A DNA stretch of 64,000 bases from Nocardioides sp. R-C-SC26 (GTDB taxonomy: Bacteria; Actinomycetota; Actinomycetes; Propionibacteriales; Nocardioidaceae): assembly GCF_021246465.1 (NCBI RefSeq), contig NZ_JAHRHK010000003.1, positions 115,025-179,024 of the forward strand, in the 5' to 3' direction. Made by a program: the position numbers and the translations under genes. Under the pieces are notes generated by a model, which had not been told where the DNA came from, searched no databases, and saw nothing but the letters and a program-made list of their open reading frames with translations. This document shows positions 1-64,000 of this stretch, piece by piece (positions within the stretch are counted from its first letter, which is position 1; each line of letters starts with the position of its first letter).

Positions 1-45
1 GGGGGGGGGGGGGGGCCCCCGCCCCCCCCCCCCGCGGGGGCCGTG
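1..45. repeat. G/C homopolymer tract at window edge
   Basis: Fifteen consecutive G are followed by mixed runs of C (5 and 13) and G, with almost no other base. The runs are mutually complementary and could form a very GC-rich stem just 3' of pstS, where an attenuator between pstS and the next pst gene could sit. Runs this long are also a classic sequencing or assembly artefact. Confidence 0.5.
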
Positions 46-56
46 GGTGACGGCGA

Positions 57-1160
57 TCAGCCCGAGATGGCGTCCACGAGGCCCTGGGCCTCGGCGGCGA
101 GCTCGGAGTCGAGCGGGGCCGAACCGGCCTCGCCTTCGGCGGCCTTCTGGCCGTCCTCGGAGAGGACGTAGGTCAGGTAGCCCTTGACGAGCTCGGCCTG
201 AGCGGCGTCCTCGTAGGTCTCGCAGGCGACCAGATAGGAGACGAGCAGCACCGGGTAGGAGCCCGCCTCGGTCGTGTCGCGAGCGAGGTCGATCGCCATG
301 TCGGTCTCCGGGACACCCTCGGTGCGCGGCGAGTTCGCCACCACCTGAGCGGCACCGGCGGCGCTCGGAGCGTTGAACTCCTCGCCGACACCGACGGCGA
401 CGACGCCCAGGTCGCCCGTGGCGCTGGCGTCGGCGTAGCCGATCGAGCCCTCGCCCTGGGTGACCAGGTCGATCATGCCCGAGGTGCCCTCGCCCGACGC
501 GCCGCTGAGCTCGTTCGGCCACACGCCGTCGGGCTCGAAGGTCCACGCGTCCGGGGCCGCGGCCTGGAGGTACTTGGTGAAGTTCTCGGTGGTACCCGAG
601 TCGTCACCGCGGTGCACGACCGAGATGGTGGTGTCAGGCAGGTCCACGCCGTCGTTGGTGGCGGCGATGGCCGCGTCGTCCCACGTCGTGATCTTGCCGG
701 CGAAGATGTCGGCGATCACGTCGGGCGCGAGGCTGAGCTCCTCGATGCCCGGGAGGTTGAAGACGACCGCGATCGGGCTGACGTAGGCCGGGACCTGGAT
801 GACGTTTCCGCCACCGCAGCGCTCCTGGGCGCCGGTGAGCTCACCCTCGTCGTCGTCCAGCGCCGAGTCGGTGCCGGCGAACGCGTAGGCACCGCTGATG
901 AAGTTGGCGCGACCGTCGCCCGAGCCGACCGGGTCGTAGTTGATCGTGACCTGGGAGTTGGCGGTCTGGAAGCCAGCGCGCCAGGCGTTCTGGGCCTTCT
1001 CCTGGGAGGAGGCGCCGCCGCCGCTGAGGGTGCCCTCGTAGTCGCCACCGGCGGAGTCGCTACCGCCGGCGTCGGAGTTGTTGCCCGCGCTGCAGGCCGA
1101 GAGGACGACCGCGAGAGCGGCGATGCCGGGAACGATTCCGCGGCGGATGGAGGTCTTCAC
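57..1160 (-). CDS. pstS: phosphate ABC transporter substrate-binding lipoprotein PstS
   Basis: 367 aa extracellular phosphate-binding protein, anchored to the membrane and feeding the PstCAB importer. It has a lipoprotein signal with lipobox LSAC (Cys23), a Gly/Ser/Asp-rich linker to about residue 45, then the PstS fold with the phosphate-loop signatures GGGASSQ and HRGDDSGTTENF. The start is GTG with AGGAG 8 nt upstream. Further pst genes would lie off the left edge. GTTCAC direct repeats about 80-150 bp upstream of the start indicate PhoP control under phosphate limitation. Family assignment is secure. Confidence 0.95.
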   Translation of the reverse strand: MKTSIRRGIVPGIAALAVVLSACSAGNNSDAGGSDSAGGDYEGTLSGGGASSQEKAQNAWRAGFQTANSQVTINYDPVGSGDGRANFISGAYAFAGTDSALDDDEGELTGAQERCGGGNVIQVPAYVSPIAVVFNLPGIEELSLAPDVIADIFAGKITTWDDAAIAATNDGVDLPDTTISVVHRGDDSGTTENFTKYLQAAAPDAWTFEPDGVWPNELSGASGEGTSGMIDLVTQGEGSIGYADASATGDLGVVAVGVGEEFNAPSAAGAAQVVANSPRTEGVPETDMAIDLARDTTEAGSYPVLLVSYLVACETYEDAAQAELVKGYLTYVLSEDGQKAAEGEAGSAPLDSELAAEAQGLVDAISG

Positions 1161-1239
1161 TTCGCGTTCTCCTGATGTGTCTTCTGATCTGACAACACCG
1201 GAGTCTGGGGAGGGCAGGTGGACGGATGCGTCGCCGTCG

Positions 1240-1256
1240 GTGAACGAGGAGTGAAC
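1240..1256 (-). promoter_or_regulatory. PHO box (PhoP-type direct repeats) upstream of pstS
   Basis: On the minus strand GTTCAC occurs twice with exactly 11-nt periodicity (1251-1256 and 1240-1245). A third copy at 1306-1311 is 55 nt (five periods) further upstream. Eleven-nt GTTCAC units are the hallmark of actinobacterial PhoP sites. The position about 80 bp before the pstS start fits an activator site. Confidence 0.7.
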
Positions 1257-1354
1257 GAAATCTGCCGAGTGGGCGACTCTCCCGGGTAGGCGAGACGACG
1301 ATCACGTGAACGAGGTCGGGTAGGCCTTGACACCGCCATGCCCACGGCGCCCAG

Positions 1355-1386
1355 GTTGACCCGTCTCCACCTGAAGACGGGTCAAC
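1355..1386. terminator. perfect 12-bp stem-loop terminator
   Basis: Two perfectly complementary 12-nt arms (1355-1366 and 1375-1386) flank an 8-nt loop. The distal arm contains the stop codon of the Nudix gene. It probably ends that transcript and insulates pstS. No T-run is present, as is common in actinobacteria. Confidence 0.7.
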
Positions 1387-2263
1387 GGACAGCGTGCCGC
1401 TCGATGTCGCGGATCCGGACGCCCTTGAGGTGCAGCACCAGCATCTCGCCGGGCTCCAGGGGCGATCCGAGGTCGCCCGGATCGACGCCGAGCTCGGCGA
1501 TCACCGTCGGCAGCACCGGGCGATGGGTGCAGATCACCGTGCCGCGCTTGTCGTCGAGGATGTCGGCGATCAGCTTCTCCACGCCGCGCACCGTGACGTC
1601 CTCCTCGGAGAGCCGTCGCCGGGGCTCGACGCCCCAGCCGGTGGCCGATGCGTAGGGGTCGACGGTCTGCTCGCACCGACGGCTCGGCGAGCTGACGATC
1701 CGGCTCACGTCGTAGGCGGCGAGCAGCGGCACCGCCCGCAGCGCCTGCTCCTCACCGGCCCTCAGGAGCGGACGCTCGCGATCATCGGCACGCCATGTAC
1801 GTCGCGACCGAGCGCGCCCGTGCCGCAGCACGATGACGGCTCGCGTGCGCGAGCGACGCGCCAGCGCCTCGTCGAGCGTCGCGCGATCGTGGGGATAGGT
1901 GAGGAGATCGGCGGCCTCCTCGACAGGCACCCACCGCACTTGGTCGACCTCGTCGTCTGGCAGACGGACCGAGGTGTCGGTGCTGCCGACCGTGCGCCCC
2001 GCCCAGTACTGCACGCTCTTGGTGCGAGGGCGGCCGTCGCGCAACGGCGCGATCGGATAGTGCTGCGTCGTCAACGGCAGGCAGAGCCGCACATGGAGTC
2101 CGGTCTCCTCCGCCACCTCGCGGACGGCGGCGGCAGCGGGGTGCTCGCCCCGATCGACCTTGCCCTTCGGGAAGGACCAGTCGTCGTACTTCGGTCGGTG
2201 GACCAGCAGCACCTGGCGCCCAGGACGGAACACGACCACACCTGCCGCGAGCACGTCGACCAC
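1382..2263 (-). CDS. Nudix hydrolase / histidine phosphatase fusion (MutT1-like)
   Basis: About 293 aa. The N-terminal Nudix domain carries the full Nudix box (GKVDRGEH...REVAEETGL, residues about 35-57). The C-terminal phosphoglycerate-mutase-like domain starts with the catalytic RHG motif (LRHGRARS) and has a later CTHRP. This is the architecture of mycobacterial MutT1, which hydrolyses 8-oxo-(d)GTP and diadenosine polyphosphates; the substrate here is inferred. The start is set at GTG 2263, with GTG 2254 as the alternative; no clear Shine-Dalgarno is seen. It is divergent from the next gene across about 50 bp. Confidence 0.88.
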   Translation of the reverse strand: MVDVLAAGVVVFRPGRQVLLVHRPKYDDWSFPKGKVDRGEHPAAAAVREVAEETGLHVRLCLPLTTQHYPIAPLRDGRPRTKSVQYWAGRTVGSTDTSVRLPDDEVDQVRWVPVEEAADLLTYPHDRATLDEALARRSRTRAVIVLRHGRARSRRTWRADDRERPLLRAGEEQALRAVPLLAAYDVSRIVSSPSRRCEQTVDPYASATGWGVEPRRRLSEEDVTVRGVEKLIADILDDKRGTVICTHRPVLPTVIAELGVDPGDLGSPLEPGEMLVLHLKGVRIRDIERHAVR

Positions 2264-2311
2264 CTGGCTAGTCTGCCCAGACGATCCGACAACGAGGAGA
2301 CCGGCAAGCGA

Positions 2312-3361
2312 ATGTCTCACCGACGTGTGATCACGATCGCAGGCGCCGCGGTCGTGCTGGCGCTCGTGGCCGGCATCCTCGCGTGGCGGTGGTGGCCAGA
2401 CGAGGCGACCCGCCTGGAGTCGGCAGTCACCGGGGCACCGGCAGCCGAGCGCTACGCATGGACCGACTGGGCGGCCGTACGGCGCAGCGCGGACATGGAG
2501 CTGACCGCGACATCGCCTGCGAACGACGTCGAGGAGCTGCTCTCCCGTGGGTTCGACGCGGACTTGGTGTCCACCTCCGCGCTGGGCGAGTCGGCCGCGG
2601 TGATGCAGACCGACTTCGGCTTCTCCCCCGCGACCGCCGACTGGGAGCTGCTCAGCCAGGGGGAGAAGACCTCCTCGATCACGCTGCGCCTGACCGACGT
2701 CGTGGACTTCGACGACGTGACGGACAACCTCCGCTCGCTGGAGTACGCCGAGCCGTCGACAGCCGAGGGCACATGGTCGACCGACTCGGCGACGGCGCCC
2801 ATCACGGCCCGCGTGACGCCCGAGCTGGCGTTCGTCGCGCTCGACGTCGAGCGCCGGCTCGTATTCGCCAGCAGCTCGGCGGCCGGTGTCGACGTCGCAC
2901 GCGATGCCGCAGCGGCCGAGGACAACCACCCCGTGCCCGACGGCGTTCTCGCCGCGCTCGGCGACGCCGCGACCGCCGTCGTGTACACCGGCGCGCAGGC
3001 CTGCAGCGAGCTGGCGATGGGGCATGCCGACGCCGGCGAGCAGGCCACCGCGGACGCGCTCGTCGCCGCAGCCGGCCCCGTCGATCCGATGACCGGCTAC
3101 GGGTTCGGGCTGACGGCGTCCGGCGCGCTCACCGCAGCCCTCTCCTTCGAGGACGACGAGCGCGCGCGCCGGAACGCCGACTCACGCGCCGTGCTCGCGG
3201 CCGGCCCGGCGCCCGGTCAGGGCAGTACGTTCGCCGACCGGTTCGCCGTCGAGGAGGTCGTCGCCGACGGTTCGGTCGTGACGATGCACCTGGACGCCGT
3301 CGCCGGCGCGTACGCGTTCTCCGATCTCAGTACCGGTCCGGTGCTGTTCGCGACCTGCTGA
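2312..3361 (+). CDS. membrane-anchored protein of unknown function
   Basis: 349 aa. A short basic N-terminus is followed by one membrane helix (about residues 6-27) and a long acidic, Ala/Asp-rich extracytoplasmic region with no catalytic motif I recognise. A single Cys pair is possible (TGAQACSEL and the C-terminal FATC). GAGGAGA lies 11 nt before the ATG. It is divergent from the MutT1-like gene, so probably single and independently transcribed. Confidence 0.7.
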   Translation: MSHRRVITIAGAAVVLALVAGILAWRWWPDEATRLESAVTGAPAAERYAWTDWAAVRRSADMELTATSPANDVEELLSRGFDADLVSTSALGESAAVMQTDFGFSPATADWELLSQGEKTSSITLRLTDVVDFDDVTDNLRSLEYAEPSTAEGTWSTDSATAPITARVTPELAFVALDVERRLVFASSSAAGVDVARDAAAAEDNHPVPDGVLAALGDAATAVVYTGAQACSELAMGHADAGEQATADALVAAAGPVDPMTGYGFGLTASGALTAALSFEDDERARRNADSRAVLAAGPAPGQGSTFADRFAVEEVVADGSVVTMHLDAVAGAYAFSDLSTGPVLFATC

Positions 3362-3420
3362 GAGGCCGCGCCAGCGGACTCCACCTCACCGCCGACGCCC
3401 GTCGCACGAGGCGTGCGCGG

Positions 3421-3573
3421 TCAGGCCGACGGGGCCACGCCGAGGATGCGGTCGATCTCGTCGGCCGACAACGGGCCCTCGGACTCGGTCGCGGCGATGA
3501 TCAGGTTCGTGGTGAGCTCGACCTCGCCGAGCAGGTCGACGTCCTCCAGCGACACGTCGAACTGGTCGTACAT
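3421..3573 (-). CDS. small acidic protein, 50 aa
   Basis: A 50 aa protein, strongly acidic and predicted helical, ending LSADEIDRILGVAPSA. The ATG is preceded by GGGAGGA at 5 nt, which sets the start and rejects longer readings. The DEIDRILG ending resembles short sigma-interacting or regulatory actinobacterial proteins, but no family is assigned. Confidence 0.6.
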   Translation of the reverse strand: MYDQFDVSLEDVDLLGEVELTTNLIIAATESEGPLSADEIDRILGVAPSA

Positions 3574-3767
3574 GGGTCCTCCCCACCTCTGCTGCCCCCG
3601 AATGGCCGTGCTGACCACCCTACGCCGCACGCGTGAGGCAGGCCGATGGCTAGATCGGGCCATTCCCACCTGACGCCGTTCTGACGGATCGAACCGGTCG
3701 CCGAAAAGCAACGGACTGCGGCCCGGCGCCCCGCAGGACGACGAGCCGCAGCCCGGTGTTGCGTGTG

Positions 3768-3799
3768 TGATCTAGCTAGGCGTACCTAGGGGCAGATCA
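3768..3799 (-). terminator. imperfect hairpin at end of csp
   Basis: Outer arms TGATCT/AGATCA and inner arms TAGG/CCTA form an interrupted stem that includes the csp stop codon. A second GC stem (CTGCGGC/GCCGCAG) follows further downstream near 3716-3751. Together they plausibly end the cold-shock transcript. Confidence 0.45.
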
Positions 3800-4000
3800 G
3801 ACAGCGCGGACGTTCTCCGCCTGCGGGCCCTTCGGGCCCTGGGTGACGTCGAACTCGACCTTCTGGTTCTCGTCGAGGGACTTGTAGCCCTGCGTCTGGA
3901 TGGCCGAGTAGTGCACGAAAACGTCGTCGCCGCCGTCCTCCTGCGCGATGAAGCCGAAGCCCTTCTCAGCGTTGAACCACTTCACGGTGCCCTGAGCCAT
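3797..4000 (-). CDS. cspA: cold shock protein (CspA family)
   Basis: 67 aa, a single cold-shock domain with RNA-binding motifs RNP1 (KGFGFIA) and RNP2 (VFVHYSAI). It is a nucleic-acid chaperone that melts mRNA structure. AGGAG lies about 11 nt before the ATG. The gap of about 300 bp upstream leaves room for the long structured leader usual in csp mRNAs. Actinobacteria carry several paralogues, so this need not be the cold-inducible one. Confidence 0.95.
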
Positions 4001-4316
4001 AGTGCTCGTTACTCCTTGTATCGGGGCGAGAGCCGCCACCTCGGCGACCCACAGCAGGCGCGGTGACACGTCGCTCCGATCCGTGATTGGTAGCACCACA
4101 AAGCAGAAACGCCGTCGGATCACAAACTCCGCGGGCGTCAGACCAGCTGGAACTTGCACCTGTTGCAGTACTGACACTACCGGCAACTTCGCTCTCGCCC
4201 ACCGTCCGGGGCGATCCAATTTCGGCAGCTCCCGTGAACTTCTGTCGACGGAGCGGTAACCACGGACGAGCGCACGCGGCTCGCGAGGGGCCGGAGCGAG
4301 CCTCGGAACGTGTCAG

Positions 4317-4389
4317 TAGGCCCTGTCGGGCTCGAACCGACGACCCTCGGATTAAAAGTCCGGTGCTCTACCAACTGAGCTAAGGGCCC
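4317..4389 (-). tRNA. tRNA-Lys (anticodon TTT)
   Basis: 73 nt. The acceptor stem GGGCCCT pairs with AGGGCCT (one G-U). The D-arm (TTAGCTCAGTTGGTAGAGC), anticodon loop CTTTTAA and T-loop TTCGAGC are all canonical. CCA is not encoded. Confidence 0.95.
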
Positions 4390-4463
4390 GTGCTCACCCT
4401 ACGCGGGGGGCGGGGTCGCGCCGGTACGGGCTCCAGTGCCGCCGGCGACACTAGGCTGCACCC

Positions 4464-5294
4464 GTGCCGGCGCCGACGTTCCTCTGCATCGGCGCGCAGA
4501 AGTGCGGGACGACGTGGCTGGCGGAGATGGTGCGGCGCCACCCCCAGGTCGCCACGGGCACCCGCAAGGAGCTTCACTTCTTCAACCACGAGGCCGCGTA
4601 CGCGCGTGGCTTGGACTGGTACGAGGCGCAGTTCCCCGCCTCCCCCGGCGCTCGCGCGATCGGCGAGTTCACCCCCAACTACTGGTGGACGACCGGCGTC
4701 GGCTCGGGCGACCACACGCTCGGCTCGGCGGAACGGATCGCCGCCGCCTATCCCGATCTGCGGCTGGTGCTGTGCCTGCGCGACCCGGTCGATCGGGCCG
4801 TCAGCGCCTACTTCCACAACATGCAGGCAGGTCGGATCGCGCCGACGACGTCGCTCCGCACGGCGATCGGCGAACGCCCGGGACTACGGGAGTTCAGCCG
4901 CTACGCGACCCAGCTCGACGCCTGGCTGCGGCACTACCCGCTCGAGCGTTTCGCCGTCCTGGTCTACGAGGAGGACATCCGACCCGACGAGGCGAAGCCC
5001 GGGGCCCTGCGCCGTGTCTTCACCCATCTCGACGTCGACCCCGACTTCGTGCCGCGCACGCTCACCGGCCGGGTGAACGTGCGGGCCGATCACTTCGAGA
5101 TGCGCCGCCGTCATGCGCACGGATGGCGCCGCGCGGCGATGGACCGCATGCCCGAGCGCATACGGCGCTCACCGCGATGGACGATCACGATCGACGATGC
5201 GCAGCTGCACCAGCTGCGCGAGGAGTTGACGCCCGAGATCCTCGCGCTCGAGGACCGGCTCGGGCGCCGCCTGCCGTGGGCACGCGCCACCTGA
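4464..5294 (+). CDS. PAPS-dependent sulfotransferase
   Basis: 276 aa, transferring sulfate from PAPS to an unknown acceptor (carbohydrate or lipid). The 5'-phosphosulfate loop is GAQKCGTTWL near the N-terminus, and the 3'-phosphate-binding motif is CLRDPVDRAVSAYFH at about residues 95-110; both are intact. The GTG start lies 6 nt after a TAGGCT -10 box, so the mRNA is probably leaderless. It stands alone after tRNA-Lys. The acceptor cannot be deduced. Confidence 0.9.
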   Translation: MPAPTFLCIGAQKCGTTWLAEMVRRHPQVATGTRKELHFFNHEAAYARGLDWYEAQFPASPGARAIGEFTPNYWWTTGVGSGDHTLGSAERIAAAYPDLRLVLCLRDPVDRAVSAYFHNMQAGRIAPTTSLRTAIGERPGLREFSRYATQLDAWLRHYPLERFAVLVYEEDIRPDEAKPGALRRVFTHLDVDPDFVPRTLTGRVNVRADHFEMRRRHAHGWRRAAMDRMPERIRRSPRWTITIDDAQLHQLREELTPEILALEDRLGRRLPWARAT

Positions 5295-5351
5295 GGATCA
5301 CCGCGGCCCCACCCGCACCATCCTCTGCGCCCCATCCGTTACATTCAGCGC

Positions 5352-5669
5352 GTGTTCGACCGGGCGATGAGTTGCAGGCGTGACGGCGACGTCCTCGTCG
5401 TCGCCGGCACGATCGACGAGCACCGGATCACCGATCTCGACGACGAGGTCAGCAAGTACCTGGCCGAATGCCCGTCCGGGACGATCGACGTCGGCGCCGT
5501 GGAGTTCCTGCCGAGCGCGGCGATCGGCGTCCTGGCCATGGCATGGTCGCGAGCGATCCAGCGTGGCGACGGCCTGACGCTCGTCGCTCCTCCCGGCACC
5601 CACGCAGCGACCACATTGACGATCAGCGGGCTCCCGGTCTCCGCGACGCGCCCGACGTCGGGCGACTGA
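5352..5669 (+). CDS. STAS-domain anti-sigma factor antagonist-like protein
   Basis: 105 aa with a STAS fold: VVAGTIDEH, then FLPSAAIGVLAMA, where the Ser after FLP sits at the usual phospho-acceptor position of SpoIIAA/RsbV proteins. It would bind an anti-sigma kinase such as the RsbW-like protein encoded convergently at 5706-6125. The GTG start lies 6 nt behind TACATT, so it is probably leaderless. The partner is inferred from proximity only. Confidence 0.8.
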   Translation: MFDRAMSCRRDGDVLVVAGTIDEHRITDLDDEVSKYLAECPSGTIDVGAVEFLPSAAIGVLAMAWSRAIQRGDGLTLVAPPGTHAATTLTISGLPVSATRPTSGD

Positions 5670-5705
5670 ACCGACCTGCGGACGCTGGTGTCGCGGCCGC
5701 GGCCG

Positions 5706-6125
5706 TCAGTCGCGGACGATCGCGGTGACGGTGGTGCCGTCGGAGGTGTCCACGGTCCACGAGGCGCTGACGGCGTCGACGACGAGGAGCCCACGCCCAC
5801 CGGCGTCTGAGAGAGAAGCACGTTCCAAACGAGGGAGACCGGTGCCCCCGGCGTCGGTCACCGAGACGGCGACCACGCCGTCGATGACCCACCACCGCGC
5901 GCAGACACGGTCCTCCTCGTCCGGCACGCCGTGGATCATCGCGTTCATCAAGAGCTCGCTCAGCACCACGACGGCATTGCGCACCACCTGCTCGGAGCAG
6001 CCGGCAGCGACGAGCTCGTCGGCGAGCTGACGGCGCGTGATCGAGATCGCGGGTACCTCGCAGGGCACTGCGACCTCGGTGCCCTTGGCACCGCTGGCGG
6101 TGATGAAGTCTGAGAAGCGCGGCAT
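5706..6125 (-). CDS. RsbW-like ATP-binding regulator (anti-sigma kinase family)
   Basis: 139 aa HATPase_c_2 protein. The N-box is ELLMNAMIHG, G1 is DAGG and G2 is GGRGLLVVD, all intact, so ATP binding is expected. Such proteins bind a sigma factor or phosphorylate a STAS antagonist. AAGGTGG precedes the ATG. It faces the STAS gene, with the two stop codons 36 bp apart. Whether it binds a sigma factor is unknown. Confidence 0.82.
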   Translation of the reverse strand: MPRFSDFITASGAKGTEVAVPCEVPAISITRRQLADELVAAGCSEQVVRNAVVVLSELLMNAMIHGVPDEEDRVCARWWVIDGVVAVSVTDAGGTGLPRLERASLSDAGGRGLLVVDAVSASWTVDTSDGTTVTAIVRD

Positions 6126-6168
6126 CGTGGTCCACCTTCCGTTCGATTCGGACGCGTGGGGTCGGCGA

Positions 6169-7113
6169 TCAGCGTCGATGAGGATGGTCGACGTAGGCGA
6201 GGACCCGGTTGAACAGCGACGTCGCGAGCATCGGGTCTGGTCGGGCATCGGGCGGCGACTCGAGGTCGGCGACGACGCCAGCGGCGCCGAGGACCCCTGC
6301 ATCCGCCGCGATCGCCGCGCACACCCGGGCGGCGTCACGGACGGCGACCGGCTCGACGGTCCACATCGCCTCGAAGAGCCGATCCCGGTCGGGGACGTCG
6401 TGCTGCCCTGGGAGTTCCCACGCCGAGAGCGCCGCCGGGAGGTCGGCGCTGTCGCACACGACCGTCCACTCCCGCCGCATGGGGTGATCGGCGGCCAGCG
6501 GCACCAGGTAGGGGAGTTCGGTCGTGGCGAGCTCCCGCGGAAAGTCGGCGAAGACGAACGTCGAGGCGGTCGTGCGCGCAAGATCGGTCCAGCGCTGCTC
6601 GGCCGCCGCGTAGTGACGTTGCAACTGGAACGAGCCGAACACGTGCGCCCGGTGGGACCGGGCACAGAACTCGTCCTCGATCGCCCACGACAGACCGATC
6701 AGGGTGGACTTGCGCAAGCGCTGGGCGGCGAGATGAGGGTGGCTACGACGCAACCGGGCGAAGACCGACGGCGGCTCCGCCCGGCGTGCGTGAGCGCCGC
6801 CTGTCGACACAGCCGGTTCGCCACCACCGGAGAGGGGCGCGTCGGTGCCGGCGAGCACGTGCCGGATCGCGACGTCGAGACGGACACCGCCGTCGCGGTT
6901 CGCCACCACCGTCTGAACGGTGGCGACCAACGACTCCGGATAGCGGCGATGGCCGGAGGGAAGACGATGAGGAACAGGGAACCCGTATCGGGTCTCCCAC
7001 ACGCGCAGGGTCGCCGCGGACACACCCGTACGATCAGCGAGCTCGCCGATGGTCAGGCCGGCGGCCTCATCCGGCCGCAGCTCGTTCTGCTCAGCATTCG
7101 ACAGCGCGTTCAT
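6169..7113 (-). CDS. MerR-family regulator with DICT sensory domain
   Basis: 314 aa. The N-terminal MerR winged helix (LTIGELADRTGVSAATLRVW then GFPVPHRL.SGHRRY) is followed by a linker and a DICT domain (about residues 130-300, containing LIGLSWAIEDE and FVFADFP). DICT is linked in prokaryotes to cyclic-nucleotide or light signalling. The start is placed at ATG 7113, which has GAGGA just upstream; ATG 7134 would add 7 residues. The RsbW-like gene follows 43 bp downstream and may be co-transcribed. Confidence 0.85.
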   Translation of the reverse strand: MNALSNAEQNELRPDEAAGLTIGELADRTGVSAATLRVWETRYGFPVPHRLPSGHRRYPESLVATVQTVVANRDGGVRLDVAIRHVLAGTDAPLSGGGEPAVSTGGAHARRAEPPSVFARLRRSHPHLAAQRLRKSTLIGLSWAIEDEFCARSHRAHVFGSFQLQRHYAAAEQRWTDLARTTASTFVFADFPRELATTELPYLVPLAADHPMRREWTVVCDSADLPAALSAWELPGQHDVPDRDRLFEAMWTVEPVAVRDAARVCAAIAADAGVLGAAGVVADLESPPDARPDPMLATSLFNRVLAYVDHPHRR

Positions 7114-7221
7114 GACATCCTCATCATTGCGCATCCCAACTTCTACGCCGTGTCTAGACCTTGACGGTGCGCGGCCTCCGGTGCGGTCGTGGCGTCAGCC
7201 TCTTCTCGCGGACCTCGCTCG

Positions 7222-7902
7222 TCAGGACACGAGGGCCTCAGCGCTCGGGTCCGCCCCGAGGCCGCGGGCAAGGCCCCACAGCACGGCCTGAGTGCGACGC
7301 TCGACGCCCATCTTCCGGTAGGCGCTGCGGATGTAGGTCTTCACGGAGTTGATGCTCAGTTGCAGCTCCTCGCCGATCTCGCGATTGCTGTGGCCGGCCA
7401 CGATCAACGCCACGATGTCGGCCTCGCGCGGCGTGAGCCCGGCGTCATCGACGAACGTGACGGCCTCGGCCTCGACGATCTCGCCCGCAGCCTCGGCGCC
7501 CGATGCCATCGCGACCACCGGGACCTCGGCGCGCTGCGCAGGCTCCTCGAAACGACCGTCGACGAGCTTCTCCACCGAGACCACGAGCTGAGAAGCGGTG
7601 AGGGACTTGGAGAGCAGGGGGTTGGCCGGCTGCGCGGGGAGCTGGTCGCGTCCGGCCCAGGTGTAGACCGCGGCCTGGGCGTGACCGGCGGTCTGCAGGT
7701 CGCGCAGGAGCGAGGCCGACATACTGGACTGCCCCATCGGCTCGTACAGCACGGCGTCGAGCTCGGCGGGGCGCGCGATGGCGTCGCGGTAGTCGAGGAC
7801 CACGACGCGCTCGGCGTAGGGCTCCAGCAACTTGGCGAATCCGGCCTGGGCCAGGTCGCTGTCGTCGACCAGCGTGATCTGCAGCGGAGCGTTCATAGCC
7901 AT
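7222..7902 (-). CDS. LuxR-family response regulator with atypical receiver
   Basis: 226 aa. The N-terminal half is receiver-like (TLVDDSDLAQAGF has the acidic pair), but the phospho-acceptor strand reads DAVLYEP, with Glu where Asp is expected, and the later Lys lies in LLSKSLTA. The C-terminal LuxR helix-turn-helix (LTPREADIVALIVAGHSNRE through VKTYIRSAYRKMGV) is complete. GGAGG sits 5 nt before the ATG. No histidine kinase is adjacent, so phosphorylation-independent action is plausible. Confidence 0.87.
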   Translation of the reverse strand: MAMNAPLQITLVDDSDLAQAGFAKLLEPYAERVVVLDYRDAIARPAELDAVLYEPMGQSSMSASLLRDLQTAGHAQAAVYTWAGRDQLPAQPANPLLSKSLTASQLVVSVEKLVDGRFEEPAQRAEVPVVAMASGAEAAGEIVEAEAVTFVDDAGLTPREADIVALIVAGHSNREIGEELQLSINSVKTYIRSAYRKMGVERRTQAVLWGLARGLGADPSAEALVS

Positions 7903-7973
7903 GGATCCTCCCGAAGCGATGTCGACGTCGCACTTCGACGTCTTGTTGAGATATTAGACAGAACCTCGACATC

Positions 7974-7993
7974 TTGTCCACATCTGTGGACAA
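7974..7993. promoter_or_regulatory. inverted pair of DnaA-box sequences
   Basis: TTGTCCACA, a 2-nt spacer, then TGTGGACAA: a perfect 9-bp inverted repeat. Each arm equals the high-GC actinobacterial DnaA box. It lies about 75 bp upstream of the LuxR start, next to a TAATAT-like -10 element read on the minus strand. It could be DnaA-responsive control or a DnaA titration/reactivation site. DnaA binding is inferred. Confidence 0.55.
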
Positions 7994-8055
7994 CTCGGTG
8001 GAAAACCTCGACGCGACGACGTCGGACGACGAAGCGGCGCGGCGCGCCGGCAGCC

Positions 8056-9213
8056 TCACACGGGCGAGACCCCGCCACCGACCTGCTGCGGCCGCACCAT
8101 GATCTTGGCGTGGGCCTCGGGGTCTCCGAGCACCGTGAACGCCTCCGCGACGCCGTCCAGGCCGACTCGCCCGGTCAGGAGAGGACGCGGATCCACCGTG
8201 CCGTCGGCGAGCAGCCCGAGCGTCTCGGCGAACTCGACCGGGGTGTACCCGAGCACGAACCGCAGCTCGATCTCCTTGTTGATGCCGAGCGCCGGGCGGA
8301 GCGAGTCCTGACCCATGCACACCCCGACCACCACCACGCGGCTGTAGAGCGGGGCGGCCTCCAGCACTCCGTCCAGCATGCCGGGAACGCCGACGCACTC
8401 GAAGACCACCGGCCCCGACGGACCGGCACCGAGACGCTCGGCCGCGCGCATCACGTGGTGCCAGGGCAGGAGCGGAACCGCGCGCAGCTTCTCCATGCTG
8501 CCGACGGCGAGCTCCAGCAGCCCCGGGGCGTCCAAGAACCGCGCGCCGGGCACCTCGTAGGGAGAATCGAGCGACGGATCCACCACGACGTCGGCGCCCA
8601 TCCTCTCCGCGAGAGCGCGACGGGCCGGTGAGAAGTCGCTCGCGACGACGGTGCGCACGCCCTGGGCCTTCAACATCGCGATGACGCCCAGACCGATCGG
8701 ACCGCAGCCGATGACGATCGCCACCTGGCCGCGCGCCACCGCACCACGCCGGACGGCGTGAAGTGCCACGGCCATCGGCTCGGTCATCGCCGCGATGTCG
8801 GTGTCGAGGCCGTTGGGCACCGGGAACGTCAGGGCCTGCTGCACCAGCACCTGCTCGGCGTACCCGCCGCCCAGCTTCGGCGTCAGTCCGGTCAGGTGGA
8901 CGCCGCCGTGAGCGCGAGCGATCGGCATCGCGACGACACGGGTACCGGGTCGGATCCGCGCACCCCGGCCGGCCTCGACGACCTCTCCGCAGAACTCGTG
9001 GCCCAGCACCACGGCGTCGGTGCCGCGCATGAAGTCGGCATAGCCCGACGCGGCGATCGCCTCGCCCGCCTCGTCGGCATGGTGGCGGGCGTGGAGATCG
9101 GAGCCGCAGATGCCGCACGCCAGAACGTCCAGCACCAGCTGCCCGCGGCCCGGCTCGGGCGGCGCGACGTCGCGGACCTCGAGGTCGCCGTTCTGACAGA
9201 CGACGGCGCGCAT
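8056..9213 (-). CDS. zinc-binding alcohol dehydrogenase (MDR family)
   Basis: 385 aa NAD(P)-dependent medium-chain dehydrogenase. The catalytic zinc motif is CGICGSDLHARHH (about residues 33-45), GHEFCGEV follows, and the Rossmann loop is GCGPIGLGV. The usual four-Cys structural-zinc loop is not obvious. The ATG overlaps the acyl-CoA dehydrogenase stop (TGATG), so the pair is translationally coupled, suggesting a common lipid or alcohol substrate. Exact substrate unknown. Confidence 0.9.
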   Translation of the reverse strand: MRAVVCQNGDLEVRDVAPPEPGRGQLVLDVLACGICGSDLHARHHADEAGEAIAASGYADFMRGTDAVVLGHEFCGEVVEAGRGARIRPGTRVVAMPIARAHGGVHLTGLTPKLGGGYAEQVLVQQALTFPVPNGLDTDIAAMTEPMAVALHAVRRGAVARGQVAIVIGCGPIGLGVIAMLKAQGVRTVVASDFSPARRALAERMGADVVVDPSLDSPYEVPGARFLDAPGLLELAVGSMEKLRAVPLLPWHHVMRAAERLGAGPSGPVVFECVGVPGMLDGVLEAAPLYSRVVVVGVCMGQDSLRPALGINKEIELRFVLGYTPVEFAETLGLLADGTVDPRPLLTGRVGLDGVAEAFTVLGDPEAHAKIMVRPQQVGGGVSPV

Positions 9214-10499
9214 CAGTGGTCGCCGTCCAGGTCGCGGAACTGGCTGAAGATCGTCTCGGGCAGCTCGAAGAGCGGCTCGCGACCGAGCTCGGCGCGCGCG
9301 AGCGTCGTCAGGTGGGCCTCGTCGGGGCCGTCGAAGATGCGCATCGCACGGTGCCAGCCGTAGAGCGCGGAGAGCGGCGTCGCGTCGCTGATGCCGGCCG
9401 CCCCGTGCAGCTGGATCGCGCGGTCGATGACCGAGCACACCGCACGCGGCACCGCGATCTTCGCGGCCGCGATCAGGTGCCGCGCACCCTTGTTGCCCTC
9501 GGTGTCGATGACGTGGGCGGCGTGGTGGCACAGCGCCCGCGCCTGCTCCAACTCCACGCGCGACTCCGCGATCCGCTCCCGTACCGCGCTCTGATCGGCC
9601 AACGGCCCACCGAACGCGCGGCGCTGCTGAGCGCGCTGCACCATCATCGCCAACGCCCTCTCGCCTGCGCCGAGCGCACGCATCACGTGGTGGATGCGAC
9701 CGGGGCCCAGACGCAGCTGGGCTGCCGCGAAGCCACCGCCCTCGTCGCCCAGGAGGTTGCCGACCGGGACCCGGGCACCGGTGAAGACGACCTCGTTGTG
9801 GCCGTGCTGGTCCTGGCGGCCGAAGACCGGCATCGAACGTCGGATCTCCACCCCGGGGGTGTCGACGGGGACGATCAGCATCGACTGCTGTCGGTGGGTG
9901 GCGGCGTCCGGATCGGTCTTGCCCATCACGATCAGCACCTTGCAGCGCGGGTCGGCCGCACCGGAGATCCACCACTTGCGGCCGTCCACGACGTACTCGT
10001 CGCCGTCGCGCTGGATGCGGGTCTCGATGTTGGTGGCGTCGCTCGAGGCGACCAGGGGCTCGGTCATCGCGAACGCCGAGCGGATCTCGCCAGCCAGCAG
10101 CGGCTCCATCCACTGTCGCTTCTGGTCCTCCGTACCGACCAGGTGAAGCAGTTCCATGTTGCCGGTGTCGGGCGCCTGGCAGTTCAGCGCCTCCGGCGCG
10201 AGCTCTCCGCTCCACCCCGACAACTCGGCGATCGGCGCGTACTCGAGCTGGGTCAAGCCGCTCTCGTGCGGGAGGAAGAGGTTCCACAGACCGCGGGCGC
10301 GTGCCTTGGCCTTGAGCTCCTCGACGACGGGGGGCAGCGTGTGGTCACCAGCCGGCGCGTCGTGCCGGTACTGCTCATAGGCCCGCTCGGCGGGGAACAC
10401 CTCCTCGCGCATGAAGGCGAGCATCTCCTCGTAGAGTCGCACCGCCTTCTCGCTCGGCGCGGCGTAGGCGGGATACATCCCGGAGGGTCCGAACGGCAT
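9213..10499 (-). CDS. acyl-CoA dehydrogenase
   Basis: 428 aa FAD-dependent acyl-CoA dehydrogenase of the long (FadE-like) type. It has the signatures FAMTEPLVASSDATN (flavin/substrate) and QLHGAAGISDATPLS near the C-terminus. It would introduce the alpha-beta double bond in an acyl-CoA. AGGAG lies 8 nt before the ATG. First gene of a two-gene operon with the downstream alcohol dehydrogenase. Confidence 0.92.
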   Translation of the reverse strand: MPFGPSGMYPAYAAPSEKAVRLYEEMLAFMREEVFPAERAYEQYRHDAPAGDHTLPPVVEELKAKARARGLWNLFLPHESGLTQLEYAPIAELSGWSGELAPEALNCQAPDTGNMELLHLVGTEDQKRQWMEPLLAGEIRSAFAMTEPLVASSDATNIETRIQRDGDEYVVDGRKWWISGAADPRCKVLIVMGKTDPDAATHRQQSMLIVPVDTPGVEIRRSMPVFGRQDQHGHNEVVFTGARVPVGNLLGDEGGGFAAAQLRLGPGRIHHVMRALGAGERALAMMVQRAQQRRAFGGPLADQSAVRERIAESRVELEQARALCHHAAHVIDTEGNKGARHLIAAAKIAVPRAVCSVIDRAIQLHGAAGISDATPLSALYGWHRAMRIFDGPDEAHLTTLARAELGREPLFELPETIFSQFRDLDGDH

Positions 10500-10663
10500 C
10501 AGCAGACTCCTGTGATCGGCGACGGTGAGATCACGAGGACGCCGTCGGCGCAGAGCGCTCGCGTCCGCGGGACGCCTCACTATGGCAGGGCTCACGTCGG
10601 CCCTGCCCCGGCGCTGAGGGGAACCGACGGCGCGATCGGCGCCTGCGGAGTAAGTTGACGGGC

Positions 10664-11584
10664 ATGGCCGGGGGGGACCCGCGAGGCGCCGACGACCCGG
10701 CGGCTGACCTTCTGGCGCGCTGGCAGGCCCACCACACGGGAGAGCCGCCGGGCGATGCCGCACGCGATGCGGCCCGTTCCGACGCGCCCCCGCCGTCGGC
10801 GGAGCACTCGACCGTCGACCGCGACGCTCGCGCCCCTGCGAGCCGGTCGGCGCCCTCCGATGCCGGCGCTGAGTCGCACGCCGCCACGGTGGACGACGCA
10901 CTCGCGTCGAACTCGCCCGCCCCGTCCGCCGTCGACGCCGCCCGGCCTGATCCCGCTCACGACGAGCCGGAGGGCAGTGGCCGGCCGCGCGCGCCGATGT
11001 CGTCACGCGGCGACAATCCGTTCGGCGACGGGCGACCCGGCCGACGGCTGAGCGCCCGCGCTCCGCGCGGAGTCGAGGCCGGTGCAGGCCGTCCCGTCGG
11101 CCGACGTGCCACCGAGCACCCCACAAGTCCGGCACCCGAACCTCCGCCGACCCTCGGCCCGTCGATGAACGTCGACTTCTCGCCGCGCCGGGGCACTCGC
11201 CGAGTCACCGGCGTGCTGTTGTTGGTCACGCTGGTCGCCACCGCCGGCGCCGGATGGGTCGCCTACGACGAGCCGACGACGCTGACGATCGGGCTGGCCT
11301 GCACCCTGCTGTCCGTGACGCTCGCGATCTCCGGCGCCCGCGCCGGCGCATCGACGATGGAGTTGTCGACCCGTGGCGGCCAGCTCGAAGTGCGCCGCGG
11401 ATCGCGGCGCGAGATCTTCGACCTGACCAGCAGGTACACCCAGATCGAGGTCGTCGGGGCGCCGGGTCGCCGCGGCTGGAAGGTGCTGCTCGGCCGCTTC
11501 GGACGCGATCCCCTCGTCATCGACTCCTCCGTCGTCGATCCCCGCACCTTCACCGAGGCGCTGCAGCGCTACCGGCGCGACTGA
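10664..11584 (+). CDS. membrane protein with disordered N-terminus
   Basis: 306 aa. Residues 1-170 are Pro/Ala/Asp/Arg-rich low complexity. Two membrane helices follow (about 185-205 and 213-232), then a basic soluble domain of about 75 residues that looks like a bacterial PH-like or DUF membrane-associated fold. The ATG lies 7 nt after TAAGTT, so it is likely leaderless. It is divergent from the acyl-CoA dehydrogenase. Function unknown. Confidence 0.72.
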   Translation: MAGGDPRGADDPAADLLARWQAHHTGEPPGDAARDAARSDAPPPSAEHSTVDRDARAPASRSAPSDAGAESHAATVDDALASNSPAPSAVDAARPDPAHDEPEGSGRPRAPMSSRGDNPFGDGRPGRRLSARAPRGVEAGAGRPVGRRATEHPTSPAPEPPPTLGPSMNVDFSPRRGTRRVTGVLLLVTLVATAGAGWVAYDEPTTLTIGLACTLLSVTLAISGARAGASTMELSTRGGQLEVRRGSRREIFDLTSRYTQIEVVGAPGRRGWKVLLGRFGRDPLVIDSSVVDPRTFTEALQRYRRD

Positions 11585-11624
11585 CCTTCCCGGCCTCCCC
11601 GGCGACCGCCGCCCTCGGCCGAAC

Positions 11625-11638
11625 GAGAACGTGTTCTA
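11625..11638. promoter_or_regulatory. KstR-like palindromic operator over thioesterase promoter
   Basis: AGAAC-GT-GTTCT inverted repeat. It matches the AAC-nn-GTT core of TetR-type lipid/steroid repressors of the KstR class. It directly abuts a TACAGT -10 box (11637-11642), which in turn is 6 nt before a GTG. Binding here would block RNA polymerase. The repressor itself is not in the window. Confidence 0.5.
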
Positions 11639-11648
11639 CAGTGCGGCC

Positions 11649-12326
11649 GTGGACATCGCGTCGGGATTCATCAAGGACGACGCCTCACCGGAGCAGGTGG
11701 CCGCGGAACGCGCGCTGTACGAGCCTCTCGCGGAGGCCGTTCGCCAGTTGGTCGACGCGTCGATCCGCACCACGGTCGACGCCGACGAGGTGCGCGCCGT
11801 GACCGAGGATCTCGAACGCCTCGCCGCACGCCTGCAGCGCTCGCAACTGCCGGGTGCGTACGGCGTCCGCTACGGGAGCGACGGCACGGGCCGGCCGTGG
11901 GGCAACACCGTGGTGGGCGTCCGCAACCCGGCCGCGCCTCCGCTGCGTACCGTGAAGGACGCCGAGACACTGGGCAACGTCTCGGCCGACTTCCACCTCG
12001 GCGCGGCCTACGAGGGGCCGCCGAGCCATGTGCACGGCGGCGTCCTCGCGCTCGTGCTCGACCAGATGCTCGGCGAGGCCGCGGGCGCCGGCGGGCGTCC
12101 CGGGATGACGGCGACCTACACCGTCACCTACCGACGTCCGACGCCGTTGGGCGCCCTCTCCGCACGTGCGTGGATCTCCCGCACGGAGGGTCACAAGACC
12201 TGGGCCGCCGGCGAGATCAGCGGGCCTGACGGCGTCACCGTCGAGGCCGAGGGTCTCTTCGTGCTCCCCCGCTGGGCGCGCGAGGCCGGCGGCACCGACT
12301 CCCCGGACGCGCCGCACTACTTCTGA
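11649..12326 (+). CDS. PaaI-family hotdog thioesterase
   Basis: About 225 aa. The C-terminal hotdog domain contains HVHGGVLALVLDQMLGEAA, the typical PaaI-type helix with HGG, and VTYRRPTPLG. The N-terminal 80 residues are a helical extension as in actinobacterial homologues. It hydrolyses acyl-CoA of unknown chain. A leaderless start at GTG 11649 is preferred because of the -10 box spacing; GTG 11631 would extend it and overlap the operator. Confidence 0.85.
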   Translation: MDIASGFIKDDASPEQVAAERALYEPLAEAVRQLVDASIRTTVDADEVRAVTEDLERLAARLQRSQLPGAYGVRYGSDGTGRPWGNTVVGVRNPAAPPLRTVKDAETLGNVSADFHLGAAYEGPPSHVHGGVLALVLDQMLGEAAGAGGRPGMTATYTVTYRRPTPLGALSARAWISRTEGHKTWAAGEISGPDGVTVEAEGLFVLPRWAREAGGTDSPDAPHYF

Positions 12327-12332
12327 GCGCTC

Positions 12333-12378
12333 GGTGGTCGAGGTACCCGAGCGCCGGCGAGGGCCTCGAGACCCCACC
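12333..12378. repeat. REP-like inverted repeat between convergent genes
   Basis: GGTGGTCGAGGTA...CCTCGAGACCCCACC forms an imperfect stem resembling the dispersed GGTCGAG/CTCGAGACC palindromes common between Nocardioides/Aeromicrobium-type genes. It sits between two converging genes and can serve as a bidirectional terminator. Confidence 0.5.
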
Positions 12379-12398
12379 GGCCACGGCAGGCGAGACGC

Positions 12399-13880
12399 TC
12401 AGACCTTCACGCCGCGCACGTGCGAGTCGGTGAGGCGGACCTCTTCGGCGGCGTTCGCCTCGAGCTCCTCACGCCGAGCGAGCTCGGCGGCGGCGTCGTA
12501 CTCACCGGGCGCCGATACCAGGTCGGTCGCGCCGCGGTCGAGCATCGCGAGCGCCGTGCGCGCGAAGATCTGCTGCTCGGTCGCCGTCCGCTCGGAGCGA
12601 CCTCGTCCCAGGAACGAGACGAACCAGTGGCCCAGCGCCGAGACGCGGTTCTTGAAGCCGGTGATGTACACGAGGTGGACGGCGAGCCACATCAGCCAGG
12701 CAACGAACCCGGTCAGGCGCACCTTGCCGATCACCGCGACCGCCTTGAACCGGCTGATCGTGGCCATCGAGCCCTTGTCGAAGTACTTGAACGGCTTCTG
12801 GGCGGGCTTGCCGTGCAGCCGACCCTGGATCTCCTTGGCGGCGTACTTCGCGCCCTGGATGGCGACCTGCGCGACGCCGGGCAGGTTGTCGAGGGAGATC
12901 ATGTCGCCGACGACGAACACCTCGGGGTGTCCGGGGAGCGTGAGGTCGGGATTCACGCCGATCCGCCCCGAGCGGTCGAGCGGCGCACCGGTCTGCTCGG
13001 CGAGCGTCCGCGCCAACGGGCTGGCCTGCACACCCGCCGCCCACACCTTGGTGACGGCGTCGACGCGCTCGACGCGGTCGTCCTTGAACTTGACCGTCAG
13101 GCCGCGCTCGTCGACGTCGGTCACCATCGCGCCGAGCATCACCTCGACACCGAGGCGCTCCAGGCCGCGCTTGGTCCAGTCGCCCAGGCGTGCACCGAAC
13201 GGCGGCAGCACCTGCGGGGCGGCGTCCACGAGGACGACACGCGCCGTGCGGGTGTTGATCGCGCGGAAGTCGCGCTTGAGGGTGCGGTGCGCGAGCTCGG
13301 CGATCTGACCGGCCATCTCGACACCGGTCGGGCCGGCACCCACGACGACGAACGTCAACAGGTGGTCGACGTTCTCTCCCCGGCTGGCCCCGAGCTCGGC
13401 GAGCTCGAAGGCGCCGAAGATGCGGCCGCGTAGCTCCAGCGCGTCGTCGATGCTCTTCATCCCGGGGGCGTAGACCGCGAAGTGGTCGTTGCCGAAGTAG
13501 GACTGGCCGGCGCCGGCGGCGACGATCAGCGAGTCGTAGGAGTGCACCGTCTCGCGGCCCAGCACGTGCGAGGTCACGGTCTGCGCCTCGAGGTCGATGC
13601 CGGTGACCTCGCCGAGCAGCACCTGCGCGTTCTTCTGCCGCGCGAGGATCTCGCGAGTCGGCGGCGCGATCTCGCCTTCGGAGAGGATGCCGGTCGCCAC
13701 CTGGTAGAGCAACGGCTGGAAGAGATGGTGGGTGGTCTTGGCGATCATGGTGACGTCGACATCGGCGCGCTTGAGCGCGGACGTGCCGAAGAGGCCACCG
13801 AATCCAGAGCCGATCACGACCACGTGGTGCCGATCGCTGCGGCGCTCGGCCACACGGTCCTCGGGCTGATGTGAGCTCAT
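12399..13880 (-). CDS. ndh: type II NADH:quinone oxidoreductase (NDH-2)
   Basis: 493 aa single-subunit flavoprotein passing electrons from NADH to menaquinone without proton pumping. The FAD Rossmann motif is VVIGSGFGGLFG (about residues 20-31) and the NADH-binding motif is VVVGAGPTGVEMAG. The C-terminal FAD contact is VFVVGDM, followed by a hydrophobic/amphipathic membrane-anchoring helix (LTGFVAWLMWLAVHLVYI). AAGGA precedes the ATG by 6 nt. Single gene. Confidence 0.93.
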   Translation of the reverse strand: MSSHQPEDRVAERRSDRHHVVVIGSGFGGLFGTSALKRADVDVTMIAKTTHHLFQPLLYQVATGILSEGEIAPPTREILARQKNAQVLLGEVTGIDLEAQTVTSHVLGRETVHSYDSLIVAAGAGQSYFGNDHFAVYAPGMKSIDDALELRGRIFGAFELAELGASRGENVDHLLTFVVVGAGPTGVEMAGQIAELAHRTLKRDFRAINTRTARVVLVDAAPQVLPPFGARLGDWTKRGLERLGVEVMLGAMVTDVDERGLTVKFKDDRVERVDAVTKVWAAGVQASPLARTLAEQTGAPLDRSGRIGVNPDLTLPGHPEVFVVGDMISLDNLPGVAQVAIQGAKYAAKEIQGRLHGKPAQKPFKYFDKGSMATISRFKAVAVIGKVRLTGFVAWLMWLAVHLVYITGFKNRVSALGHWFVSFLGRGRSERTATEQQIFARTALAMLDRGATDLVSAPGEYDAAAELARREELEANAAEEVRLTDSHVRGVKV

Positions 13881-13901
13881 GCCATTCCTTACCTGGATCT
13901 T

Positions 13902-13927
13902 CGGCGTCACCGTCCGGCGTCACCGTG
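13902..13927. repeat. tandem 13-bp repeat upstream of ndh
   Basis: Two adjacent copies of CGGCGTCACCGT plus one base, immediately 5' of ndh. Their position fits paired regulator sites for ndh, but no known consensus is recognised. The rest of the 345-bp gap contains one CCCGGCC/GGCCGGG hairpin (about 13,938-13,955) and the promoter described next. Confidence 0.4.
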
Positions 13928-14107
13928 GGGGCCGCTGCCCGGCCTCAGGCCGGGGCCCTTCATCTGCGCCTATTCTTCCGTCGCAGCACCTCTCGGCGCA
14001 CACCCTCGACGGCGTCTGGTGCGTCACAATCGGCCGCCACGCGGCCTCGGGGCGGGCCGCCTACCGGCGCGGACCACGACGAGGTGGGAGAATTTTCAAG
14101 CGCCTGC

Positions 14108-14134
14108 GTTTGCCCGGCACTCGGGGATGGGTAC
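14108..14134 (+). promoter_or_regulatory. sigma-B-like promoter
   Basis: GTTT, a 17-nt spacer, then GGGTAC. This matches the GTTT-N14-17-GGGTA(T/C) consensus of actinobacterial group-3 (sigma-B/F-type) stress factors. It points at the ATPase regulator gene starting at 14,226, leaving a leader of about 85 nt. Prediction from motif only. Confidence 0.5.
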
Positions 14135-14225
14135 ACGCCGGGGGATTCGGCTCCGCCGACTCACCCGCCCAGCGGTCGGCTCGCCGACCAGAGACCGCCG
14201 ACCAGCTCGACTCCCGGAGATCCCC

Positions 14226-15155
14226 GTGCCGCTCAACAGGCTCGCCCTGTCGCTGGGCGCTGGGCCGCGCAGTGTGCAGGAGGCACGGCGTTGGGTGGTC
14301 GAGACCTTCACCGAGATCGGCCGTGAGGATCTCCTCGAGTGCGCCGAGCTGGGGGTCTCCGAACTGGTCACCAATGCGCTCCTCCACGCCGTGCCGCCCA
14401 TCCGAGTCCAGGTGCGCGGCACGCACGAGCACCCCCGCATCGAGGTCCGCGACGGCTCGATCGATCCGCCGGTGATGACGATCGCGGAGGCCTCGGACGA
14501 GATCGACGACCTGCTCCTCACGTTCGGCCGGGGCCTGAGCATCGTGGCGCGTGCCTCCGACGCGTGGGGAACCATGCTGGAGGACGACGGCAAGACGGTG
14601 TGGTTCGCACCCGCTCGCGGGTTCTCCGATGACGACGGGCCCGCCGGCACCCTCTCGGGCGCAGCCGACGGAGACTCCACACCCCCTGACGCCGAGGCCG
14701 AGGTGCACCTGCTCGGCGTGCCGGTCGCGGACTATCTGGCTTTCCACCGGCACTTCCGCGAGCTGCGCCGCGAGGTCGGGCTCCTCACCCTGGCGCACGC
14801 CGGCGACTACCCGCTCGCGCGTGATCTCTCGGCCCACTTCGACACCCTGGGCCGTGAGCTCTCCCTCAGCGTCGGGCATCCCGACATCACGGCGGCGATC
14901 GATGCCGGGCGCGAGGTGACCGACGTCCACCTGCGGGTGCCCGACGACGTCGCCGGCGCGGTGGCTCGGTTCGGCGAGCTGCTCGACCTCACCGACGAGT
15001 TCTGCCGCCAGGAACGGATGCTCTCGCTGGCGCGTACCCCGCACGAACGTGACTTCCAGACCTGGTTCCTGGGCGAGGTCGTGCGCCAGCTGCGCGGAGA
15101 GCGACCGCGGGCGTGGTCGACGGCGTCGGGGCGTGAGTGCGCCTCGGCCCACTGA
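14226..15155 (+). CDS. ATP-binding (HATPase_c) regulatory protein
   Basis: 309 aa. The N-terminal RsbW-like ATPase domain has the N-box ELGVSELVTNALLHA and G2-like GRGLSIVARA (residues about 35-130). A C-terminal four-helix-like region of about 150 residues follows, as in actinobacterial regulators that pair with PP2C phosphatases or STAS proteins. GGAG lies 6 nt before the GTG. The upstream sigma-B-like promoter suggests feedback within a stress-sigma network, with the 5.3-6.1 kb genes as possible partners. Confidence 0.75.
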   Translation: MPLNRLALSLGAGPRSVQEARRWVVETFTEIGREDLLECAELGVSELVTNALLHAVPPIRVQVRGTHEHPRIEVRDGSIDPPVMTIAEASDEIDDLLLTFGRGLSIVARASDAWGTMLEDDGKTVWFAPARGFSDDDGPAGTLSGAADGDSTPPDAEAEVHLLGVPVADYLAFHRHFRELRREVGLLTLAHAGDYPLARDLSAHFDTLGRELSLSVGHPDITAAIDAGREVTDVHLRVPDDVAGAVARFGELLDLTDEFCRQERMLSLARTPHERDFQTWFLGEVVRQLRGERPRAWSTASGRECASAH

Positions 15156-15226
15156 GCGGTTCTGCCGCGAGAGAGCCCTCGCAGCGCCGGTCCTCGGTCT
15201 GATTCACTCACCGTCGTGAGGTCATC

Positions 15227-15667
15227 GTGAGCGCCGTGGAACGGAGGGATGCACCGACGCGGCCCACCGCGGCGCTCAGCATCGCGGTCGCGGCCGGCGG
15301 GGCCATCGGTGCGCTGGCCCGCTGGGGCGTCGACGTCGCTGCCGGCGGCGGCGACGCACTGGTGTGGGCGACCGTCGCGATCAACGTGGGCGGCTCCGCG
15401 CTGCTGGCCGCGCTGCCGGCGCTCGCGCTGGTGCGCCGTTCGGCGTGGTGGGCGACGGCGCTCGGACCGGGCGTGCTGGGCGGCTTCACCACGATGTCGG
15501 CGTGCGCCGAGCAGGCCCGGGCCCTGATCGCCGAGGATCGTCTGGCGGTCGCGGGCGGCTACCTCGGCGCGACGGTGCTCGGGGGCGCCCTCGCCGTCGC
15601 GATCGTGCACGCGATGGTTCGCCGTCGGCCGACCGAGCCTGGGGGCCTTCGCGAGGTGCGGCCGTGA
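15227..15667 (+). CDS. crcB: fluoride exporter CrcB/FluC subunit 1
   Basis: 146 aa with four predicted membrane helices. Signature residues are GAIGALARWGV in helix 1, INVGGSALL in helix 2 and GGFTTMSACA in the conserved GGFTTFS position. It exports F-. The GTG is preceded by GAGG. Its stop overlaps the start of a second CrcB gene (GTGA), so the channel is probably a heterodimer. Confidence 0.9.
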   Translation: MSAVERRDAPTRPTAALSIAVAAGGAIGALARWGVDVAAGGGDALVWATVAINVGGSALLAALPALALVRRSAWWATALGPGVLGGFTTMSACAEQARALIAEDRLAVAGGYLGATVLGGALAVAIVHAMVRRRPTEPGGLREVRP

Positions 15668-16008
15668 CGCCACTGCTCGTAGTGCTCGGCGCGGTGCTCG
15701 GCGGCCCGGCTCGGCTGTGGACGACCGCACTCCTCGACCGACCGCCGACCCGCGGGTGGCCGCGCGGCACGCTCGCCGTCAACGTCGCCGGATCGGGGCT
15801 CCTCGGTCTCTTCTCGGCGCTGGCGCTCGCCGACGCCGCCGCGGCTCTCCTCGGTGTCGGCTTCTGCGGCACCTTCACCACCTACTCCGCCTTCGCGGTG
15901 CAGACCCACCGGCTCGGACGGCGCGGGGTGGCGTACGCCGTCACGACGCTGACCACCTGCATCGTCGCCGCGACGATCGGAGCGGTCGCCGGTGGGGCGT
16001 TGACCTGA
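15664..16008 (+). CDS. crcB: fluoride exporter CrcB/FluC subunit 2
   Basis: 114 aa. It has the same fold with ARLWTTALL, LAVNVAGSGLLG and GFCGTFTTYSAFA, the last holding the conserved central Na+-site region. Translationally coupled to the first subunit. Paired short CrcB genes form dual-topology-derived heterodimers in many Gram-positives. No convincing crcB fluoride riboswitch is visible upstream of the pair. Confidence 0.9.
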   Translation: MTPLLVVLGAVLGGPARLWTTALLDRPPTRGWPRGTLAVNVAGSGLLGLFSALALADAAAALLGVGFCGTFTTYSAFAVQTHRLGRRGVAYAVTTLTTCIVAATIGAVAGGALT

Positions 16009-16050
16009 GCTGGCGGGTGCTGGTCGCCAGGCCCGGGGGGTCGCGCTCGA

Positions 16051-16407
16051 TCAGCCGTAGCCCAGGGCGTGCAGGCGATCGTCGTCGATACCGAAGTGGT
16101 GGGCCACCTCGTGCACGACGGTGATCCGCACCTCGTCGCGCAACTCGTCCTCGCTCCGGCAGAAGTCGAGCAGGGGGTTGCGGAAGATGAAGATCCGGTC
16201 GGGCAGATGACCGCCGTACATGTCGTTGCGCTCGGTCAGGGAGATGCCGTCGTAGAGCCCGAGGGTGTCGGCGGGCTGGGTCTCGGGCGGTTCGTCCTCC
16301 ACCAGCACCACGACGTTGTGCACCAAGGCGGCGAGCTCGTCGGGGATCTGGTCGAGCGCCTCGTCGACCAGGGCGTCGAAGCGCTCGGCGGACATCTCGA
16401 TCGGCAC
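16051..16407 (-). CDS. minimal metallopeptidase with HExxH motif
   Basis: About 118 aa. The zinc motif HEVAHHFGIDD lies near the C-terminus, preceded by IFRNPLLDF, matching the short actinobacterial metallopeptidase family (formerly DUF1025). Protease activity is predicted, substrate unknown. The start is GTG 16,407 or ATG 16,395; neither has a strong ribosome-binding site. It lies just downstream of tRNA-Asp. Confidence 0.85.
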   Translation of the reverse strand: MPIEMSAERFDALVDEALDQIPDELAALVHNVVVLVEDEPPETQPADTLGLYDGISLTERNDMYGGHLPDRIFIFRNPLLDFCRSEDELRDEVRITVVHEVAHHFGIDDDRLHALGYG

Positions 16408-16458
16408 GTGGCCATCGTGCCAGCACGCGCCAGCGGCACATCGGAACGCAAATGGCAC

Positions 16459-16484
16459 TGAGCCGGCTCCGAAGAACCGGCTCA
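16459..16484 (-). terminator. stem-loop after tRNA-Asp
   Basis: TGAGCCGG/CCGGCTCA 8-bp stem with a 10-nt loop, 9 bp beyond the tRNA 3' end. Probable terminator of the tRNA transcript. Confidence 0.6.
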
Positions 16485-16492
16485 GCACTGTG

Positions 16493-16566
16493 CGACCCCG
16501 ACGGGACTCGAACCCGCGGCCTCCGCCGTGACAGGGCGGCGCGCTAACCAACTGCGCTACGGGGCC
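16493..16566 (-). tRNA. tRNA-Asp (anticodon GTC)
   Basis: 74 nt. Acceptor GGCCCCG pairs with CGGGGTC; D-arm TAGCGCAGTTGGTTAGCGC, anticodon loop CTGTCAC, T-loop TTCGAGT, discriminator G73 as required for Asp. CCA not encoded. Confidence 0.95.
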
Positions 16567-16648
16567 AGGTTTCCCCTGCTGAAGCAGGAGCGAGGGAACT
16601 CTAACGCACCATCAGCCGGAGCGCCCAATCGCACCCCAGCCCCGACGA

Positions 16649-16692
16649 CGAACGGCCCGCACCGGGCGTTGCGCCTGGGAGCGGACCGTTCG
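16649..16692. repeat. 44-bp two-tier hairpin beside attachment site
   Basis: The outer 12-nt arms (16649-16660 and 16681-16692) pair with one mismatch. Inside, CCGGGCG pairs with CGCCTGG (one G-T). It lies 4 bp from the tRNA 3' fragment. It could be the transcription terminator of a tRNA gene that once lay here, or an attachment-arm structure. Confidence 0.5.
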
Positions 16693-16696
16693 ATGC

Positions 16697-16720
16697 TGGC
16701 ACCCCCAACGGGATTCGAAC
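16697..16720 (-). other. tRNA 3'-end fragment, putative att site
   Basis: On the minus strand the segment reads as T-loop TTCGAAT, half T-stem, acceptor 3' arm TGGGGGT, G73 and encoded CCA. Upstream of the T-loop G53 the sequence does not fold as a tRNA (the 5' T-stem cannot pair). This is the expected footprint of phage integration into a tRNA gene. The orientation predicts that the intact tRNA, on the minus strand, lies at the far (right) prophage end. Isotype not determined. Confidence 0.6.
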
Positions 16721-16806
16721 GAGATTCCTGCCCGCCTGGGTGCCTCCCAGAGCGTCCATTCACGCTCAACTCGCTACCTGGCGCTACCTGGGGAATCGGG
16801 CCATGT

Positions 16807-16820
16807 GTTGACTGGTCAAC
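16807..16820. promoter_or_regulatory. GTTGAC-TG-GTCAAC palindrome
   Basis: Perfect 6-bp arms with a 2-nt spacer, 26 bp upstream of a TACCGT -10 box for the DUF3263 gene. Looks like a small operator; the cognate regulator is unknown. Confidence 0.4.
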
Positions 16821-16858
16821 ACGGCGATCTGTCGGCGGCCCCGGTTACCGTCGCCCGC

Positions 16859-17119
16859 ATGCCAGAGCAGGACCCCTCCCCCACCCTGACCGAGGTCGAG
16901 CGAGATGTCCTCGACTTCGAGCGCCAGTGGTGGAAGTACGCCGGCGCCAAGGAAGCCGCGATCCACGATCGCTTCGGCTGGTCGCCCACCCGTCACTCCC
17001 AGGTGGTCAACGCGCTGATCGACCGCCCCGAGGCCCTGGCGCACGCCCCGCTGATCGTGCGCCGCCTCCAGCGCCTGCGCGACGAGAGGCGCAACGCGCG
17101 CACCAACCGCTCGGCGTAG
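16859..17119 (+). CDS. DUF3263 protein
   Basis: 86 aa with the DUF3263 signature: ILDFERQWWKYAG-type helix (here DVLDFERQWWKYAGAK), then RFGWSPTRHSQVVNALID and RRLQRLRDERR. The family is widespread in Actinobacteria and in their phages, with helix-turn-helix-like character. The ATG lies 7 nt after TACCGT (leaderless). Its place just inside the proposed att site makes it either phage cargo or host DNA, depending on the exact border. Confidence 0.85.
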   Translation: MPEQDPSPTLTEVERDVLDFERQWWKYAGAKEAAIHDRFGWSPTRHSQVVNALIDRPEALAHAPLIVRRLQRLRDERRNARTNRSA

Positions 17120-17163
17120 CATCGCCACCTCAGCACCAGGGTCGGGTCAGGAGCAGCACTGTC

Positions 17164-17424
17164 GTGGCCGACGACCCCAGCGCACCTCTCACGAAGATGG
17201 CGGGCGGTCTGCCGTCATCGCGTGCCTCGTTCCCGTGTCACGTGTGGGTGAATCAGACGGCGAGCCCTGACGGTCTGCGGGCGGGCGTCTTCCTCGAGTG
17301 GCGTCGAGGTGATCGTGGCCGCTGGGAGGGGCTGGTGGTGATGGCTGCTGGTGGCGCTCACGGGTGGCGCGCTGAGATCGCATGGGTGGATCAGGCACAC
17401 ATCCGGCCGGCGGTTAGCCACTAA
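17164..17424 (+). CDS. small hypothetical protein
   Basis: 86 aa. A short Ser/Pro lead is followed by a likely small beta domain (CHVWVNQ, GVFLEWRR, GRWEGLVVMA). Short one-domain proteins of this look are frequent near actinobacterial integration sites, but no function is known. The start is GTG 17,164 with AGGAG 10 nt upstream. A strong terminator follows immediately. Confidence 0.6.
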   Translation: MADDPSAPLTKMAGGLPSSRASFPCHVWVNQTASPDGLRAGVFLEWRRGDRGRWEGLVVMAAGGAHGWRAEIAWVDQAHIRPAVSH

Positions 17425-17431
17425 ACGCGAG

Positions 17432-17470
17432 AGCGCCCCACCTCCGTCCTGAGAGCGGAGGTGGGGCGCT
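17432..17470. terminator. perfect 15-bp GC stem terminator
   Basis: AGCGCCCCACCTCCG and its exact reverse complement are separated by a 9-nt loop. It separates the small hypothetical gene from the next leaderless gene. No U-tract. Confidence 0.8.
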
Positions 17471-17581
17471 GGTCGTCGGCCGGCATCCGGTTGTCTCTCC
17501 GGGGGCCCGACGGTCCCTCGGGAAAGGGAGCCTCGACGGTAACGCGGGTTCTAGGTGAGGCGAAACCCCTACGATCGCGAG

Positions 17582-18292
17582 GTGAACTCGTGGAGGATCT
17601 CCAATCCGGCTGAAGATTCAAAGCCGCAGAAGCTTCCGAAGCATCTTGCACGCCAACTAGACGCCATCGGGGCGACGGTAGCTTTCTTCGGTAACCGCTT
17701 CGGGCCCTTCCACACCGAAGACGTCGAGTTCACATGGTCGCTCTGCTTTGGATGCGGGCAGCCCTTCCAATATTGGGGCACGGTGATGCTTGGCGGTTCG
17801 TCCGAGGTGACACAGGCCGAGATGCCGGTATTTGCACTAGGCCCGTGTCCGCGTTGCGGAGGCATGGGCAAGCCGCTATCCGTCCACCGGCAGGTTCACG
17901 AGGGGAAGCTCCTGATCCTGAGCAACGCGAATCCCGCGATCCTGGAAGAAGACGCACTGGCATTCATCTTCTCGGCGCTCCTAACCGGCGGGAAGGCGAA
18001 CCAGGACGCCGCGATTGAAGAATTGCTGGAGATCAGTGCTCTCAAGCGGCTTGGGCAGTGGCTCAATGACAATCAGGGCATCGTCGGAGCCGCCGGGGTC
18101 GCTGCGTCCGTCGCCAGCATCGTCATGATGTTGGGCTCGCCTGAGCCCGACGTCGTCAAGTTCGATCCCGAGCAGTTGGAGTTCATAATTGATGAAGTAA
18201 CGTCTCACTTCGACACCCACGGGGGCTCCGAGGTTCGCCCCTCGGGTCGCGGGCCGCGCGGCGGGAAGAGCGGAAATCCGAGCCGGCGCTGA
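17582..18292 (+). CDS. zinc-ribbon and transmembrane protein, prophage cargo
   Basis: 236 aa, family not recognised. Two knuckles CFGC (55-58) and CPRC (89-92) form a probable zinc ribbon. A Glu-rich helical segment follows (about 120-160), then one hydrophobic helix at about 166-185 (GIVGAAGVAASVASIVMMLG) and a short acidic then basic tail. The GTG start lies 6 nt after TACGAT, so it is leaderless and expressed independently of phage genes. It is visibly less GC-rich than its neighbours and lies between a strong terminator and the convergent lysis genes: the layout of a lysogenic conversion or defence gene. Function unknown. Confidence 0.75.
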   Translation: MNSWRISNPAEDSKPQKLPKHLARQLDAIGATVAFFGNRFGPFHTEDVEFTWSLCFGCGQPFQYWGTVMLGGSSEVTQAEMPVFALGPCPRCGGMGKPLSVHRQVHEGKLLILSNANPAILEEDALAFIFSALLTGGKANQDAAIEELLEISALKRLGQWLNDNQGIVGAAGVAASVASIVMMLGSPEPDVVKFDPEQLEFIIDEVTSHFDTHGGSEVRPSGRGPRGGKSGNPSRR

Positions 18293-18297
18293 GGCGG

Positions 18298-18543
18298 CTA
18301 AGCGTCGACCATCTGCGACGTTCCAGCGTTCACATTCGATCCGGCCAGCAGGTTGAGCTGTGTCTGGAGGAACCCGACGATCGCGGCGCCGACGATGAGC
18401 CACATCGGCATCGTGACGTCGGGCGAGGCGGTCGCGATCGCCGCCCACACCAGCGCCGTGCCTTGGGAGAGCAGGCCGAGGACGTAGCCGGACCAGTAGA
18501 GCGCGATCCGCACGGAGGTGGGGATGGTGGTCAGGGGATTCAT
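18298..18543 (-). CDS. putative holin
   Basis: 81 aa with two predicted membrane helices (about 10-35 and 45-65), a short polar turn and a polar C-terminus: the size and shape of actinophage holins, which open the membrane for the endolysin. Its ATG overlaps the stop of the preceding EEP gene (ATGA). Last gene of the lysis/late chain, and convergent with the cargo gene. Confidence 0.75.
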   Translation of the reverse strand: MNPLTTIPTSVRIALYWSGYVLGLLSQGTALVWAAIATASPDVTMPMWLIVGAAIVGFLQTQLNLLAGSNVNAGTSQMVDA

Positions 18544-19283
18544 GCTGCGGTCCTCTCGGGGACGAGGCGCCGGAGGTGGCGCGCGGTGAGGTTGACGACG
18601 TCGGGGATGACGTCGACGGCGGGCGGGTCGGGGTGGTCGGTGACGGTGCCAGAGAACCCGGTCAGCACGCGGGCGTTGGTGGCGGTGACACCGATCCCGT
18701 AGATCCGGTCGATGCCGTGCGCGGCGAGCAGGACCCAGCCGTGCCGGGTGAAGGTCCGGTTCGCGTCGGGCGCGTTGTTGGTGTCCAGTGCCGCGACCAC
18801 GGGCAGCCGCTGCTGGGCGTGCACGCGGGCACCGGCCGCGGCGATCGCCTCCAGTGCAACCAGGTTGGCTGCCGGGTCGGGGCGCTTCCGGTCGGCGTGC
18901 CCGGCTATGAACACGATCCGCTCGCGCGTGGTGAGGATCTCCATCAGGTCGACCGGGACCCGCAGACGGCCACGGACGCCCGGGCGGGCGACGCGCAGCA
19001 CCCTCCGGTGGCGACGCCGCACCACCCGCCGGTCGCTGATGACGCCGTTCCCGACGCGCCAGGAGCCGCGGACCGTGTTGGCCGGCGCGAGCGAGAGCGC
19101 CAGGTGCGCGCCGCGGCCGAGCCGACGCCACGCCCGCAGGTAGCGGGGCCCGGTCTCCTGCACCGCCATCAGCGCCACGCCGTACAGCGCGAGCAGCCGG
19201 TACAACTCCCGGCCGCGCGCCGGCCAGCCGAGCAGCCCGACCTTGGTGCCGTGGACCGACTGCGGCGTGTTGAGCGTGCTCAT
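18540..19283 (-). CDS. endonuclease/exonuclease/phosphatase-fold protein in lysis cassette
   Basis: 247 aa. It has the EEP (DNase I-like) landmarks: catalytic-type Glu in MAVQETG (E43), His/Asp in AGHADR (about 128-132), D-x-N in AALDTNNA (D167, N169), and the terminal DHP motif (216-218). It is shorter than classical members and lacks the first Asn motif. Predicted metal-dependent phosphodiesterase (DNA, RNA or lipid head-group). It sits between the amidase group and the holin, an unusual place for a nuclease. Activity is inferred. Confidence 0.65.
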   Translation of the reverse strand: MSTLNTPQSVHGTKVGLLGWPARGRELYRLLALYGVALMAVQETGPRYLRAWRRLGRGAHLALSLAPANTVRGSWRVGNGVISDRRVVRRRHRRVLRVARPGVRGRLRVPVDLMEILTTRERIVFIAGHADRKRPDPAANLVALEAIAAAGARVHAQQRLPVVAALDTNNAPDANRTFTRHGWVLLAAHGIDRIYGIGVTATNARVLTGFSGTVTDHPDPPAVDVIPDVVNLTARHLRRLVPERTAA

Positions 19284-19309
19284 GCACACCGAGCCTCGGA
19301 CCGGGCCGC

Positions 19310-19606
19310 TCACGCTGGCTCCCAGCGTCCGGCCGTGACGAAGCCGTGCGTTCCGCAGTCGTCGCACATCACCGACGCGCGCACTGTGGGCCGGCCAACC
19401 TCGTCACGGGTGAGCGTGTGACCGGCTCCGATCTGGAGCTGCGGGGCGCACACGATCACGCCTCGTTCTCCCCGGTCGCAGACGTGCTCGAACGCCACGC
19501 GCCCGTCGGCGTAGACGAGCAGTCGCCTCCCATCGCCGAGGTCCTCGGAGGTGCGCCACGTGTCGTCCACGGCCCGAGGAGTCGACGGGGTCGTTGCGCC
19601 GCTCAC
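19310..19606 (-). CDS. small Cys-containing hypothetical protein
   Basis: 98 aa. Four Cys (HVCDRGERGVIVCAP and MCDDCG) suggest a small zinc site, and the remainder is beta-rich. The GTG start overlaps the stop of the 57-aa membrane gene (GTGA). Function in the lysis cassette unknown. Confidence 0.6.
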   Translation of the reverse strand: MSGATTPSTPRAVDDTWRTSEDLGDGRRLLVYADGRVAFEHVCDRGERGVIVCAPQLQIGAGHTLTRDEVGRPTVRASVMCDDCGTHGFVTAGRWEPA

Positions 19607-19776
19607 GGCCGCATCCCGTGCTCGTCGCCGACGATCAGCACCGCGCGCTCGAGGTCGTTCGGATCCTCACCGTTGGAGAGCCAGCGCGCCAGCGCGATAC
19701 AGCCCAACCCGATCACACCGAGCACCAGCTCCGGGACCGCGGCGAGCTGGTCGAGCCGACGCGGACGGCGGGCCAC
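19603..19776 (-). CDS. 57-aa single-helix membrane protein
   Basis: A short reading frame coupled on both sides: its GTG overlaps the endolysin stop (TAGTG), and its TGA overlaps the next GTG. The sequence has a basic N-terminus (RRPRR), one membrane helix (LVLGVIGLGCIALARWL) and an acidic C-terminus. With the 81-aa holin it could form a holin/antiholin pair. The double coupling is the main evidence that it is real. Confidence 0.7.
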   Translation of the reverse strand: MARRPRRLDQLAAVPELVLGVIGLGCIALARWLSNGEDPNDLERAVLIVGDEHGMRP

Positions 19777-20600
19777 TAGTCGGCCTCGACAGCGGCGAGG
19801 ATCCGGTCGATCTTCGGCGCCTCGACCCCCTCGGCCTTGAGCACCTTCCGGATCTTGTCGCCCTGGTTCTTCTGGGCGTTGCGGATTTCGCGGAGCAGCT
19901 TGCCGTGCTCGCTCAGCAGCACGTTCTGCGCGTCGACGCGCGCCTCCAGCGCCTGGATCGCAGCCTTAGTCTCCATGTCGTTCTCCTCTTCGGGTAGGCC
20001 GTGCTTGACGTAGTCGTTCTTGAGTTGCTCGATCTCGCGCAGGCGCGCGACAGCGCGATCGCCCGGGCACGCCTTGGCGGCGAACTTGCGGTGCGGGTAG
20101 ATCGGAGCGCCGCGGCGCACCCAGCCGGCGAGCTCACGGGCCGCGAAGACCATCGCCACGACCTGGACCTGGATGTCGGTCACCTCGTCGTCGACGTTCT
20201 GCATCAGCGCGCAGGCGTAGCCGAGGAGGTTGAGGTCGTTGGGGAACCCGGGCACGCGCTTGTCGTTGACGGTGTGGGTGCCCTTGGTGCCGTAGTCCTG
20301 ACCCTGGAAGTACCGGCCCTCGTTGGTCACCAGGTCCTGGTAGGACACCATCGGCGGGCTGGAGTAGCCGTAGGTCTCGATCTGCCGGGCACCGGCCGCG
20401 CCCTCTGCGACGGTGTCGGAGTCGCGGGTGACGGTGATGTGGAGGAAGTGGAAGTCGGCCGGGCCGGTGGGCATCGGGTGCGTGCTCGCCCGCGTCGCGT
20501 AGGCGCCCGCCTTCTGCTGGGGGCTGCCCCACTCGGCTCGGGTGAAGCACTCCACGCCGGCGGCGCGGAGCTGGTCGATCACGGCAGAGCGGTCAGGCAT
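19776..20600 (-). CDS. endolysin, N-acetylmuramoyl-L-alanine amidase
   Basis: 274 aa. The Amidase_2/PGRP domain (about residues 18-185) carries zinc ligands in FLHITVT and PHRKFAAKACPGD, with HTVND in between. It cleaves the amide bond between MurNAc and the stem peptide. The C-terminal 70 residues form a charged coiled coil (NDMETKAAIQALEARV...), in place of a cell-wall-binding domain. The start is ATG 20,600, chosen because AGGAGG is 5-6 nt upstream; a GTG one codon earlier is less likely. Confidence 0.9.
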   Translation of the reverse strand: MPDRSAVIDQLRAAGVECFTRAEWGSPQQKAGAYATRASTHPMPTGPADFHFLHITVTRDSDTVAEGAAGARQIETYGYSSPPMVSYQDLVTNEGRYFQGQDYGTKGTHTVNDKRVPGFPNDLNLLGYACALMQNVDDEVTDIQVQVVAMVFAARELAGWVRRGAPIYPHRKFAAKACPGDRAVARLREIEQLKNDYVKHGLPEEENDMETKAAIQALEARVDAQNVLLSEHGKLLREIRNAQKNQGDKIRKVLKAEGVEAPKIDRILAAVEAD

Positions 20601-20667
20601 CACGGCCTCCTGGCGGCGTGGCTGGGAGCCCGTCGACCAGGTGGTCGCGGGCTGGCGCTGGGGTGGG

Positions 20668-21093
20668 TCAGTCGAGGTCGGGCTGCTCGTCGCCCTCGAG
20701 CGGAGGGTGGGCCTGCAGCGCGCGGTCGACGGTGGCCAGGTGCTGCACGGACTCCATGCGGGTCACGGTCCGCTCGATCGAGGCGGACTCGAGCGCGCGG
20801 ACCCGACGGTCGATGTCGTCGATTCGCCCGTGCTGGTCGGCGAGGGTCTTGACCGCTTCCTCGACGGTCGCCATCCGCTGCCCGATCCCGGGCAGCGCCG
20901 GGGCGAGCTCATGGCCGGTGATCTCGTCGACGATCGGGTCGCGGCCCACGATCGAGTCCAGCGCCACGGTCGTGCGAGAGACCAGTCGGCGCCACCTCGG
21001 CTTGACCCATCGGTACCAGGTGACGATGACGCCCAGGATCGCAAGCACGCCGATCACCAGACCTATCGCACGTTCGGCATCGGCTGCGGACAC
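20668..21093 (-). CDS. DUF2746-like membrane/coiled-coil protein
   Basis: 141 aa. One N-terminal membrane helix (about 8-28), then WYRWVKPRWRR and a long charged helical region. This is the layout of the DUF2746 proteins found beside lysis genes in actinophages. The GTG start is set by GGAGG 5 nt upstream. Possible lysis accessory; role unproven. Confidence 0.7.
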   Translation of the reverse strand: MSAADAERAIGLVIGVLAILGVIVTWYRWVKPRWRRLVSRTTVALDSIVGRDPIVDEITGHELAPALPGIGQRMATVEEAVKTLADQHGRIDDIDRRVRALESASIERTVTRMESVQHLATVDRALQAHPPLEGDEQPDLD

Positions 21094-21191
21094 TGGGCCT
21101 CCAGAGGCTCGGAAGCGGGTCGTGATCCCCCGCGTGCGGTCGACGTCGTCGGGCGACGCGTCGGGAGTTGCCTTGTACGCCCGGCAGAGGT

Positions 21192-23225
21192 TCAGGCGCT
21201 GGTGACGTGTGCGATGAGGGGGCCGTATGAAGACGCCCCGGCGCCGCCCCATCGGACGGTGCTGGTGCCGGTCGAACTGATGAGATGCGGCGCCCAGGTG
21301 TCGCTGCCGGGAGTCAGACCTGTGATGCGGTGGCGGACCGAGACGCGGCCTATGTAGGGGCCGGTCACGACGCGGCAGTAGTTCCCAAGCTCGTCGCCGT
21401 TGGAGTACTTCTTGATCACGAGCGAGAGGTAGGTGCCTGAGGGGACCTCGACCCACATGTCGAAGGCGACGACGACGATGCCGTTGGCGGGCACCACCAC
21501 GCTGAGCGCGCTCGGGTTGGTCCACCACGAGAGGCCGGTACCGATCGAGGCTGAGCCGGCTGTGCCCGGGTTGATCTCGAACGAGGCGATCGAGGCGACG
21601 CCGGCAGTGGGGTTGCCCCACTCGACGGCGTAGTCGGTGCCCGAGACCTTGCGCAGCACCTGGCCGGTCGAGCCGCCGGTGGGCATGCCGCGGTCGCCTC
21701 GCGCGACGGTGGTGGTGGTCGCGCCGACCGGGATCCGGGCGATGTCGAGGGTTCCGCTGTCGATCGCGGAGGCCGCGTGCGTGTGCCCGGTGTTGGACTT
21801 GCCGTTCAGCGCGGTCTGGGTGGCGGTGCTGATCGGCTTGGACAGGTCCGCCGTGTTGTCGACGAGGGACAACCCGACGTGGCTCTTGGTGAGCGAGACG
21901 ACACCGGTCTCGCCATTGACCGACTGCACCTGGCCGGCGGCGAGGATCTGCTTCCAGTCCGCCAGCGTTCCCGGGCTGTCGGTGGACAGGACGTAGCTGC
22001 GGCCGTTGTCCTCGCGGATGGCCATGTCGCCGCGCTGCGCGGTGAGCGCGAGCATCGCGGCCTGGTTGGCGACGGTGAAGGTCTCGTTGATCGCCAGCGC
22101 GGGCAGAACCGAGGTCGGCAGTGTGCCGGTCAGCAGTGCCGCGTTGAGCGCCGACGACGCGGTGAGCTTCTCTGCGAGCAGCGTGGCGAGGTTGGTGACC
22201 TTCGCGACCGGCAGGGAGCCGTCGGCGATGCGAGCGGCGGCGAGGTTGCCGCTGGTGATGTCGTCGGCGGAGTGCTGGTGAGCGGAGGGTGCGAAGGTGG
22301 ACGGCTTGCCGCTGACCTCGCTCCACGACGGCGTCCAGGTGTCTGCCCGGGCGCCGACGTTGGCCGCGGTCAGTACGACGTCGGGGCCGGGGACGCCGTT
22401 GACGGTGTTGACGTTGCCCGATCCGGGCAACCCTTGGGGCAGGGCCAGGTTGAGCAGCTTCGCGCCGGCCGGGCCGACGATCTCCGCGGTCGCGGACCCG
22501 CCGGGCGCCAGCGTCGTTACGGTGCCGATGTCGAAACCGGTGATCCAACCCTCCGCGGCATCGCGAGCAGCCTCGGCGTCCAGTAGCGCTTGCGCGGCGG
22601 CCGTGGCGGAGCCGGCGGCGTTGGTCGCGCTGGTGCTCGCATCCGTCGCGAAGCCACCCGCCGCGGTCGCAGCCGATCCGGCCGAGACCGCACCCGCGAC
22701 AGCAGTGTCGGCCGCGCCAGCGGCAGTCACGGCCGAGCCGGATGCCGCCGATGCCGAGGAGCTCGCGGCCGTCGCTGCTCCCTGCGCGGCCGTGACCGAG
22801 TCCGCAGCTGCACCCTGCGACGTCGCGGCAGCAGTCGCCGACCCGGCGGCCGCGATCGCCGAGTTGCCAGCCGCAGTCGCGTGGCCGGCCGCGGTGCCCG
22901 CCGACCCGGCAGCGGCAGTCGCAGACCCCGCGGACGACGTCGCAGCAGATCCCGCCGCGGCGGCGTCAGCCTCGGTCTGGGTGCGGATCGCCTGGGCCGC
23001 GGCGACCTGGTCCTCGAGCTGCTCTGTGACCTGCGAGGCGGCCTGTTCAGCAGCCGCTTCGGCAGCGGACTCGATCAGCGCGACCAGCTCGTCGACCGAA
23101 CTCGCAGCCTGTCCCGCCGAGACGCCGGCGGCACTCGCGGCAGCCTGGGCCTCAGCGACGGCCAGCCCGACCGCGGCGAGCTCACCGGTCAGCGACAGAC
23201 CACGCACGATCACACGACGGCTCAT
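21192..23225 (-). CDS. tail fibre / minor tail protein
   Basis: 677 aa. Residues about 20-230 are an Ala/Ser/Gly repeat region with pseudo-heptads of the GSATAA type, typical of trimeric phage fibres. A fibre body follows with HQHSADDITSG and GHTHAASAIDSG, the His-rich ion-binding motifs seen in phage tail spikes, then a beta-rich C-terminal head (about 560-677) that is the likely receptor-binding part. ATGA overlap with the upstream gene. Confidence 0.85.
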   Translation of the reverse strand: MSRRVIVRGLSLTGELAAVGLAVAEAQAAASAAGVSAGQAASSVDELVALIESAAEAAAEQAASQVTEQLEDQVAAAQAIRTQTEADAAAAGSAATSSAGSATAAAGSAGTAAGHATAAGNSAIAAAGSATAAATSQGAAADSVTAAQGAATAASSSASAASGSAVTAAGAADTAVAGAVSAGSAATAAGGFATDASTSATNAAGSATAAAQALLDAEAARDAAEGWITGFDIGTVTTLAPGGSATAEIVGPAGAKLLNLALPQGLPGSGNVNTVNGVPGPDVVLTAANVGARADTWTPSWSEVSGKPSTFAPSAHQHSADDITSGNLAAARIADGSLPVAKVTNLATLLAEKLTASSALNAALLTGTLPTSVLPALAINETFTVANQAAMLALTAQRGDMAIREDNGRSYVLSTDSPGTLADWKQILAAGQVQSVNGETGVVSLTKSHVGLSLVDNTADLSKPISTATQTALNGKSNTGHTHAASAIDSGTLDIARIPVGATTTTVARGDRGMPTGGSTGQVLRKVSGTDYAVEWGNPTAGVASIASFEINPGTAGSASIGTGLSWWTNPSALSVVVPANGIVVVAFDMWVEVPSGTYLSLVIKKYSNGDELGNYCRVVTGPYIGRVSVRHRITGLTPGSDTWAPHLISSTGTSTVRWGGAGASSYGPLIAHVTSA

Positions 23226-23641
23226 CCCAACGTCCCCTCGGCTCGAATCGTGGCCCACACCAGCGCCGCCTTGCGCCGGTCTTCCGGCGTGGAGGTGTGC
23301 CACACCTCGAGGTCACCCACGAGCGTGCGGTTGATGTAGCCCTGGCTGTCCACGGTCGCGGCCAGAGTCAGCGTGTCGGCTGTCGACAGCGACCACACCC
23401 AGTGGCCGTACTCCAAACCTTGGAGCTCGCCGAGCGCGCCCTCCGTGCCCGGGGCGGCGAACGTCACCACGAGGTCACCATCGAGCGCGGTGTCTCGCAG
23501 CTCGCACCGCCCGCGCCATCCTGCTGCGTGGGTCAGAGGAACGCCGGCCTCGTCGAACAGGTCGACCGGTGCGTCCTCGAAGGACCCACCGCGGTAGATG
23601 TCGAGCCATACCTCAGGCAGTTGGGACGGCGGGGCAGGCAT
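23222..23641 (-). CDS. minor tail-associated beta-sandwich protein
   Basis: 139 aa, beta-rich, resembling the LtfC/p132-like beta-sandwich proteins encoded next to actinophage fibres (WLDIYRGGSFEDAPVDLFD lead, then GDLEVWHT). It probably decorates the baseplate or fibre. Coupled by ATGA on both sides. Confidence 0.65.
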   Translation of the reverse strand: MPAPPSQLPEVWLDIYRGGSFEDAPVDLFDEAGVPLTHAAGWRGRCELRDTALDGDLVVTFAAPGTEGALGELQGLEYGHWVWSLSTADTLTLAATVDSQGYINRTLVGDLEVWHTSTPEDRRKAALVWATIRAEGTLG

Positions 23642-24165
23642 CAGACCTCCTGGGGCTCCGGGGTGGGTGTGGCGGGCGCCGGGGCAGCCTGGGCTGCCAG
23701 CGCGGTGGCCACCGCCTGATCGACCACGCTGCGCGCGGCGTCGGCAGCGACTCCGCGGAGCTCGGTCGTCAACGCGTCGCGGCGCATTGCGTCCGCTGCG
23801 GCGAGTTCGGCCAGAGCCTGGTTCAGTGCCCGAGACGCGGCCTGCTCGACGGCGGTCGCCAGAGCTTGGGCCTGCTGCTCCTGCGCGCCGGCGGCCTCCT
23901 GCGCGAGAGCCGCGGTCAGGTCGGTCACGGCGTCGGCGATCTGCTCGTCGGTGATGACCCTCGCGTCAGAGCCCGGGTCCGCGATGTCGGCGGCCAGCGC
24001 CGATTCGTAGGCCTGCGCCCATCCGGCAGTGCCTGCCAGGCGCCACCGGTTGGCCGTCGCCCATTGCATCGGGTCGCCGGCACCGCCGGCAATCGCCCGG
24101 ACCGCGGCGATTCGCAGAAGCAGCGCCTTATCGGCCGCGATCGCGACGACGCCGCCGGCACTCAC
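23641..24165 (-). CDS. Ala-rich helical virion protein
   Basis: 174 aa. Apart from a short conserved-looking section with WATANRWRL and AQAYESALA (about 33-58), it is an Ala/Gln/Glu coiled coil ending in a Pro tail. The position within the tail operon and GTGA coupling indicate a structural or assembly protein; no family recognised. Confidence 0.6.
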   Translation of the reverse strand: MSAGGVVAIAADKALLLRIAAVRAIAGGAGDPMQWATANRWRLAGTAGWAQAYESALAADIADPGSDARVITDEQIADAVTDLTAALAQEAAGAQEQQAQALATAVEQAASRALNQALAELAAADAMRRDALTTELRGVAADAARSVVDQAVATALAAQAAPAPATPTPEPQEV

Positions 24166-24518
24166 GGCTGCTCGATTTCCGGCGCCTGCTCCGGCTGGTC
24201 AACGACCTCGTGCGTGACCGTCGGTTCGGGCTCGGCCAGGGCGTCCTGCACCTCGGGCGCCTCGAACTCAGCGACCCGCGCGGCGAGCCGGTCCCGCTCG
24301 GCTTGCAGGCCCTCGATCTGGCGGCGAAGTACAAGGATCTGCTCGGCGCGGATCTTGTTCTCCATCGACAGCATCACGGTGCGGTCGTGGCGCGCGTTGA
24401 GCGCATGCGTCGTCTCCTCGCTCGAGGACACGGCCCGCAAGCTGTTGGCGTCTATCTGAGCCAGGAGCTCCGGGTCAATCAGGGGCTTGGGTTCGGTCTC
24501 GGTGCCGAGGTTGCTCAT
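24162..24518 (-). CDS. coiled-coil tail-region protein
   Basis: 118 aa. Central heptads (about 45-88) and a very acidic Pro/Glu C-terminus. ATGA coupling to the large tail protein upstream. Probably a small fibre-linking protein; unassigned. Confidence 0.6.
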   Translation of the reverse strand: MSNLGTETEPKPLIDPELLAQIDANSLRAVSSSEETTHALNARHDRTVMLSMENKIRAEQILVLRRQIEGLQAERDRLAARVAEFEAPEVQDALAEPEPTVTHEVVDQPEQAPEIEQP

Positions 24519-27364
24519 GCTGCTGCTCCTTCGAGGTGAGATACCCGGGCGTGAAGGTCGCGCACCATGAGTTGGAGCGCGACCGACCACTCGGCGTAGT
24601 CGATGCCGGACGGCTGGTCGTCGGTGTCGTAGAGCACGAAGCGACGCAAGCCAGCCGCGTGCAGGTCGTCGGCCATGAATCCCGGGAAGATCCGATCGCC
24701 GACGTGGGTTCGATCGCGGTAGCGGAACCGGTAGGGCTGGACTTCGTACAGCGCGGCCAGGTCGACGTCGTCGAGTGGCTCGATTTCTTCCTTCGACGCC
24801 CGAGTGGACGGCGAGCGCTGGTAGAGGTTGCCGCTGCCGTCGATTCCGACGTAGCCACCGGAGTTGCCCCCGATGCCGGTCATGGTGACGCTGCCGTAGA
24901 ACGTCGCGGCGCTACCCACGCCTAGCGTCTGTGCCGTCACTGGGCCGATCGAGCAGTTGATCCCGGCGCCGGATCCGACGAACTGGATCGGTCCGTTGAC
25001 GATGTTGAGGCCCTGCTGGATCTGGACGACCCGGTCGATCGACAGGTTGCCGCTGGCTCCCGTCATCGTGATCGTCCCCGACGGGGTCACGAATCGCAGC
25101 GTGTTGTCGGCGAGCAGCTCGATCCGTGTGCTGCCCGCCGACGTTCGGACGGTGGAGCCCTCGATGATCGACGACAGCACCGTGCCGCGGAAGGTGGCCG
25201 TGCCGGTGTTGGCGTCGATCGTGACCGTCGGCGATCCGACCGAGTCGTAGGCCACCAGACCGGCGGTGTTGATCTTCACGCCGCGGTTCGCGAGCGCCGT
25301 CGACTGCACGAGATTGGCGGTCAGCGTCGATCCGGAGATGTCGCCGGCAGAGAAGATCCCACCGGTGGTGACCATCTGGCCCGTGGAGTTCAGGAACGAC
25401 CACGCCACCCCGCCGCCTGCGTTGTAGCCCACGATCCCGGCTGTCGAGGCGACGGTGTTCGGGAACGACGCGGAGGGGTTGGTGCGCAGCCAGGCGCTGG
25501 TGGAATCGACCCAGCCGGAGCCGTTCCACACGTAGATGTGGTTGCCGTCGTCGGAGTCGAACCACACGTCGCCCTCGCGCAGATCACCTGAAGGTGCGGT
25601 CGGTTGACGGTAGGAGGCGTTGAGCTCGTCGATCGTGTCGATCGCCGCGGCGGTCTCGTTCAGCAAGTCCTGCAGCGCCGAGGACAACTTCTCCTCACCA
25701 ATCGAGCCGTCCTCGATCTCCAACTCCGGCGACTCCGTCGTGCCCGGCGACGTCGTCGACGGCGGCACCACGATGAGCGGCGCCGTGGGGTCGAGCTCGC
25801 CGCGCAGCAGGGCGAGCGTGCGTTCCTCGACTGTCAGGGCCGGTGAGCCGAGCGTCAGGGTCGCGGTGCCGATGTCGCCGTCGGCGTACTTCACGTGCGT
25901 GACGCGTAGGACCTCGCCGGTGGCCTGCACCATCGCCAGCACACCGGGGCGCAGCTCCCAGGGTTCGACGTCGAGCCCGCTGACCTGGTCGAGGATCCGG
26001 CGGCCGACGACTGCGGTCATCGCACGGGCCGCGAGACGCCCCCGGTTCAGCGAGTCGACCGCCGCGGTCTCGGCCTCCATCGCCGTGGCCTCACCGAGGT
26101 TGACCGGGTCCGCGTCGATGATCCGGTCGCCGGGTTCCGTGGGCCACGATGCGATCGCGCGACGTTGCTCCTTCGTTCCAGGCGGGGTGTAGTAGACCGT
26201 CGCGCGGGTGGGGCGGACTGCGTTGTCGGCGCCACGGCTGAGCGCAACGTCATCGCCGAGCACGTACCGCGCGCCACGTGCGCTCACCGCGGCGTCCTCC
26301 GCAGCCCACTTGACCCACTCGAACCCGAACCCGTTCGCTGTGCCGGGCGTGTAGTGCCACGTCATCTCGTCGTCGGCGGCGCGTAGAGCCTCAAGCACCT
26401 GGGTCCCGCGGATGCCTTCGGGCCATGCGAGGTCGTCGTGGGTGACGGCCGAGGACTCGATCCACACAGCGGCGGGGTCGATCGGCCCGAGCATGCCCCT
26501 GCCGATCAGGTCAGCCACGACCGCGGCTGAGGTGACCGACCCGGCCGCGGCGCTCGGCGCGCCTGAGGTGTCGAAGCGACGACCCGCGACCCGTAGTCCG
26601 GTGAGGGTGACGACCGAGAACGGCGTGGGATTGTTCGTCGGCGCACCCGTGTGCACGAACGTGATCCGAACAAGGTTGACGCCCACAGCGGGGGTGAGAG
26701 TCACGTTCGTGCTCGCGCTGGTGAACGGATACGTCGCGGTCGAGACGAGCGCGCCGTCGTCGTAGCACTCCACGCGGGTCACGAAGTCGGTGTCGGTGGC
26801 CGCTCCCGTGAGCGTGACCTCGACCAGCCCGATCCCGCTGTCGGATGCGGCGAGGCGGCGATACTCGATGCCCGTGGTTGCACCCGGTCCGATCGCGTAA
26901 TCCTCGGGGAAGCCCAGACGCCAGCCGACGACGCCGTCGTCGTTGACCTGGTCGGCGCGGAGTCGGTCGTCGAGTCCCTCGATTCGTGACCATGAGCCGG
27001 TCTCGGTGTCGGCGTAGATCAGCGGCTCGATTCGGTCCCGTCCGGCTGCTGAGGCGCCGACGGCGATCAGGTCGAAGCCCTCTCGGGTGTCGTCGGACAC
27101 CGCTCCGGGTGACTGGCAGAACCCTGCCCAGTGCGCGACGCCGGAGCTGTCGGTGACGATCAGCCGTGATTGCTCTCCGAGTGAGGGCAGTTCGTGCAGT
27201 GGCATGTTGAGACTGATGGACGCCGTCTCTGGCCCACCAGGTGCGGCCCAGGTCAGCTCGGGCGCACCGGTGTCCGCCAGAGCGCCCGTGACGTCGAGGT
27301 CGTTGCTGCGGTCGACCACGCGCCAGGTCAGGGCACCGATGCCTGCGAGACGATCAGCCCGCAT
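24515..27364 (-). CDS. large minor tail protein with C-terminal S74 chaperone
   Basis: 949 aa. The N-terminal third resembles phage tail-hub/gp27-like baseplate proteins. The middle carries collagen-free fibre repeats (YRQPTAPSGDLREGDVWFDS and following). The last about 110 residues form an intramolecular chaperone of the peptidase S74 type: STRASKEEIEPLDDVD with the Ser-Lys pair, then YRFRYRD and PGFMADDL. S74 domains trimerise the fibre and then cut themselves off at that Ser. ATG at 27,364. Confidence 0.85.
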   Translation of the reverse strand: MRADRLAGIGALTWRVVDRSNDLDVTGALADTGAPELTWAAPGGPETASISLNMPLHELPSLGEQSRLIVTDSSGVAHWAGFCQSPGAVSDDTREGFDLIAVGASAAGRDRIEPLIYADTETGSWSRIEGLDDRLRADQVNDDGVVGWRLGFPEDYAIGPGATTGIEYRRLAASDSGIGLVEVTLTGAATDTDFVTRVECYDDGALVSTATYPFTSASTNVTLTPAVGVNLVRITFVHTGAPTNNPTPFSVVTLTGLRVAGRRFDTSGAPSAAAGSVTSAAVVADLIGRGMLGPIDPAAVWIESSAVTHDDLAWPEGIRGTQVLEALRAADDEMTWHYTPGTANGFGFEWVKWAAEDAAVSARGARYVLGDDVALSRGADNAVRPTRATVYYTPPGTKEQRRAIASWPTEPGDRIIDADPVNLGEATAMEAETAAVDSLNRGRLAARAMTAVVGRRILDQVSGLDVEPWELRPGVLAMVQATGEVLRVTHVKYADGDIGTATLTLGSPALTVEERTLALLRGELDPTAPLIVVPPSTTSPGTTESPELEIEDGSIGEEKLSSALQDLLNETAAAIDTIDELNASYRQPTAPSGDLREGDVWFDSDDGNHIYVWNGSGWVDSTSAWLRTNPSASFPNTVASTAGIVGYNAGGGVAWSFLNSTGQMVTTGGIFSAGDISGSTLTANLVQSTALANRGVKINTAGLVAYDSVGSPTVTIDANTGTATFRGTVLSSIIEGSTVRTSAGSTRIELLADNTLRFVTPSGTITMTGASGNLSIDRVVQIQQGLNIVNGPIQFVGSGAGINCSIGPVTAQTLGVGSAATFYGSVTMTGIGGNSGGYVGIDGSGNLYQRSPSTRASKEEIEPLDDVDLAALYEVQPYRFRYRDRTHVGDRIFPGFMADDLHAAGLRRFVLYDTDDQPSGIDYAEWSVALQLMVRDLHARVSHLEGAAA

Positions 27365-27367
27365 CGC

Positions 27368-28741
27368 TCACACTCCCCAGAGGTAGAGGCCGCGGGTGGT
27401 CGCGGTGACGGTCGCGGTTGAGGTGATGGAGTCGGTGTAGCCGGGCGTGAGGGTCGGGTTGAGGTTCTGTAGGACCGTGAGCACGTTGTCTTCGCCGGGG
27501 TGGACCATGGGCCAGCGGCCGGAGACTCCCGGTGACCGTGCAGGCGATGTCCCGGCCGCGAGCGCTGCACGCCGGTGCCGTCCGTCGACGACGACTGCCA
27601 CCGCACCGGTACCTACGGCGTCGGGAGACAGCGACAGCAGGTCTCCGTCAGTGCCAGCAGGGGCCAGTACCATCACGCCGTCGAGCCAGAGTTCGCCTCC
27701 GCTGGTCGCACGACGTACCTCCAGCGTCACCGTCGTCGCACCGGACGCGCCGAGGTCGGCGGCGTCCTCGACGTCCATGCCGGGCCGCGACACGTCGCCG
27801 AGGTGCAGCCACCGCGCCTGTGAGCGGACATGAACGACTTTCCCTTCGGTGTACCTCGCCGAGCCGGCACCAGACTGGATCCGCCACCGCGCCCAGAATG
27901 CTCCGCCGTCGGCCGAGCCAGCGATCCGGATCAGCGGAGTCCAGCGAGCCACGTCAGCCGCCAGAGAAGGGGGCGTCCACGAGGCCGCCGCCGTCCACGC
28001 AGCAAGGGCACCAGACGTCGTGCGCCGGGACCCGGCGACCATCGACGCATCCGACGTCGTGCCGCCGACCGCGCCTCCCCACGACGGTGAACCGACGACG
28101 ACCGGCGCGACTCGTGAGGAGATGACGGCCGGGCCGAGCATCCCGCCAGCGCCGCTGCCACTCCCCGACTTGGCGACCTTCACCCGCACCGATGCGGGTA
28201 CCTCGCCGAGCACGTTCGGCAACGTCACACGCAGCGGGTTCGCGCCGGCCGAAGGGTGGTTGGTCACCGTCCACGACCCGAGCGGCTGCTCCTCTCCGAG
28301 CGCGAACGGATCGGCCGGGCATCGCAGCGTCGTTGTCCAGATGTCGTCGTAGTCAGGGTCGCGGACGACGTGGGTCAGGTCGAGCTGCTCCGGCGCCGCG
28401 GCGTAGGTGCGGAACCAGCGAGGGCCCGTCTGCTCATCGAGCCACACCTCGAGCCAGTTCGACTCCCTCACGAGCTCCCTGGCAACGAGTCCGAGCGCGT
28501 TGATGGCGTCGGCCTTCGACCCGAGGACGCGGAGCGGCAACTCCAAGGTCCGCTCGGTCCAGTACCGCGACCGTGACCCGGCCTCCCCGGAGAGCGAGGG
28601 CATGCCGAGACGCGCGCCGCGCAGCACCTTCGTGCCACCGTTCCACGAGATCCCGGCACGGCCGAGGTTCAGCCGAGTTGCCGCACCTCGCTCCGGCGCC
28701 TCGCAAAACCGGATCTGCGGAAAGCCCGCGATGACGCCCAT
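27368..28741 (-). CDS. distal tail / minor tail protein
   Basis: 457 aa, directly downstream of the tape measure, where Dit-type proteins lie. The N-terminal 150 residues (WTERTLELPLRVLG, LDLTHVVRDPDYDDIWTTTL) match the phage distal-tail fold. A carbohydrate-binding-like beta-sandwich insert lies at about 190-390. ATGA overlap with the tape measure stop. Confidence 0.8.
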   Translation of the reverse strand: MGVIAGFPQIRFCEAPERGAATRLNLGRAGISWNGGTKVLRGARLGMPSLSGEAGSRSRYWTERTLELPLRVLGSKADAINALGLVARELVRESNWLEVWLDEQTGPRWFRTYAAAPEQLDLTHVVRDPDYDDIWTTTLRCPADPFALGEEQPLGSWTVTNHPSAGANPLRVTLPNVLGEVPASVRVKVAKSGSGSGAGGMLGPAVISSRVAPVVVGSPSWGGAVGGTTSDASMVAGSRRTTSGALAAWTAAASWTPPSLAADVARWTPLIRIAGSADGGAFWARWRIQSGAGSARYTEGKVVHVRSQARWLHLGDVSRPGMDVEDAADLGASGATTVTLEVRRATSGGELWLDGVMVLAPAGTDGDLLSLSPDAVGTGAVAVVVDGRHRRAALAAGTSPARSPGVSGRWPMVHPGEDNVLTVLQNLNPTLTPGYTDSITSTATVTATTRGLYLWGV

Positions 28742-31700
28742 CAGCGGACCGCCAACTTCGCCGTGAGCAGGCGGTTTGTCTCCTTGAGCCCGTCCTTCAC
28801 GCCCCGCTCGGCGCCCTCACGAGCACCAGACCGCGCACCATCACGCGAACCGCGCTCGGTGGCCCGCTGTGACCCCTCTCGGGTCTCGCGGATCCCGGCA
28901 GCGGTGCCCTCCTTCGCGCCGGACTTGGTGCCGGCGCGCGCACCGCGCATCGCGCCGGCCTCCATCCGGTCCTCGACGTTCTCCAGTGCCTTCGAGAGCC
29001 GCTCCTGGTTGGCGTTGAGCGCCTCGAGCTTCGACTCCAGCGCCGTGCGGTCCCCGCTGTAGGAGAGCTCGGAGAAGCGGTCTCCGACGTACTGCTGAGC
29101 CGAGAGCAGCCGAATGAACAGGTCCTCGTACTGCCCGACTTCCGCGGTGGTGTCCATGTCGCGCAGGGTCTGCATGTCGCCGCGCATCGCGAGGTCTCGG
29201 AACGCCTCCGAGGCGGGGTCCATGCCCAGAGAGATCAGCCGGTCCAGCAGCCCCGAGCGCTCCAGGGTGTCGTTGAGGTCCGCCTCGAGCTGCAGGGTGG
29301 CGTTCGCGAACCCGCCGCGCTCGTAGGGGTTGTTGGAGAACACGCCCGCGATCGCGCGCTTCATCTCGGCCTGGGCCGCCTCGACCTCAGCCATCTGCTG
29401 GGTGGTCTCGGCGATCTGCGCGTTGACGACCTCAAGCTTCCCGGCCAGGTCGAGTGCACGATCGCGGAGCCTGGACATGCTCTTGGGCACCTCGACGCCG
29501 GCCTCCTTCAGCACCCTGACGAAATCCGCGAACTCCTCGCGCACCTCGGCCTGCGTCATCCCCGCGTTCAGATCGAACGACTGCACGCCTCCGCGGACCG
29601 AGTCGATCCGACTCCGACGCTCGTTCATCGCCTCGCGGCGTGCTTCACGCGCCTCTTCGCGCGCAGCCTTCTCATCCATCTGCCGCGCGAGCCTCAGATC
29701 ACGTGCGGCCTGCCGCAACTCCAACCGGGCTTGCTTCTCCTCCATCCCTGTCAGCGCGTCTTTACCCGTCTTCGCCAACTCGCGTCGGATGTCGCGGATC
29801 TGGATCGAGAGCCGTACCACCTCGAGTTGCTCGTCGAGCGAACGCGCGGCGGCACTGCGGCCATCGCGTCCACCGCTGCCCGCGCTGGACGACGCCGTCG
29901 CCGCCAACGTCGAGTACCCCGACACCGGGTAGGGCGAGAGCGTCGAGGACAGCGGACCGAAGCCGAGCACCGACGGCCGAGTCGAGGACAGCGGACCGTA
30001 GGTGTCGTACATGAACGGCGAGAACCCAGCCGTGCCGCCGTCGGCCAGCATTCCCTTCACCACGTGCGACGGGGCTCCGGCGTTGATCGCCTTCAGGATC
30101 GGGCGGTAGTTCGTCGCCTGGCCGAAGCGGTCCGAGACGACCTCCTCGCCAGGCGCGAGCAGGTAGGCGTATCGGTCGGCGTATGGCCCGCCGTCCTTCG
30201 GGACGGTGCTGCCGTCCGCGCTGCTCTTCTTCGGGCTCGGGTCAGTCGGGATCAGGTGCACCGGTGGAAGCCCAGGGATGCCGGCCGGGACCATCGACTG
30301 CAGGTCGCGGACGTTGCGGGTGATGTTGATCGCGACGTCCTTGTCGTGGATCTGCGACAGGAGCCGCTGGAACTCCGAGACCTTCCGCTTCGCGTCCTCG
30401 GTCTTCGCCTCGATGATCGTGCGGACCATCTTCGGCGTGAGCCCGAGGGTGTTGAGGTACTCGCGCATCTCCTTCCGCGAGACCCCGGCTGCAACGCCGG
30501 CGTCGATCAGCGCCTTGCGCTGGTCTCGGAGCATCCGCGACAGCTCTGCGCCAGTGGCCCCTGCCTCGGACTCTGCGCGTAGGAGCTGCTCCATGTCGCT
30601 GACCCGGCCCCGGATGACGGCACGGTTCTCCATCGCGGCGTCGCTGTTGCCTTCGAGCGTCCTGTTGGTGTCGTGCAGGTCCTCGGCCAACTTACGCAGC
30701 GACTTCGTCCAGTTGTCGGTCGCCGCGGAGAGGTTCATGCCGGGCGAAAGCGCCCCCTCGAGCGCGGCGGCGAACTGGTCTGCGGCCTGCGCGGTGCCGA
30801 TCAGCTCACCGTCGAGGGCGTCGAGCGACTCGATGATCAGTCGCGTGCGCCCCGAGGCGTCGTCGGCCCGCGTGTTGTAGTCGGCGAGCTGTGCCACCAG
30901 GTGGTCGAACCGCAGGTCCCCGACCGACTCCTTGAGCATGTCGACGGTGATCCCCGTCGCCGCCATCGCCGGCGCGGACGCGTTCAGGATCCCCTGCAGC
31001 TCGTTGAGCGACCGCGCCGACCCGTCAACGGGTCCGATGGACTCACCCATCGCCGCGGCAAGCCCCGCGGCAGCCTGGGACAGCAGGTCGACCTCGGCGC
31101 GAGCCGCGGCGAGCTTGGCCTGCTGCTCCTCGATGTCGGAGTCTCCGAAGACACCCTCGATCGCGTTCTTCCACGAGGCCATCGAGTCGCCCGGGCTCTT
31201 GAGCTTCCAGAAGTCACCGTCGAGCGGGTTCGACGTCATCGACACCCGCGACGTGAAGTCCGCAACGTCGCGCTCGTACTGAGCGAGCTGGCTGCTGGCC
31301 TCGGCGAACTGCCCGGCGCCGATGGCAAGGTTGACGCTGTTGAACGACTCCTCGAGCCCGTTGTTCGCCGCCGCCATGTCCATCGTGAGACCGATCGCGG
31401 CACCGATCGCGGCACCCCACGGGCCCATGAAGGTCCCCATCAGGCCGAGCGAGGCGGTGTTCGCCATGCCGGTCTCTTCGGCGACGCCGGAGGTCGCGAG
31501 CGCGACCCCACCCAGGAGGCCGGTCATCTTCCCGGCCTCACTGACGGTGCGCCCGAGGACCTGACGGCGCTCGGTCTCAGCGCGGACATGACGCTCGGTC
31601 GCCATCGCGACGTCGTGGTTGGCCATCTCGACGCGGCTCAGCGAGTCAGTGAGCCGGTCAAGCGAGGTCATCGACGTCCGAAGCCCTCGGGACTGCATCT

Positions 31701-32991
31701 GGTTCTGCGCCTGCATCTGGCCCACGTAGGTCGCCTGGGCGGCGCGCTGCCGCTCTTGGGCCCCTGCGAGGTCCTGCTGCGCCGAGGCGACCTCGCGGTA
31801 CGCCGAGGGCAGCGCGCGGAGCCCGTCGAGCTGCGACTGCACGTTGCCTGCGATCGCGCCCGACACACCACCGGCCATCCCGCCGGCGGCCGCGCGGGTC
31901 TGCAGCGCGGCGGTCACAGCGAGCACTCGGTTCAGCGCCGAGTAGGCCGCCATCGCTGCGAAGATCGGGGTGCCGAGGTCAGAGTCAGCGATCGCGGCCG
32001 TGACCTCGAACATCTTCGTGAGGGTCGTCAGCACCGGCCCACCGAGCGGGGCCGCCGCCTGGGACATCTGCGTCAGCAGATCCACCGTGGAGACGAAGAA
32101 CGCCTCGACCTCCGGCCCGTTCTCGCGGACGTAGGTCAGGAATGCTTCGACGTCCTCGCGACCCTCCGGCGAGGTCGCCCACCGGTCGAACCCGTCGGCG
32201 ACGTCCTCCAGCCAGTCCAGGAACGCCCGGTTTCCGGGCTGGAAGGACTCCCACATCTCCATCGCGCCGTGGGTGAGGTCGCCGAGGATCGTCGAGGTGC
32301 TCCGCAGCGTCGGCGCGGCCTCACGCTCGATGAAGGCGATGAAATCTTCCCACCGGTCCGAGGCGAGGGAGTCGGCCGAGTCGGCGATGATCCGACCGCC
32401 CTCTTCGCTGACCGAACGCATCAGCGACTCGACCCGCGGCGCCATCCGCTCGCCAGCCTCCAGCGCCTCGATCAGACCCGGGAACCAGCCAGCCGCGCCG
32501 GCGTCGCGCAGGTCCTTCAAGATCGGCGTGAAGTCGCTCCACGCGCCAACGAACTGGATCGCCTCAGGCCCCAGCTGGCTCAGGGCGTCCTTGGCCTTCG
32601 CGAGGCTCTCGACAGTGGGGTCGAGCTTGTACTCGCTGACCGCCTTGATCGCGTCGCCAACACCCTGCACGGACGCGACCAGCGTGCCGACCGCGATCGC
32701 GGCGAGGCCACCAACGGACGCGATGCCGGTGAGAGCGGGGATGCTGACCGCGCCGAGGGGCAGCAGCCCCGGCCCGATCATCGCCGCAAGGTCGAGCAGC
32801 ACCCGCACACGCCCGGACAGGGAGTCGATCTCCTTGCCCGCCCGAGACGCTGTGCCCTCGAACTTCCCGAGGTCGCCGTCGGCCTGCCGCACGGATCGCG
32901 ACAGGACCATCGTGTCGCCTGAGGCCATGGCCAGCTTGCGCTGGTAGTCGGCGATGTCGGCCTTCAACCTGACCTCCACAGAGCGGTCCAT
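28741..32991 (-). CDS. tail tape measure protein
   Basis: 1416 aa, long and helical, with hydrophobic stretches near the N-terminus (about 60-130) and middle, and a linker with GPLSST motifs (about residues 1000-1035). The C-terminus is a Gly/charged repeat (GTKSGAKEGT, GSRDGARSGA). The length predicts a tail of roughly 200 nm at 0.15 nm per residue. AGGAGG is 7 nt from ATG 32,991 but only 1 nt from the in-frame GTG 32,997, so ATG 32,991 is the start. Confidence 0.95.
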   Translation of the reverse strand: MDRSVEVRLKADIADYQRKLAMASGDTMVLSRSVRQADGDLGKFEGTASRAGKEIDSLSGRVRVLLDLAAMIGPGLLPLGAVSIPALTGIASVGGLAAIAVGTLVASVQGVGDAIKAVSEYKLDPTVESLAKAKDALSQLGPEAIQFVGAWSDFTPILKDLRDAGAAGWFPGLIEALEAGERMAPRVESLMRSVSEEGGRIIADSADSLASDRWEDFIAFIEREAAPTLRSTSTILGDLTHGAMEMWESFQPGNRAFLDWLEDVADGFDRWATSPEGREDVEAFLTYVRENGPEVEAFFVSTVDLLTQMSQAAAPLGGPVLTTLTKMFEVTAAIADSDLGTPIFAAMAAYSALNRVLAVTAALQTRAAAGGMAGGVSGAIAGNVQSQLDGLRALPSAYREVASAQQDLAGAQERQRAAQATYVGQMQAQNQMQSRGLRTSMTSLDRLTDSLSRVEMANHDVAMATERHVRAETERRQVLGRTVSEAGKMTGLLGGVALATSGVAEETGMANTASLGLMGTFMGPWGAAIGAAIGLTMDMAAANNGLEESFNSVNLAIGAGQFAEASSQLAQYERDVADFTSRVSMTSNPLDGDFWKLKSPGDSMASWKNAIEGVFGDSDIEEQQAKLAAARAEVDLLSQAAAGLAAAMGESIGPVDGSARSLNELQGILNASAPAMAATGITVDMLKESVGDLRFDHLVAQLADYNTRADDASGRTRLIIESLDALDGELIGTAQAADQFAAALEGALSPGMNLSAATDNWTKSLRKLAEDLHDTNRTLEGNSDAAMENRAVIRGRVSDMEQLLRAESEAGATGAELSRMLRDQRKALIDAGVAAGVSRKEMREYLNTLGLTPKMVRTIIEAKTEDAKRKVSEFQRLLSQIHDKDVAINITRNVRDLQSMVPAGIPGLPPVHLIPTDPSPKKSSADGSTVPKDGGPYADRYAYLLAPGEEVVSDRFGQATNYRPILKAINAGAPSHVVKGMLADGGTAGFSPFMYDTYGPLSSTRPSVLGFGPLSSTLSPYPVSGYSTLAATASSSAGSGGRDGRSAAARSLDEQLEVVRLSIQIRDIRRELAKTGKDALTGMEEKQARLELRQAARDLRLARQMDEKAAREEAREARREAMNERRSRIDSVRGGVQSFDLNAGMTQAEVREEFADFVRVLKEAGVEVPKSMSRLRDRALDLAGKLEVVNAQIAETTQQMAEVEAAQAEMKRAIAGVFSNNPYERGGFANATLQLEADLNDTLERSGLLDRLISLGMDPASEAFRDLAMRGDMQTLRDMDTTAEVGQYEDLFIRLLSAQQYVGDRFSELSYSGDRTALESKLEALNANQERLSKALENVEDRMEAGAMRGARAGTKSGAKEGTAAGIRETREGSQRATERGSRDGARSGAREGAERGVKDGLKETNRLLTAKLAVR
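29942..29998. repeat. 18-bp direct repeat within tape measure gene
   Basis: GTCGAGGACAGCGGACCG occurs at 29,942-29,959 and 29,981-29,998. It encodes the duplicated GPLSST motif. A recent slippage-type duplication in a flexible linker. Confidence 0.8.
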
Positions 32992-32993
32992 GG

Positions 32994-33260
32994 TCACACC
33001 TCCTTGGCGCGCAGCCGAGTGCTCCAGACGAGAGCGTCGGGGTGGGGGTTGGTCTCGGAGTCGATGCCCTTCTGGGCCTCACGCAGGGCGGTGAGGCGGT
33101 GACACCGCGTCGGCGGCGGGGCGTGCCAGTCGAACTCCAGATCGGGGTCCTGGCAGAGGTAGGCCGGGCCGCCGCACGCCGAGCAGAGGTTCACGCTGTC
33201 GTGGGCCAGTGCGAGGTCGCGCGTGGCGTCGTCCCACTCGGGCTCGGCCGCGCGCGTCAC
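32994..33260 (-). CDS. small Cys-rich protein before tape measure
   Basis: 88 aa. CSACGG...CQDP...CH gives a compact zinc-like site (about residues 26-54), followed by a helical tail. Its place between the tail chaperone and tape measure is the slot of gpT-type chaperone extensions, but it has its own GTG (GTGA overlap), and I saw no slippery heptamer to make a frameshift product. Confidence 0.65.
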   Translation of the reverse strand: MTRAAEPEWDDATRDLALAHDSVNLCSACGGPAYLCQDPDLEFDWHAPPPTRCHRLTALREAQKGIDSETNPHPDALVWSTRLRAKEV

Positions 33261-33976
33261 GTACCGCTGGACTTGCCCTTCTTGCGGGTGCCCTTCGGGG
33301 TACCGGACGACGTCGGTGACCCAGACCGGCTCCCACCCTCGGAATCGCTTCGGTGAGACTCCCCAGGACTTGGCGGTGTCGAGCTCGCTCCGGAGTCCTG
33401 GGTCCTGAGCAATGAGCGAGCCGAGGGAGGGACCTGGGAAGTGCCCTCATTCGCACGGACCGCCTTGCCGAACAGCCGGTCGATGGTTCCGCTGTTGAGC
33501 ACACCCTTCTTCACCGTGCGGCCCTCGCCATCCACAGTGCCGAGGAGGTGATCCCACGTCGCCACAGGGATCTCGGTGAGCTCCGAGCCGTCGTAGCCGA
33601 TGGTCTTCACGCACGACTCGCGGATCAGCGCTGAGGGCCAGGTCAAGATGTTGTAGCCGAGCACCCGGTCGAACGCTTCGCCCTCCCGCGGAAGATGCTT
33701 CGCTCGAAGGGCGAGGTACTCGGGCTGGTCGACCTTGCCGAAGCAGAACGTGACCGTCGAGACCTCCCACCGCTGCCGCACCTCGTCGGCGTGATCCACC
33801 GCGGCCGTCATCGCCGGCTCCTGATCGCCGAGCGAGGCATGCCGCGCATCGTGGTCCACGGCGGCGTTGAGTCCGGCGACCGCGGCGTCGTACTCAGCCT
33901 GCAACGCTGCGTCGAGCGCGATCTTGATCGTCTCGCACGGCGGCGTCGCCGCGTTCATGGTGTCCAGGACGCTCAT
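33257..33976 (-). CDS. tail assembly chaperone-like protein
   Basis: 239 aa. The helical N-terminal half (VDQPEYLALRAKHLPR, YNILTWPSALIRESC) resembles actinophage tail assembly chaperones that coat the tape measure. The C-terminal 60 residues are a Ser/Gly/Lys-rich disordered tail. ATGA coupling with the upstream gene. Confidence 0.75.
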   Translation of the reverse strand: MSVLDTMNAATPPCETIKIALDAALQAEYDAAVAGLNAAVDHDARHASLGDQEPAMTAAVDHADEVRQRWEVSTVTFCFGKVDQPEYLALRAKHLPREGEAFDRVLGYNILTWPSALIRESCVKTIGYDGSELTEIPVATWDHLLGTVDGEGRTVKKGVLNSGTIDRLFGKAVRANEGTSQVPPSARSLLRTQDSGASSTPPSPGESHRSDSEGGSRSGSPTSSGTPKGTRKKGKSSGT

Positions 33977-34200
33977 CGGGTCGCGCTCCCGACTGCGGCC
34001 CGCACTGACCGCTCGATGAGCGCGGCGAGCTCGGTCGGCGTCAGCTCCGCGACCTTCGGCTCACCGGAGCGGCACAGCAGGATCCAGTCCCGGCCGCCGA
34101 CGTGGTGAGCCGAAATCACAGAATCACCGGACGATGCGACCGCCTCGTGCGCCTGCTCGAGCTTGTCGGCCGTCGTCCGGTATGGGTAGTAGCGGTTCAA
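33973..34200 (-). CDS. small tail-module protein
   Basis: 75 aa from TTG 34,200, chosen because AAGGAGG lies 8 nt upstream, whereas the in-frame ATG 34,236 has none. It ends with LTPTELAALIERSVRAAVG. Probably a small tail assembly factor; unassigned. The 120 bp upstream of it holds only an imperfect GGTGGG/CCCACC stem with C-rich flanks (about 34,270-34,310), which may attenuate transcription after the tail tube gene. Confidence 0.6.
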   Translation of the reverse strand: MNRYYPYRTTADKLEQAHEAVASSGDSVISAHHVGGRDWILLCRSGEPKVAELTPTELAALIERSVRAAVGSATR

Positions 34201-34322
34201 CGTGTCCGCCTCCTTGGCGTCGGTGAGAACCCCCATCGGCGCCGTGCCGACAGGGGGTAGAGAGGGTGGTGGGCCGCCCGCAGGACGAGGGGCGAGCGAC
34301 CCACCGGGCCTGACGGGAGAGG

Positions 34323-34808
34323 TCAGGCGACCGCGGCGTGCAGCGCGGGCTGGGAGGAGATCGGGGTGGGGATGCGGTACCGCAGGACCGTGTTCTTCTC
34401 CCCGCGGTTGAGGAAGGAGTGCGTCCCGGTCCGGACCGGGTACACCTCGAGCGGCTGGTCGGAGTCCCAGTCAGCCCCGCGCAGCAGCTCGTTTCGGATC
34501 ACGACGAACCCGTCGGTGTCGCGAGCGCTGAGGAGCGCGAAGACTGCGTCGACGCCAGCCTGCTTCTTGAGCACCAGCGCCGTGTTGGAGTAGGAGTCGC
34601 GCCCGGGAAGGCTCGTGTCGAACGTCGAGCCGAAGGCGCTGTTGTCGACGCTCGAGGGGGACGCCTCGAAGCCCTCCAGCCCCGTGGGGATGAGCAGGTC
34701 GTGGATCAGCGTCCCGGCGTTGAGCTCGGCCTCGGTCGGCTCCTGGATGTTGGCGATGGTCGGCACCCACGCGACGCGTGTGCGACCGTCAACGACGATG
34801 TCGGACAT
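34323..34808 (-). CDS. major tail (tube) protein
   Basis: 161 aa. Sheet-rich with an LLIPTGLEGFEASPSS loop and NELLRGADWDSDQPLEVYPV, matching the actinophage tail-tube family that polymerises around the tape measure. It stands alone with its own ribosome-binding site (GGAGAA) and a spacer on both sides, as highly expressed tube genes usually do. Confidence 0.85.
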   Translation of the reverse strand: MSDIVVDGRTRVAWVPTIANIQEPTEAELNAGTLIHDLLIPTGLEGFEASPSSVDNSAFGSTFDTSLPGRDSYSNTALVLKKQAGVDAVFALLSARDTDGFVVIRNELLRGADWDSDQPLEVYPVRTGTHSFLNRGEKNTVLRYRIPTPISSQPALHAAVA

Positions 34809-34841
34809 GAAGGTTCTCCTCGGATCGGTGTTGTGGTCGGC

Positions 34842-35219
34842 TCAGATGCCGTCGGGGGCGCCGGCCGCGGAGTCGGTCGCGGTCTCGGCGAGGTGCCAGC
34901 CGCGCTCGAGCGCGGTCGGCAGGTAGGGGATCGGGCACGCCCACTCGCCGCCCGTCGCCGCGTTGCGCACCAGGACGTGCGCGCCACCCGGCTCGATCGG
35001 CTTCGCCTGGGCCGCCACCTGGGCCGCCGCCGGCTGCTGCGGTGTCGCCTCGGCCCCCTCGGCCGGGTCGGGGACGTCGGGGACGTCGGGGACCTCGGTG
35101 TGCTCGTCGCCCGCCGCGCCGCCCGTCGTGGGGTCCGTCGTGGGGTCCGGCCTCAGGTCGGGAGCGACGTCGCCCGGGGGGAGCGGCGGGATGATCTCGC
35201 TGGGTCGGTTCCGCGTCAT
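34842..35219 (-). CDS. Pro-rich connector-region protein
   Basis: 125 aa. The N-terminal 70 residues are low-complexity with a PDVPDVPDP repeat. A short C-terminal domain (AHVLVRNAATGGEWACPIPY) resembles small actinophage head-tail proteins. AGGAG at 8 nt. Unassigned. Confidence 0.6.
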   Translation of the reverse strand: MTRNRPSEIIPPLPPGDVAPDLRPDPTTDPTTGGAAGDEHTEVPDVPDVPDPAEGAEATPQQPAAAQVAAQAKPIEPGGAHVLVRNAATGGEWACPIPYLPTALERGWHLAETATDSAAGAPDGI

Positions 35220-35245
35220 GGTCGTATCTCCTGTCGAGAGGGTGG

Positions 35246-35674
35246 TCAGGTCAGGACGACGTACTCGTCGACGCCGTAGAACAGCGGCTTGCCTTGAGGC
35301 CGGGTCCACGCGTCGTCGCGGCGCACCGGGAGGTTGTTGTCGGTGCGCGTCACCAGGCGCTCGCCGGCGGGGAAGCTGAGGACCTGCTCCTTCAGCACGC
35401 CCTCAGCGATCTCGGAAGCTGCCTTGGCCTCCTCGCGGCTGCCCCCGACGAACGTGACGCGGAAGGTCAGCAGGCGAGCGCCGCTCGTTCCGGCCAGCGA
35501 CTGAGCGCGGTCCGACCCCGGCGCGGAATGGAACACCAGGTAGGGCAGGGGAACGCTGATGACCTTCGCGAGACGGTCAGCGTCGCTGAGCCGGACGTCG
35601 CCGTCGTAGACCTCGAGGTTGGCGTGCGCTGACCGCAGGACGCCGAGGACGACGTCGTCGTCAGCGAGGCTCAC
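35246..35674 (-). CDS. tail terminator-like protein
   Basis: 142 aa. A mixed alpha/beta protein with LPYLVFHSAPGSD and LLTFRVTFVGGSREEA, as in DUF3168/tail terminator proteins that cap the tube and join it to the head. GTG start coupled by GTGA to the gp10-like gene. Confidence 0.75.
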   Translation of the reverse strand: MSLADDDVVLGVLRSAHANLEVYDGDVRLSDADRLAKVISVPLPYLVFHSAPGSDRAQSLAGTSGARLLTFRVTFVGGSREEAKAASEIAEGVLKEQVLSFPAGERLVTRTDNNLPVRRDDAWTRPQGKPLFYGVDEYVVLT

Positions 35675-36057
35675 CGGCCGCCGCCGAACACGGCGTCCTC
35701 GCCCGCGTTGCCGAGGTGATGCTCGACCTGCGGGAGCTCTCGGTACAGCGCCGCGGTGTGGTCGACCACGGGAGCGTTGTTCGACGTACCGAACGCGAGG
35801 ATCGCCGCCAGACCCCACTGAGGGCCGGCGGAGTCGAGCTCACCGATGCGGTAGTCGAGCGGCGTGCCGGCTGCCTCGAACTCCAGGCTGCCAGGAGTGG
35901 CGCCGGCGTAGCGGTGTCCGGAGAAGTCGGCCTGCATGCCGCGCTTCACGCCCAGCGCGGACCGCTTCATCGTGCGACGAACCTCAGACTCGGCTCGGCG
36001 GGGCGCGCCAGCGAGATCTCGGGCGAGCGCGTCCAGCTCGCTGGTGTCGATGCTCAC
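35671..36057 (-). CDS. HK97 gp10-like head-tail connector
   Basis: 128 aa. The N-terminal helix (ELDALARDLAGAPRRAESEV) and the GPQWGLAAILAFGTSNNAP segment fit the HK97-gp10 family of neck/tail-completion proteins. GTG start coupled to the upstream gene. Confidence 0.8.
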   Translation of the reverse strand: MSIDTSELDALARDLAGAPRRAESEVRRTMKRSALGVKRGMQADFSGHRYAGATPGSLEFEAAGTPLDYRIGELDSAGPQWGLAAILAFGTSNNAPVVDHTAALYRELPQVEHHLGNAGEDAVFGGGR

Positions 36058-36491
36058 TGGCCAGTCACCTCCCGCACCTGCAGACGTCGAGCCGTGGAGT
36101 GGGTCTGGGAGTGGTCCGCGACCACGGTGAACTGGCGCCCTTCGAGCGAAGGATCTGCAGGTGCGGTCAGATAGGTGACGACCTGTCCCGGGCGCACGTC
36201 GACCGACGCGAGCACAGGGAGCGAGAGGACCCGGTCCTGCACCGTCCAGGCGCCCTCGCCGCCGAGATGCCGGATCTCGTCGGCCGTGGGCATCCGCGTC
36301 CTGCAGCGTCCGTCAGACCCGGCAGGGACTGACGGTCCGTACACGATCACGAGATCAGTTGGCGTCCTGGTGAGCGAAGTCCGGTCGAAAGTGCCGGCCG
36401 CGCCATCACGCGTGATGCGACACGTGTCGGCCATCAGCCTCTCGGTCATCGCGCGGCCTCTGGCCAGCACAGCGTCGGGGTCTCGGCGCAT
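36054..36491 (-). CDS. head closure protein (DUF6093-like)
   Basis: 145 aa. MTERLMADTCRITRDG at the N-terminus and a beta-rich body (LPVLASVDVRPGQVVTYL) are typical of phage head-closure or stopper proteins. ATG 36,491 is used; ATG 36,449 is possible. Neither has a strong ribosome-binding site. Confidence 0.7.
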   Translation of the reverse strand: MRRDPDAVLARGRAMTERLMADTCRITRDGAAGTFDRTSLTRTPTDLVIVYGPSVPAGSDGRCRTRMPTADEIRHLGGEGAWTVQDRVLSLPVLASVDVRPGQVVTYLTAPADPSLEGRQFTVVADHSQTHSTARRLQVREVTGQ

Positions 36492-36509
36492 GATCGACCT
36501 GCCCCTCGC

Positions 36510-36878
36510 TCAGCGGCTGTACTTGACCGACCCGGCGAAGGTCTCCGGGTAGGACGGGGCGAGCCGCCGGATCTCGGCGGCGGTGAAGTAGACGTCCATC
36601 GATGCGTCGGCGCGCTTGATGGACTCCTGGTAGTCGTCGACCCCGCCGGACTCGGACTCGTAGCCTTCGGGGTTGCGGAGGACCCGCATCGTGGCGGCAC
36701 ACACGACGTCGACGACGTCGCCGTCGGTGAGCTCGCCGGAAGCGACCCGGGCAGGGATCGAGGGAACCTCGCGGACGAGCGCCCGCCACGCCACATCGAG
36801 CCACGTCTGCGCGACGTTGTCGTCGTCGACGGTGTAGCCGCGGTTCGTGAGGTCGGTGGGCGTGGCGGGGTTGCTCAT
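36510..36878 (-). CDS. Gp19/Gp15/Gp42-type head-tail adaptor
   Basis: 122 aa, helical. VAQTWLDVAWRALVREVPSI, VVDVVCAATMRVLRNPEG and SGGVDDYQES are the hallmarks of the Gp19/Gp15/Gp42 family that docks under the portal ring. Confidence 0.85.
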   Translation of the reverse strand: MSNPATPTDLTNRGYTVDDDNVAQTWLDVAWRALVREVPSIPARVASGELTDGDVVDVVCAATMRVLRNPEGYESESGGVDDYQESIKRADASMDVYFTAAEIRRLAPSYPETFAGSVKYSR

Positions 36879-36885
36879 CGCGAGG

Positions 36886-37422
36886 TCAGTCCTTCGCTGC
36901 GGTGCGAGCCCGGGACGAGGCTGACTTCTTCGCCGGCGCGGCCTGGGCCGTGTCGTCGTAGGGGTCCACCGGACCGGCCTTCACCGACTCATCCGAACCG
37001 TCGCCGGTCGACGGCTCGCCGGAGCCCTCACCCGTCGCGGACGCATCCGAGCCGGTGGGGCCCCCGTCGGGGCTGCCCCCGGCCGCCTGCGACGCAGCGA
37101 CCTGCACCTCGAGCTCGGCGATGCGGACGGCGAACGCGTCCCGCTCAGCGGTGACCGCCACGAGCTCGTCCCGCAGCGTGACGAGAGCGCCCTCGGCGTT
37201 GGCGCGGAGCTCGGCGAGCTCCTGGTCGCGCCGCTCGAGCGCGGCGAGAGCCTCCTTGAGGTCGCTGCTCTCAGATCCCGTCGAGCCGCCGCGCGAGCGG
37301 CGGTCCGGCTCACCCTCCCAGTGGCGGGCGTCGATCTTGCGGAGCAGCTCCTTGGTGGCCGGCGTGCCGACGGGGTACACGACCCCGCCGGCCACGACCG
37401 TCTTGCTGAGTGCCTGACCCAC
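36886..37422 (-). CDS. coiled-coil protein downstream of capsid
   Basis: 178 aa. The N-terminal 35 residues (VVAGGVVYPVGTPATKELL) look like a small capsid-binding peptide motif. A coiled coil (about 52-112) and a Gly/Ser/Asp tail ending in basic residues follow. GTG with GGAGG 7 nt upstream. Possibly a minor head protein. Confidence 0.6.
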   Translation of the reverse strand: MGQALSKTVVAGGVVYPVGTPATKELLRKIDARHWEGEPDRRSRGGSTGSESSDLKEALAALERRDQELAELRANAEGALVTLRDELVAVTAERDAFAVRIAELEVQVAASQAAGGSPDGGPTGSDASATGEGSGEPSTGDGSDESVKAGPVDPYDDTAQAAPAKKSASSRARTAAKD

Positions 37423-37424
37423 GA

Positions 37425-38459
37425 TCAGGCCTCCTCGTCGATGAGGCCCGACATGATGACGATGTCCTCGTTGTCACGCAGGACGGGCATCCCGATCGTG
37501 GCGCCCTTGACGGCGCGCTGGACCGGGTTCTCGTTCCCGAGGGTCACCAGCGTCATCCCGGGGACCTCCTGGGGCGTGAGGACCTGCTTCTGCATCTGCT
37601 GGATGGCCTCCTGGGTGACACCCAGCTCGGTCTCACCGACCGGTCCGTCGGCCGACGGCAGGAACGTCAGGTGCCCCTCGGGGTAGACCCGCGTCTTCGT
37701 GCCGTCGGCGTTGGTGAACTTCCGGTCGTTGGTGATGATCCGCGACGGGAGCCGCTTGGAGGCCAGGTAGGCGCCGAGCTGCTCAGAGCCGATCGGCTGC
37801 TGCGGGAAGTGCAGCTGGAGAGCCGCGACCATGAGGTCGTAGACCGCGCGGGTGGTCAGCATCGCGCCGGCGGCGTCGCCGCTGGAGTCGAGGAACTGGC
37901 CGTGGGCGCCGACGACGCTCTCGAAGACCTCGGTCGGGTCCGTGGGGTCCCACGGGGTGTTGACCTCGATCTTGTTTGCGGCCGGGATCTCGAAGTCGGC
38001 CTCGTGCGTGGCGCCGTCCTCGGTCTCGAGGGTGATGACGCCCTTGGAGAGCACCTGGCCGCGCATCTGCTCCAGGGTGTTGTCGGTGGTCGCTGCGCAC
38101 AGCGCGGCGCCCTGGGTGACCCACGGCGACCAGTCGACCTGGATGCCCGCGAGCTGCTGGGCCATCACGAACTCCTGGGTGAGGTCCATCTCGGAGAAGT
38201 CCACGATGGGCGTGATGGCGGGCAGGTCGCCGCGGACCTCCACGACTCCGGGCTTGCGGATCGGGATCGCGGGGGCGTCGATCGCGCGGATCGGGACGAT
38301 CTGGTCCAGGCGCTTCTTGCGGCCGAGTCGGTAGGACACGGCCTGCTTCGCCACGTTCGGCAGGAGCGGCTCCAGGCTGTTCCGCGAGTCGCGCATCTGG
38401 CGGGCCGCGAGGATAAACGGGCGCAGACTCGGGACGAGTTCGATCATCTGCATGTTCAT
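37425..38459 (-). CDS. major capsid protein (gpE family)
   Basis: 344 aa with the HK97-type fold of the lambda gpE subfamily: FILAARQMRDSRNSLEPLLP at the N-terminus, RVYPEGHLTFLPSADGPVGE and GNENPVQRAVKGATIGMPV near the C-terminus. It forms the icosahedral shell with the decoration protein encoded just upstream. Confidence 0.92.
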   Translation of the reverse strand: MNMQMIELVPSLRPFILAARQMRDSRNSLEPLLPNVAKQAVSYRLGRKKRLDQIVPIRAIDAPAIPIRKPGVVEVRGDLPAITPIVDFSEMDLTQEFVMAQQLAGIQVDWSPWVTQGAALCAATTDNTLEQMRGQVLSKGVITLETEDGATHEADFEIPAANKIEVNTPWDPTDPTEVFESVVGAHGQFLDSSGDAAGAMLTTRAVYDLMVAALQLHFPQQPIGSEQLGAYLASKRLPSRIITNDRKFTNADGTKTRVYPEGHLTFLPSADGPVGETELGVTQEAIQQMQKQVLTPQEVPGMTLVTLGNENPVQRAVKGATIGMPVLRDNEDIVIMSGLIDEEA

Positions 38460-38478
38460 GTGGTGATGTCCTCTCGGC

Positions 38479-39159
38479 TCAGTTGATGTAGGCGATCGCG
38501 GTCAGCTGGGACTCGGCCGCGGCGTCGTGGTCGCCCGCCGGGAGGTACCGGCGATCGATCTGGCCGCTGTCCACGACAGCCACCAGGTAGCGCGCGCCGG
38601 GCTTGACCCGGAGGCGGTTGCGCAGGTGGCCCTCGGTCTTTCCCGACCCGGACGGGGAGTCGATGGCCGAGCCGCCGGCGGTCGTGGTCGCGACCGTGAC
38701 GCTGCCCGTGCCGCCGGTGGGCGTGGTCGTCATCTGCGGCACGTTGGTGTTGGCCAGGTCGCCGATGAACTTCACCGTGAACGGGCCGGTGGCCAGCGGG
38801 CCACCGGTGACCACGACGTTGCCCTCGCCGACGGTGGAGAGGCCCTCGAGCGCGGCCTGGACCTGCGCAGCGGTGGCGTCGTCGTCGATCGCAGCCGTGG
38901 TCTGGCCGTCGAAGGTGATCGTGAACGAGGTCAGGCCGGACCCGCCCTCGGTGAGGGTCTGGACCTCCTCGGTGGTGGCGTTGTACGGGCCACCGAGCTC
39001 GCTGATGTGGGTGCCGGAGGGGATCAGCACGCCGGCGGGGTTGCTGGTGAACAGCGACCCGTCGATGGTGATTCCGTGGGTGCCGGCCCGCAGGGCGTCA
39101 CGCAGCCAGCGGGTGTCGTCGTTGCCGTACTCGGTGCGCTCGGGCGCGAAGTTGGACAC
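38479..39159 (-). CDS. head decoration protein with inserted beta domain
   Basis: 226 aa. The ends (residues 1-60 and 165-226: GITIDGSLFTSN.AGV and RYLVAVVDSGQIDRRYLP) form the lambda gpD-like decoration fold. An insert at about 63-165 (TLTEGGSGLTSFTITFDGQT through GSVTVATTTAGG) looks like a separate Ig-like/beta-sandwich displayed on the capsid surface. GTG with AAGGAG 6 nt upstream. Confidence 0.82.
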   Translation of the reverse strand: MSNFAPERTEYGNDDTRWLRDALRAGTHGITIDGSLFTSNPAGVLIPSGTHISELGGPYNATTEEVQTLTEGGSGLTSFTITFDGQTTAAIDDDATAAQVQAALEGLSTVGEGNVVVTGGPLATGPFTVKFIGDLANTNVPQMTTTPTGGTGSVTVATTTAGGSAIDSPSGSGKTEGHLRNRLRVKPGARYLVAVVDSGQIDRRYLPAGDHDAAAESQLTAIAYIN

Positions 39160-39246
39160 GATGAACTCCTTGTCGTCGTAGGTGTCCGATGGGTCCGGGT
39201 CGCGCCGTCGCGGCTACGTCCGGGGACTGCTCGTTGAAGCGATGGA

Positions 39247-40014
39247 TCAGCTGGTGGTGGCCGGGGGCCGGATGCGCTGGTGGGTGTTCATCTGCGCGAG
39301 GATCGCCTGCACCTGCGAGTCCGTGGCCTGGGCTGGTGCGGCACCGCCGGCTCCTGCGCCGGGCTGTGCGTGGCGACGCGGGTCGATCGGCTTGGCCAGG
39401 TAGGGCTTGTCCTCGATGACCTTGTCGATCGCGGCGGTGATCTTGGCGCCGTCGGCCTTGCCGTTGCCGTCGGTGACGGTGGTCAGGTCGATGTGTGCGA
39501 GCACGTCCTCGGCGGAGTGGAACCTCTCGCCGGCCGCGGTGACGACGGCGGCGCGGATCTTCTCCGCTGCCTCCGTCGCGGTGCGCTGGGTCTCGCGCTC
39601 CTCGAAGGGCTTCACCGCGGCGGCGACGGCGTCTGCCACCAGCTTCGCCAGGTCCGGCGCATCTCCGGTTGCCGCCGGCGTCGGGGTGGGCGCGGGCGGG
39701 GTCGACGTCGGTCCCGGCGTGGGGGTGGGCTTCGGGGGCGTCGGCCGGGCGCGTGTCGCAGCGAGCTTCCGCTCGGCTTCGACGCGGGCCTCGCGCTCGC
39801 GGACGATGGCGGCACGGCCGGGGTCGCCGAGAGAGTCCCAGACGTCCTCGGTGATGTCCTCGGGCCGTGCGGGTCCGTTGTCGGGCGCAGCGGGGCCGGC
39901 GGTCATCTTGAAGCCGCCGAACACCGCGCGGTGGTGGGCGAAGAGCTGCGGGAGGGTGTCGAGGGTCAGCACGGCCGGCTTCGCGGGAGCGTGCTCGAAC
40001 GGGTTGCGGGACAT
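39247..40014 (-). CDS. capsid scaffolding protein
   Basis: 255 aa in the scaffold slot just before decoration and capsid. A Pro/Thr linker (PTPPKPTPTPGPTSTPPAPT) lies between helical segments, with an Ala/Gln-rich C-terminus that would bind the capsid inner wall. AGGAG 5 nt before the ATG. Assignment rests on position and composition. Confidence 0.75.
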   Translation of the reverse strand: MSRNPFEHAPAKPAVLTLDTLPQLFAHHRAVFGGFKMTAGPAAPDNGPARPEDITEDVWDSLGDPGRAAIVREREARVEAERKLAATRARPTPPKPTPTPGPTSTPPAPTPTPAATGDAPDLAKLVADAVAAAVKPFEERETQRTATEAAEKIRAAVVTAAGERFHSAEDVLAHIDLTTVTDGNGKADGAKITAAIDKVIEDKPYLAKPIDPRRHAQPGAGAGGAAPAQATDSQVQAILAQMNTHQRIRPPATTS

Positions 40015-40101
40015 CGCGTCTCCTGGGTGGGCTGGTGGCGCTCTTGATGCGCGGCGCCGCGCGCCTTCCGCTCATCGCGAGACGGGAAGCCGAAATGACG
40101 A

Positions 40102-40131
40102 ACGCCCCGGGGCCCGAAGGCCGCGAGGCGT
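40102..40131 (-). terminator. TTCG-loop terminator between packaging and capsid genes
   Basis: 13-nt arms with one mismatch and one G-T pair close on a TTCG tetraloop (minus strand), followed by a T-containing tail (GTCATTTCGG). It separates the terminase-portal-MuF transcript from scaffold-decoration-capsid. It may lower read-through so that the MuF group is made at low copy. Confidence 0.75.
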
Positions 40132-40153
40132 CTAGCGAAGGGTGGAGTTGGGG

Positions 40154-40363
40154 CTAGGAGGCGGCTGCAGCGCCGAGGATCTCCATCGCACGGGCCTCAT
40201 CGATGAGGTCCCACTCACCGGTGAACCGGATCTCCAGACCCAGCCCATCGTGGGTGATCCACCGGCTCTCAGCCCAGTTGAAGCACTCGGCGACGGCGTT
40301 CTCCCCGGGCGCGATACGCGCCACCATTGAGGTGCCGTTCAGCCAGTACTCCACGCTCATCAT
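40154..40363 (-). CDS. 69-aa acidic protein coupled to MuF toxin; candidate immunity protein
   Basis: 69 aa with net negative charge (about 11 Asp/Glu against 4 Arg), three Trp and a short helical end (LIDEARAMEILGAA). Its start (tandem ATG ATG) overlaps the MuF-RelA/SpoT stop codon, so it is translated only where the large gene is translated. It has no resemblance to a known head protein. Position and charge suggest an immunity/antitoxin partner of the C-terminal toxin-like domain. This is inference. Confidence 0.6.
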   Translation of the reverse strand: MMSVEYWLNGTSMVARIAPGENAVAECFNWAESRWITHDGLGLEIRFTGEWDLIDEARAMEILGAAAAS

Positions 40364-41967
40364 GGTAGCCAGCGCGGAGGGTCCGGCATAGCGACAGCGA
40401 GGTACATCTCAATGATCTTCCGCTCGAGCTCGGCCCTGCGCGCGGGCGCGATGCCGTCGGCCCGCGCCTCCTCGTAGATCAAGTGGCTCGCCTCCGCGAC
40501 AGCCAGGCTCGCGGCGGTATGGACCTGCAACTCGAAGGTGACACCCGACGGCGACCGGAGCGCCAGGTTCATGCCGCGATAGCCCTCGCGCCGCCAACCG
40601 GCCGGGACCTTCACCGGCCGGTATCCCGCGGCGCTCAAGACCGCGACGGTCTGGTCGACGATCTGCCAGTAGCGCTCATTGGGCGCCACCATCGTGTAGC
40701 GGAGCGCGTCCTTGATCTCCGCTGCACGATCGGCTGCTGTCATACCGCTGGTCCCGATCTGGGTGATCAGTTTCCTGGTCAGTGAGTCGAGGCTCTTCAG
40801 CCTCGAGTCGAGCCGCACCAGGTCACCGCCGACGGTTGCCGCGGTCGCTCGCACCATCTCCGTCGTCGCGGGTTCCACACTCTCGGCGAGGCGCAGCAAC
40901 TCACGTGCGGCTGCCCGAGCGTCGTCATCGGCGCCTCCGGCGTTGACCGGGCGCGGTGCGCCTGGTCCGCCGCCTCGGCCAGCGTTCCCTCGACCTGCTG
41001 CGAGCGACCGGCCACGCCCAGGAGCACCGGCGGATGGGAGCCAGCCGTACAGGCCGAGCAGTCGCCGCGCCTGTTCGCGATCGCCGCCGAACTCCGCGTC
41101 GACGATCCGGTAGATCGCCTCTGGCCGAAGTCGCACCGGACGGGATGGGTTGTTCCTCCGCCACTGGGCTCGCTTGGTGGTGCCGAAGGTCGTCGCCTTC
41201 ACGCGGCGCCCATACAGCGTCGTGGTGAGCGCGTTGGTGATGCCCGGCTGTGAGGTGCCGCGAGTGGCGTTCACGATCTGGCTCAGGTCGGCGCCCTCGA
41301 GCAGCGCCTGGCGATCCGACTGCGACAGGTCGCGGATCAGTCCCTGCTCGACGAGCACCATCGGGTCGACCACGAGCCCATCGGCCAGCGCCTCGTCCAG
41401 GGAGGCCACCGGCCAGTGCTCGCAGTCGCACCCCGGGTGCCGGTCGAAGGGCTCCATGTCGCGGTAGATCCGCCCCGCCAGGACCGCGCACCGCTTGCAC
41501 GACGGCGGCACAAGGAGCCGGATGAACTCCTGCGGGCGAGGCTGGGCGAGCATCTCCAGCTGCGCCGCGGCACGTGAGGCGTCCTGGATCTCCGAAGCCA
41601 CCAGCAACTCGACCGAGCGCAAGAACGAGGACGTGTCGTCGTCCCACCACGGCGACGGCATCGCCTCGGCCGGCGCGGGAACGCGCGCGTCGATCGTCGC
41701 GATCAGCGGCTCGGCCAGGTCGAAGCCGAGCGAGGAGACTCCCGCGAGCAGTTCGACCGCACCCGAGGGCGGCGCGCCGAGCACCTGCGTGATCGTCCGC
41801 GAGGACGCCGTGGCCGCCGCGAGCTGGTAGGCCGCCCACGAGCTGACGACCTCGGCCCACGGAGCCTGCTGCTCGATCTTCGCGGCTACCGCCCGCGCAC
41901 CGGCCGCGGCGATCGCGGCCTGCCGGGCGTGGTAGCTACGAGCCTGTCGCTGACGGCTCGAGGCCAC
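40360..41967 (-). CDS. MuF-like minor capsid protein fused to RelA/SpoT nucleotidyltransferase domain
   Basis: 535 aa. The N-terminal part is MuF-like, containing CKRCAVLAGRIYRDMEPFDR and HPGCDCEHW (about 158-186), the Cys/His cluster of actinophage MuF proteins, which sit in the procapsid near the portal. After a Gly/Arg-rich linker (about 310-345), the last 150 residues carry the alarmone-synthetase landmarks in order: RLKSLDSLTRKL (R389 to about 400), IKDALRY (D420), GYRGMN (463-467), FELQVHT (E479, Q481) and VAEASHLIYEEA. A (p)ppGpp/(p)ppApp synthetase or tRNA-pyrophosphokinase toxin is predicted. The GTG start overlaps the portal end by 32 bp. Confidence 0.85.
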   Translation of the reverse strand: MASSRQRQARSYHARQAAIAAAGARAVAAKIEQQAPWAEVVSSWAAYQLAAATASSRTITQVLGAPPSGAVELLAGVSSLGFDLAEPLIATIDARVPAPAEAMPSPWWDDDTSSFLRSVELLVASEIQDASRAAAQLEMLAQPRPQEFIRLLVPPSCKRCAVLAGRIYRDMEPFDRHPGCDCEHWPVASLDEALADGLVVDPMVLVEQGLIRDLSQSDRQALLEGADLSQIVNATRGTSQPGITNALTTTLYGRRVKATTFGTTKRAQWRRNNPSRPVRLRPEAIYRIVDAEFGGDREQARRLLGLYGWLPSAGAPGRGRSLAAGRGNAGRGGGPGAPRPVNAGGADDDARAAARELLRLAESVEPATTEMVRATAATVGGDLVRLDSRLKSLDSLTRKLITQIGTSGMTAADRAAEIKDALRYTMVAPNERYWQIVDQTVAVLSAAGYRPVKVPAGWRREGYRGMNLALRSPSGVTFELQVHTAASLAVAEASHLIYEEARADGIAPARRAELERKIIEMYLAVAMPDPPRWLP

Positions 41968-43408
41968 CGGGCAGGGCCTTCAACGTGGCCCGCGTCGCCG
42001 GGTCGAGCAGCTCGAAGGGGTCCGTGGCTTGGGCGGCGATCGCTTCGGCCGCCGCGCGCTGCTCCTCGCGAGCCTCCTCCACCGCCGCCTGGGCGTCGGT
42101 TCGGGACCAGCCGAGGAACTTCTCGGCGGCGGTGACGACCCCGATCCCTGAGGCGACGGCCTTCTGGAAGGCGTCGACCGCCTGAGCCTCCAGGCGGGTG
42201 TTCTCGTCCTCCCACAGCGGCTTCACACGACCGGAGTGGCCCTCCATGCGGGCGGCCTGGGTGAGCCAACGCCGCCACGCCTGGTTGAAGGTCCCCTTGC
42301 GCCCGATGCCAGAGATGCGGCGCACCATCGGTGCCTCGTCGACCTTGAGCAGCTCGGCCGACATGTGCGACTTCAGGTCCAACGCGTAGTAGGTCGAGGC
42401 GACCTTCGTCGCGGTGCGCAGGTTGGCGCGCGCGTGGTTGGCCCAGGTGACGAAGGTGTCGAGGGTGGCCGGCGTGAGCTGGCCGAACTTCACGCCCTCG
42501 CCTCCGAACCACATGTGGTCCGCGCGGGGGTTGAAGCCGACGTATGGCTTGCCGGTCTTCGGGTCCAGCAGCGGCATCGTCGGGTCCTTGGGGTCCCGCT
42601 GCTGCTTCCAGCCTTCGGCGTAGCGGATCGGGACCGCTCCGAAGTGGCCCGCGAAGACCATCAGACCCTCGATCAGGTCGACCAGGTCGACCAGCGTGGT
42701 GACCCGCTCGATCTCGCTCGCCGGGGGCTTCAGCAGCCGCGGCTGGTGCTCGAACGCCACCACCTGCACCTGCTGATCGCTGGGGCGCTCGTCGCCGGCG
42801 ACGGTCCAGTTGCTCCACTCCTCGGAGCCCTCCGGGTCCGGCGCGACGATGTCGGAACGCACCATCGGGATCACTCGGCCCGGCAGCCGAAGCTCGCCGT
42901 GCCACTTCCCCGTCCACTCGTCGGCCCACCGCTTGAAGTAGGCGTCGACGTCGTAGGGCGGACCCTGCATGCGGTGCACAGCGGCCTGCTCGGTGGACTC
43001 GATCGTGAGGATCGCCCGCCGGCCGTCAGTGGCACGGCTGAGCACCCCGAACGCAGCGGAGCGGATCAGCGCCTCCAGATGCCCGTGGCGGTGCATCACG
43101 TCGAGGTCGTTGTCCTCCCACGCATCGTTGACTGCCTTCTCGGTGTCCTTGTCGTCGGAGGTGCATCCGAGGAGGGTCAGGCGCTCGGCGAGCGCGTCGA
43201 CGCCGATCGCGGCCGAGCCGGTGCGGGGTGCTTCGAGCGTTGCCTTGAGCAGGTTGTCGGCCGAGGCGCCGTAGACCTCGCGGTACTCCTGCGCGATGAA
43301 CGGCAGCACGTACTCGTTGGCGTAGCGCTGCTCGAACGGCTTGGCGTAGGTCTGCTGCTCCTCGATCTTCGCTTCGAGGCGCTTGACCCACTGGATGATC
43401 GTCGGCAC
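41936..43408 (-). CDS. portal protein (SPP1 gp6-like)
   Basis: 490 aa dodecameric DNA-entry ring. It has the typical order of an N-terminal helical wing (FEQRYANEYVLPFIAQEYRE), a beta wing, a stem/crown (VDLIEGLMVFAGHFGAVPIR) and a Glu/Ala-rich C-terminal barrel (AAVEEAREEQRAAAEAIAAQ). GTG start. Lies directly after TerL. Confidence 0.92.
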   Translation of the reverse strand: MPTIIQWVKRLEAKIEEQQTYAKPFEQRYANEYVLPFIAQEYREVYGASADNLLKATLEAPRTGSAAIGVDALAERLTLLGCTSDDKDTEKAVNDAWEDNDLDVMHRHGHLEALIRSAAFGVLSRATDGRRAILTIESTEQAAVHRMQGPPYDVDAYFKRWADEWTGKWHGELRLPGRVIPMVRSDIVAPDPEGSEEWSNWTVAGDERPSDQQVQVVAFEHQPRLLKPPASEIERVTTLVDLVDLIEGLMVFAGHFGAVPIRYAEGWKQQRDPKDPTMPLLDPKTGKPYVGFNPRADHMWFGGEGVKFGQLTPATLDTFVTWANHARANLRTATKVASTYYALDLKSHMSAELLKVDEAPMVRRISGIGRKGTFNQAWRRWLTQAARMEGHSGRVKPLWEDENTRLEAQAVDAFQKAVASGIGVVTAAEKFLGWSRTDAQAAVEEAREEQRAAAEAIAAQATDPFELLDPATRATLKALPGGLEPSATGS

Positions 43409-43421
43409 CGCGCACCCCCGC

Positions 43422-45158
43422 TCACATCGAGAAGTTCAGCTGCGGGAGCTCCTGCTCCCGTGCTCCGCCACGAACCACACCGTCGAGCGCGGTCACCGCG
43501 GCCTGGATGCCGTCGATCCGCGTGCTGGACTTCTTGCGGTCGGGCTTGACCGGCCGGATGTTGTCGTAGCCGTCGTTCTTGATCTCCACCACAGATGCCA
43601 TCCACCGCAGCACCGGGTTCGCGCCGTGGCGGAACTTCGCCGACCCCAGCAGCCGCTCCAGCTCCTTGCACGCCGGCGAGAGGCCCATGAACGTCTGCGC
43701 GACGGGCACGACGTCCAGACCCTCCATCTCGGCGTCGAGCTCTTGAACCATCTGGCCGGCGAACATGCGGTCGTAGGAGACGCGCTGCATGTCGAAGTGG
43801 CGGCAGTCGCTGATCACCGTGGACTTGATCGCCGAGTAGTCGATGACGTCGCCGTCGGTGGCGGTCACGAAGCCTTCGTCGATCCACCGTTGCAGGGGGA
43901 CCTGCAGCTTGGCCTGGAGAACCTCGACGCGGTCGCCGGGCACCCAGAACCGGGTGAGCAGGTCGTACTCGCCGGCGCGCTCGGCCTCGACCCACACCGC
44001 CCAGGCCGAGAAGTCCGAGACCGCCGAGAGGTCGAGCCCTCCCCACGCTCGGCGGCCCCGCAGGCGCGGGCGACTGACCGGTGCGGAAGCGTGCTCCTCG
44101 TCCCACTTGGCCAGGTCGAGCCACTTCATCTGGTCGCGCGTGCGCAGATTCAGCGACAACCGCAGGTAGGTCGGCAGGTACGTCGGGGTGTTCTTGGCCT
44201 TGTTCGCCTCGCCACGCAGATAGGTCCACGTCGGCGACTTCCCCGCGCCCGGGTTGGCCTTGGCCATCGTTGCCTCGGAGAACGGGTCGTCGCTCTCCTC
44301 GGCGGCCCAGATCACGCCGTAGTGCGTCGGGTCCTCGATGACGCTGTTGGCGACGTTGCGGGTGTAGGTGTGCTTCTCGTCGTAGATCGTGTCTTCCTCG
44401 GCCTCGTCGGCCGTGGTGATGAAGATGATCAACGGCTGGTCACGAGCACCGACACCGGTCTCGATCGCCTCGACGAGCGCCCGACGCAGACGCAACGTGT
44501 GCACCTCGTCGATCACCGCGCCGGAGACGTTGAGGCCGTGAGCGGTCTCAGCGACGCGCGAGAGGACCCGCAGGATGCTGCCGTTGCGCGGCACCCGCAC
44601 GACTTCCTTCAGCGGCTCGATCCGCTTGCGGGCCGAGGGCGCGGTCATCAGCATCCGCTTGGCGTCCTCGAACACCCGCCCGGCCTGCAGCGTCGAGCCG
44701 GCCGCGTTGTACACCTCGGCGCCGGCCTCGCCATCGGCGAGAAGCAGCACGCCCGAGATGCCTGATGCGAAGGTGCTCTTGCCGTTCTTGCGTGGGATCT
44801 CGATCCACACCTGGCGGATCACGCGCACGACGCGGTCGACCTCGGCGTCGTAGTAGACCCAGCCGAAGATCGGTGCGAGAACCCACACGATCTGCCACGG
44901 GTCGAGGCCTTCGCCGACCCGCATGCGGACGCCCGCCCAGCGGCCCTTGGTGTGCCGGAACGCGCCGATCGCGCGCAACGCCTTCCGCGCCCGATCGACG
45001 TCGTAGTAGGCGTCGGGGTGCTGGTCGGCTTGGAATGCAACGACGAGCGGCCGGCGGGCGAGAGCCGCCTCGATGTCCTCCTCGGTCAGCCCGAGTTCGA
45101 GCAGCGCCTCGCGCGGGACCGGGAGAGTGTCGTCAGTCGTCGAACGGGTCGTCGTCAT
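43422..45158 (-). CDS. terminase large subunit
   Basis: 578 aa packaging motor. The ATPase P-loop is PRKNGKST (K124-K127), Walker B is GAVIDEVH (D217, E218) and the coupling region is FITTADEAEEDTIYDEK. The C-terminal RNase H-like nuclease has WGGLDLSAVSDFSAWA with acidic residues and a later D in YSAIKSTVISDCRHFD. Complete. Overlaps the small subunit by 26 bp. Confidence 0.95.
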   Translation of the reverse strand: MTTTRSTTDDTLPVPREALLELGLTEEDIEAALARRPLVVAFQADQHPDAYYDVDRARKALRAIGAFRHTKGRWAGVRMRVGEGLDPWQIVWVLAPIFGWVYYDAEVDRVVRVIRQVWIEIPRKNGKSTFASGISGVLLLADGEAGAEVYNAAGSTLQAGRVFEDAKRMLMTAPSARKRIEPLKEVVRVPRNGSILRVLSRVAETAHGLNVSGAVIDEVHTLRLRRALVEAIETGVGARDQPLIIFITTADEAEEDTIYDEKHTYTRNVANSVIEDPTHYGVIWAAEESDDPFSEATMAKANPGAGKSPTWTYLRGEANKAKNTPTYLPTYLRLSLNLRTRDQMKWLDLAKWDEEHASAPVSRPRLRGRRAWGGLDLSAVSDFSAWAVWVEAERAGEYDLLTRFWVPGDRVEVLQAKLQVPLQRWIDEGFVTATDGDVIDYSAIKSTVISDCRHFDMQRVSYDRMFAGQMVQELDAEMEGLDVVPVAQTFMGLSPACKELERLLGSAKFRHGANPVLRWMASVVEIKNDGYDNIRPVKPDRKKSSTRIDGIQAAVTALDGVVRGGAREQELPQLNFSM

Positions 45159-45603
45159 CCGGACCGTCCGGACGCGAGAGCCCAGCGGCGGCCCGCGGCG
45201 AGAGCCCGAGCTCGCCGACGAGCGACCGGAAGTGCGACCGGTACTGGTTGAGGACCGTCGTGCGGGGGTTCTTCACCAGGCCGCCCTTGGCACCCTCGAT
45301 GAGCATGCCCTCCTTGGTCAGCGCCTTCTCGTTCTGCACGATGCGCGCCCAGGTGACGCAGAAGTCGACGAGCGTCTCCTGCTGCTCACCGACCAGACCG
45401 ACACTGCGCGAGAGCGACGGCGCCAGCTTGCGCCACAACGCACGCGCACGATCGGCCTCGGCCCGGTCCAGCATGCTCGTCCACGACGGCTCCCGGAGCT
45501 CGCTCGGCGGCATCACCACCGAGTCCTTCAGCGAGCGCTTCCCAGGGTTGCCCTCACGCACGGCAGCCAGGTGCGGCTTGCGGTTGTGGCCTCCAGAGCC
45601 CAT
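45133..45603 (-). CDS. terminase small subunit (P27 family)
   Basis: 156 aa. The P27-type N-terminus (KPHLAAVREGNPGKRSLKDS) and LVDFCVTWARIVQNEKALTK fit the family that recognises pac/cos DNA. The start is ATG 45,603, behind GGGGGTGG. Confidence 0.9.
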   Translation of the reverse strand: MGSGGHNRKPHLAAVREGNPGKRSLKDSVVMPPSELREPSWTSMLDRAEADRARALWRKLAPSLSRSVGLVGEQQETLVDFCVTWARIVQNEKALTKEGMLIEGAKGGLVKNPRTTVLNQYRSHFRSLVGELGLSPRAAAGLSRPDGPDDDDPFDD

Positions 45604-45690
45604 CGAGACCACCCCCTAGCCGGGACCAAAATCGGGTTTGCTGCGGGTGTACGAAATAGCCTCCCCCGCGGTCCTCACGGCCGAGGGGCC

Positions 45691-46062
45691 CTAGGGGGTC
45701 GCCCCCACCCCTCGACGGTGGACACGATGCGGGCAGCGACGCTCACCCGGCGCCGCTCGGCGCTTCGCGGTGGCGTAGTTGCAGGGCGGGCACTCGGGAC
45801 CGTGGTAGACGCGGCGGTCGTTGTCGCAGTGGCCGAGCGTCCAGTTGTCCGAGTCGATCGGCCGGTCGCATCGCCAGCATCGGTAGGTCTCGCCAGCATC
45901 CATCCTGGCCTGATGCTTGGCCCTCAGACGCTCGTGGCGGGCGCCGTAGCCACGCTGCTGCCTGCTCCCGCGCTGCTCCTCCCGAGCACGCCGGTGCACC
46001 GCGCAGTCGCTGCGGTTCGGGCAGCCAGGCGAGCGACATGGACCGAGAATTCGCGAGGGCAC
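45691..46062 (-). CDS. HNH endonuclease
   Basis: 123 aa. CWRCDRP, then LGHCDNDRRVYHGPECPPCN gives the HNH core with two zinc CxxC pairs. HNH proteins upstream of P27 terminase are needed for genome cutting during packaging in several phages. The start is GTG 46,062, with AGGAGG 4 nt upstream. It is probably the first gene of the late operon. Between 46,063 and 46,228 lies the divergent control region facing the TIR gene; only a weak TTGACT element is seen on the minus strand. Confidence 0.85.
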   Translation of the reverse strand: MPSRILGPCRSPGCPNRSDCAVHRRAREEQRGSRQQRGYGARHERLRAKHQARMDAGETYRCWRCDRPIDSDNWTLGHCDNDRRVYHGPECPPCNYATAKRRAAPGERRCPHRVHRRGVGATP

Positions 46063-46228
46063 GGTCCCTCCTGAAATCACTCGCGGACGAGGCCTTCACC
46101 GTGATGAAGAGACACCTCGTCCGTCTGCAAACGATGGTGACAGAGGCGGCGCGGACAAGTCAAACCCCTCGGCCGCTATCCATTCGAAACCGTGCGGACG
46201 CTCGTGGCAGTGCCCTATGTTCCGCCGT

Positions 46229-47128
46229 GTGCCCGACGTACTTCCGCTCAAGGTATTCATCAGTTGGTCCAAGCCACCGACAGACACGATCGCGAGTGCC
46301 CTGAGCAGACTCTTGAGGCACATGTTCGACAACGTCGAACCCTTCGTGTCCAGGGATGACATCAGCCTCGGGGCACTAGGAGCAGCGGAGATTCAGAACC
46401 AGCTCGCTCAAACATCGTTCGGGATCATCGTCGTTACGCGCCAGAACCAGGCCGAACCTTGGCTCAACTTCGAAGCCGGCGCACTCGCAAAGACAGTGAC
46501 TGACGGCACGACGAGCGTCGTTCCACTGCTCATCGATATGTCGGACCCCTCACAGCTCCGGGGCCCGATGTCAGGACTCCAGTCTCACGCCGCCACCGAA
46601 GCCGGAGTACGTCGCCTGGTCAACCAGATTGGCGACGTCGTCAGCGCTCGACCGGAGGCGGTTGATGGCCGCTGGGCTGGCGCATGGGCGGAGTTCTCAC
46701 TCCTCCTCGATGAGTCGCGCGAGCACCTAGCGCAAGAGCCTGTTGAAGATCGAACGCTTGAAGACATGGTGCAGGAGTTGCTGGCTCTCACCCGCAACCA
46801 GGCCCGGGCCAGGCCGGCGGAAGATGAAACCTTCTCGGCACTCCGAGATCATCTACGAGGAGAGTCGTTCACGCCCTATCGAGCGGTGAGTGATGCCCTT
46901 GAAGAGGAGCTACGGGATCTCGACGTCGAAGACTTCGCCATCAAGGTCAGGCGATCACGTAAGCCCGAAGGTGGTTCGACTTGGACCGCTATCGTCGAAT
47001 TGCCCTCTCCGCTCAGCCTGAACGTCATGAGCACGCTGAGCAGTCGACTCCCAGCCAATCCGATCCTTAGGGACGCCCGCTTAATCTTCGAGCACACGGA
47101 TAAGTCGCCTCGGGTTCGCATCCCCTGA
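46229..47128 (+). CDS. TIR-domain protein, probable anti-phage defence cargo
   Basis: 299 aa. The TIR domain is at about residues 5-135: KVFISWSK at strand A, RDDISLGAL (BB loop), and WLNFEAGALAK with the putative catalytic Glu82. The C-terminal 170 residues (helical, then beta) do not resemble a known sensor. TIR enzymes cleave NAD+ in bacterial abortive infection. It is encoded against the late/early gene direction, in lower-GC sequence. A leaderless GTG start lies 7 nt after TATGTT; ATG 46,217 would overlap the -10 box. No partner gene follows. Confidence 0.82.
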   Translation: MPDVLPLKVFISWSKPPTDTIASALSRLLRHMFDNVEPFVSRDDISLGALGAAEIQNQLAQTSFGIIVVTRQNQAEPWLNFEAGALAKTVTDGTTSVVPLLIDMSDPSQLRGPMSGLQSHAATEAGVRRLVNQIGDVVSARPEAVDGRWAGAWAEFSLLLDESREHLAQEPVEDRTLEDMVQELLALTRNQARARPAEDETFSALRDHLRGESFTPYRAVSDALEEELRDLDVEDFAIKVRRSRKPEGGSTWTAIVELPSPLSLNVMSTLSSRLPANPILRDARLIFEHTDKSPRVRIP

Positions 47129-47139
47129 CCTATTAGGCG

Positions 47140-47170
47140 GATCGTCAGACACGTTCGCTAACGGACGATC
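47140..47170. terminator. stem-loop between TIR gene and early operon end
   Basis: GATCGTC/GACGATC arms with flanking GGCGG/CCGCC lie between the convergent ends of the TIR gene and the early operon. Likely a bidirectional terminator. Confidence 0.6.
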
Positions 47171-47307
47171 ACCGCCGCGCCGCCCTCGAGGCTGGTGCGT
47201 TGTGTCAGGCCGGTGACGGCCTGGGTGGCGGAGAGCATCACGAAGTGGTGGCTGGGCATGGCGCGCAGCTCCTCGATGAACTCCTCGACGGTCATGGGTC
47301 GGGTCAT
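47158..47307 (-). CDS. 49-aa hypothetical protein
   Basis: 49 aa. The amphipathic N-terminal helix (MTVEEFIEELRAMPSHHFVM) and GAGGAG 8 nt before the ATG support it. Last gene of the early operon. Unassigned. Confidence 0.55.
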   Translation of the reverse strand: MTRPMTVEEFIEELRAMPSHHFVMLSATQAVTGLTQRTSLEGGAAVIVR

Positions 47308-47309
47308 GG

Positions 47310-48470
47310 TCAGGCTCCTCGCTTGGTGGTGGCGCGTCGGGTGCGGGTCTGGGTCTGGTCGCAGCCCTCGTACTCGCATGAGCGGATGAGGTGGACGACG
47401 TCGGTGTCGGGCTGGGCGGCCTGGGGCTTCCACTTCGACCAGGCGTGCTGGTGCCGAGCGGTGTGCGCCAGGAGCCGCGTGTAGACGGCGCCGAACCGGT
47501 AGCGGCCCGCGACGTCGGGGCTGATCTCGCCACGAGCGGCCCACTGGTTGATGCGCTTGCGGATCACCTCTGCGGTGCCGGTGACCTGGTCAGATGAGAG
47601 GTAGCCGCACAGGTGTGCGATCTCGGCCGCGGTGCAGCGTCGGTCGTCGAGCTCGGCGAGCAGCCGCTCCCGCACGGGCGCCGCCTCGACCTTGGATCCG
47701 CAGGCCCGGCAGCGTGCCCAGAATGCGCCACGGCGCGCGGTCAGCACCCCCTGCTCACAGTCGCCGAGTGGGCAGTCGCCGAGCTCGATGAGACGCGGCT
47801 CGGGCTCGAGGCGGTGCAGGGCCATGTCGACGGCGGTCGCGACCTCGGTCGGGATGTCCTCGGTGAGCGGTGAGGTGGCCATAGCGTCGACTCGCCAGGT
47901 CAGCCAGTCCGCCATCGCCGGCACGTCGCCGGGATGGGGGCGGCCGACGTGCGGGCTGGAGTGGGTGAGGTCGGCCTGGAGGCAGGCGAGCACGGCGTGC
48001 CGCAGGACCTTGCGGAGTTCGTCGCGCGCGGCGATGACACCCGGGCGGATCACGAGCGGCTGTGACTTCTTCCCGCCCTTGCCGCCGCCGGCGGTGGAGT
48101 AGTCCATGCCGCCGAGACCGGTGCGGGCCTGGTGGAGCTGCACCACGATGAACGGCACCGTCCGCAGGATCAGCGCGAGCGCGTCGAGGCAGTGGTCGCA
48201 CACGTTCGCGCCGTCACGGCCTGGTCGCTCGCACTTCCCGATGTCGCGGATCGCTCGGTCGACGTCACGGAACGCGCCCGGTGTCGCGGCGGTGCGCACC
48301 ATCCGACGCTCGACGACGATCTCGCTGATCGACCGCGGCGTCGACGTCGACGTCGATGACGGCGGGGAGGTCGCCGGCGGCGGAGGGGCGGCAGGGTCGT
48401 GGCCGCACCACTCGCACGGCCCGTCGCCACGTCGGACGACCCGACAGCGGTCGCACACCTCGGTCACCAC
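47310..48470 (-). CDS. zinc-ribbon / winged-helix phage protein
   Basis: 386 aa. N-terminal zinc ribbon (CDRCRVVRRGDGPCEWCG), a disordered Pro/Ser/Thr linker, a helical core, a second ribbon (CPLGDCEQGVL...CRACGSK, about 245-270) and a C-terminal winged-helix segment (TAAEIAHLCGYLSS...VIRKRINQWAARGEI). The architecture occurs in actinophage early genes of unknown role; DNA binding is plausible. GTG start with GGGAG 7 nt upstream. Confidence 0.7.
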   Translation of the reverse strand: MVTEVCDRCRVVRRGDGPCEWCGHDPAAPPPPATSPPSSTSTSTPRSISEIVVERRMVRTAATPGAFRDVDRAIRDIGKCERPGRDGANVCDHCLDALALILRTVPFIVVQLHQARTGLGGMDYSTAGGGKGGKKSQPLVIRPGVIAARDELRKVLRHAVLACLQADLTHSSPHVGRPHPGDVPAMADWLTWRVDAMATSPLTEDIPTEVATAVDMALHRLEPEPRLIELGDCPLGDCEQGVLTARRGAFWARCRACGSKVEAAPVRERLLAELDDRRCTAAEIAHLCGYLSSDQVTGTAEVIRKRINQWAARGEISPDVAGRYRFGAVYTRLLAHTARHQHAWSKWKPQAAQPDTDVVHLIRSCEYEGCDQTQTRTRRATTKRGA

Positions 48471-48664
48471 TTCTTGCTCCCTCGTCGTCCGGTCTTCTTC
48501 CTGGTCCCGCCGACGTGCCAGGCGCCGCAGCGGCGCTGGTAGACGTGCTGGGCCCAGGTCCCCGCTCGGCCCTCGGCACGGCGGAGCTGGTGCAGGTGAT
48601 CCATCGCGGCCTGGTGGGTCGCGTGGGCTCGTTTCGTCGGGGTGGGGCATCGCCGTCTGCTCAT
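48464..48664 (-). CDS. small basic phage protein
   Basis: 66 aa. CPTPTKRAHATHQAAMDHLH and a terminal CGAWHVGGTRKK are typical of small actinophage zinc-finger-like proteins. ATGA coupling with the upstream HNH gene. Function unknown. Confidence 0.65.
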   Translation of the reverse strand: MSRRRCPTPTKRAHATHQAAMDHLHQLRRAEGRAGTWAQHVYQRRCGAWHVGGTRKKTGRRGSKKW

Positions 48665-49962
48665 CACGGGTCCTCGGGTCGGTCGGTCGTCTCGACGGGG
48701 CGGTCGATCGACGACGGAGGCCGCGCTGCGGGTCGCGAGGTGCTCGCGGTGTCCGCGCTGCTGGCCGACGTCGGATCGGGGTCGCTCGTCGAGACCGGTG
48801 CGGTGGGGCGGGAACCTGCTCGTCGTCCTCTGCGGGCGCGACGACGTCCAGACCTCCCTGGGTTGGGATCTGCGGGTTGGGCAGGTCCGTCGGGTGCCGG
48901 TGGGCTGTGAGCTGCAGGTGGGCTGTGGGCGGTGCAGCCGCTACCCGCACCGTCCCTGTCCTGCCCTACCTGACCAGAACCCGTCCCGTCCCGACCCGAC
49001 CCGGCAGAACCCATTCCGAGAGAGTCCGATATCGAGTTCCCCGGCATATTTCGCGGCACATTTTCCGCGGCGTCTGCCGGGTCGCCTGGCCGGCCGTGGG
49101 GCGATGCGGGGTCGCGGGTCGCGCCAGTGGGCGCGGTGTCCGCGGTCGCGTCAGCCTGGTGGCCGGTGGCGTCCGGGTCGGGTCGGGTGGGTGGCGCTGG
49201 CTCCCGGTGCGGTGTCGAAGCATCGCCGTCGACGGTGGTGGGCCGCGCTGCGGGTCGCGAGGTGCTCGCGGTGTCCGCGCTGCTGGCTCCACGGCTGTCG
49301 GGGGTGATGTTCGGTCGCGTCGGGTAGCCGTTCTCGGTGAGGAAGTCGGCGGTCTTCGTGCTGTAGTTGGGGACGGCGGGCACGGGCCGCAGCGGGTGGT
49401 CCTCGTCCCACTGCGGGTTGTTCCTCCGGGCGCCGTTGCAGCGCCGGCATGCGACGACGAAGGTGTCGACGGTGGCGGCCTTGCCCGGCTCGCGGTGGTC
49501 GAGCTCGGCTGAGCGGTTGGACTTGCGTCCGAGCCACTGCACGAGCACCCCGCAGTAGCGGCAGTTGTCGCCGTCGCGCCGGCGCACGGGCACCGTGAGC
49601 GCGAGCTCGCGGATGTCCCGGTTCCGCTGCCGGTCCCACTCGACTTCGGCCTTGGTGCGGATGTGGATGAACTCGTCGTCCTTGACGATCTCCCAGTGGT
49701 CGATCCCGTCGACCGGGCACACCTTCAGCAGGCCAGCGCGGAGACACCACTCGACGAGCTTCGGTGTGCGGGCGCCACCGAACATCGCCGCGGTGCCCGG
49801 GTCGATCCGGTAGTCCGTCAGGTGCGCGGCCGACTGGATCGCGCACGCCATCAACCACCCGAACACCTCGCGCACCGCGCGCTCGTCCGCGCCCGGGTAC
49901 CCAGCGATCTGCATCATCGTCGGGTACGTCGAGGCCTGGTCGCCTACGCGCAACCATGGCAC
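48664..49962 (-). CDS. HNH-containing putative replication-region protein
   Basis: 432 aa. The N-terminal 110 residues resemble phage replisome-organizer winged helices (FGWLMACAIQSAAHLTDY). An HNH nuclease module follows (CRYCGVLV...AELDHREPG...VVACRRCNGARRNN, about 130-180). The C-terminal 230 residues are Pro/Ser/Thr/Arg-rich and disordered. The two SSADTASTSRPAAR copies there come from a 47-bp DNA duplication. GTG start. Either a homing-type nuclease or a replication-region factor. Confidence 0.7.
   Translation of the reverse strand: MPWLRVGDQASTYPTMMQIAGYPGADERAVREVFGWLMACAIQSAAHLTDYRIDPGTAAMFGGARTPKLVEWCLRAGLLKVCPVDGIDHWEIVKDDEFIHIRTKAEVEWDRQRNRDIRELALTVPVRRRDGDNCRYCGVLVQWLGRKSNRSAELDHREPGKAATVDTFVVACRRCNGARRNNPQWDEDHPLRPVPAVPNYSTKTADFLTENGYPTRPNITPDSRGASSADTASTSRPAARPTTVDGDASTPHREPAPPTRPDPDATGHQADATADTAPTGATRDPASPHGRPGDPADAAENVPRNMPGNSISDSLGMGSAGSGRDGTGSGQVGQDRDGAGSGCTAHSPPAAHSPPAPDGPAQPADPNPGRSGRRRARRGRRAGSRPTAPVSTSDPDPTSASSADTASTSRPAARPPSSIDRPVETTDRPEDP
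48719..48765. repeat. 47-bp direct repeat, copy 1
   Basis: 47 nt identical to 49,241-49,287, 522 bp apart in the same reading frame of the HNH gene. Perfect identity points to a recent duplication or gene-conversion event. Recombination between the copies would delete 174 codons in frame. Confidence 0.9.
49241..49287. repeat. 47-bp direct repeat, copy 2
   Basis: Second copy of the repeat at 48,719-48,765. It encodes the same ASSADTASTSRPAAR peptide. Confidence 0.9.
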
Positions 49963-49963
49963 G

Positions 49964-50395
49964 TCAGCCGTCCTCTCGGGTGGTGGGGATCTCGTCGAGC
50001 CAGGACGGGTCCTGGTCGATGAGCAGGAACCGGATCCGGTAGATCCCGGTCTTGTCGGGCTTGGGGTCGCGCAGGTGGGTGGGGCCGAGCACGGTGCGGC
50101 TGTCGTCGTCGGGCCACACGCCGGCGTCGACGAACCCGTCGATCAGCGCCTTCGTCGTCGGTGCAGCGTTCATCGGGTCCGCGCGGCCGAGCTTCGGGTA
50201 GCCGATGTACGCCACGACGTGCGTGGTCCCGAGGTCCCGGATCCGGGCGTTGCGAGCCGAGACGAACCCCAAGCCCCGCAGCGCGCGGGTGTAGGTCGCG
50301 CGCTTCATGTGGTGGAGACGGTCGTTCAGCGAGAGCCACCAGATGTCGGGCACGTCGATCGTCAGCGACCGAGACTGCCGGGAGGCGCCGGTCAT
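49964..50395 (-). CDS. rusA: RusA-family Holliday junction resolvase
   Basis: 143 aa. NDRLHHMKRATYTR at the N-terminus, then the catalytic acidic cluster RADPMNAAPTTKALIDGFVD...WPDDDSR with RusA-type Asp residues. It resolves branched DNA in phage recombination and packaging. One base separates it from the HNH gene. Confidence 0.88.
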   Translation of the reverse strand: MTGASRQSRSLTIDVPDIWWLSLNDRLHHMKRATYTRALRGLGFVSARNARIRDLGTTHVVAYIGYPKLGRADPMNAAPTTKALIDGFVDAGVWPDDDSRTVLGPTHLRDPKPDKTGIYRIRFLLIDQDPSWLDEIPTTREDG

Positions 50396-50640
50396 CGGCG
50401 ATCACCGCCCAGCCCCAGGCGGGCACGCTCCCTGATCTCGGCGTACTTGCGTGCGCGCGTGACGGCGTAGCCCAGCGCCTCCGTCCAGGTCGTGAAGTAG
50501 GCCGAGTACTCGGCCGTCTTCGTCCCGTCGGGGTGGTCGATCGCGAGGTACGCGACAGCGTGCGGCGCGTCGGGGTGCGTCCAGTTGATGCACGCCACCC
50601 GCCAACGGCCGGCGAGCAGCTGCTTCTTTGTCAGGCTCAC
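50392..50640 (-). CDS. 82-aa hypothetical protein
   Basis: 82 aa with a WRVACINWTHPDAPHAVAYL strand pair and a helical, Arg-rich C-terminus (YAVTRARKYAEIRERA). Coupled by GTGA. Unassigned. Confidence 0.6.
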   Translation of the reverse strand: MSLTKKQLLAGRWRVACINWTHPDAPHAVAYLAIDHPDGTKTAEYSAYFTTWTEALGYAVTRARKYAEIRERARLGLGGDRR

Positions 50641-50840
50641 TCGCCACCGCCTTCGGCAGCGTCCTCGCGGAGCGACCACTCGATCAGCGATCCGTCGCAG
50701 CGAACCCCGCGTGCGTGAGGGACGACAGCGTCAGGTCGCACCGAGGTGACGAGCACGTCGGCTTCGTGATCTACGGTGCCGAACACGGTCGTGCACGTGT
50801 GGAAGACCTTGACGTGGTCCCCAGCCTTGAGGTCGCTCAT
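50637..50840 (-). CDS. 67-aa hypothetical protein
   Basis: 67 aa, all-beta (DHVKVFHTCTTVFGTVDHEA), resembling small SH3-like barrel proteins of phage early operons. ATGA coupling upstream. Unassigned. Confidence 0.6.
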   Translation of the reverse strand: MSDLKAGDHVKVFHTCTTVFGTVDHEADVLVTSVRPDAVVPHARGVRCDGSLIEWSLREDAAEGGGE

Positions 50841-51676
50841 CGGCGACGCTCCCCGCTGATGTCGACGAGCGCCTGGCGGGCGGCGTCGAAGTCGGTCAGG
50901 GCTTCGAGGAACCTCGTCGCGGTGTCGCGCAGCTCGTCGGCATAGAGAGAGCGCCAGCGCCCTGTGGCGGTACGCGCACCTCGGACGACGGTCAGGGCCG
51001 CGGCGAGCTCCTCGGGCGTGGCCTGGTGGTCGCCGTCGGTGAAGTAGTTCGCCATCTCGACGCCGAACGCGCTCTCGATGCGGGCGAGCATGTCGAGCCG
51101 CTGCTCGTGGGAGGAGGTCAGCACGCGCCCGCCCGCACGACGCTCGACCTCCGCAGCGATCCGCTGCTCCGACCCCCTGTGGAGTTGGTCGCGGACGTCT
51201 CTGCGGAAGTCGAGCATCTGCTGCCGCTGCAACGTGTCGAGCCTGGCCATGACCGACCGCACCGCGGTCCACCCCGGGACGACGTCACGAGTGTGGGCCT
51301 TCACCACCACACGGAGACCACGGCCACCCGGGTAGAGCAGGCCCCAGCCCTCCGGGAGTTCCTCAGCCGGGACCACCTCCGGGCCTGGTGCGACGATCCA
51401 CCACTGGTGGGTGTTGTCGTGCCAGAAGTCGGCCTTGCCGACCTTCGCGAGCTCGCGCCGCCAGTCCGCGCGGGACACCTTCACCTCGTGGCCCACGAGC
51501 AGCCGGCCAGACGCCGAGGTGAACCCCACGTAGAGCGCGTCGCAGCGGGACGACGCGCCACCGCCGTTGATGCCGCACTCCTCGAGGAACACCCCGCCCG
51601 CGTACTCCTCGGACTGCTCCTTCCCGACGTACTTCGTGCGGAGCAGGGCCAGCAGGGTCTTCGTCTCACCGGCCAT
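50837..51676 (-). CDS. MmcB-like PD-(D/E)XK nuclease-fold protein
   Basis: 279 aa. The N-terminal 130 residues show SSRCDALYVGF and GHEVKVSRADWRREL, the D...E-x-K core, then QWWIVAPGPEVVPAEELPEG and WGLLYP as in MmcB DNA-repair family proteins. The C-terminal helical part is unassigned. Presumed DNA-processing nuclease. Confidence 0.75.
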   Translation of the reverse strand: MAGETKTLLALLRTKYVGKEQSEEYAGGVFLEECGINGGGASSRCDALYVGFTSASGRLLVGHEVKVSRADWRRELAKVGKADFWHDNTHQWWIVAPGPEVVPAEELPEGWGLLYPGGRGLRVVVKAHTRDVVPGWTAVRSVMARLDTLQRQQMLDFRRDVRDQLHRGSEQRIAAEVERRAGGRVLTSSHEQRLDMLARIESAFGVEMANYFTDGDHQATPEELAAALTVVRGARTATGRWRSLYADELRDTATRFLEALTDFDAARQALVDISGERRR

Positions 51677-52355
51677 CGGTGGCCTCCGTGATCGGCTGGA
51701 TGTGGGTGAGCGCGATCCCGCCGGCGTATCCGAGGACGGAGACGACGGGCTGGCCACCGACGACCCACGCCGTGGTGCGGGTCGTGCTGACGATGCCCTC
51801 GCCCTCCCTGGCGCCAGGCCAATAGCGGACCCGGGTGCCGACCGGGTGCTTCGCGTTGAACTCCGCGGCTGCAGCCTCGGGTGGTGGCCACGGCGTCGGC
51901 CTGGTCGAGGCAGGGAGATAGAGCGGGTGACGGGGCGCGCCGGCCTTCGTGACGCCGAGGCACTGCAGGTGCTCGGCGCCCGGGAGGGACTTGAGCCAGT
52001 CGACCCGGTCGGGGCGGGCGTTCGCACCCCACGCCGCGATCACCGGCTGGTGGCTCGCCACCCGGAGCTGCTCGATCAGGTAGATGTCGTTGACCTCGCC
52101 GCCGGTCGGGTCGGCCGCCTTCCACAGCTCGGCCGGGTTCGTCGCCCGGAGCGAGTAGAGGTTCACGACCCGGATCCCGTCGTAGCCGAGATCACGGGAG
52201 AAGCCGATGCACCGCCGGATCGTCGGGTCGTCGACCTCGGCGTCGGCCGTGGACGGGTTCAACATGATGAACGTGAGCACCGGGCCACCGCTCCACCAGC
52301 GGTGGAGGACGTAGCGGTACAGGCCGTCGTCGGACAGCGTTGCGTCGCGCATCAT
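51666..52355 (-). CDS. DUF1643 protein
   Basis: 229 aa. The DUF1643 domain is at about residues 10-145 (TFIMLNPSTADAEVDDPTIR, VVNLYSLRATNPAEL, VIAAWGANA). The C-terminal 80 residues add a small beta domain (VGTRVRYWPGAREGEGI). The family is frequent in phages and near defence loci, with a suspected nucleotide-related role. ATGA coupling; overlaps the MmcB gene by 11 bp. Confidence 0.85.
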   Translation of the reverse strand: MMRDATLSDDGLYRYVLHRWWSGGPVLTFIMLNPSTADAEVDDPTIRRCIGFSRDLGYDGIRVVNLYSLRATNPAELWKAADPTGGEVNDIYLIEQLRVASHQPVIAAWGANARPDRVDWLKSLPGAEHLQCLGVTKAGAPRHPLYLPASTRPTPWPPPEAAAAEFNAKHPVGTRVRYWPGAREGEGIVSTTRTTAWVVGGQPVVSVLGYAGGIALTHIQPITEATDGR

Positions 52356-53161
52356 CGGTCGCTCACCTCCACCCACTCGGTGTTCTGCTCGGGGATAACC
52401 AGCGCAGACACGACACGGTCGCCGCTGAGTTGCGACCAAGAACGAGCCGTGTTCAGGTCCGAGGTTCGTCCGGCGAAGGGCTCGCTGCGGCCATCTGCGA
52501 GCACGGAGTACTTGACCTTCGCCCCGAGCGCCACCAGCACGGCGTCAGCGTCTTGCAGCGCGTCTTCCCGATCGGAGTCGAACGGCGGATCTAGCGCGCC
52601 CTGTCGAGTCCACGACGCCAACAGGGCCTCGACCACCCGCTCCCGCAGGTCGTCCGGCGCGGGCGGGGTTGGCTCGGGCTTCTGCTGGGCGACCCGGTTG
52701 CGAACGTCTCGCACGATCTGGAGCGAGTTCCCGACAAAGCACCCGCGATGCTCAGAGCGCGAGGCGCGCGGCGAGTCGCATGACTCCTGATCCATGATCC
52801 GAGACTCGATCTCGTCCAACACCGCTACAGATCGCTGCTCGTCGTCCAGCCAGACCGTCTGCCCACCTCGGCCGTTGCGGTTCGACTCGTGGGCGCCGGC
52901 GTGGCCCGCTCGGAGTTCGCAGCGCGGGTTGAAGCCATCCGGCCACGTCACCCCCGAGTCGTTCCAGCACAGGCCTGGTTCGGGCCGCTGCTGGGCGAGG
53001 AGCGCGCGGGCCTCGGCGAGAGCGGCGCGGAGCTCTGCCGCGCACTCTGCCGAAACTCGATGCCACGAGCACGGCGCGCCGTCGGTCTGGCAGGTCGCCG
53101 TCGTCCACCCCTGGAGCAGCGCCTCGAACGGGGCCAGCGGGTCGCCTACTGGAGTGCTCAT
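52352..53161 (-). CDS. hypothetical early protein with Cys/His motifs
   Basis: 269 aa. Segments LCWNDSGVTWPDGFNPRCEL...GHAGAHES look like a phage zinc-binding motif. The rest is helical with a C-terminal beta strand (VVSALVIPEQNTEWVEV). ATGA coupling. Unassigned. Confidence 0.6.
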   Translation of the reverse strand: MSTPVGDPLAPFEALLQGWTTATCQTDGAPCSWHRVSAECAAELRAALAEARALLAQQRPEPGLCWNDSGVTWPDGFNPRCELRAGHAGAHESNRNGRGGQTVWLDDEQRSVAVLDEIESRIMDQESCDSPRASRSEHRGCFVGNSLQIVRDVRNRVAQQKPEPTPPAPDDLRERVVEALLASWTRQGALDPPFDSDREDALQDADAVLVALGAKVKYSVLADGRSEPFAGRTSDLNTARSWSQLSGDRVVSALVIPEQNTEWVEVSDR

Positions 53162-53718
53162 GCCGACACCGCCTCAAGGAAGCGGGCACGGGAGCCGTGG
53201 TCTTCGGGGGCGTCGCCGAGCACGCCGCGGATTCGGTACGGCTCGGCGATCTCGCGCGCGATGCGCTGCAGGCGTGCGTCCTCACCGACCCGCGACGCCG
53301 CGTACAGCACCGTGGAGTGGTCGCGGTGGAACGCGCCGCCGATGTCGGTCGATGCCAGGCCGGCCAGCCTTGCGGCTGCCATCCCGACCTGCCGCGCGAC
53401 CGTCGGCTCACGGCGACGGTCCTGGGAGACCAGCACGTCAGGGTGCACACGGAAGCGGCGCGCGGTCTCGGCCAGGATCGCCGCCGCCGTCGCGCTCAGA
53501 GGGGGCCGCCGCAGCTCGGAGGTCGTGCTGACCTCGTCGGCCAGCAGCAACACCAGCGCGCGCAGACCGTCGCCGGTCAGCCCGCCGAGAGCCTCAGCGA
53601 TCTTCTCGCCGTCACGGTCGCCGACCGCGCGGACCAGCGCGCGCGCGGCCGGCACGACGACGTCGATCGACGCGTCCGGGTCCGCCTGCACGGCGACCTG
53701 CTCAGGAGTGGTGGCCAT
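53158..53718 (-). CDS. DnaA domain IV-like DNA-binding protein
   Basis: 186 aa. The C-terminal 100 residues match the DnaA box-binding domain: REPTVARQVGMAAARLA and the signature IGGAFHRDHSTVLYA. The AAA+ ATPase domain of DnaA is absent; the N-terminal 80 residues are an unrelated helical part. It could bind host DnaA boxes or phage-borne equivalents to steer replication initiation. Coupled (TGATG) to the ASCH gene. Confidence 0.85.
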   Translation of the reverse strand: MATTPEQVAVQADPDASIDVVVPAARALVRAVGDRDGEKIAEALGGLTGDGLRALVLLLADEVSTTSELRRPPLSATAAAILAETARRFRVHPDVLVSQDRRREPTVARQVGMAAARLAGLASTDIGGAFHRDHSTVLYAASRVGEDARLQRIAREIAEPYRIRGVLGDAPEDHGSRARFLEAVSA

Positions 53719-54173
53719 CAGAGCTCCACCGCCTTCTGGAGCTGCTTGCGCAGTGCACGGCGGGCGTCGTAGTCCGGACGCCACAGCTTCAGCCGACCGA
53801 CCGCGGGGATCGGCTCGTCGAACGTGCGGGGGTTGGTGAGTTCCCAGTGCCACTGGTCCGGCATCGCCCAGGGCGAGCACTTCCCCCGGCAGTCGGAGGC
53901 GTGGTGGGTGGCGCGGAGCGACACGACACCGACGAGCGCGGCGGTGGCCCACGCCGTGCCCGACTTCGGGTTGTCGAACGGCGGCACCGCACGGTCGGCG
54001 GTGTCCTCCACCAGCGGCACCGCGCCCAGTTCCAGGCCCTTCGAGGCGTGGATCAGGAGGTGGCTGCGGTGGCTGGTGTCCCAGCCTCGGTTCTCGATGG
54101 TCTTGCCGAGCGTGAGGATCGCGCCAGCCCAGGGCTGACGGACCGACAACGCCGGCGCGGACTGGATGCTCAC
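53718..54173 (-). CDS. ASCH-domain protein
   Basis: 151 aa. ALSVRQPWAGAILTLGKTIE followed by NRGW and HASKGLE is the ASCH/PUA-like RNA- or modified-nucleotide-binding fold. Frequent next to phage methyltransferases. Role inferred as recognition of modified bases or RNA. Confidence 0.85.
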   Translation of the reverse strand: MSIQSAPALSVRQPWAGAILTLGKTIENRGWDTSHRSHLLIHASKGLELGAVPLVEDTADRAVPPFDNPKSGTAWATAALVGVVSLRATHHASDCRGKCSPWAMPDQWHWELTNPRTFDEPIPAVGRLKLWRPDYDARRALRKQLQKAVEL

Positions 54174-54763
54174 AACAGCACTCCTTGGTTGATCTCAGAA
54201 GTGACCAGCCCCGAGCCGGGGAACAGGTCGTCGACGGTGTCGGTCGCGGCGTCGTAGGCCAGGGCGTCGAGCACCCAGCGGGTCCAGCGGGGCGGCTTCG
54301 CGCCCGGGAACCGCGCCTTGGGTGGCTCGCACTGCAGGAAGTCCGACACCTGCCCCAGGCCGTCGATTCGGCCGCGGCGGGAGTGGTGGGTCATCACGAT
54401 GACCGCTTCCATCGTGTTCGCGACCCGACCGCCTCCACGGGTGGAGGTGAGCTTGCGCCAGATCAGGACCCGCGCACCTGGTGGCAACGGCCGGTAGCAG
54501 TCCAGGCCGTCGAGGCTGGTCGCGATCGCCCACCCGTCGTAGTGCTCGTGGAGCTGCTCCAGCAGGGCACGGTGACGGTCAGGGTCATCCCACGCGCCGG
54601 CGGCCGGGTGGAAGTCAGCGCGGCGCCGCTTCTGGTCGTGCGGGCCGTCGCCGTAGTAGCGGCTCGCCCTCGAGCGACTCACGATTCGGGCCGATCCGTC
54701 GGCCAGGTCGAACCGCTCCGTGACATGCGGCGGGTACGGCGGATCCGCGATCGCGAGCCTCAC
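54170..54763 (-). CDS. small DNA methyltransferase (DPPY type)
   Basis: 197 aa. The catalytic motif DPPYPP lies at residues 7-12, and the SAM-binding-type motif DDLFPGSGLV at the C-terminus (about 178-187), a circularly permuted order. N6-adenine or N4-cytosine methylation is predicted. There is no recognisable target-recognition domain, so specificity is unknown. No restriction partner is nearby, suggesting a solitary protective enzyme. Confidence 0.78.
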   Translation of the reverse strand: MRLAIADPPYPPHVTERFDLADGSARIVSRSRASRYYGDGPHDQKRRRADFHPAAGAWDDPDRHRALLEQLHEHYDGWAIATSLDGLDCYRPLPPGARVLIWRKLTSTRGGGRVANTMEAVIVMTHHSRRGRIDGLGQVSDFLQCEPPKARFPGAKPPRWTRWVLDALAYDAATDTVDDLFPGSGLVTSEINQGVLL

Positions 54764-55107
54764 GACACCGCCTCCTCGGCGAGGAGACCGAACAGACTGA
54801 GGTCAGGGTCGGCCTCAGCGGCAGCGACGTCGCGGGTCAGGTGGGCGTCGATCTCGTCGGCGATCTGCACCCACAGCGCCCGCTCACGAACAGGCATACA
54901 TCCGCCGCAGATCCCCGCGCACTCCCAGGTGATGGAGTCAGGACCTTCCCAGTCGTGCCGGTCGTGCGGCTCGCCGCTGCCGCACCACCTTGCGCGGCCG
55001 ACGATCACGCCAGACGGGCGCTCGCGCTTCGGCGGGCAGGTGGCTGCGTGACGACGTCCGGCCATGTGTCGGGAGTGGTCGCGGAGCTGCTCGAGCTGCG
55101 TGTTCAC
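54760..55107 (-). CDS. 115-aa Cys-containing hypothetical protein
   Basis: 115 aa with RARWCGSGEPHDRHDWEGPD and CAGICGGCMP, a probable zinc site, then an acidic helical tail. GTG start coupled to WhiB. Unassigned. Confidence 0.6.
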   Translation of the reverse strand: MNTQLEQLRDHSRHMAGRRHAATCPPKRERPSGVIVGRARWCGSGEPHDRHDWEGPDSITWECAGICGGCMPVRERALWVQIADEIDAHLTRDVAAAEADPDLSLFGLLAEEAVS

Positions 55108-55385
55108 GGGCCACTCGCCGCCTCAGGCGAGACCGGCGCGCCGTGGCGGCCGAAGTCGTGGCCGCCCCAGATGCCCCATTGCTCACGCCGCTCGACGGCA
55201 GCCGCGAGGCACGCCGCCCGGACCGGGCACTCGCCGCAGACCGCGAGCGCGCGGAGGCGCTGCGGATGGTTCGGGTCCGAGGACCGTGGGAACCACGCCG
55301 CTGGGTCGGACTTCCTGCACGCCGCGACGGCGTGCCACGCGGGCACGACCGCGTCGACCATCTCGTCGAACGCTGCGAGCGTCAT
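55104..55385 (-). CDS. whiB: WhiB-family iron-sulfur transcription factor
   Basis: 93 aa. The four cluster-binding Cys (C23, C50, C53, C59) and the GIWGG turn (about 72) are all present. WhiB proteins bind [4Fe-4S] clusters and contact the sigma-A subunit. Phage WhiB proteins can repress host whiB genes and exclude other phages. Located in the middle of the early operon. Confidence 0.93.
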   Translation of the reverse strand: MTLAAFDEMVDAVVPAWHAVAACRKSDPAAWFPRSSDPNHPQRLRALAVCGECPVRAACLAAAVERREQWGIWGGHDFGRHGAPVSPEAASGP

Positions 55386-57325
55386 GCGGCACCGACCAAG
55401 GCTTCGGCCACGGCGGCGATGAGGTCGCGCGCGGCGGGCGGGGTGACGGCGTTGCCGGCGAGCTTCACGCGCTCGCGGCGGGTCCCGGCCCACTGGTAGT
55501 CGGCGGGGAACGCCATGCCGGCGGCGATCTCGTGAGGCTCGAGCATACGGAACAGGCAGTCGTCGACCTGGGCAGCGGCGGCCTCGATGTCGCCGGGCGT
55601 GAGGATCGCCGTCGTGCCCTTCGTGGTGAGGGTCCGCAGCTCCTCGCTCACCGGGGTGGTCGCCCACGCGTCGTTTCCGGTGGTGCCGTTCAGCCGGTGG
55701 ATCAGCGCGTGCTTCTCGACGGTGGTGACGGTGCCGAGGGGCTCCGACGCCGGGCGGGCCGAGGGGCTGCCGGAGTAGTACGGCATCACCAGCGCCGACG
55801 TCTCGCGGGTCGTCATTGTGCGGTGCGGGTCGCTCGTCGGGTGTGCGTCGTCGTTCCACGTCCCGCCGGCCGGGCACACGAGGCCGTGGTGGGTACCCGA
55901 GGCGGTGAACGTCGCCGCGGGCTGCTCGACCGACCGGGCCGTCGACCCGCCGCCACGGAGCTCGGCGATGAACGGCTGGACCAGGGCCTTGCTCGTGTCG
56001 TTGGCCGTCACCGTCGAAAGCGGCTCGTCGACCTCGCGGGTGCGGTACTCGAACCGACGGTCGAGCAGGAACGGCGGCTCGAGGAGCGACATGTTCCCGC
56101 CGGACGCGGTGATCGTGCGCAGCGCCTCGTCGGCGGGCTTGCTGTGCCGTGCGGCGTCACCACCGGGGATGCCGTAGTGGCGGGTCACGATCGGTGGCCC
56201 GACCAAAGCGTCGAGGTGACGGCTGGTCTGGGTGCGCAGCGGGTCCTGGTCGGTCTTCACCCGGTCGCCGGCGCGGCCTTCGAGCGGGACGACGAGCGCC
56301 TTCGACTCGACGGTGTGGAGGGTCCGGAGGACGTCGTCGGCGGCCCACGCGCGGTAGTAGGCGTTCGGGTCGCCGTGCGAGGGGTGCTTGGGGTCGGCCG
56401 CGTCGTACTGGTTGCCGCCCTTCTCGATGTGGAACGGGCGCCAGTAGCGGGCGATCCCGGCCGCGATGCGACGTCGGGTCTTGTCCGCGAGCGGCTTGGT
56501 GCGGTCACCGATCCGCTTCCCCGCCAGCGTCCAGTCGATCGCCGCAGCGGCCGGAAGGTAGCCCGGCTCGACGGTGGTGCCACAGCCGTCGTGCACGTAG
56601 ACGTACTGGCTGCGGTACTTCCCGACCGTGCGGCCGTTCTTCCACGCCTGCCGCGACTCCACGACGCCCTGGCACATCGGGCACCACGCCAGCGGGCGCA
56701 GCACCGCGTCGATGTTCGGCGCCCGGTCGCCGCGGCGCCAGCACACGATGTAGAGCCGGTCACGCGACTGCGGCGCCGGGTCGCCGTGCGCCTGGGCGTG
56801 CATCGAGTTGAGCGAGACGATGCGGTGCTCGTAGCCGAGGTTCCGCAGGCCCTTGCGCCACAGCGTCCACGCCTCGGCGTACTTCGGGTTGGTCGCGATG
56901 TCGACGACGTTCTCGATCACCATCGCGCGGTAGCGGTGGTGCTCGGCGAAGCGGAGCACGTCGAACATCAGCAGCCGCGAGCGCTGCACGATCGCGGTCT
57001 CGGGGTCCTCCTCGACCAGGTCGGGGTCGAGCAGGTCCAGGAGGTTCGTCTCGACCGAGACCGAGGAGTACTTCCCACCTGAGGCCTGCGACCACTTCGT
57101 GCACTCCGGCGACGCCCAGAGGATGTCGGTGCGGGGGAAGAACCGCGGGTCCTCCTCGTGCAGGTCGGCCGCCGCGTGGTCGGCGTCGGGGTGGTTGGAG
57201 TTGTGGACCTCCACCGCCAACGGCCAGTGGTTCGCGGCCATGCGGATCTCGACACCCGGGATCTGCGTCATGCCCGTCGACGAGCCGCCACCACCACAGA
57301 ACAGGTCCGTCACCGACAGCGTCAT
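55382..57325 (-). CDS. C5-cytosine DNA methyltransferase with repeat domain
   Basis: 647 aa. SAM motif LFCGGGGSSTGM (8-19), catalytic Cys75 in WASPECTKWS (a PEC rather than the usual PC), ENV motif 138-140, QSRDRLY, a zinc site (CPMC, HDGCG) and C-terminal GNAVTPP. Between about 329 and 600 lie eight degenerate repeats of 27-38 residues with the consensus (D/E)PLxTxTxxxxxALV, in place of a normal target-recognition domain. It likely shields phage DNA from restriction. ATG start coupled by ATGA. Confidence 0.9.
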   Translation of the reverse strand: MTLSVTDLFCGGGGSSTGMTQIPGVEIRMAANHWPLAVEVHNSNHPDADHAAADLHEEDPRFFPRTDILWASPECTKWSQASGGKYSSVSVETNLLDLLDPDLVEEDPETAIVQRSRLLMFDVLRFAEHHRYRAMVIENVVDIATNPKYAEAWTLWRKGLRNLGYEHRIVSLNSMHAQAHGDPAPQSRDRLYIVCWRRGDRAPNIDAVLRPLAWCPMCQGVVESRQAWKNGRTVGKYRSQYVYVHDGCGTTVEPGYLPAAAAIDWTLAGKRIGDRTKPLADKTRRRIAAGIARYWRPFHIEKGGNQYDAADPKHPSHGDPNAYYRAWAADDVLRTLHTVESKALVVPLEGRAGDRVKTDQDPLRTQTSRHLDALVGPPIVTRHYGIPGGDAARHSKPADEALRTITASGGNMSLLEPPFLLDRRFEYRTREVDEPLSTVTANDTSKALVQPFIAELRGGGSTARSVEQPAATFTASGTHHGLVCPAGGTWNDDAHPTSDPHRTMTTRETSALVMPYYSGSPSARPASEPLGTVTTVEKHALIHRLNGTTGNDAWATTPVSEELRTLTTKGTTAILTPGDIEAAAAQVDDCLFRMLEPHEIAAGMAFPADYQWAGTRRERVKLAGNAVTPPAARDLIAAVAEALVGAA

Positions 57326-57537
57326 GCCTCCACCTCGCAGCTCGGGCACGTGACGAACCCCATGACCCGCTGGGCATCGGCGTTCTTGCTCAACACGACT
57401 CCGCACCGAGTACGGACCTGCACGCTGTACCCGACCGTGTCGTCCCCGACGACGTGCACCGACCAGTCGTGCTGGACGCGACGCTTACCGAGCCGATAGA
57501 CGGTTCGGGGCTCGACCAGGGCGAGAGCGCTGCTCAC
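57322..57537 (-). CDS. 71-aa hypothetical protein
   Basis: 71 aa. A beta-rich core and Cys pairs (TRCGVVL, TCPSCEVE) suggest a small zinc ribbon. GTG coupled by GTGA. Unassigned. Confidence 0.6.
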   Translation of the reverse strand: MSSALALVEPRTVYRLGKRRVQHDWSVHVVGDDTVGYSVQVRTRCGVVLSKNADAQRVMGFVTCPSCEVEA

Positions 57538-57791
57538 GCCGGAGCCTCGCTGGTCCCGGCGAGCGTGGTGAGGTACTCAGACAGGTCGATCACCTCGGCG
57601 CCGGTGAACGAGACGGCCATGGCGACGTCCTGCTCGGCGAGCTTGCGCGCGGCCGAGGCGCACTGGTGGATACGACGGATGAGGCTCTCGATGTCTCGGT
57701 CGGCCGGGAAGTCGAGGTCGGCGTCCCGGGCAGCAGCGACAGCGTCAGCGATCGCGGGCGGGCACGGGTGAGCGAGAGGGAAGGGCTTCAT
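57534..57791 (-). CDS. 85-aa hypothetical protein
   Basis: 85 aa, helical (LIRRIHQCASAARKLAEQDV). Coupled by ATGA. Unassigned. Confidence 0.55.
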   Translation of the reverse strand: MKPFPLAHPCPPAIADAVAAARDADLDFPADRDIESLIRRIHQCASAARKLAEQDVAMAVSFTGAEVIDLSEYLTTLAGTSEAPA

Positions 57792-58150
57792 GCGGCGGTC
57801 TCTCCGATCCAGATGCGCAGGCGGACCTGCTTGTTGCGGTTGCCGCGCGATCCCTCACCCGTGATGGGCACCCACCGTTTGGTGGTCTTGAGGTACGCGT
57901 CTCGGCAGGTCGAGGCGTGGGACCACATCGCCGCGAGGCGGCGCGGGTCGTAGTCGGGGTGGTCGAGCAGCAGCGCGCGGACCCGGTTCGGGTTGACCAC
58001 GCCGGCGTTGTTCTTCGCGACGTGGCGGCACGCCTCGCGGAAGGCGTTGCCGAACGCGACACCCCGCGCGGTCCACGGGTCTGCGATCAGCGCCAGCAGG
58101 TCGCCGTCGGGGTCGACCGACGCGGACGCGCCCACACGCACCCCGACCAT
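57788..58150 (-). CDS. 120-aa hypothetical protein
   Basis: 120 aa, helical with a basic C-terminus (GSRGNRNKQVRLRIWIGE). VNPNRVRALLLDHPDYDPRR resembles small winged-helix early proteins. Coupled by TGATG. Unassigned. Confidence 0.55.
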   Translation of the reverse strand: MVGVRVGASASVDPDGDLLALIADPWTARGVAFGNAFREACRHVAKNNAGVVNPNRVRALLLDHPDYDPRRLAAMWSHASTCRDAYLKTTKRWVPITGEGSRGNRNKQVRLRIWIGETAA

Positions 58151-58407
58151 CAGGTCACCGCCCTGTTCGTGGCGGTCGTCTCGGTGCGGTGGCTCCGGAC
58201 GCGGGCGACCTTCGCGCGGTACTCGTCCACGTGGATGTAGGAGCGCTCGATCTCCTCGAACTCGACCAGCACGTTGTCCGGCACGCCCTCGGCGCGGGCC
58301 ACGAGCTCGCGGAGATCGCCCAGGTGCAGACCGAGCGAGTCGCCCGAGCGGACGAACACCTCCACGTAGACGCCCTCGTGACGCTGCACGTCCGGCGGCC
58401 TAGGCAT
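58150..58407 (-). CDS. 85-aa hypothetical protein
   Basis: 85 aa. An acidic alpha/beta fold (GVYVEVFVRSGDSLG; VLVEFEEIERSYIHVDEYRA). Overlaps the preceding gene by 8 bp. Unassigned. Confidence 0.55.
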   Translation of the reverse strand: MPRPPDVQRHEGVYVEVFVRSGDSLGLHLGDLRELVARAEGVPDNVLVEFEEIERSYIHVDEYRAKVARVRSHRTETTATNRAVT

Positions 58408-58642
58408 CGTCGCCTCCGCTCTCGCGGCGCGCGCGAGCGTCGACCAGGTCAGCCAGCGCGGCGAGCCGGTCCGCGGTGTCGCGGAGCCACTGCGCCGGCT
58501 GCTCGTGCCCGCCGACCGAGATCGTGAGGTCCGAGCCGAGCGCGCCGACGAACCGGATCACCGGGATGCTCGCGTCGACGCCACTGAGCTCGACCACCGG
58601 CGGGTCGGTCGGGTGGACGTACACGCTCACGCGGGCGCTCAT
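58400..58642 (-). CDS. 80-aa hypothetical protein
   Basis: 80 aa. Beta-rich N-terminus (RVSVYVHPTDPPVVELSG) and an acidic helix at the C-terminus. ATGA coupling to the membrane protein gene upstream. Unassigned. Confidence 0.55.
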   Translation of the reverse strand: MSARVSVYVHPTDPPVVELSGVDASIPVIRFVGALGSDLTISVGGHEQPAQWLRDTADRLAALADLVDARARRESGGDDA

Positions 58643-58848
58643 CGGGACGTCACCTCGAGGACCAGCATCACGAGCACGCCGCCGAGGAACGCAACGCCGA
58701 GCAGCGTGTAGCGAGCGTCCTCACGCTCGGCGAGCGTCGGTGCCGCGAACGCGTCACGCAGCGTCGGGACCAGGTGCGTGAGACCCCACGCCATTGCGAC
58801 GACCGCCGCGCCGATAAGCAGCGCCTGCGCCACGTCGGGGCCGGTCAT
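58639..58848 (-). CDS. 69-aa two-helix membrane protein
   Basis: 69 aa with two membrane helices (about 8-28 and 48-65) joined by an acidic loop. ATGA coupling upstream. A possible superinfection-exclusion or membrane-tethering protein by size and early-operon location; no family assigned. Confidence 0.6.
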   Translation of the reverse strand: MTGPDVAQALLIGAAVVAMAWGLTHLVPTLRDAFAAPTLAEREDARYTLLGVAFLGGVLVMLVLEVTSR

Positions 58849-59132
58849 CGGGACGCCTCCGCGGTGACCGCCATGACGTCGTTGAGATCGAAGGTCCACT
58901 TGACCTCGCGCCGCCCGTTGACCGTGACCTGCTGCGGGTCGTGCAGCTGCGCCGAGTCCAGCCCGGGGCCAGGGAGGCGGGTCACCTTCCCCGGCCCCAG
59001 CGAGACGCCGCGGAGGTGGACTGTCACCCACGCATCGGCGCGTTGCCAGTCTCGGAGGATTAGCGCCCACTCCGTCGGGTGGACTGCGTGCAGGAGCGGA
59101 TCGGGGTCGGGGGTGTGTTCGGGGTTGGACAT
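58845..59132 (-). CDS. 95-aa hypothetical protein
   Basis: 95 aa. EWALILRDWQRADAWVTVHL and VNGRREVKWTFDLNDVM suggest a compact beta protein. ATG behind AGGAG. An 87-bp non-coding gap precedes it, where the operon may have an internal promoter. Unassigned. Confidence 0.6.
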   Translation of the reverse strand: MSNPEHTPDPDPLLHAVHPTEWALILRDWQRADAWVTVHLRGVSLGPGKVTRLPGPGLDSAQLHDPQQVTVNGRREVKWTFDLNDVMAVTAEASR

Positions 59133-59219
59133 GACTGCTCCTGAGGCGTGACGGGATCACCCGACGTCGCGAGGACGCGGGAGAGACGGGGATGGGTGAG
59201 GCGGGCAGAACCCGTGAGG

Positions 59220-60251
59220 TCAGGTCGTGTCCGGCGGATCCGAATCGGAGTCGGTCGCGGTCTCGCTGTCCTGGCGGGCGAACTGCTCGCGGATCGAGGC
59301 GCCGATCAGGTCGGCGCCCTCGGCCGGGATCAGGACGTCGCGCATCTGACCGTCGGGCTTCTCCGGGCCGATGACGGCGAGCGCTTCGAGGGCGTACATC
59401 ACGCCGACCGCGCGGGCGTAGCTGATGCGGAGCTTGCGCTGGAGCATCGACCTCGACGGGAACTGGTGCTCGACGACGAGCTCGGCCGCGGCGATCAGGG
59501 TGTCGTCGATCTCCTCGTCGGTGAGCTCAGGCGCCTCCGGCGGGTCGACGTCGTCGTCGGTGCTGGCGTCGTCGACCAGGTAGTTGACCGGGGCGAGGAA
59601 GCCCGACACGTGCGGGTCTGACTTCGGGTAGTCGATGCGGGCGGTCTCGCCCTCACCCGCGAACTGGATCCGCACCGGGCCGTGCGCGTGCTTCCCGACC
59701 TTCGCGAGACGCTCCAACAACTCGGGGTCGGAGACGTGCTCAGCGGTGAGGTCGGAGACGAACCCGTCGGCAGCGGGGCGCCAGTCGGGGAAGTCACCCG
59801 AGGCGACCTCGAGGTAGACCTTCTCCACGTCGGGGACGGTGAGCACGACGTAGGTCGGCTCCATCCCTTCCAACATCGCCGGGTCCGAGCCGGCGGGCAG
59901 CCGCTGGTCGAAGTCGATGCGGACCTGCACGGTGCCGGGGATGTAGTCGTCGCCCTCCCGGGCCACGAGCGAGCAGACGTAGCCGAGCAGGCCACGACCG
60001 CGGCCGTCGGCGTCGCGGACGACCACGACACGGTCCGGTGCTTCGTCGATCGAGGGCGGGGCCGCGAAGTCCAGGTCAGGCACCCAGACCTTCAACAGCA
60101 TGCGCCGGTCAGTGGTGGAGAGCAGCACGCCGCGGCCGTCGTACTCCTCGATCGCGACCGTCTTGTAGACGATCGCGTCCGACTTGTTCGTGCCGCACGC
60201 GACAGCGACCGCGAGCCACCCGTGGCCGATCTCTCTGCCGTCGAACCTCAT
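59220..60251 (-). CDS. sliding-clamp-like protein fused to FtsK-gamma winged helix
   Basis: 343 aa. Residues 1-230 show a beta-clamp-like arrangement (IVYKTVAIEEYDGRGVLLST, RRMLLKVWVPDLDF, YVVLTVPDVEKVYLEV) as in phage DnaN-like proteins. Residues 248-309 (EIDDTLIAAAELVVEHQFP, SMLQRKLRISYARAVGVMYA) are an FtsK/SpoIIIE gamma domain, which reads KOPS-type DNA. The C-terminus is acidic. Clamp assignment moderate; gamma domain strong. Coupled by ATGA. Confidence 0.75.
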   Translation of the reverse strand: MRFDGREIGHGWLAVAVACGTNKSDAIVYKTVAIEEYDGRGVLLSTTDRRMLLKVWVPDLDFAAPPSIDEAPDRVVVVRDADGRGRGLLGYVCSLVAREGDDYIPGTVQVRIDFDQRLPAGSDPAMLEGMEPTYVVLTVPDVEKVYLEVASGDFPDWRPAADGFVSDLTAEHVSDPELLERLAKVGKHAHGPVRIQFAGEGETARIDYPKSDPHVSGFLAPVNYLVDDASTDDDVDPPEAPELTDEEIDDTLIAAAELVVEHQFPSRSMLQRKLRISYARAVGVMYALEALAVIGPEKPDGQMRDVLIPAEGADLIGASIREQFARQDSETATDSDSDPPDTT

Positions 60252-60487
60252 GCTGCCTTCCCTCCCTTCACCAGAGTCAGAGCTGCGCGGGCGGCCTGAG
60301 AGCCGGCCATCGCGAACAGGGCACGGAACTCCGGGCCGCACGTCGGGTGCGTCGTCTCCCCGATCGCGGTCGGAACCTTCGACTGGCACTCCGGGCACGT
60401 CGGGCCCAGGTCCTCAGGCCCGTAGAACCGCTGCTCCCTGCGGAGTCGCTCGGCCTTCGACGCCGCGATCACGTGCGCTGTCGGCAT
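60248..60487 (-). CDS. 79-aa zinc-ribbon protein
   Basis: 79 aa. CPECQSK...HPTCG gives a short zinc site. The helical C-terminus (LFAMAGSQAARAALTLVK) is basic. Coupled to the clamp-like gene. Unassigned. Confidence 0.6.
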   Translation of the reverse strand: MPTAHVIAASKAERLRREQRFYGPEDLGPTCPECQSKVPTAIGETTHPTCGPEFRALFAMAGSQAARAALTLVKGGKAA

Positions 60488-60642
60488 CAGGCACCGCCCC
60501 GGAGCAGCACGAACCACACCAGCACGGCGAACCCGAGCACCACGACCCAGCCGATGAGCACCGCGGCAGCCATCACCGCGAGACCCCGCAGGACCTCCCA
60601 CCACGACGGACCGAACTCCCGCCGAGCCATCGGGGCGCTCAT
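60487..60642 (-). CDS. 51-aa membrane protein
   Basis: 51 aa, one long or two short membrane helices (about 18-46: WEVLRGLAVMAAAVLIGWVV and following). Coupled by ATGA and TGATG. Unassigned. Confidence 0.6.
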   Translation of the reverse strand: MSAPMARREFGPSWWEVLRGLAVMAAAVLIGWVVVLGFAVLVWFVLLRGGA

Positions 60643-60923
60643 CGGGACCTCGCCACGCTGCGGGCGTTCTGACCCGGCAGCGCACCGTGTCCCTGGACGG
60701 GCGCCGACGTCGGCGACGTCATGCCGCCTGCGACGGTCTGGCCGTCGATGATGTCGCGCACTTGCTCCGGTCGGTACCGCACATCGCGGCCGAGCCGGAC
60801 GTGCGGCCAGTTCTTCGCGCGACGCCACTTCGCGACCTGCGCCGCCGACGTCTGGAGGATCTCCGCGAGGTCCTTCTCGGTCAGGAGCGGCTCCACCGCC
60901 GCGCTCCCCCGCCGGGCGCTCAC
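60639..60923 (-). CDS. excisionase-like helix-turn-helix protein
   Basis: 94 aa. LLTEKDLAEILQTSAAQVAK with RLGRDVRYRPEQVRDII is the MerR/excisionase-type HTH_17 fold. The C-terminal 25 residues are disordered. It is the second gene of the early operon, so it could be the excisionase or an early regulator. GTG coupled to the cro-like gene. Confidence 0.75.
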   Translation of the reverse strand: MSARRGSAAVEPLLTEKDLAEILQTSAAQVAKWRRAKNWPHVRLGRDVRYRPEQVRDIIDGQTVAGGMTSPTSAPVQGHGALPGQNARSVARSR

Positions 60924-61198
60924 GCCGGCACCCGGTCTTCCGAAGCTGGTCCCGCGTTGGACTGAAGGATCCGTTCGGCTGAGGTAGCCAGTTCTGTCAC
61001 TGAGACGCCCGAGATCCGAGCGACGCGAACCAACTCCGGGAACGTGAACGGGAGCCGCCCGTTCACGCGACGCGAGAACGTCGTGAGCGGGATAGCCGAC
61101 TGCTCGGCGGCCTCTGCAAGCGAGAGCCCCGCAGCGGTCACCGCCCCGTGCACCGCCCGGCCGATTGCCACGGCCTCCCGGTCGATCTGCGTTGTCAT
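60920..61198 (-). CDS. Cro-like XRE regulator
   Basis: 92 aa. One helix-turn-helix (LSLAEAAEQSAIPLTTFSRR, about 25-55). First gene of the early operon, divergent from the repressor. The leaderless ATG lies 7 nt behind a complete promoter with an operator in its spacer. It likely represses the repressor promoter during lytic growth. Confidence 0.82.
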   Translation of the reverse strand: MTTQIDREAVAIGRAVHGAVTAAGLSLAEAAEQSAIPLTTFSRRVNGRLPFTFPELVRVARISGVSVTELATSAERILQSNAGPASEDRVPA

Positions 61199-61205
61199 GC
61201 CCGGA

Positions 61206-61234
61206 ACGCTACGTGCCAAATCTGGCACGGTCAA
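61206..61234 (-). promoter_or_regulatory. early lytic promoter with embedded operator
   Basis: On the minus strand: -35 TTGACC (61,229-61,234), 17-nt spacer, -10 TAGCGT (61,206-61,211). The spacer holds the palindrome GTGCCA-nnnn-TGGCAC (61,213-61,228). Repressor binding would block open-complex formation directly. Confidence 0.75.
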
Positions 61235-61243
61235 GATCATCAC

Positions 61244-61259
61244 ATGTCAGATATGGCGC
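61244..61259. promoter_or_regulatory. second operator-like site
   Basis: A 16-bp sequence matching the embedded operator at 12 of 16 positions (ATGTCA-nnnn-TGGCGC), 31 bp from the first centre (about three turns). This suits cooperative binding. Confidence 0.6.
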
Positions 61260-61276
61260 GTTTCGTGCCGAAGCAG

Positions 61277-61282
61277 TACTCT
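61277..61282 (+). promoter_or_regulatory. -10 box for repressor gene
   Basis: TACTCT, 8 nt before the repressor ATG, so the repressor mRNA is probably leaderless. CGTGCC half-sites on both sides of this box suggest autoregulation. Confidence 0.55.
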
Positions 61283-61290
61283 TTCGTGCC

Positions 61291-61623
61291 ATGACCGAAC
61301 AGGACGCGCGCGACTTTGTCTCCGCGCTCGGAGCGGAGATCGCCTACTGGCGGAGAGTTCGCGGCCTGTCTCGCGACCAACTGGCCGCGCGGGTCGACAT
61401 CTCTGCGACCACGCTGGGCCGTATCGAGCGTGGAAGCATCGACTCCGCGGCACCGACTCCCGACGTGTGGCGTATCGCCGCGGCGCTCGGCCTCCAATTC
61501 TCTGACCTGGTGCGCCGCACGGAAGATGCGATGGGTATGGCCGCCGGTGAATCTGAGCCGGTCGCGGCTCACGACTCCGAGGGCACGATCGAGGAAGAGC
61601 AGGAAGCACCGGACTTCCCGTGA
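61291..61623 (+). CDS. XRE-family prophage repressor
   Basis: 110 aa. The helix-turn-helix SRDQLAARVDISATTLGRIE (about 25-50) and an acidic C-terminal tail (EEEQEAPDFP). It has no peptidase domain, so induction cannot go by LexA-type self-cleavage. The ImmA-like protease encoded next, with a GTGA overlap, is the likely inactivator. Confidence 0.85.
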   Translation: MTEQDARDFVSALGAEIAYWRRVRGLSRDQLAARVDISATTLGRIERGSIDSAAPTPDVWRIAAALGLQFSDLVRRTEDAMGMAAGESEPVAAHDSEGTIEEEQEAPDFP

Positions 61624-62183
61624 GCACGGCCACCCTCGTCGCGGGAGCGGTCGCCGGCGCGTCTGTCGGTGGCGGCCTGTACAACTTGCGGCGCGTCATC
61701 GTCGCGTCACTCGGGCACGGCGGGCGCCGGAGAATGGGGATGCCAGGCGGCCATGACGACCCGGTGAACGAGCAGCGCTTCGCCGAGCTCATCGACCTCT
61801 GCGCCGAACACCACATCGCCGTCGAGTGGGCCGACCTGGGCCCGATCCGGCACGGCCAGTACCTACGCCGCCGGCGTCTCATCGAGCTGAACCGCAACCT
61901 CACCCTCCGCCAGCTCGTCGCCGGACTCGCCCACGAGTTCGCGCACTACGCGCACGACGACGGCTGCTCCACCGCCCGCGCGGAGCGCCGTGCCTGGGAG
62001 TACGCCGCACGGCTCCTCATCACCCCCGACGAGTACGCGGCCGCCGAGGCCGCCGTCGGCCCGAGCGTCAACGCCATCGCCGTCGAGCTCGACCTCACCG
62101 GCGTGCTCGTCGAAGCATGGCGACGCTGGTGGCGCAACACCGGCCGCTGGGACAGCGCGACCGTCTGCCGCGACGTCGGGTGA
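61620..62183 (+). CDS. ImmA/IrrE-family metallopeptidase
   Basis: 187 aa. The zinc motif HEFAHYAHDD (H105, E106, H109) and downstream EYAARLLITPDEY are typical of ImmA/IrrE proteins that degrade their partner XRE repressor after DNA damage. A hydrophobic N-terminal stretch (about 5-20) may tether it to the membrane; an internal ATG near codon 40 would remove it. Coupled to the repressor. Confidence 0.88.
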   Translation: MSTATLVAGAVAGASVGGGLYNLRRVIVASLGHGGRRRMGMPGGHDDPVNEQRFAELIDLCAEHHIAVEWADLGPIRHGQYLRRRRLIELNRNLTLRQLVAGLAHEFAHYAHDDGCSTARAERRAWEYAARLLITPDEYAAAEAAVGPSVNAIAVELDLTGVLVEAWRRWWRNTGRWDSATVCRDVG

Positions 62184-62223
62184 ACCTGCCCCCGAGCTCG
62201 CCGCTTCGCCCTAACCTTCGGCC

Positions 62224-63027
62224 ATGATCACTCGCCTTCACGTCTCCGGAGTCGCCGTGGCCGCCGCGATGGTGCTCTCCTCCTGCTCCTCTTCTGATCG
62301 GGAGGCTCCAGCGGATTCCAACGAGAGCGCGACCTCGGCTGCGGCGAGTCCGAGCGCTGCGCGCGAGTCCACGGGGGCATCGGACGAGGACTTGCTGACC
62401 TACTTCCAGGCGGTTGCACACCCAGTGCGTCCCAAGGTCCGTGCGGCGCTGAAGGTTACCGAGCCTGGCTCTCCCGCCGCGCTCTACATCACCCACCAGG
62501 CGGCGCTGGAACAGGCGCTGACGGACGCCGGCTCGCCGTCAGAGCCTGACGAGTTGAGCGAGAGGGACGGCGTGTTCGTCAGCTGCGCTGCGACCGAAGA
62601 TGACTGCGCACGCTATGGCAACATCGAGTCTGAGGGGGACAAGCTTTCCGCATTCACAGTGCAGGGAAAATCGATCGAGGGTCGCCTGCTGCCGGGTCGG
62701 CCGCGAACTTACTCCGTTGGTGGCCTAGCAAAGGCTCGCTTGATCAGTGCCTATCGAGCGCGTTCCGGCGATCTCTTCGCCACTCTCGACGTTCGCAACG
62801 TCGCCTCATCCCCGATCTCGTTCGAGTCTCGAACTGCGTACATCGCCGCCAACGGCCGGCAGGCCAACGTGGCGGGCTCCTACGGCCCCACTGCGCTGAT
62901 GCCTGGCTCGCGTGCCACCTACGCACTGACCTTCTCTGGGGCGAGCCTGGGCGGGACGCTGCACGTCGAGATGTACTCGGAGTCGGGGGCACCGTCATCG
63001 GGCGGCGTTGACATTGAACTCAATTGA
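62224..63027 (+). CDS. prophage-encoded lipoprotein
   Basis: 267 aa. Signal peptide and lipobox VLSSC (Cys21), a Ser/Ala linker to about 50, then a helical region and a C-terminal Ig-like beta domain (LFATLDVRNVASSPISFES, RATYALTFSGASLGGTLHVE). The leaderless ATG lies 6 nt after TAACCT, so it is expressed in the lysogen. Location beside the immunity genes suggests superinfection exclusion or another surface role; unproven. Confidence 0.78.
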   Translation: MITRLHVSGVAVAAAMVLSSCSSSDREAPADSNESATSAAASPSAARESTGASDEDLLTYFQAVAHPVRPKVRAALKVTEPGSPAALYITHQAALEQALTDAGSPSEPDELSERDGVFVSCAATEDDCARYGNIESEGDKLSAFTVQGKSIEGRLLPGRPRTYSVGGLAKARLISAYRARSGDLFATLDVRNVASSPISFESRTAYIAANGRQANVAGSYGPTALMPGSRATYALTFSGASLGGTLHVEMYSESGAPSSGGVDIELN

Positions 63028-63035
63028 GTTCAATG
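63012..63035. terminator. perfect 24-bp palindrome at lipoprotein stop
   Basis: Two 12-nt arms (CATTGAACTCAA and its complement) with no spacer, spanning the lipoprotein stop codon. It can fold as a hairpin with a 4-nt AATT loop. Possible bidirectional terminator with the facing collagen-like gene, or a dimeric protein site. Confidence 0.6.
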
Positions 63036-63084
63036 CAGGACTGGCCCTGCCTAGTTCCTCCCCGCGGGCGTCCCGCACTAGCTT

Positions 63085-63849
63085 TCAGTTAAAGGGAGTC
63101 GGGGCGGCAGTGCCGAGTTGTTCAACGGTGAAGGTCACGCGAGCAGTAAACGATGGGATGGGCAGGAACCGCTCGGGAAACGGTAGAGAAAGCGGCCCGA
63201 TGCACTCCGCTCCGATAGATAGACGTGTCGGCACCGACGGGATGAACTGCCCTAGCCCGAGGCGCTCATTGGACTGTCCAATTCCGTTCAAGGATCCGAA
63301 TCCAGGAAAAAGTCGAACCTCGGCGCCATCCGTACAGGACGAGAAGTCGCCACTCAGCAACTCAAGCGAAAGGGCCGTCACCCTGCTCCTCACAGGGAGT
63401 GTTGAATTCGAGAACTTAAGTGGTGCCATGTCGAGCACATCGCCTGCGAGGCCGTTGTTCACACCGTCGCCGGTGTATGACACGGTCCATGTGTAGACAG
63501 GCGGAACGGAGGCTCCACCCGAGGTACCCGCTGGCCCCTGCGGTCCTTGAGCCCCCGCGGGACCCGTGTCGCCCTTTGGTCCTTGCACTCCAGCGGGACC
63601 GGGCTGGCCAGCGGGCCCCTGAGGGCCGACCTGGCTCTCAATCGACTGGAGCAGAGCCTCCAGCGCCGCGGGCCTGAACCGGTCAAGCTTCAGGTCACCC
63701 CTGGCGATGTCCTGATTCTTGATCGAGCCGTCCTTGATGTCCCTGCCCGTCATCAATCGGTCAGCAGCGGCGCCAGCGCCACCAGCCGCAATCAGGGCGA
63801 GCGCAAGAACAGACGTAGCGGCAGTCGTGCGCGCAGCGGGACGCACCAT
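63085..63849 (-). CDS. secreted collagen-like protein
   Basis: 254 aa. Signal peptide (TSVLALALIAAGGAGAAA), then a DIKDGSIKNQDIARGDLK segment common to actinobacterial surface proteins. About 13 Gly-X-Y triplets (QGPAGQPGPAG... at about 75-110) and a C-terminal beta domain of about 135 residues with two Cys. AAGGAGA precedes the ATG. It is not a tail gene by location, so it is more likely lysogen surface cargo. Confidence 0.8.
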   Translation of the reverse strand: MVRPAARTTAATSVLALALIAAGGAGAAADRLMTGRDIKDGSIKNQDIARGDLKLDRFRPAALEALLQSIESQVGPQGPAGQPGPAGVQGPKGDTGPAGAQGPQGPAGTSGGASVPPVYTWTVSYTGDGVNNGLAGDVLDMAPLKFSNSTLPVRSRVTALSLELLSGDFSSCTDGAEVRLFPGFGSLNGIGQSNERLGLGQFIPSVPTRLSIGAECIGPLSLPFPERFLPIPSFTARVTFTVEQLGTAAPTPFN

Positions 63850-63944
63850 AAAAGTCTCCTTCGGTAGTGCGAGTCACCGGAGACTAGCCGCGCTGGCCGA
63901 CGCGAGTCGGTCAATCGAGGTGCGACTTACTGCGGGCGCGGCAC

Positions 63945-63968
63945 CCCACCGGGCTACTCGCCGGTGGG
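63945..63968. terminator. 8-bp stem-loop at end of right-edge gene
   Basis: CCCACCGG/CCGGTGGG with an 8-nt loop, covering the stop codon of the partial gene described next. The 100 bp between 63,850 and 63,944 contains no gene I can support. Confidence 0.6.
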
Positions 63969-64000
63969 TCTGACCGTCCAGCCGTCCCCGGCGGCGGCCT
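63954..64000 (-). CDS. 3' end of a gene running off the window
   Basis: An open frame reads GDGWTVRPTGE then TAG, entering from the right edge on the minus strand. Its location beyond the immunity region, where actinophages keep the integrase, makes an integrase possible. The 14 visible residues cannot decide. Confidence 0.4.
   Translation of the reverse strand, partial: AAAGDGWTVRPTGE

Follow-up and report, generated by a model that had tools for sequence, protein, structure and literature searches.

What does a TIR-domain gene do when it stands on the plus strand of a prophage, between late and early genes that lie on the minus strand, and could such a gene serve as a defence system by itself? 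The gene in question (46229–47128, plus strand, GTG start, 299 aa) was found in a window of 64,000 nucleotides from Nocardioides sp. R-C-SC26, and it was assigned by TIR_2, PADLOC TIR-TM, phrog_13899 and an AlphaFold2 model. The surrounding prophage is approximately 50.3 kb long and bounded by perfect 23-bp repeats at tRNA-Glu. The left att repeat is located at 16698–16720, and the second copy, 3 kb past the window end, is the 3′ end of tRNA-Glu and lies beside a tyrosine integrase.

The first late-side gene beside the TIR gene encodes an HNH endonuclease (45691–46080, minus strand; phrog_1808, E 1.3e-6) with 41% identity to the last gene product of Arthrobacter phage Judy. It is accompanied by the terminase small subunit (45133–45612, minus strand; Terminase_4, E 5.7e-18) and the terminase large subunit (43422–45158, minus strand; Pfam), the latter 74–75% identical to those of the best-matching Arthrobacter phages, and a portal-like protein on the late side matched Pfam below the cut-off. 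On the early side, a small ORF (47158–47544, minus strand), called mechanically only, converges on the TIR gene with 30 bp between the ends of the two ORFs, and had no homologue among PDB sequences or in phage Judy. A second HNH gene (HNH2, 48664–49962, minus strand) and a RusA-like Holliday junction resolvase (49964–50395, minus strand; phrog_9203, E 2.1e-12) are also located on this side, and the remaining ORFs between the TIR gene and HNH2 are minus-strand and unassigned. Elsewhere in the window, an ORF at 40360–41967 resembles a head protein (VG15) and, in its C-terminal region, RelA/SpoT (E 6e-4), both matches falling below the cut-off. A DNA methyltransferase ORF of 674 aa (55382–57406) has approximately 220 residues left unaligned between its two matched halves, an insertion that may be an intein or a nuclease domain.

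The ORF map and base composition agree with the sequence-only reading, which described a plus-strand gene of lower GC with minus-strand genes on both sides. The TIR gene has a GC content of 0.602 and a GC3 of 0.683, against a GC3 of 0.80–0.95 in eight other prophage genes that we chose. A ninth prophage gene measured, encoding a cyclase-like protein beyond the window end, had a GC3 of 0.669, similar to that of the TIR gene, and by their low GC3 both genes look like later arrivals in the prophage. An in-frame ATG at 46217, upstream of the GTG at 46229, would give a 303-aa version of the protein. This ATG sits within the hexamer TATGTT (46216–46221, plus strand), which precedes the GTG by 7 nt and would be the −10 element of a leaderless promoter, and for this reason we favour the GTG as the start.

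To judge this promoter signal, the motif TANNNT was counted 4–9 nt 5′ of possible starts in the G+C-rich part of the family. It was present in 17 of 37 distinct members, window included, against 198 of 9028 (2.2%) ATG/GTG triplets of the same loci, in a comparison where members are related, each has zero to five candidate starts, a few matches fall at unlikely starts, and TTG was counted among the family's candidate starts but not in the background. The same pattern is seen in L002, the nearest relative, which comes from Nocardioides sp. 503. The comparison therefore lends support, short of proof, to the gene having its own leaderless promoter; a sigma-70 promoter scan at the TIR gene found none. 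The terminator also claimed for the gene was not supported. A terminator scan after the gene gave a single match, and that on the minus strand, with none on the plus strand and 0.7 in all expected from shuffled sequences; the region folded no better than shuffles (z 0.04).

The TIR domain occupies 46247–46645 (plus strand; approximately residues 11–143, ATG numbering), as indicated by Pfam and the model fold, with a TIR_2 score just above the cut-off (29 vs 28 bits). In the AlphaFold2 model, built with 44 sequences (mean pLDDT 83.9), the TIR domain leads through a pair of linker helices to a C-terminal alpha-beta-beta-alpha unit, with a weakly predicted stretch at about residues 203–217 before this unit. 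The solved structure nearest to the TIR domain was that of SPARTA TIR-APAZ (Z 16.2, rmsd 3.5, 146 aligned), and the match to SpbK (Z 13.9, rmsd 3.1, 149 aligned) was tied with those to SARM1, MyD88 and other TIRs. The putative catalytic Glu (codon 46472–46474, plus strand; E82 from the GTG, E86 from the ATG) is invariant in 44/44 aligned sequences, comprising the window protein and 43 relatives hand-chosen from L002 and L014–L093 (alignment A2); L008 and L010 were left out of alignment A1. It occupies the WxxFE/NYE position expected of TIR NADases and lines up with the Glu in AbTIR's "WTNYE" segment, which we take to be the catalytic Glu of that protein. One degraded-looking relative outside the 44-sequence alignment (L010, in G480) has Ala at this position. 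The description of a complete TIR domain with a putative catalytic Glu82 thus stands, and the protein is predicted from its fold and catalytic-type Glu to be an NADase.

The TIR domain is followed by a conserved helical linker (46652–46810, plus strand; helices at residues 146–173 and 181–198, ATG numbering). Residues 11–197 (ATG numbering) match both PADLOC TIR-TM (PDLC03016, E 4.8e-34) and phrog_13899 (E 3.8e-37), a family without a function label. These matches cover positions 1–193 of 293 in the former profile and 1–189 of 275 in the latter, so that the last third of each is unmatched by the window protein.

What remains is a C-terminal region of approximately 105 aa (46811–47125, plus strand), a putative sensor with a predicted alpha-beta-beta-alpha(-beta-beta) layout. 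It had been put at about 170 unrecognised residues, a figure that shrinks since the two profiles extend through residue 197. Structure prediction gave an alpha/beta unit in both models, that of the whole protein, where confidence is low at residues 203–217 and 297–303, and that of the C-terminus alone (pLDDT 73.3). The region had no match in Pfam, among phage or plasmid records, or among PDB sequences, and Foldseek with the C-terminus model returned nothing at E 1e-3. VIA-align ranked PilO first (Z 8.0, rmsd 5.9, 97 aligned), followed by EpsM (Z 7.3, rmsd 2.7, 70 aligned); a phage neck protein (Z 6.1), lambda gpU (Z 6.0) and PII proteins (Z 5–6) came further down. Because such a level is common among unrelated folds, these middling matches count neither for nor against a known fold, a phage structural one included. 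A membrane anchor was considered and rejected, as no 19-residue window from residue 190 onward had a Kyte-Doolittle value as high as 1.6 in the proteins examined. Of the new sensor domain that had been suggested, these searches show a lack of family and sequence matches, and the sensing would be a role that we infer.

Relatives of the protein recur in phages. Two phages, mEp390 and AC1 (four records), gave tblastn matches, as did 12 plasmid records. The DNA of the TIR gene and its surroundings had no match in phage records. A plain-protein search found one relative in genome contigs and none in viral contigs; an alignment-based search of viral contigs (IMG/VR) found 123, of which 80 were kept. 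Only the protein of L002 is a fairly close relative, with 61% identity in the TIR domain and 23% in the C-terminus. Counting the own genome, a relative was present in 4/396 genomes of a phylum sample, 6/294 of a family sample and, at E 1e-20, 8/391 of an order sample.

Like the window gene, many relatives are placed against the direction of their neighbours. The TIR relative of mEp390, like that of an E. coli prophage, is a solitary gene between antiterminator Q and holin and runs opposite to them, and the P2-like phage AC1 also carries its relative as phage cargo. Six of 73 distinct IMG/VR loci had no neighbour on one side; in 26 of the other 67, the TIR gene had two opposite-strand neighbours, an arrangement seen for 24 of 375 other genes (Fisher p 4e-11, to be taken as a guide only because gene calls are crude and loci related). 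Both neighbours were on the same strand as the TIR gene in 24/67. Among downstream neighbours (63 scanned of 144), antiterminator Q families were commonest (phrog_79 and phrog_943, seven each, possibly the same proteins). Upstream neighbours (70 scanned of 141) included no family more than three times, with late activators the commonest and endolysins and holins at two. These neighbour counts rest on genes from our own crude caller and leave out the truncated loci L057, L067 and L079.

The C-terminus is the variable part of the family. When 80-aa pieces of 87 proteins, window included, were compared (E 1e-3), TIR pieces matched in 3741/3741 pairs, a figure partly built in because the loci were collected by TIR similarity. 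A piece over most of the linker matched in 2181/3741 pairs and C-terminal pieces in 42/3741, with 52 C-termini matching none; the window C-terminus formed a component of its own. L008, L010, repeat-search duplicates (L094–L096, L101) and open-ended or short proteins were left out of this and the following comparison. Close pairs, a comparison less affected by the TIR-based collection, gave the same picture: in 24 pairs with a TIR identity of 0.80–0.98, some of them near-duplicate loci, the C-terminal identity was 0.17–0.59. Pairs above 0.985 TIR identity were not included, and the five such pairs examined were alike in both parts.

The pair L074/L081 indicates how such differences may arise. 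Its TIR domains are 96% identical and its C-termini 40%, and the DNA aligns across the gene at 79%. The dN was 0.03 for TIR plus linker and 0.56 for the C-terminus, with similar dS (1.34 and 1.31) near saturation, which looks like fast change in place and not recombination. Sequence comparison thus supports the view that the C-terminus changes far faster than the rest of the protein. Positive selection on the C-terminus was not detected, dN/dS being <1 wherever computable; with this ratio and dS near saturation, an arms race explains the data no better than relaxed constraint does.

Whole alleles also appear to be exchanged. Five IMG/VR loci (L014, L016, L017, L019 and L031) have a downstream neighbour protein that is 92–95% identical, and their TIR domains are 35–52% identical in 9/10 pairs and 99% identical in L016/L017. 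In all nine unlike pairs, DNA identity is back to 93–95% at 9–53 nt past the stop codon. On the other side, the nearest upstream stretch is 92–97% identical and ends 2–50 nt within the gene in six of the nine, and in the other three the upstream match extends approximately 260 nt into the gene at 75–78%. The clearest pair is L014/L019, with 96% identity over 640 nt before the gene and up to 9 nt into it, and 95% from 45 nt after the TIR stop; in several of the other pairs, a segment a few hundred nt upstream is unlike as well. We read this pattern as the probable replacement of a single TIR gene at a fixed site, and the swapping of alleles between near-identical flanks argues against an obligatory adjacent partner gene. 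The product of the conserved downstream gene of this set (257–259 aa) looks like an ArdA antirestriction protein.

Gene order in related phages likewise suggests gain or loss at the window's own site. Two loci (L110 and L111), with genes from the same crude caller, have the order HNH2, zinc-finger-like protein, HNH, TerS and TerL without a TIR gene, in keeping with the proposed insertion between late and early modules. They are 89% identical to each other in one shared protein and each 26–73% identical to the window's proteins, and given this distance from the window and their close mutual kinship they count as gene-order evidence, not as an exact empty site. No TIR gene was seen in 21 viral relatives found by TerS (L104–L124), many of which cover little DNA on that side. 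Phage Judy was tried as an empty-site comparison and set aside: only HNH and TerL match there, and the small ORF, its neighbouring ORF and RusA are without a match.

The sequence-only reading had claimed that the usual Thoeris, CBASS and SIR2/Argonaute partners are missing. This agrees with our searches: with Pfam models, the TIR protein itself matched TIR families only, and none of seven scanned neighbours was recognisable as a partner from a Thoeris, CBASS or Argonaute system. The early-side pair of ORFs closest to the gene had no match among PDB sequences. Thoeris ThsB is a TIR protein in phage defence; no ThsA gene was recognised beside the window gene. SPARTA TIR-APAZ, the best TIR fold match, also has its TIR domain at the N-terminus, but its Argonaute gene was not recognised here by Pfam, which may hold no APAZ model. 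For CBASS/Pycsar, CAP12-PCTIR_TIR scored below the cut-off (16.4 vs 24.7 bits) with no other domain, and the nearest cyclase-like gene is 17.5 kb away. A search of the own genome for the ThsA domain STALD gave no match, and no positive control responded in it either.

The cyclase-like gene was set aside as a TIR partner because of this distance and because it is paired with another gene. It lies just past the window end in the same prophage (L128:1662–2684), had no Pfam or PADLOC match, and by our reading carries the class III cyclase-like motifs DLVGST ... GDELIF. It overlaps a peptidase gene (L128:1198–1689) whose product is 48% identical to an annotated ImmA/IrrE peptidase. A Mycolicibacterium plasmid (L136) carries the same overlapping pair, as does G518 (L130) on inspection by eye, and the pair is possibly a second cargo system of the prophage.

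The only SIR2_2 match in the own genome was on another contig, unlinked to the prophage. There, on contig C27 (L135, 52500–62500), a second TIR gene (3410–4201) is followed by an integrase-like ORF, identified by eye, and a SIR2 gene (5431–7363) whose frame seems to shift near the middle. This may be a decayed defence locus.

The one tested relative is that of phage AC1. Rousset et al. (2022; PMC9122126) describe a TIR gene in AC1 together with transmembrane proteins; the locus of three cloned genes protects against lambda, LF82_P8 and P2, and the authors propose a messenger acting on the membrane proteins. We take the TIR protein of the published locus to be that of L012, from the AC1 record. 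It is homologous to the window protein (39% over window residues 11–122) and is likewise phage cargo at a variable site, but its C-terminus cannot be aligned with that of the window. Two membrane-protein genes precede the AC1 TIR gene, whereas the window gene has HNH and minus-strand ORFs as neighbours. A tblastn search with the two membrane partners (E 1e-3) matched only L012 itself among the window and L001–L101. Since the AC1 locus has two more genes, it offers no proof of single-gene activity in the family. For the one-component system that had been suggested, the part concerning partners is strengthened, with none recognised adjacent and allele exchange arguing against one, and the part concerning activity is tempered by the three genes of the only tested relative.

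The best explanation, to which we give a probability of about 0.6, is that the TIR gene is temperate-phage cargo encoding a one-gene abortive-infection immune receptor. The leaderless-promoter signal directly before the gene makes transcription apart from the phage operons possible, and the protein would be made in the lysogen and stay idle. Its C-terminus would then bind a component of an invading phage, the binding would cluster the TIR domains into composite active sites that cleave NAD+, and the infected cell would stop or die before phage release. More weakly, because the gene lies antisense to the prophage's early-to-late transcription, we propose that the prophage's own lytic transcription may silence it and thereby spare its own induction; the opposite-strand loci (26/67) fit such silencing and the same-strand loci (24/67) count against it. 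The general kind is known from SpbK, described as a one-gene TIR NADase that causes abortive infection when triggered by a phage portal protein (PMC11984713, PMC12847820). SpbK of ICEBs1 (Bacillus subtilis) is likewise a one-gene TIR protein on a mobile element, but it has an N-terminal domain followed by a C-terminal TIR (as described in PMC12847820), whereas the window protein has the TIR at its N-terminus. This opposite domain order and the two membrane-protein genes of AC1 speak against the explanation.

Alternatively, the TIR domain could make a nucleotide signal (a cyclic ADP-ribose isomer) for an effector encoded elsewhere, as in Thoeris and as the AC1 authors proposed for their locus, which we consider unlikely. 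In favour, AC1 has two membrane-protein genes beside its TIR gene, on whose products a messenger is suggested to act (PMC9122126). The unlinked host SIR2 gene near a second TIR gene could be counted on the same side, but an integrase-like ORF separates the two and the SIR2 frame may be broken. The AC1 membrane proteins, moreover, had no counterpart in the window or the other loci searched, and alleles are swapped at a fixed site beside unchanged neighbours.

The protein might instead work for its own prophage, either regulating it or acting as a toxin that maintains lysogeny; its C-terminus would then be a regulatory or DNA-binding module and not a sensor of invaders. Helix-turn-helix-like C-termini do occur in a few relatives (HTH_24 in L036, E 2.5e-6; HTH_23 in 3/83), but in the Pfam comparison of 83 C-termini no family matched more than three, and that of the window matches none. 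Allele exchange and the scatter of the family over many phage contigs fit cargo better than a core regulator, and we regard this function as improbable.

It is slightly more doubtful still that the C-terminus is unconstrained and the TIR domain acts alone, perhaps as a scaffold or as an NADase with constant low activity. The dN/dS values and the stretches of low model confidence would suit such a protein. Yet the C-terminus is retained, with a median of 85 aa in the 87 proteins, all of which were selected for having 40 aa or more in this part, and both models predict an alpha/beta unit for that of the window. Effectors that are directed at eukaryotes and mimic host immune signalling have been described among bacterial TIR proteins, but this family recurs in phages beside phage genes, which makes such a role here very improbable.

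Among the openly licensed PMC papers searched, none was recognised as describing the variable C-terminus of this TIR family, and within that literature we would call the architecture, the family-wide C-terminal variability and the allele exchange new. Tentatively, and at well short of even odds, the family may represent an undescribed, widespread class in which a constant TIR enzyme and linker carry a hypervariable C-terminal recognition domain, alternative alleles are swapped at fixed sites, and the gene is shut off during the phage's own lytic transcription. Phage recognition by bacterial TIR proteins is known for few systems, namely SpbK with the portal protein (as described in PMC11984713) and one staphylococcal Thoeris, whose ThsB is triggered by the capsid protein (as described in PMC11312562). 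If the proposed class is real, every C-terminus would have a phage component of its own to recognise, and the family would be a natural sensor library with one common output. One constant enzyme joined to dozens of mutually unmatched C-termini, some of them alleles of the same site, would then let sensor specificity be mapped.
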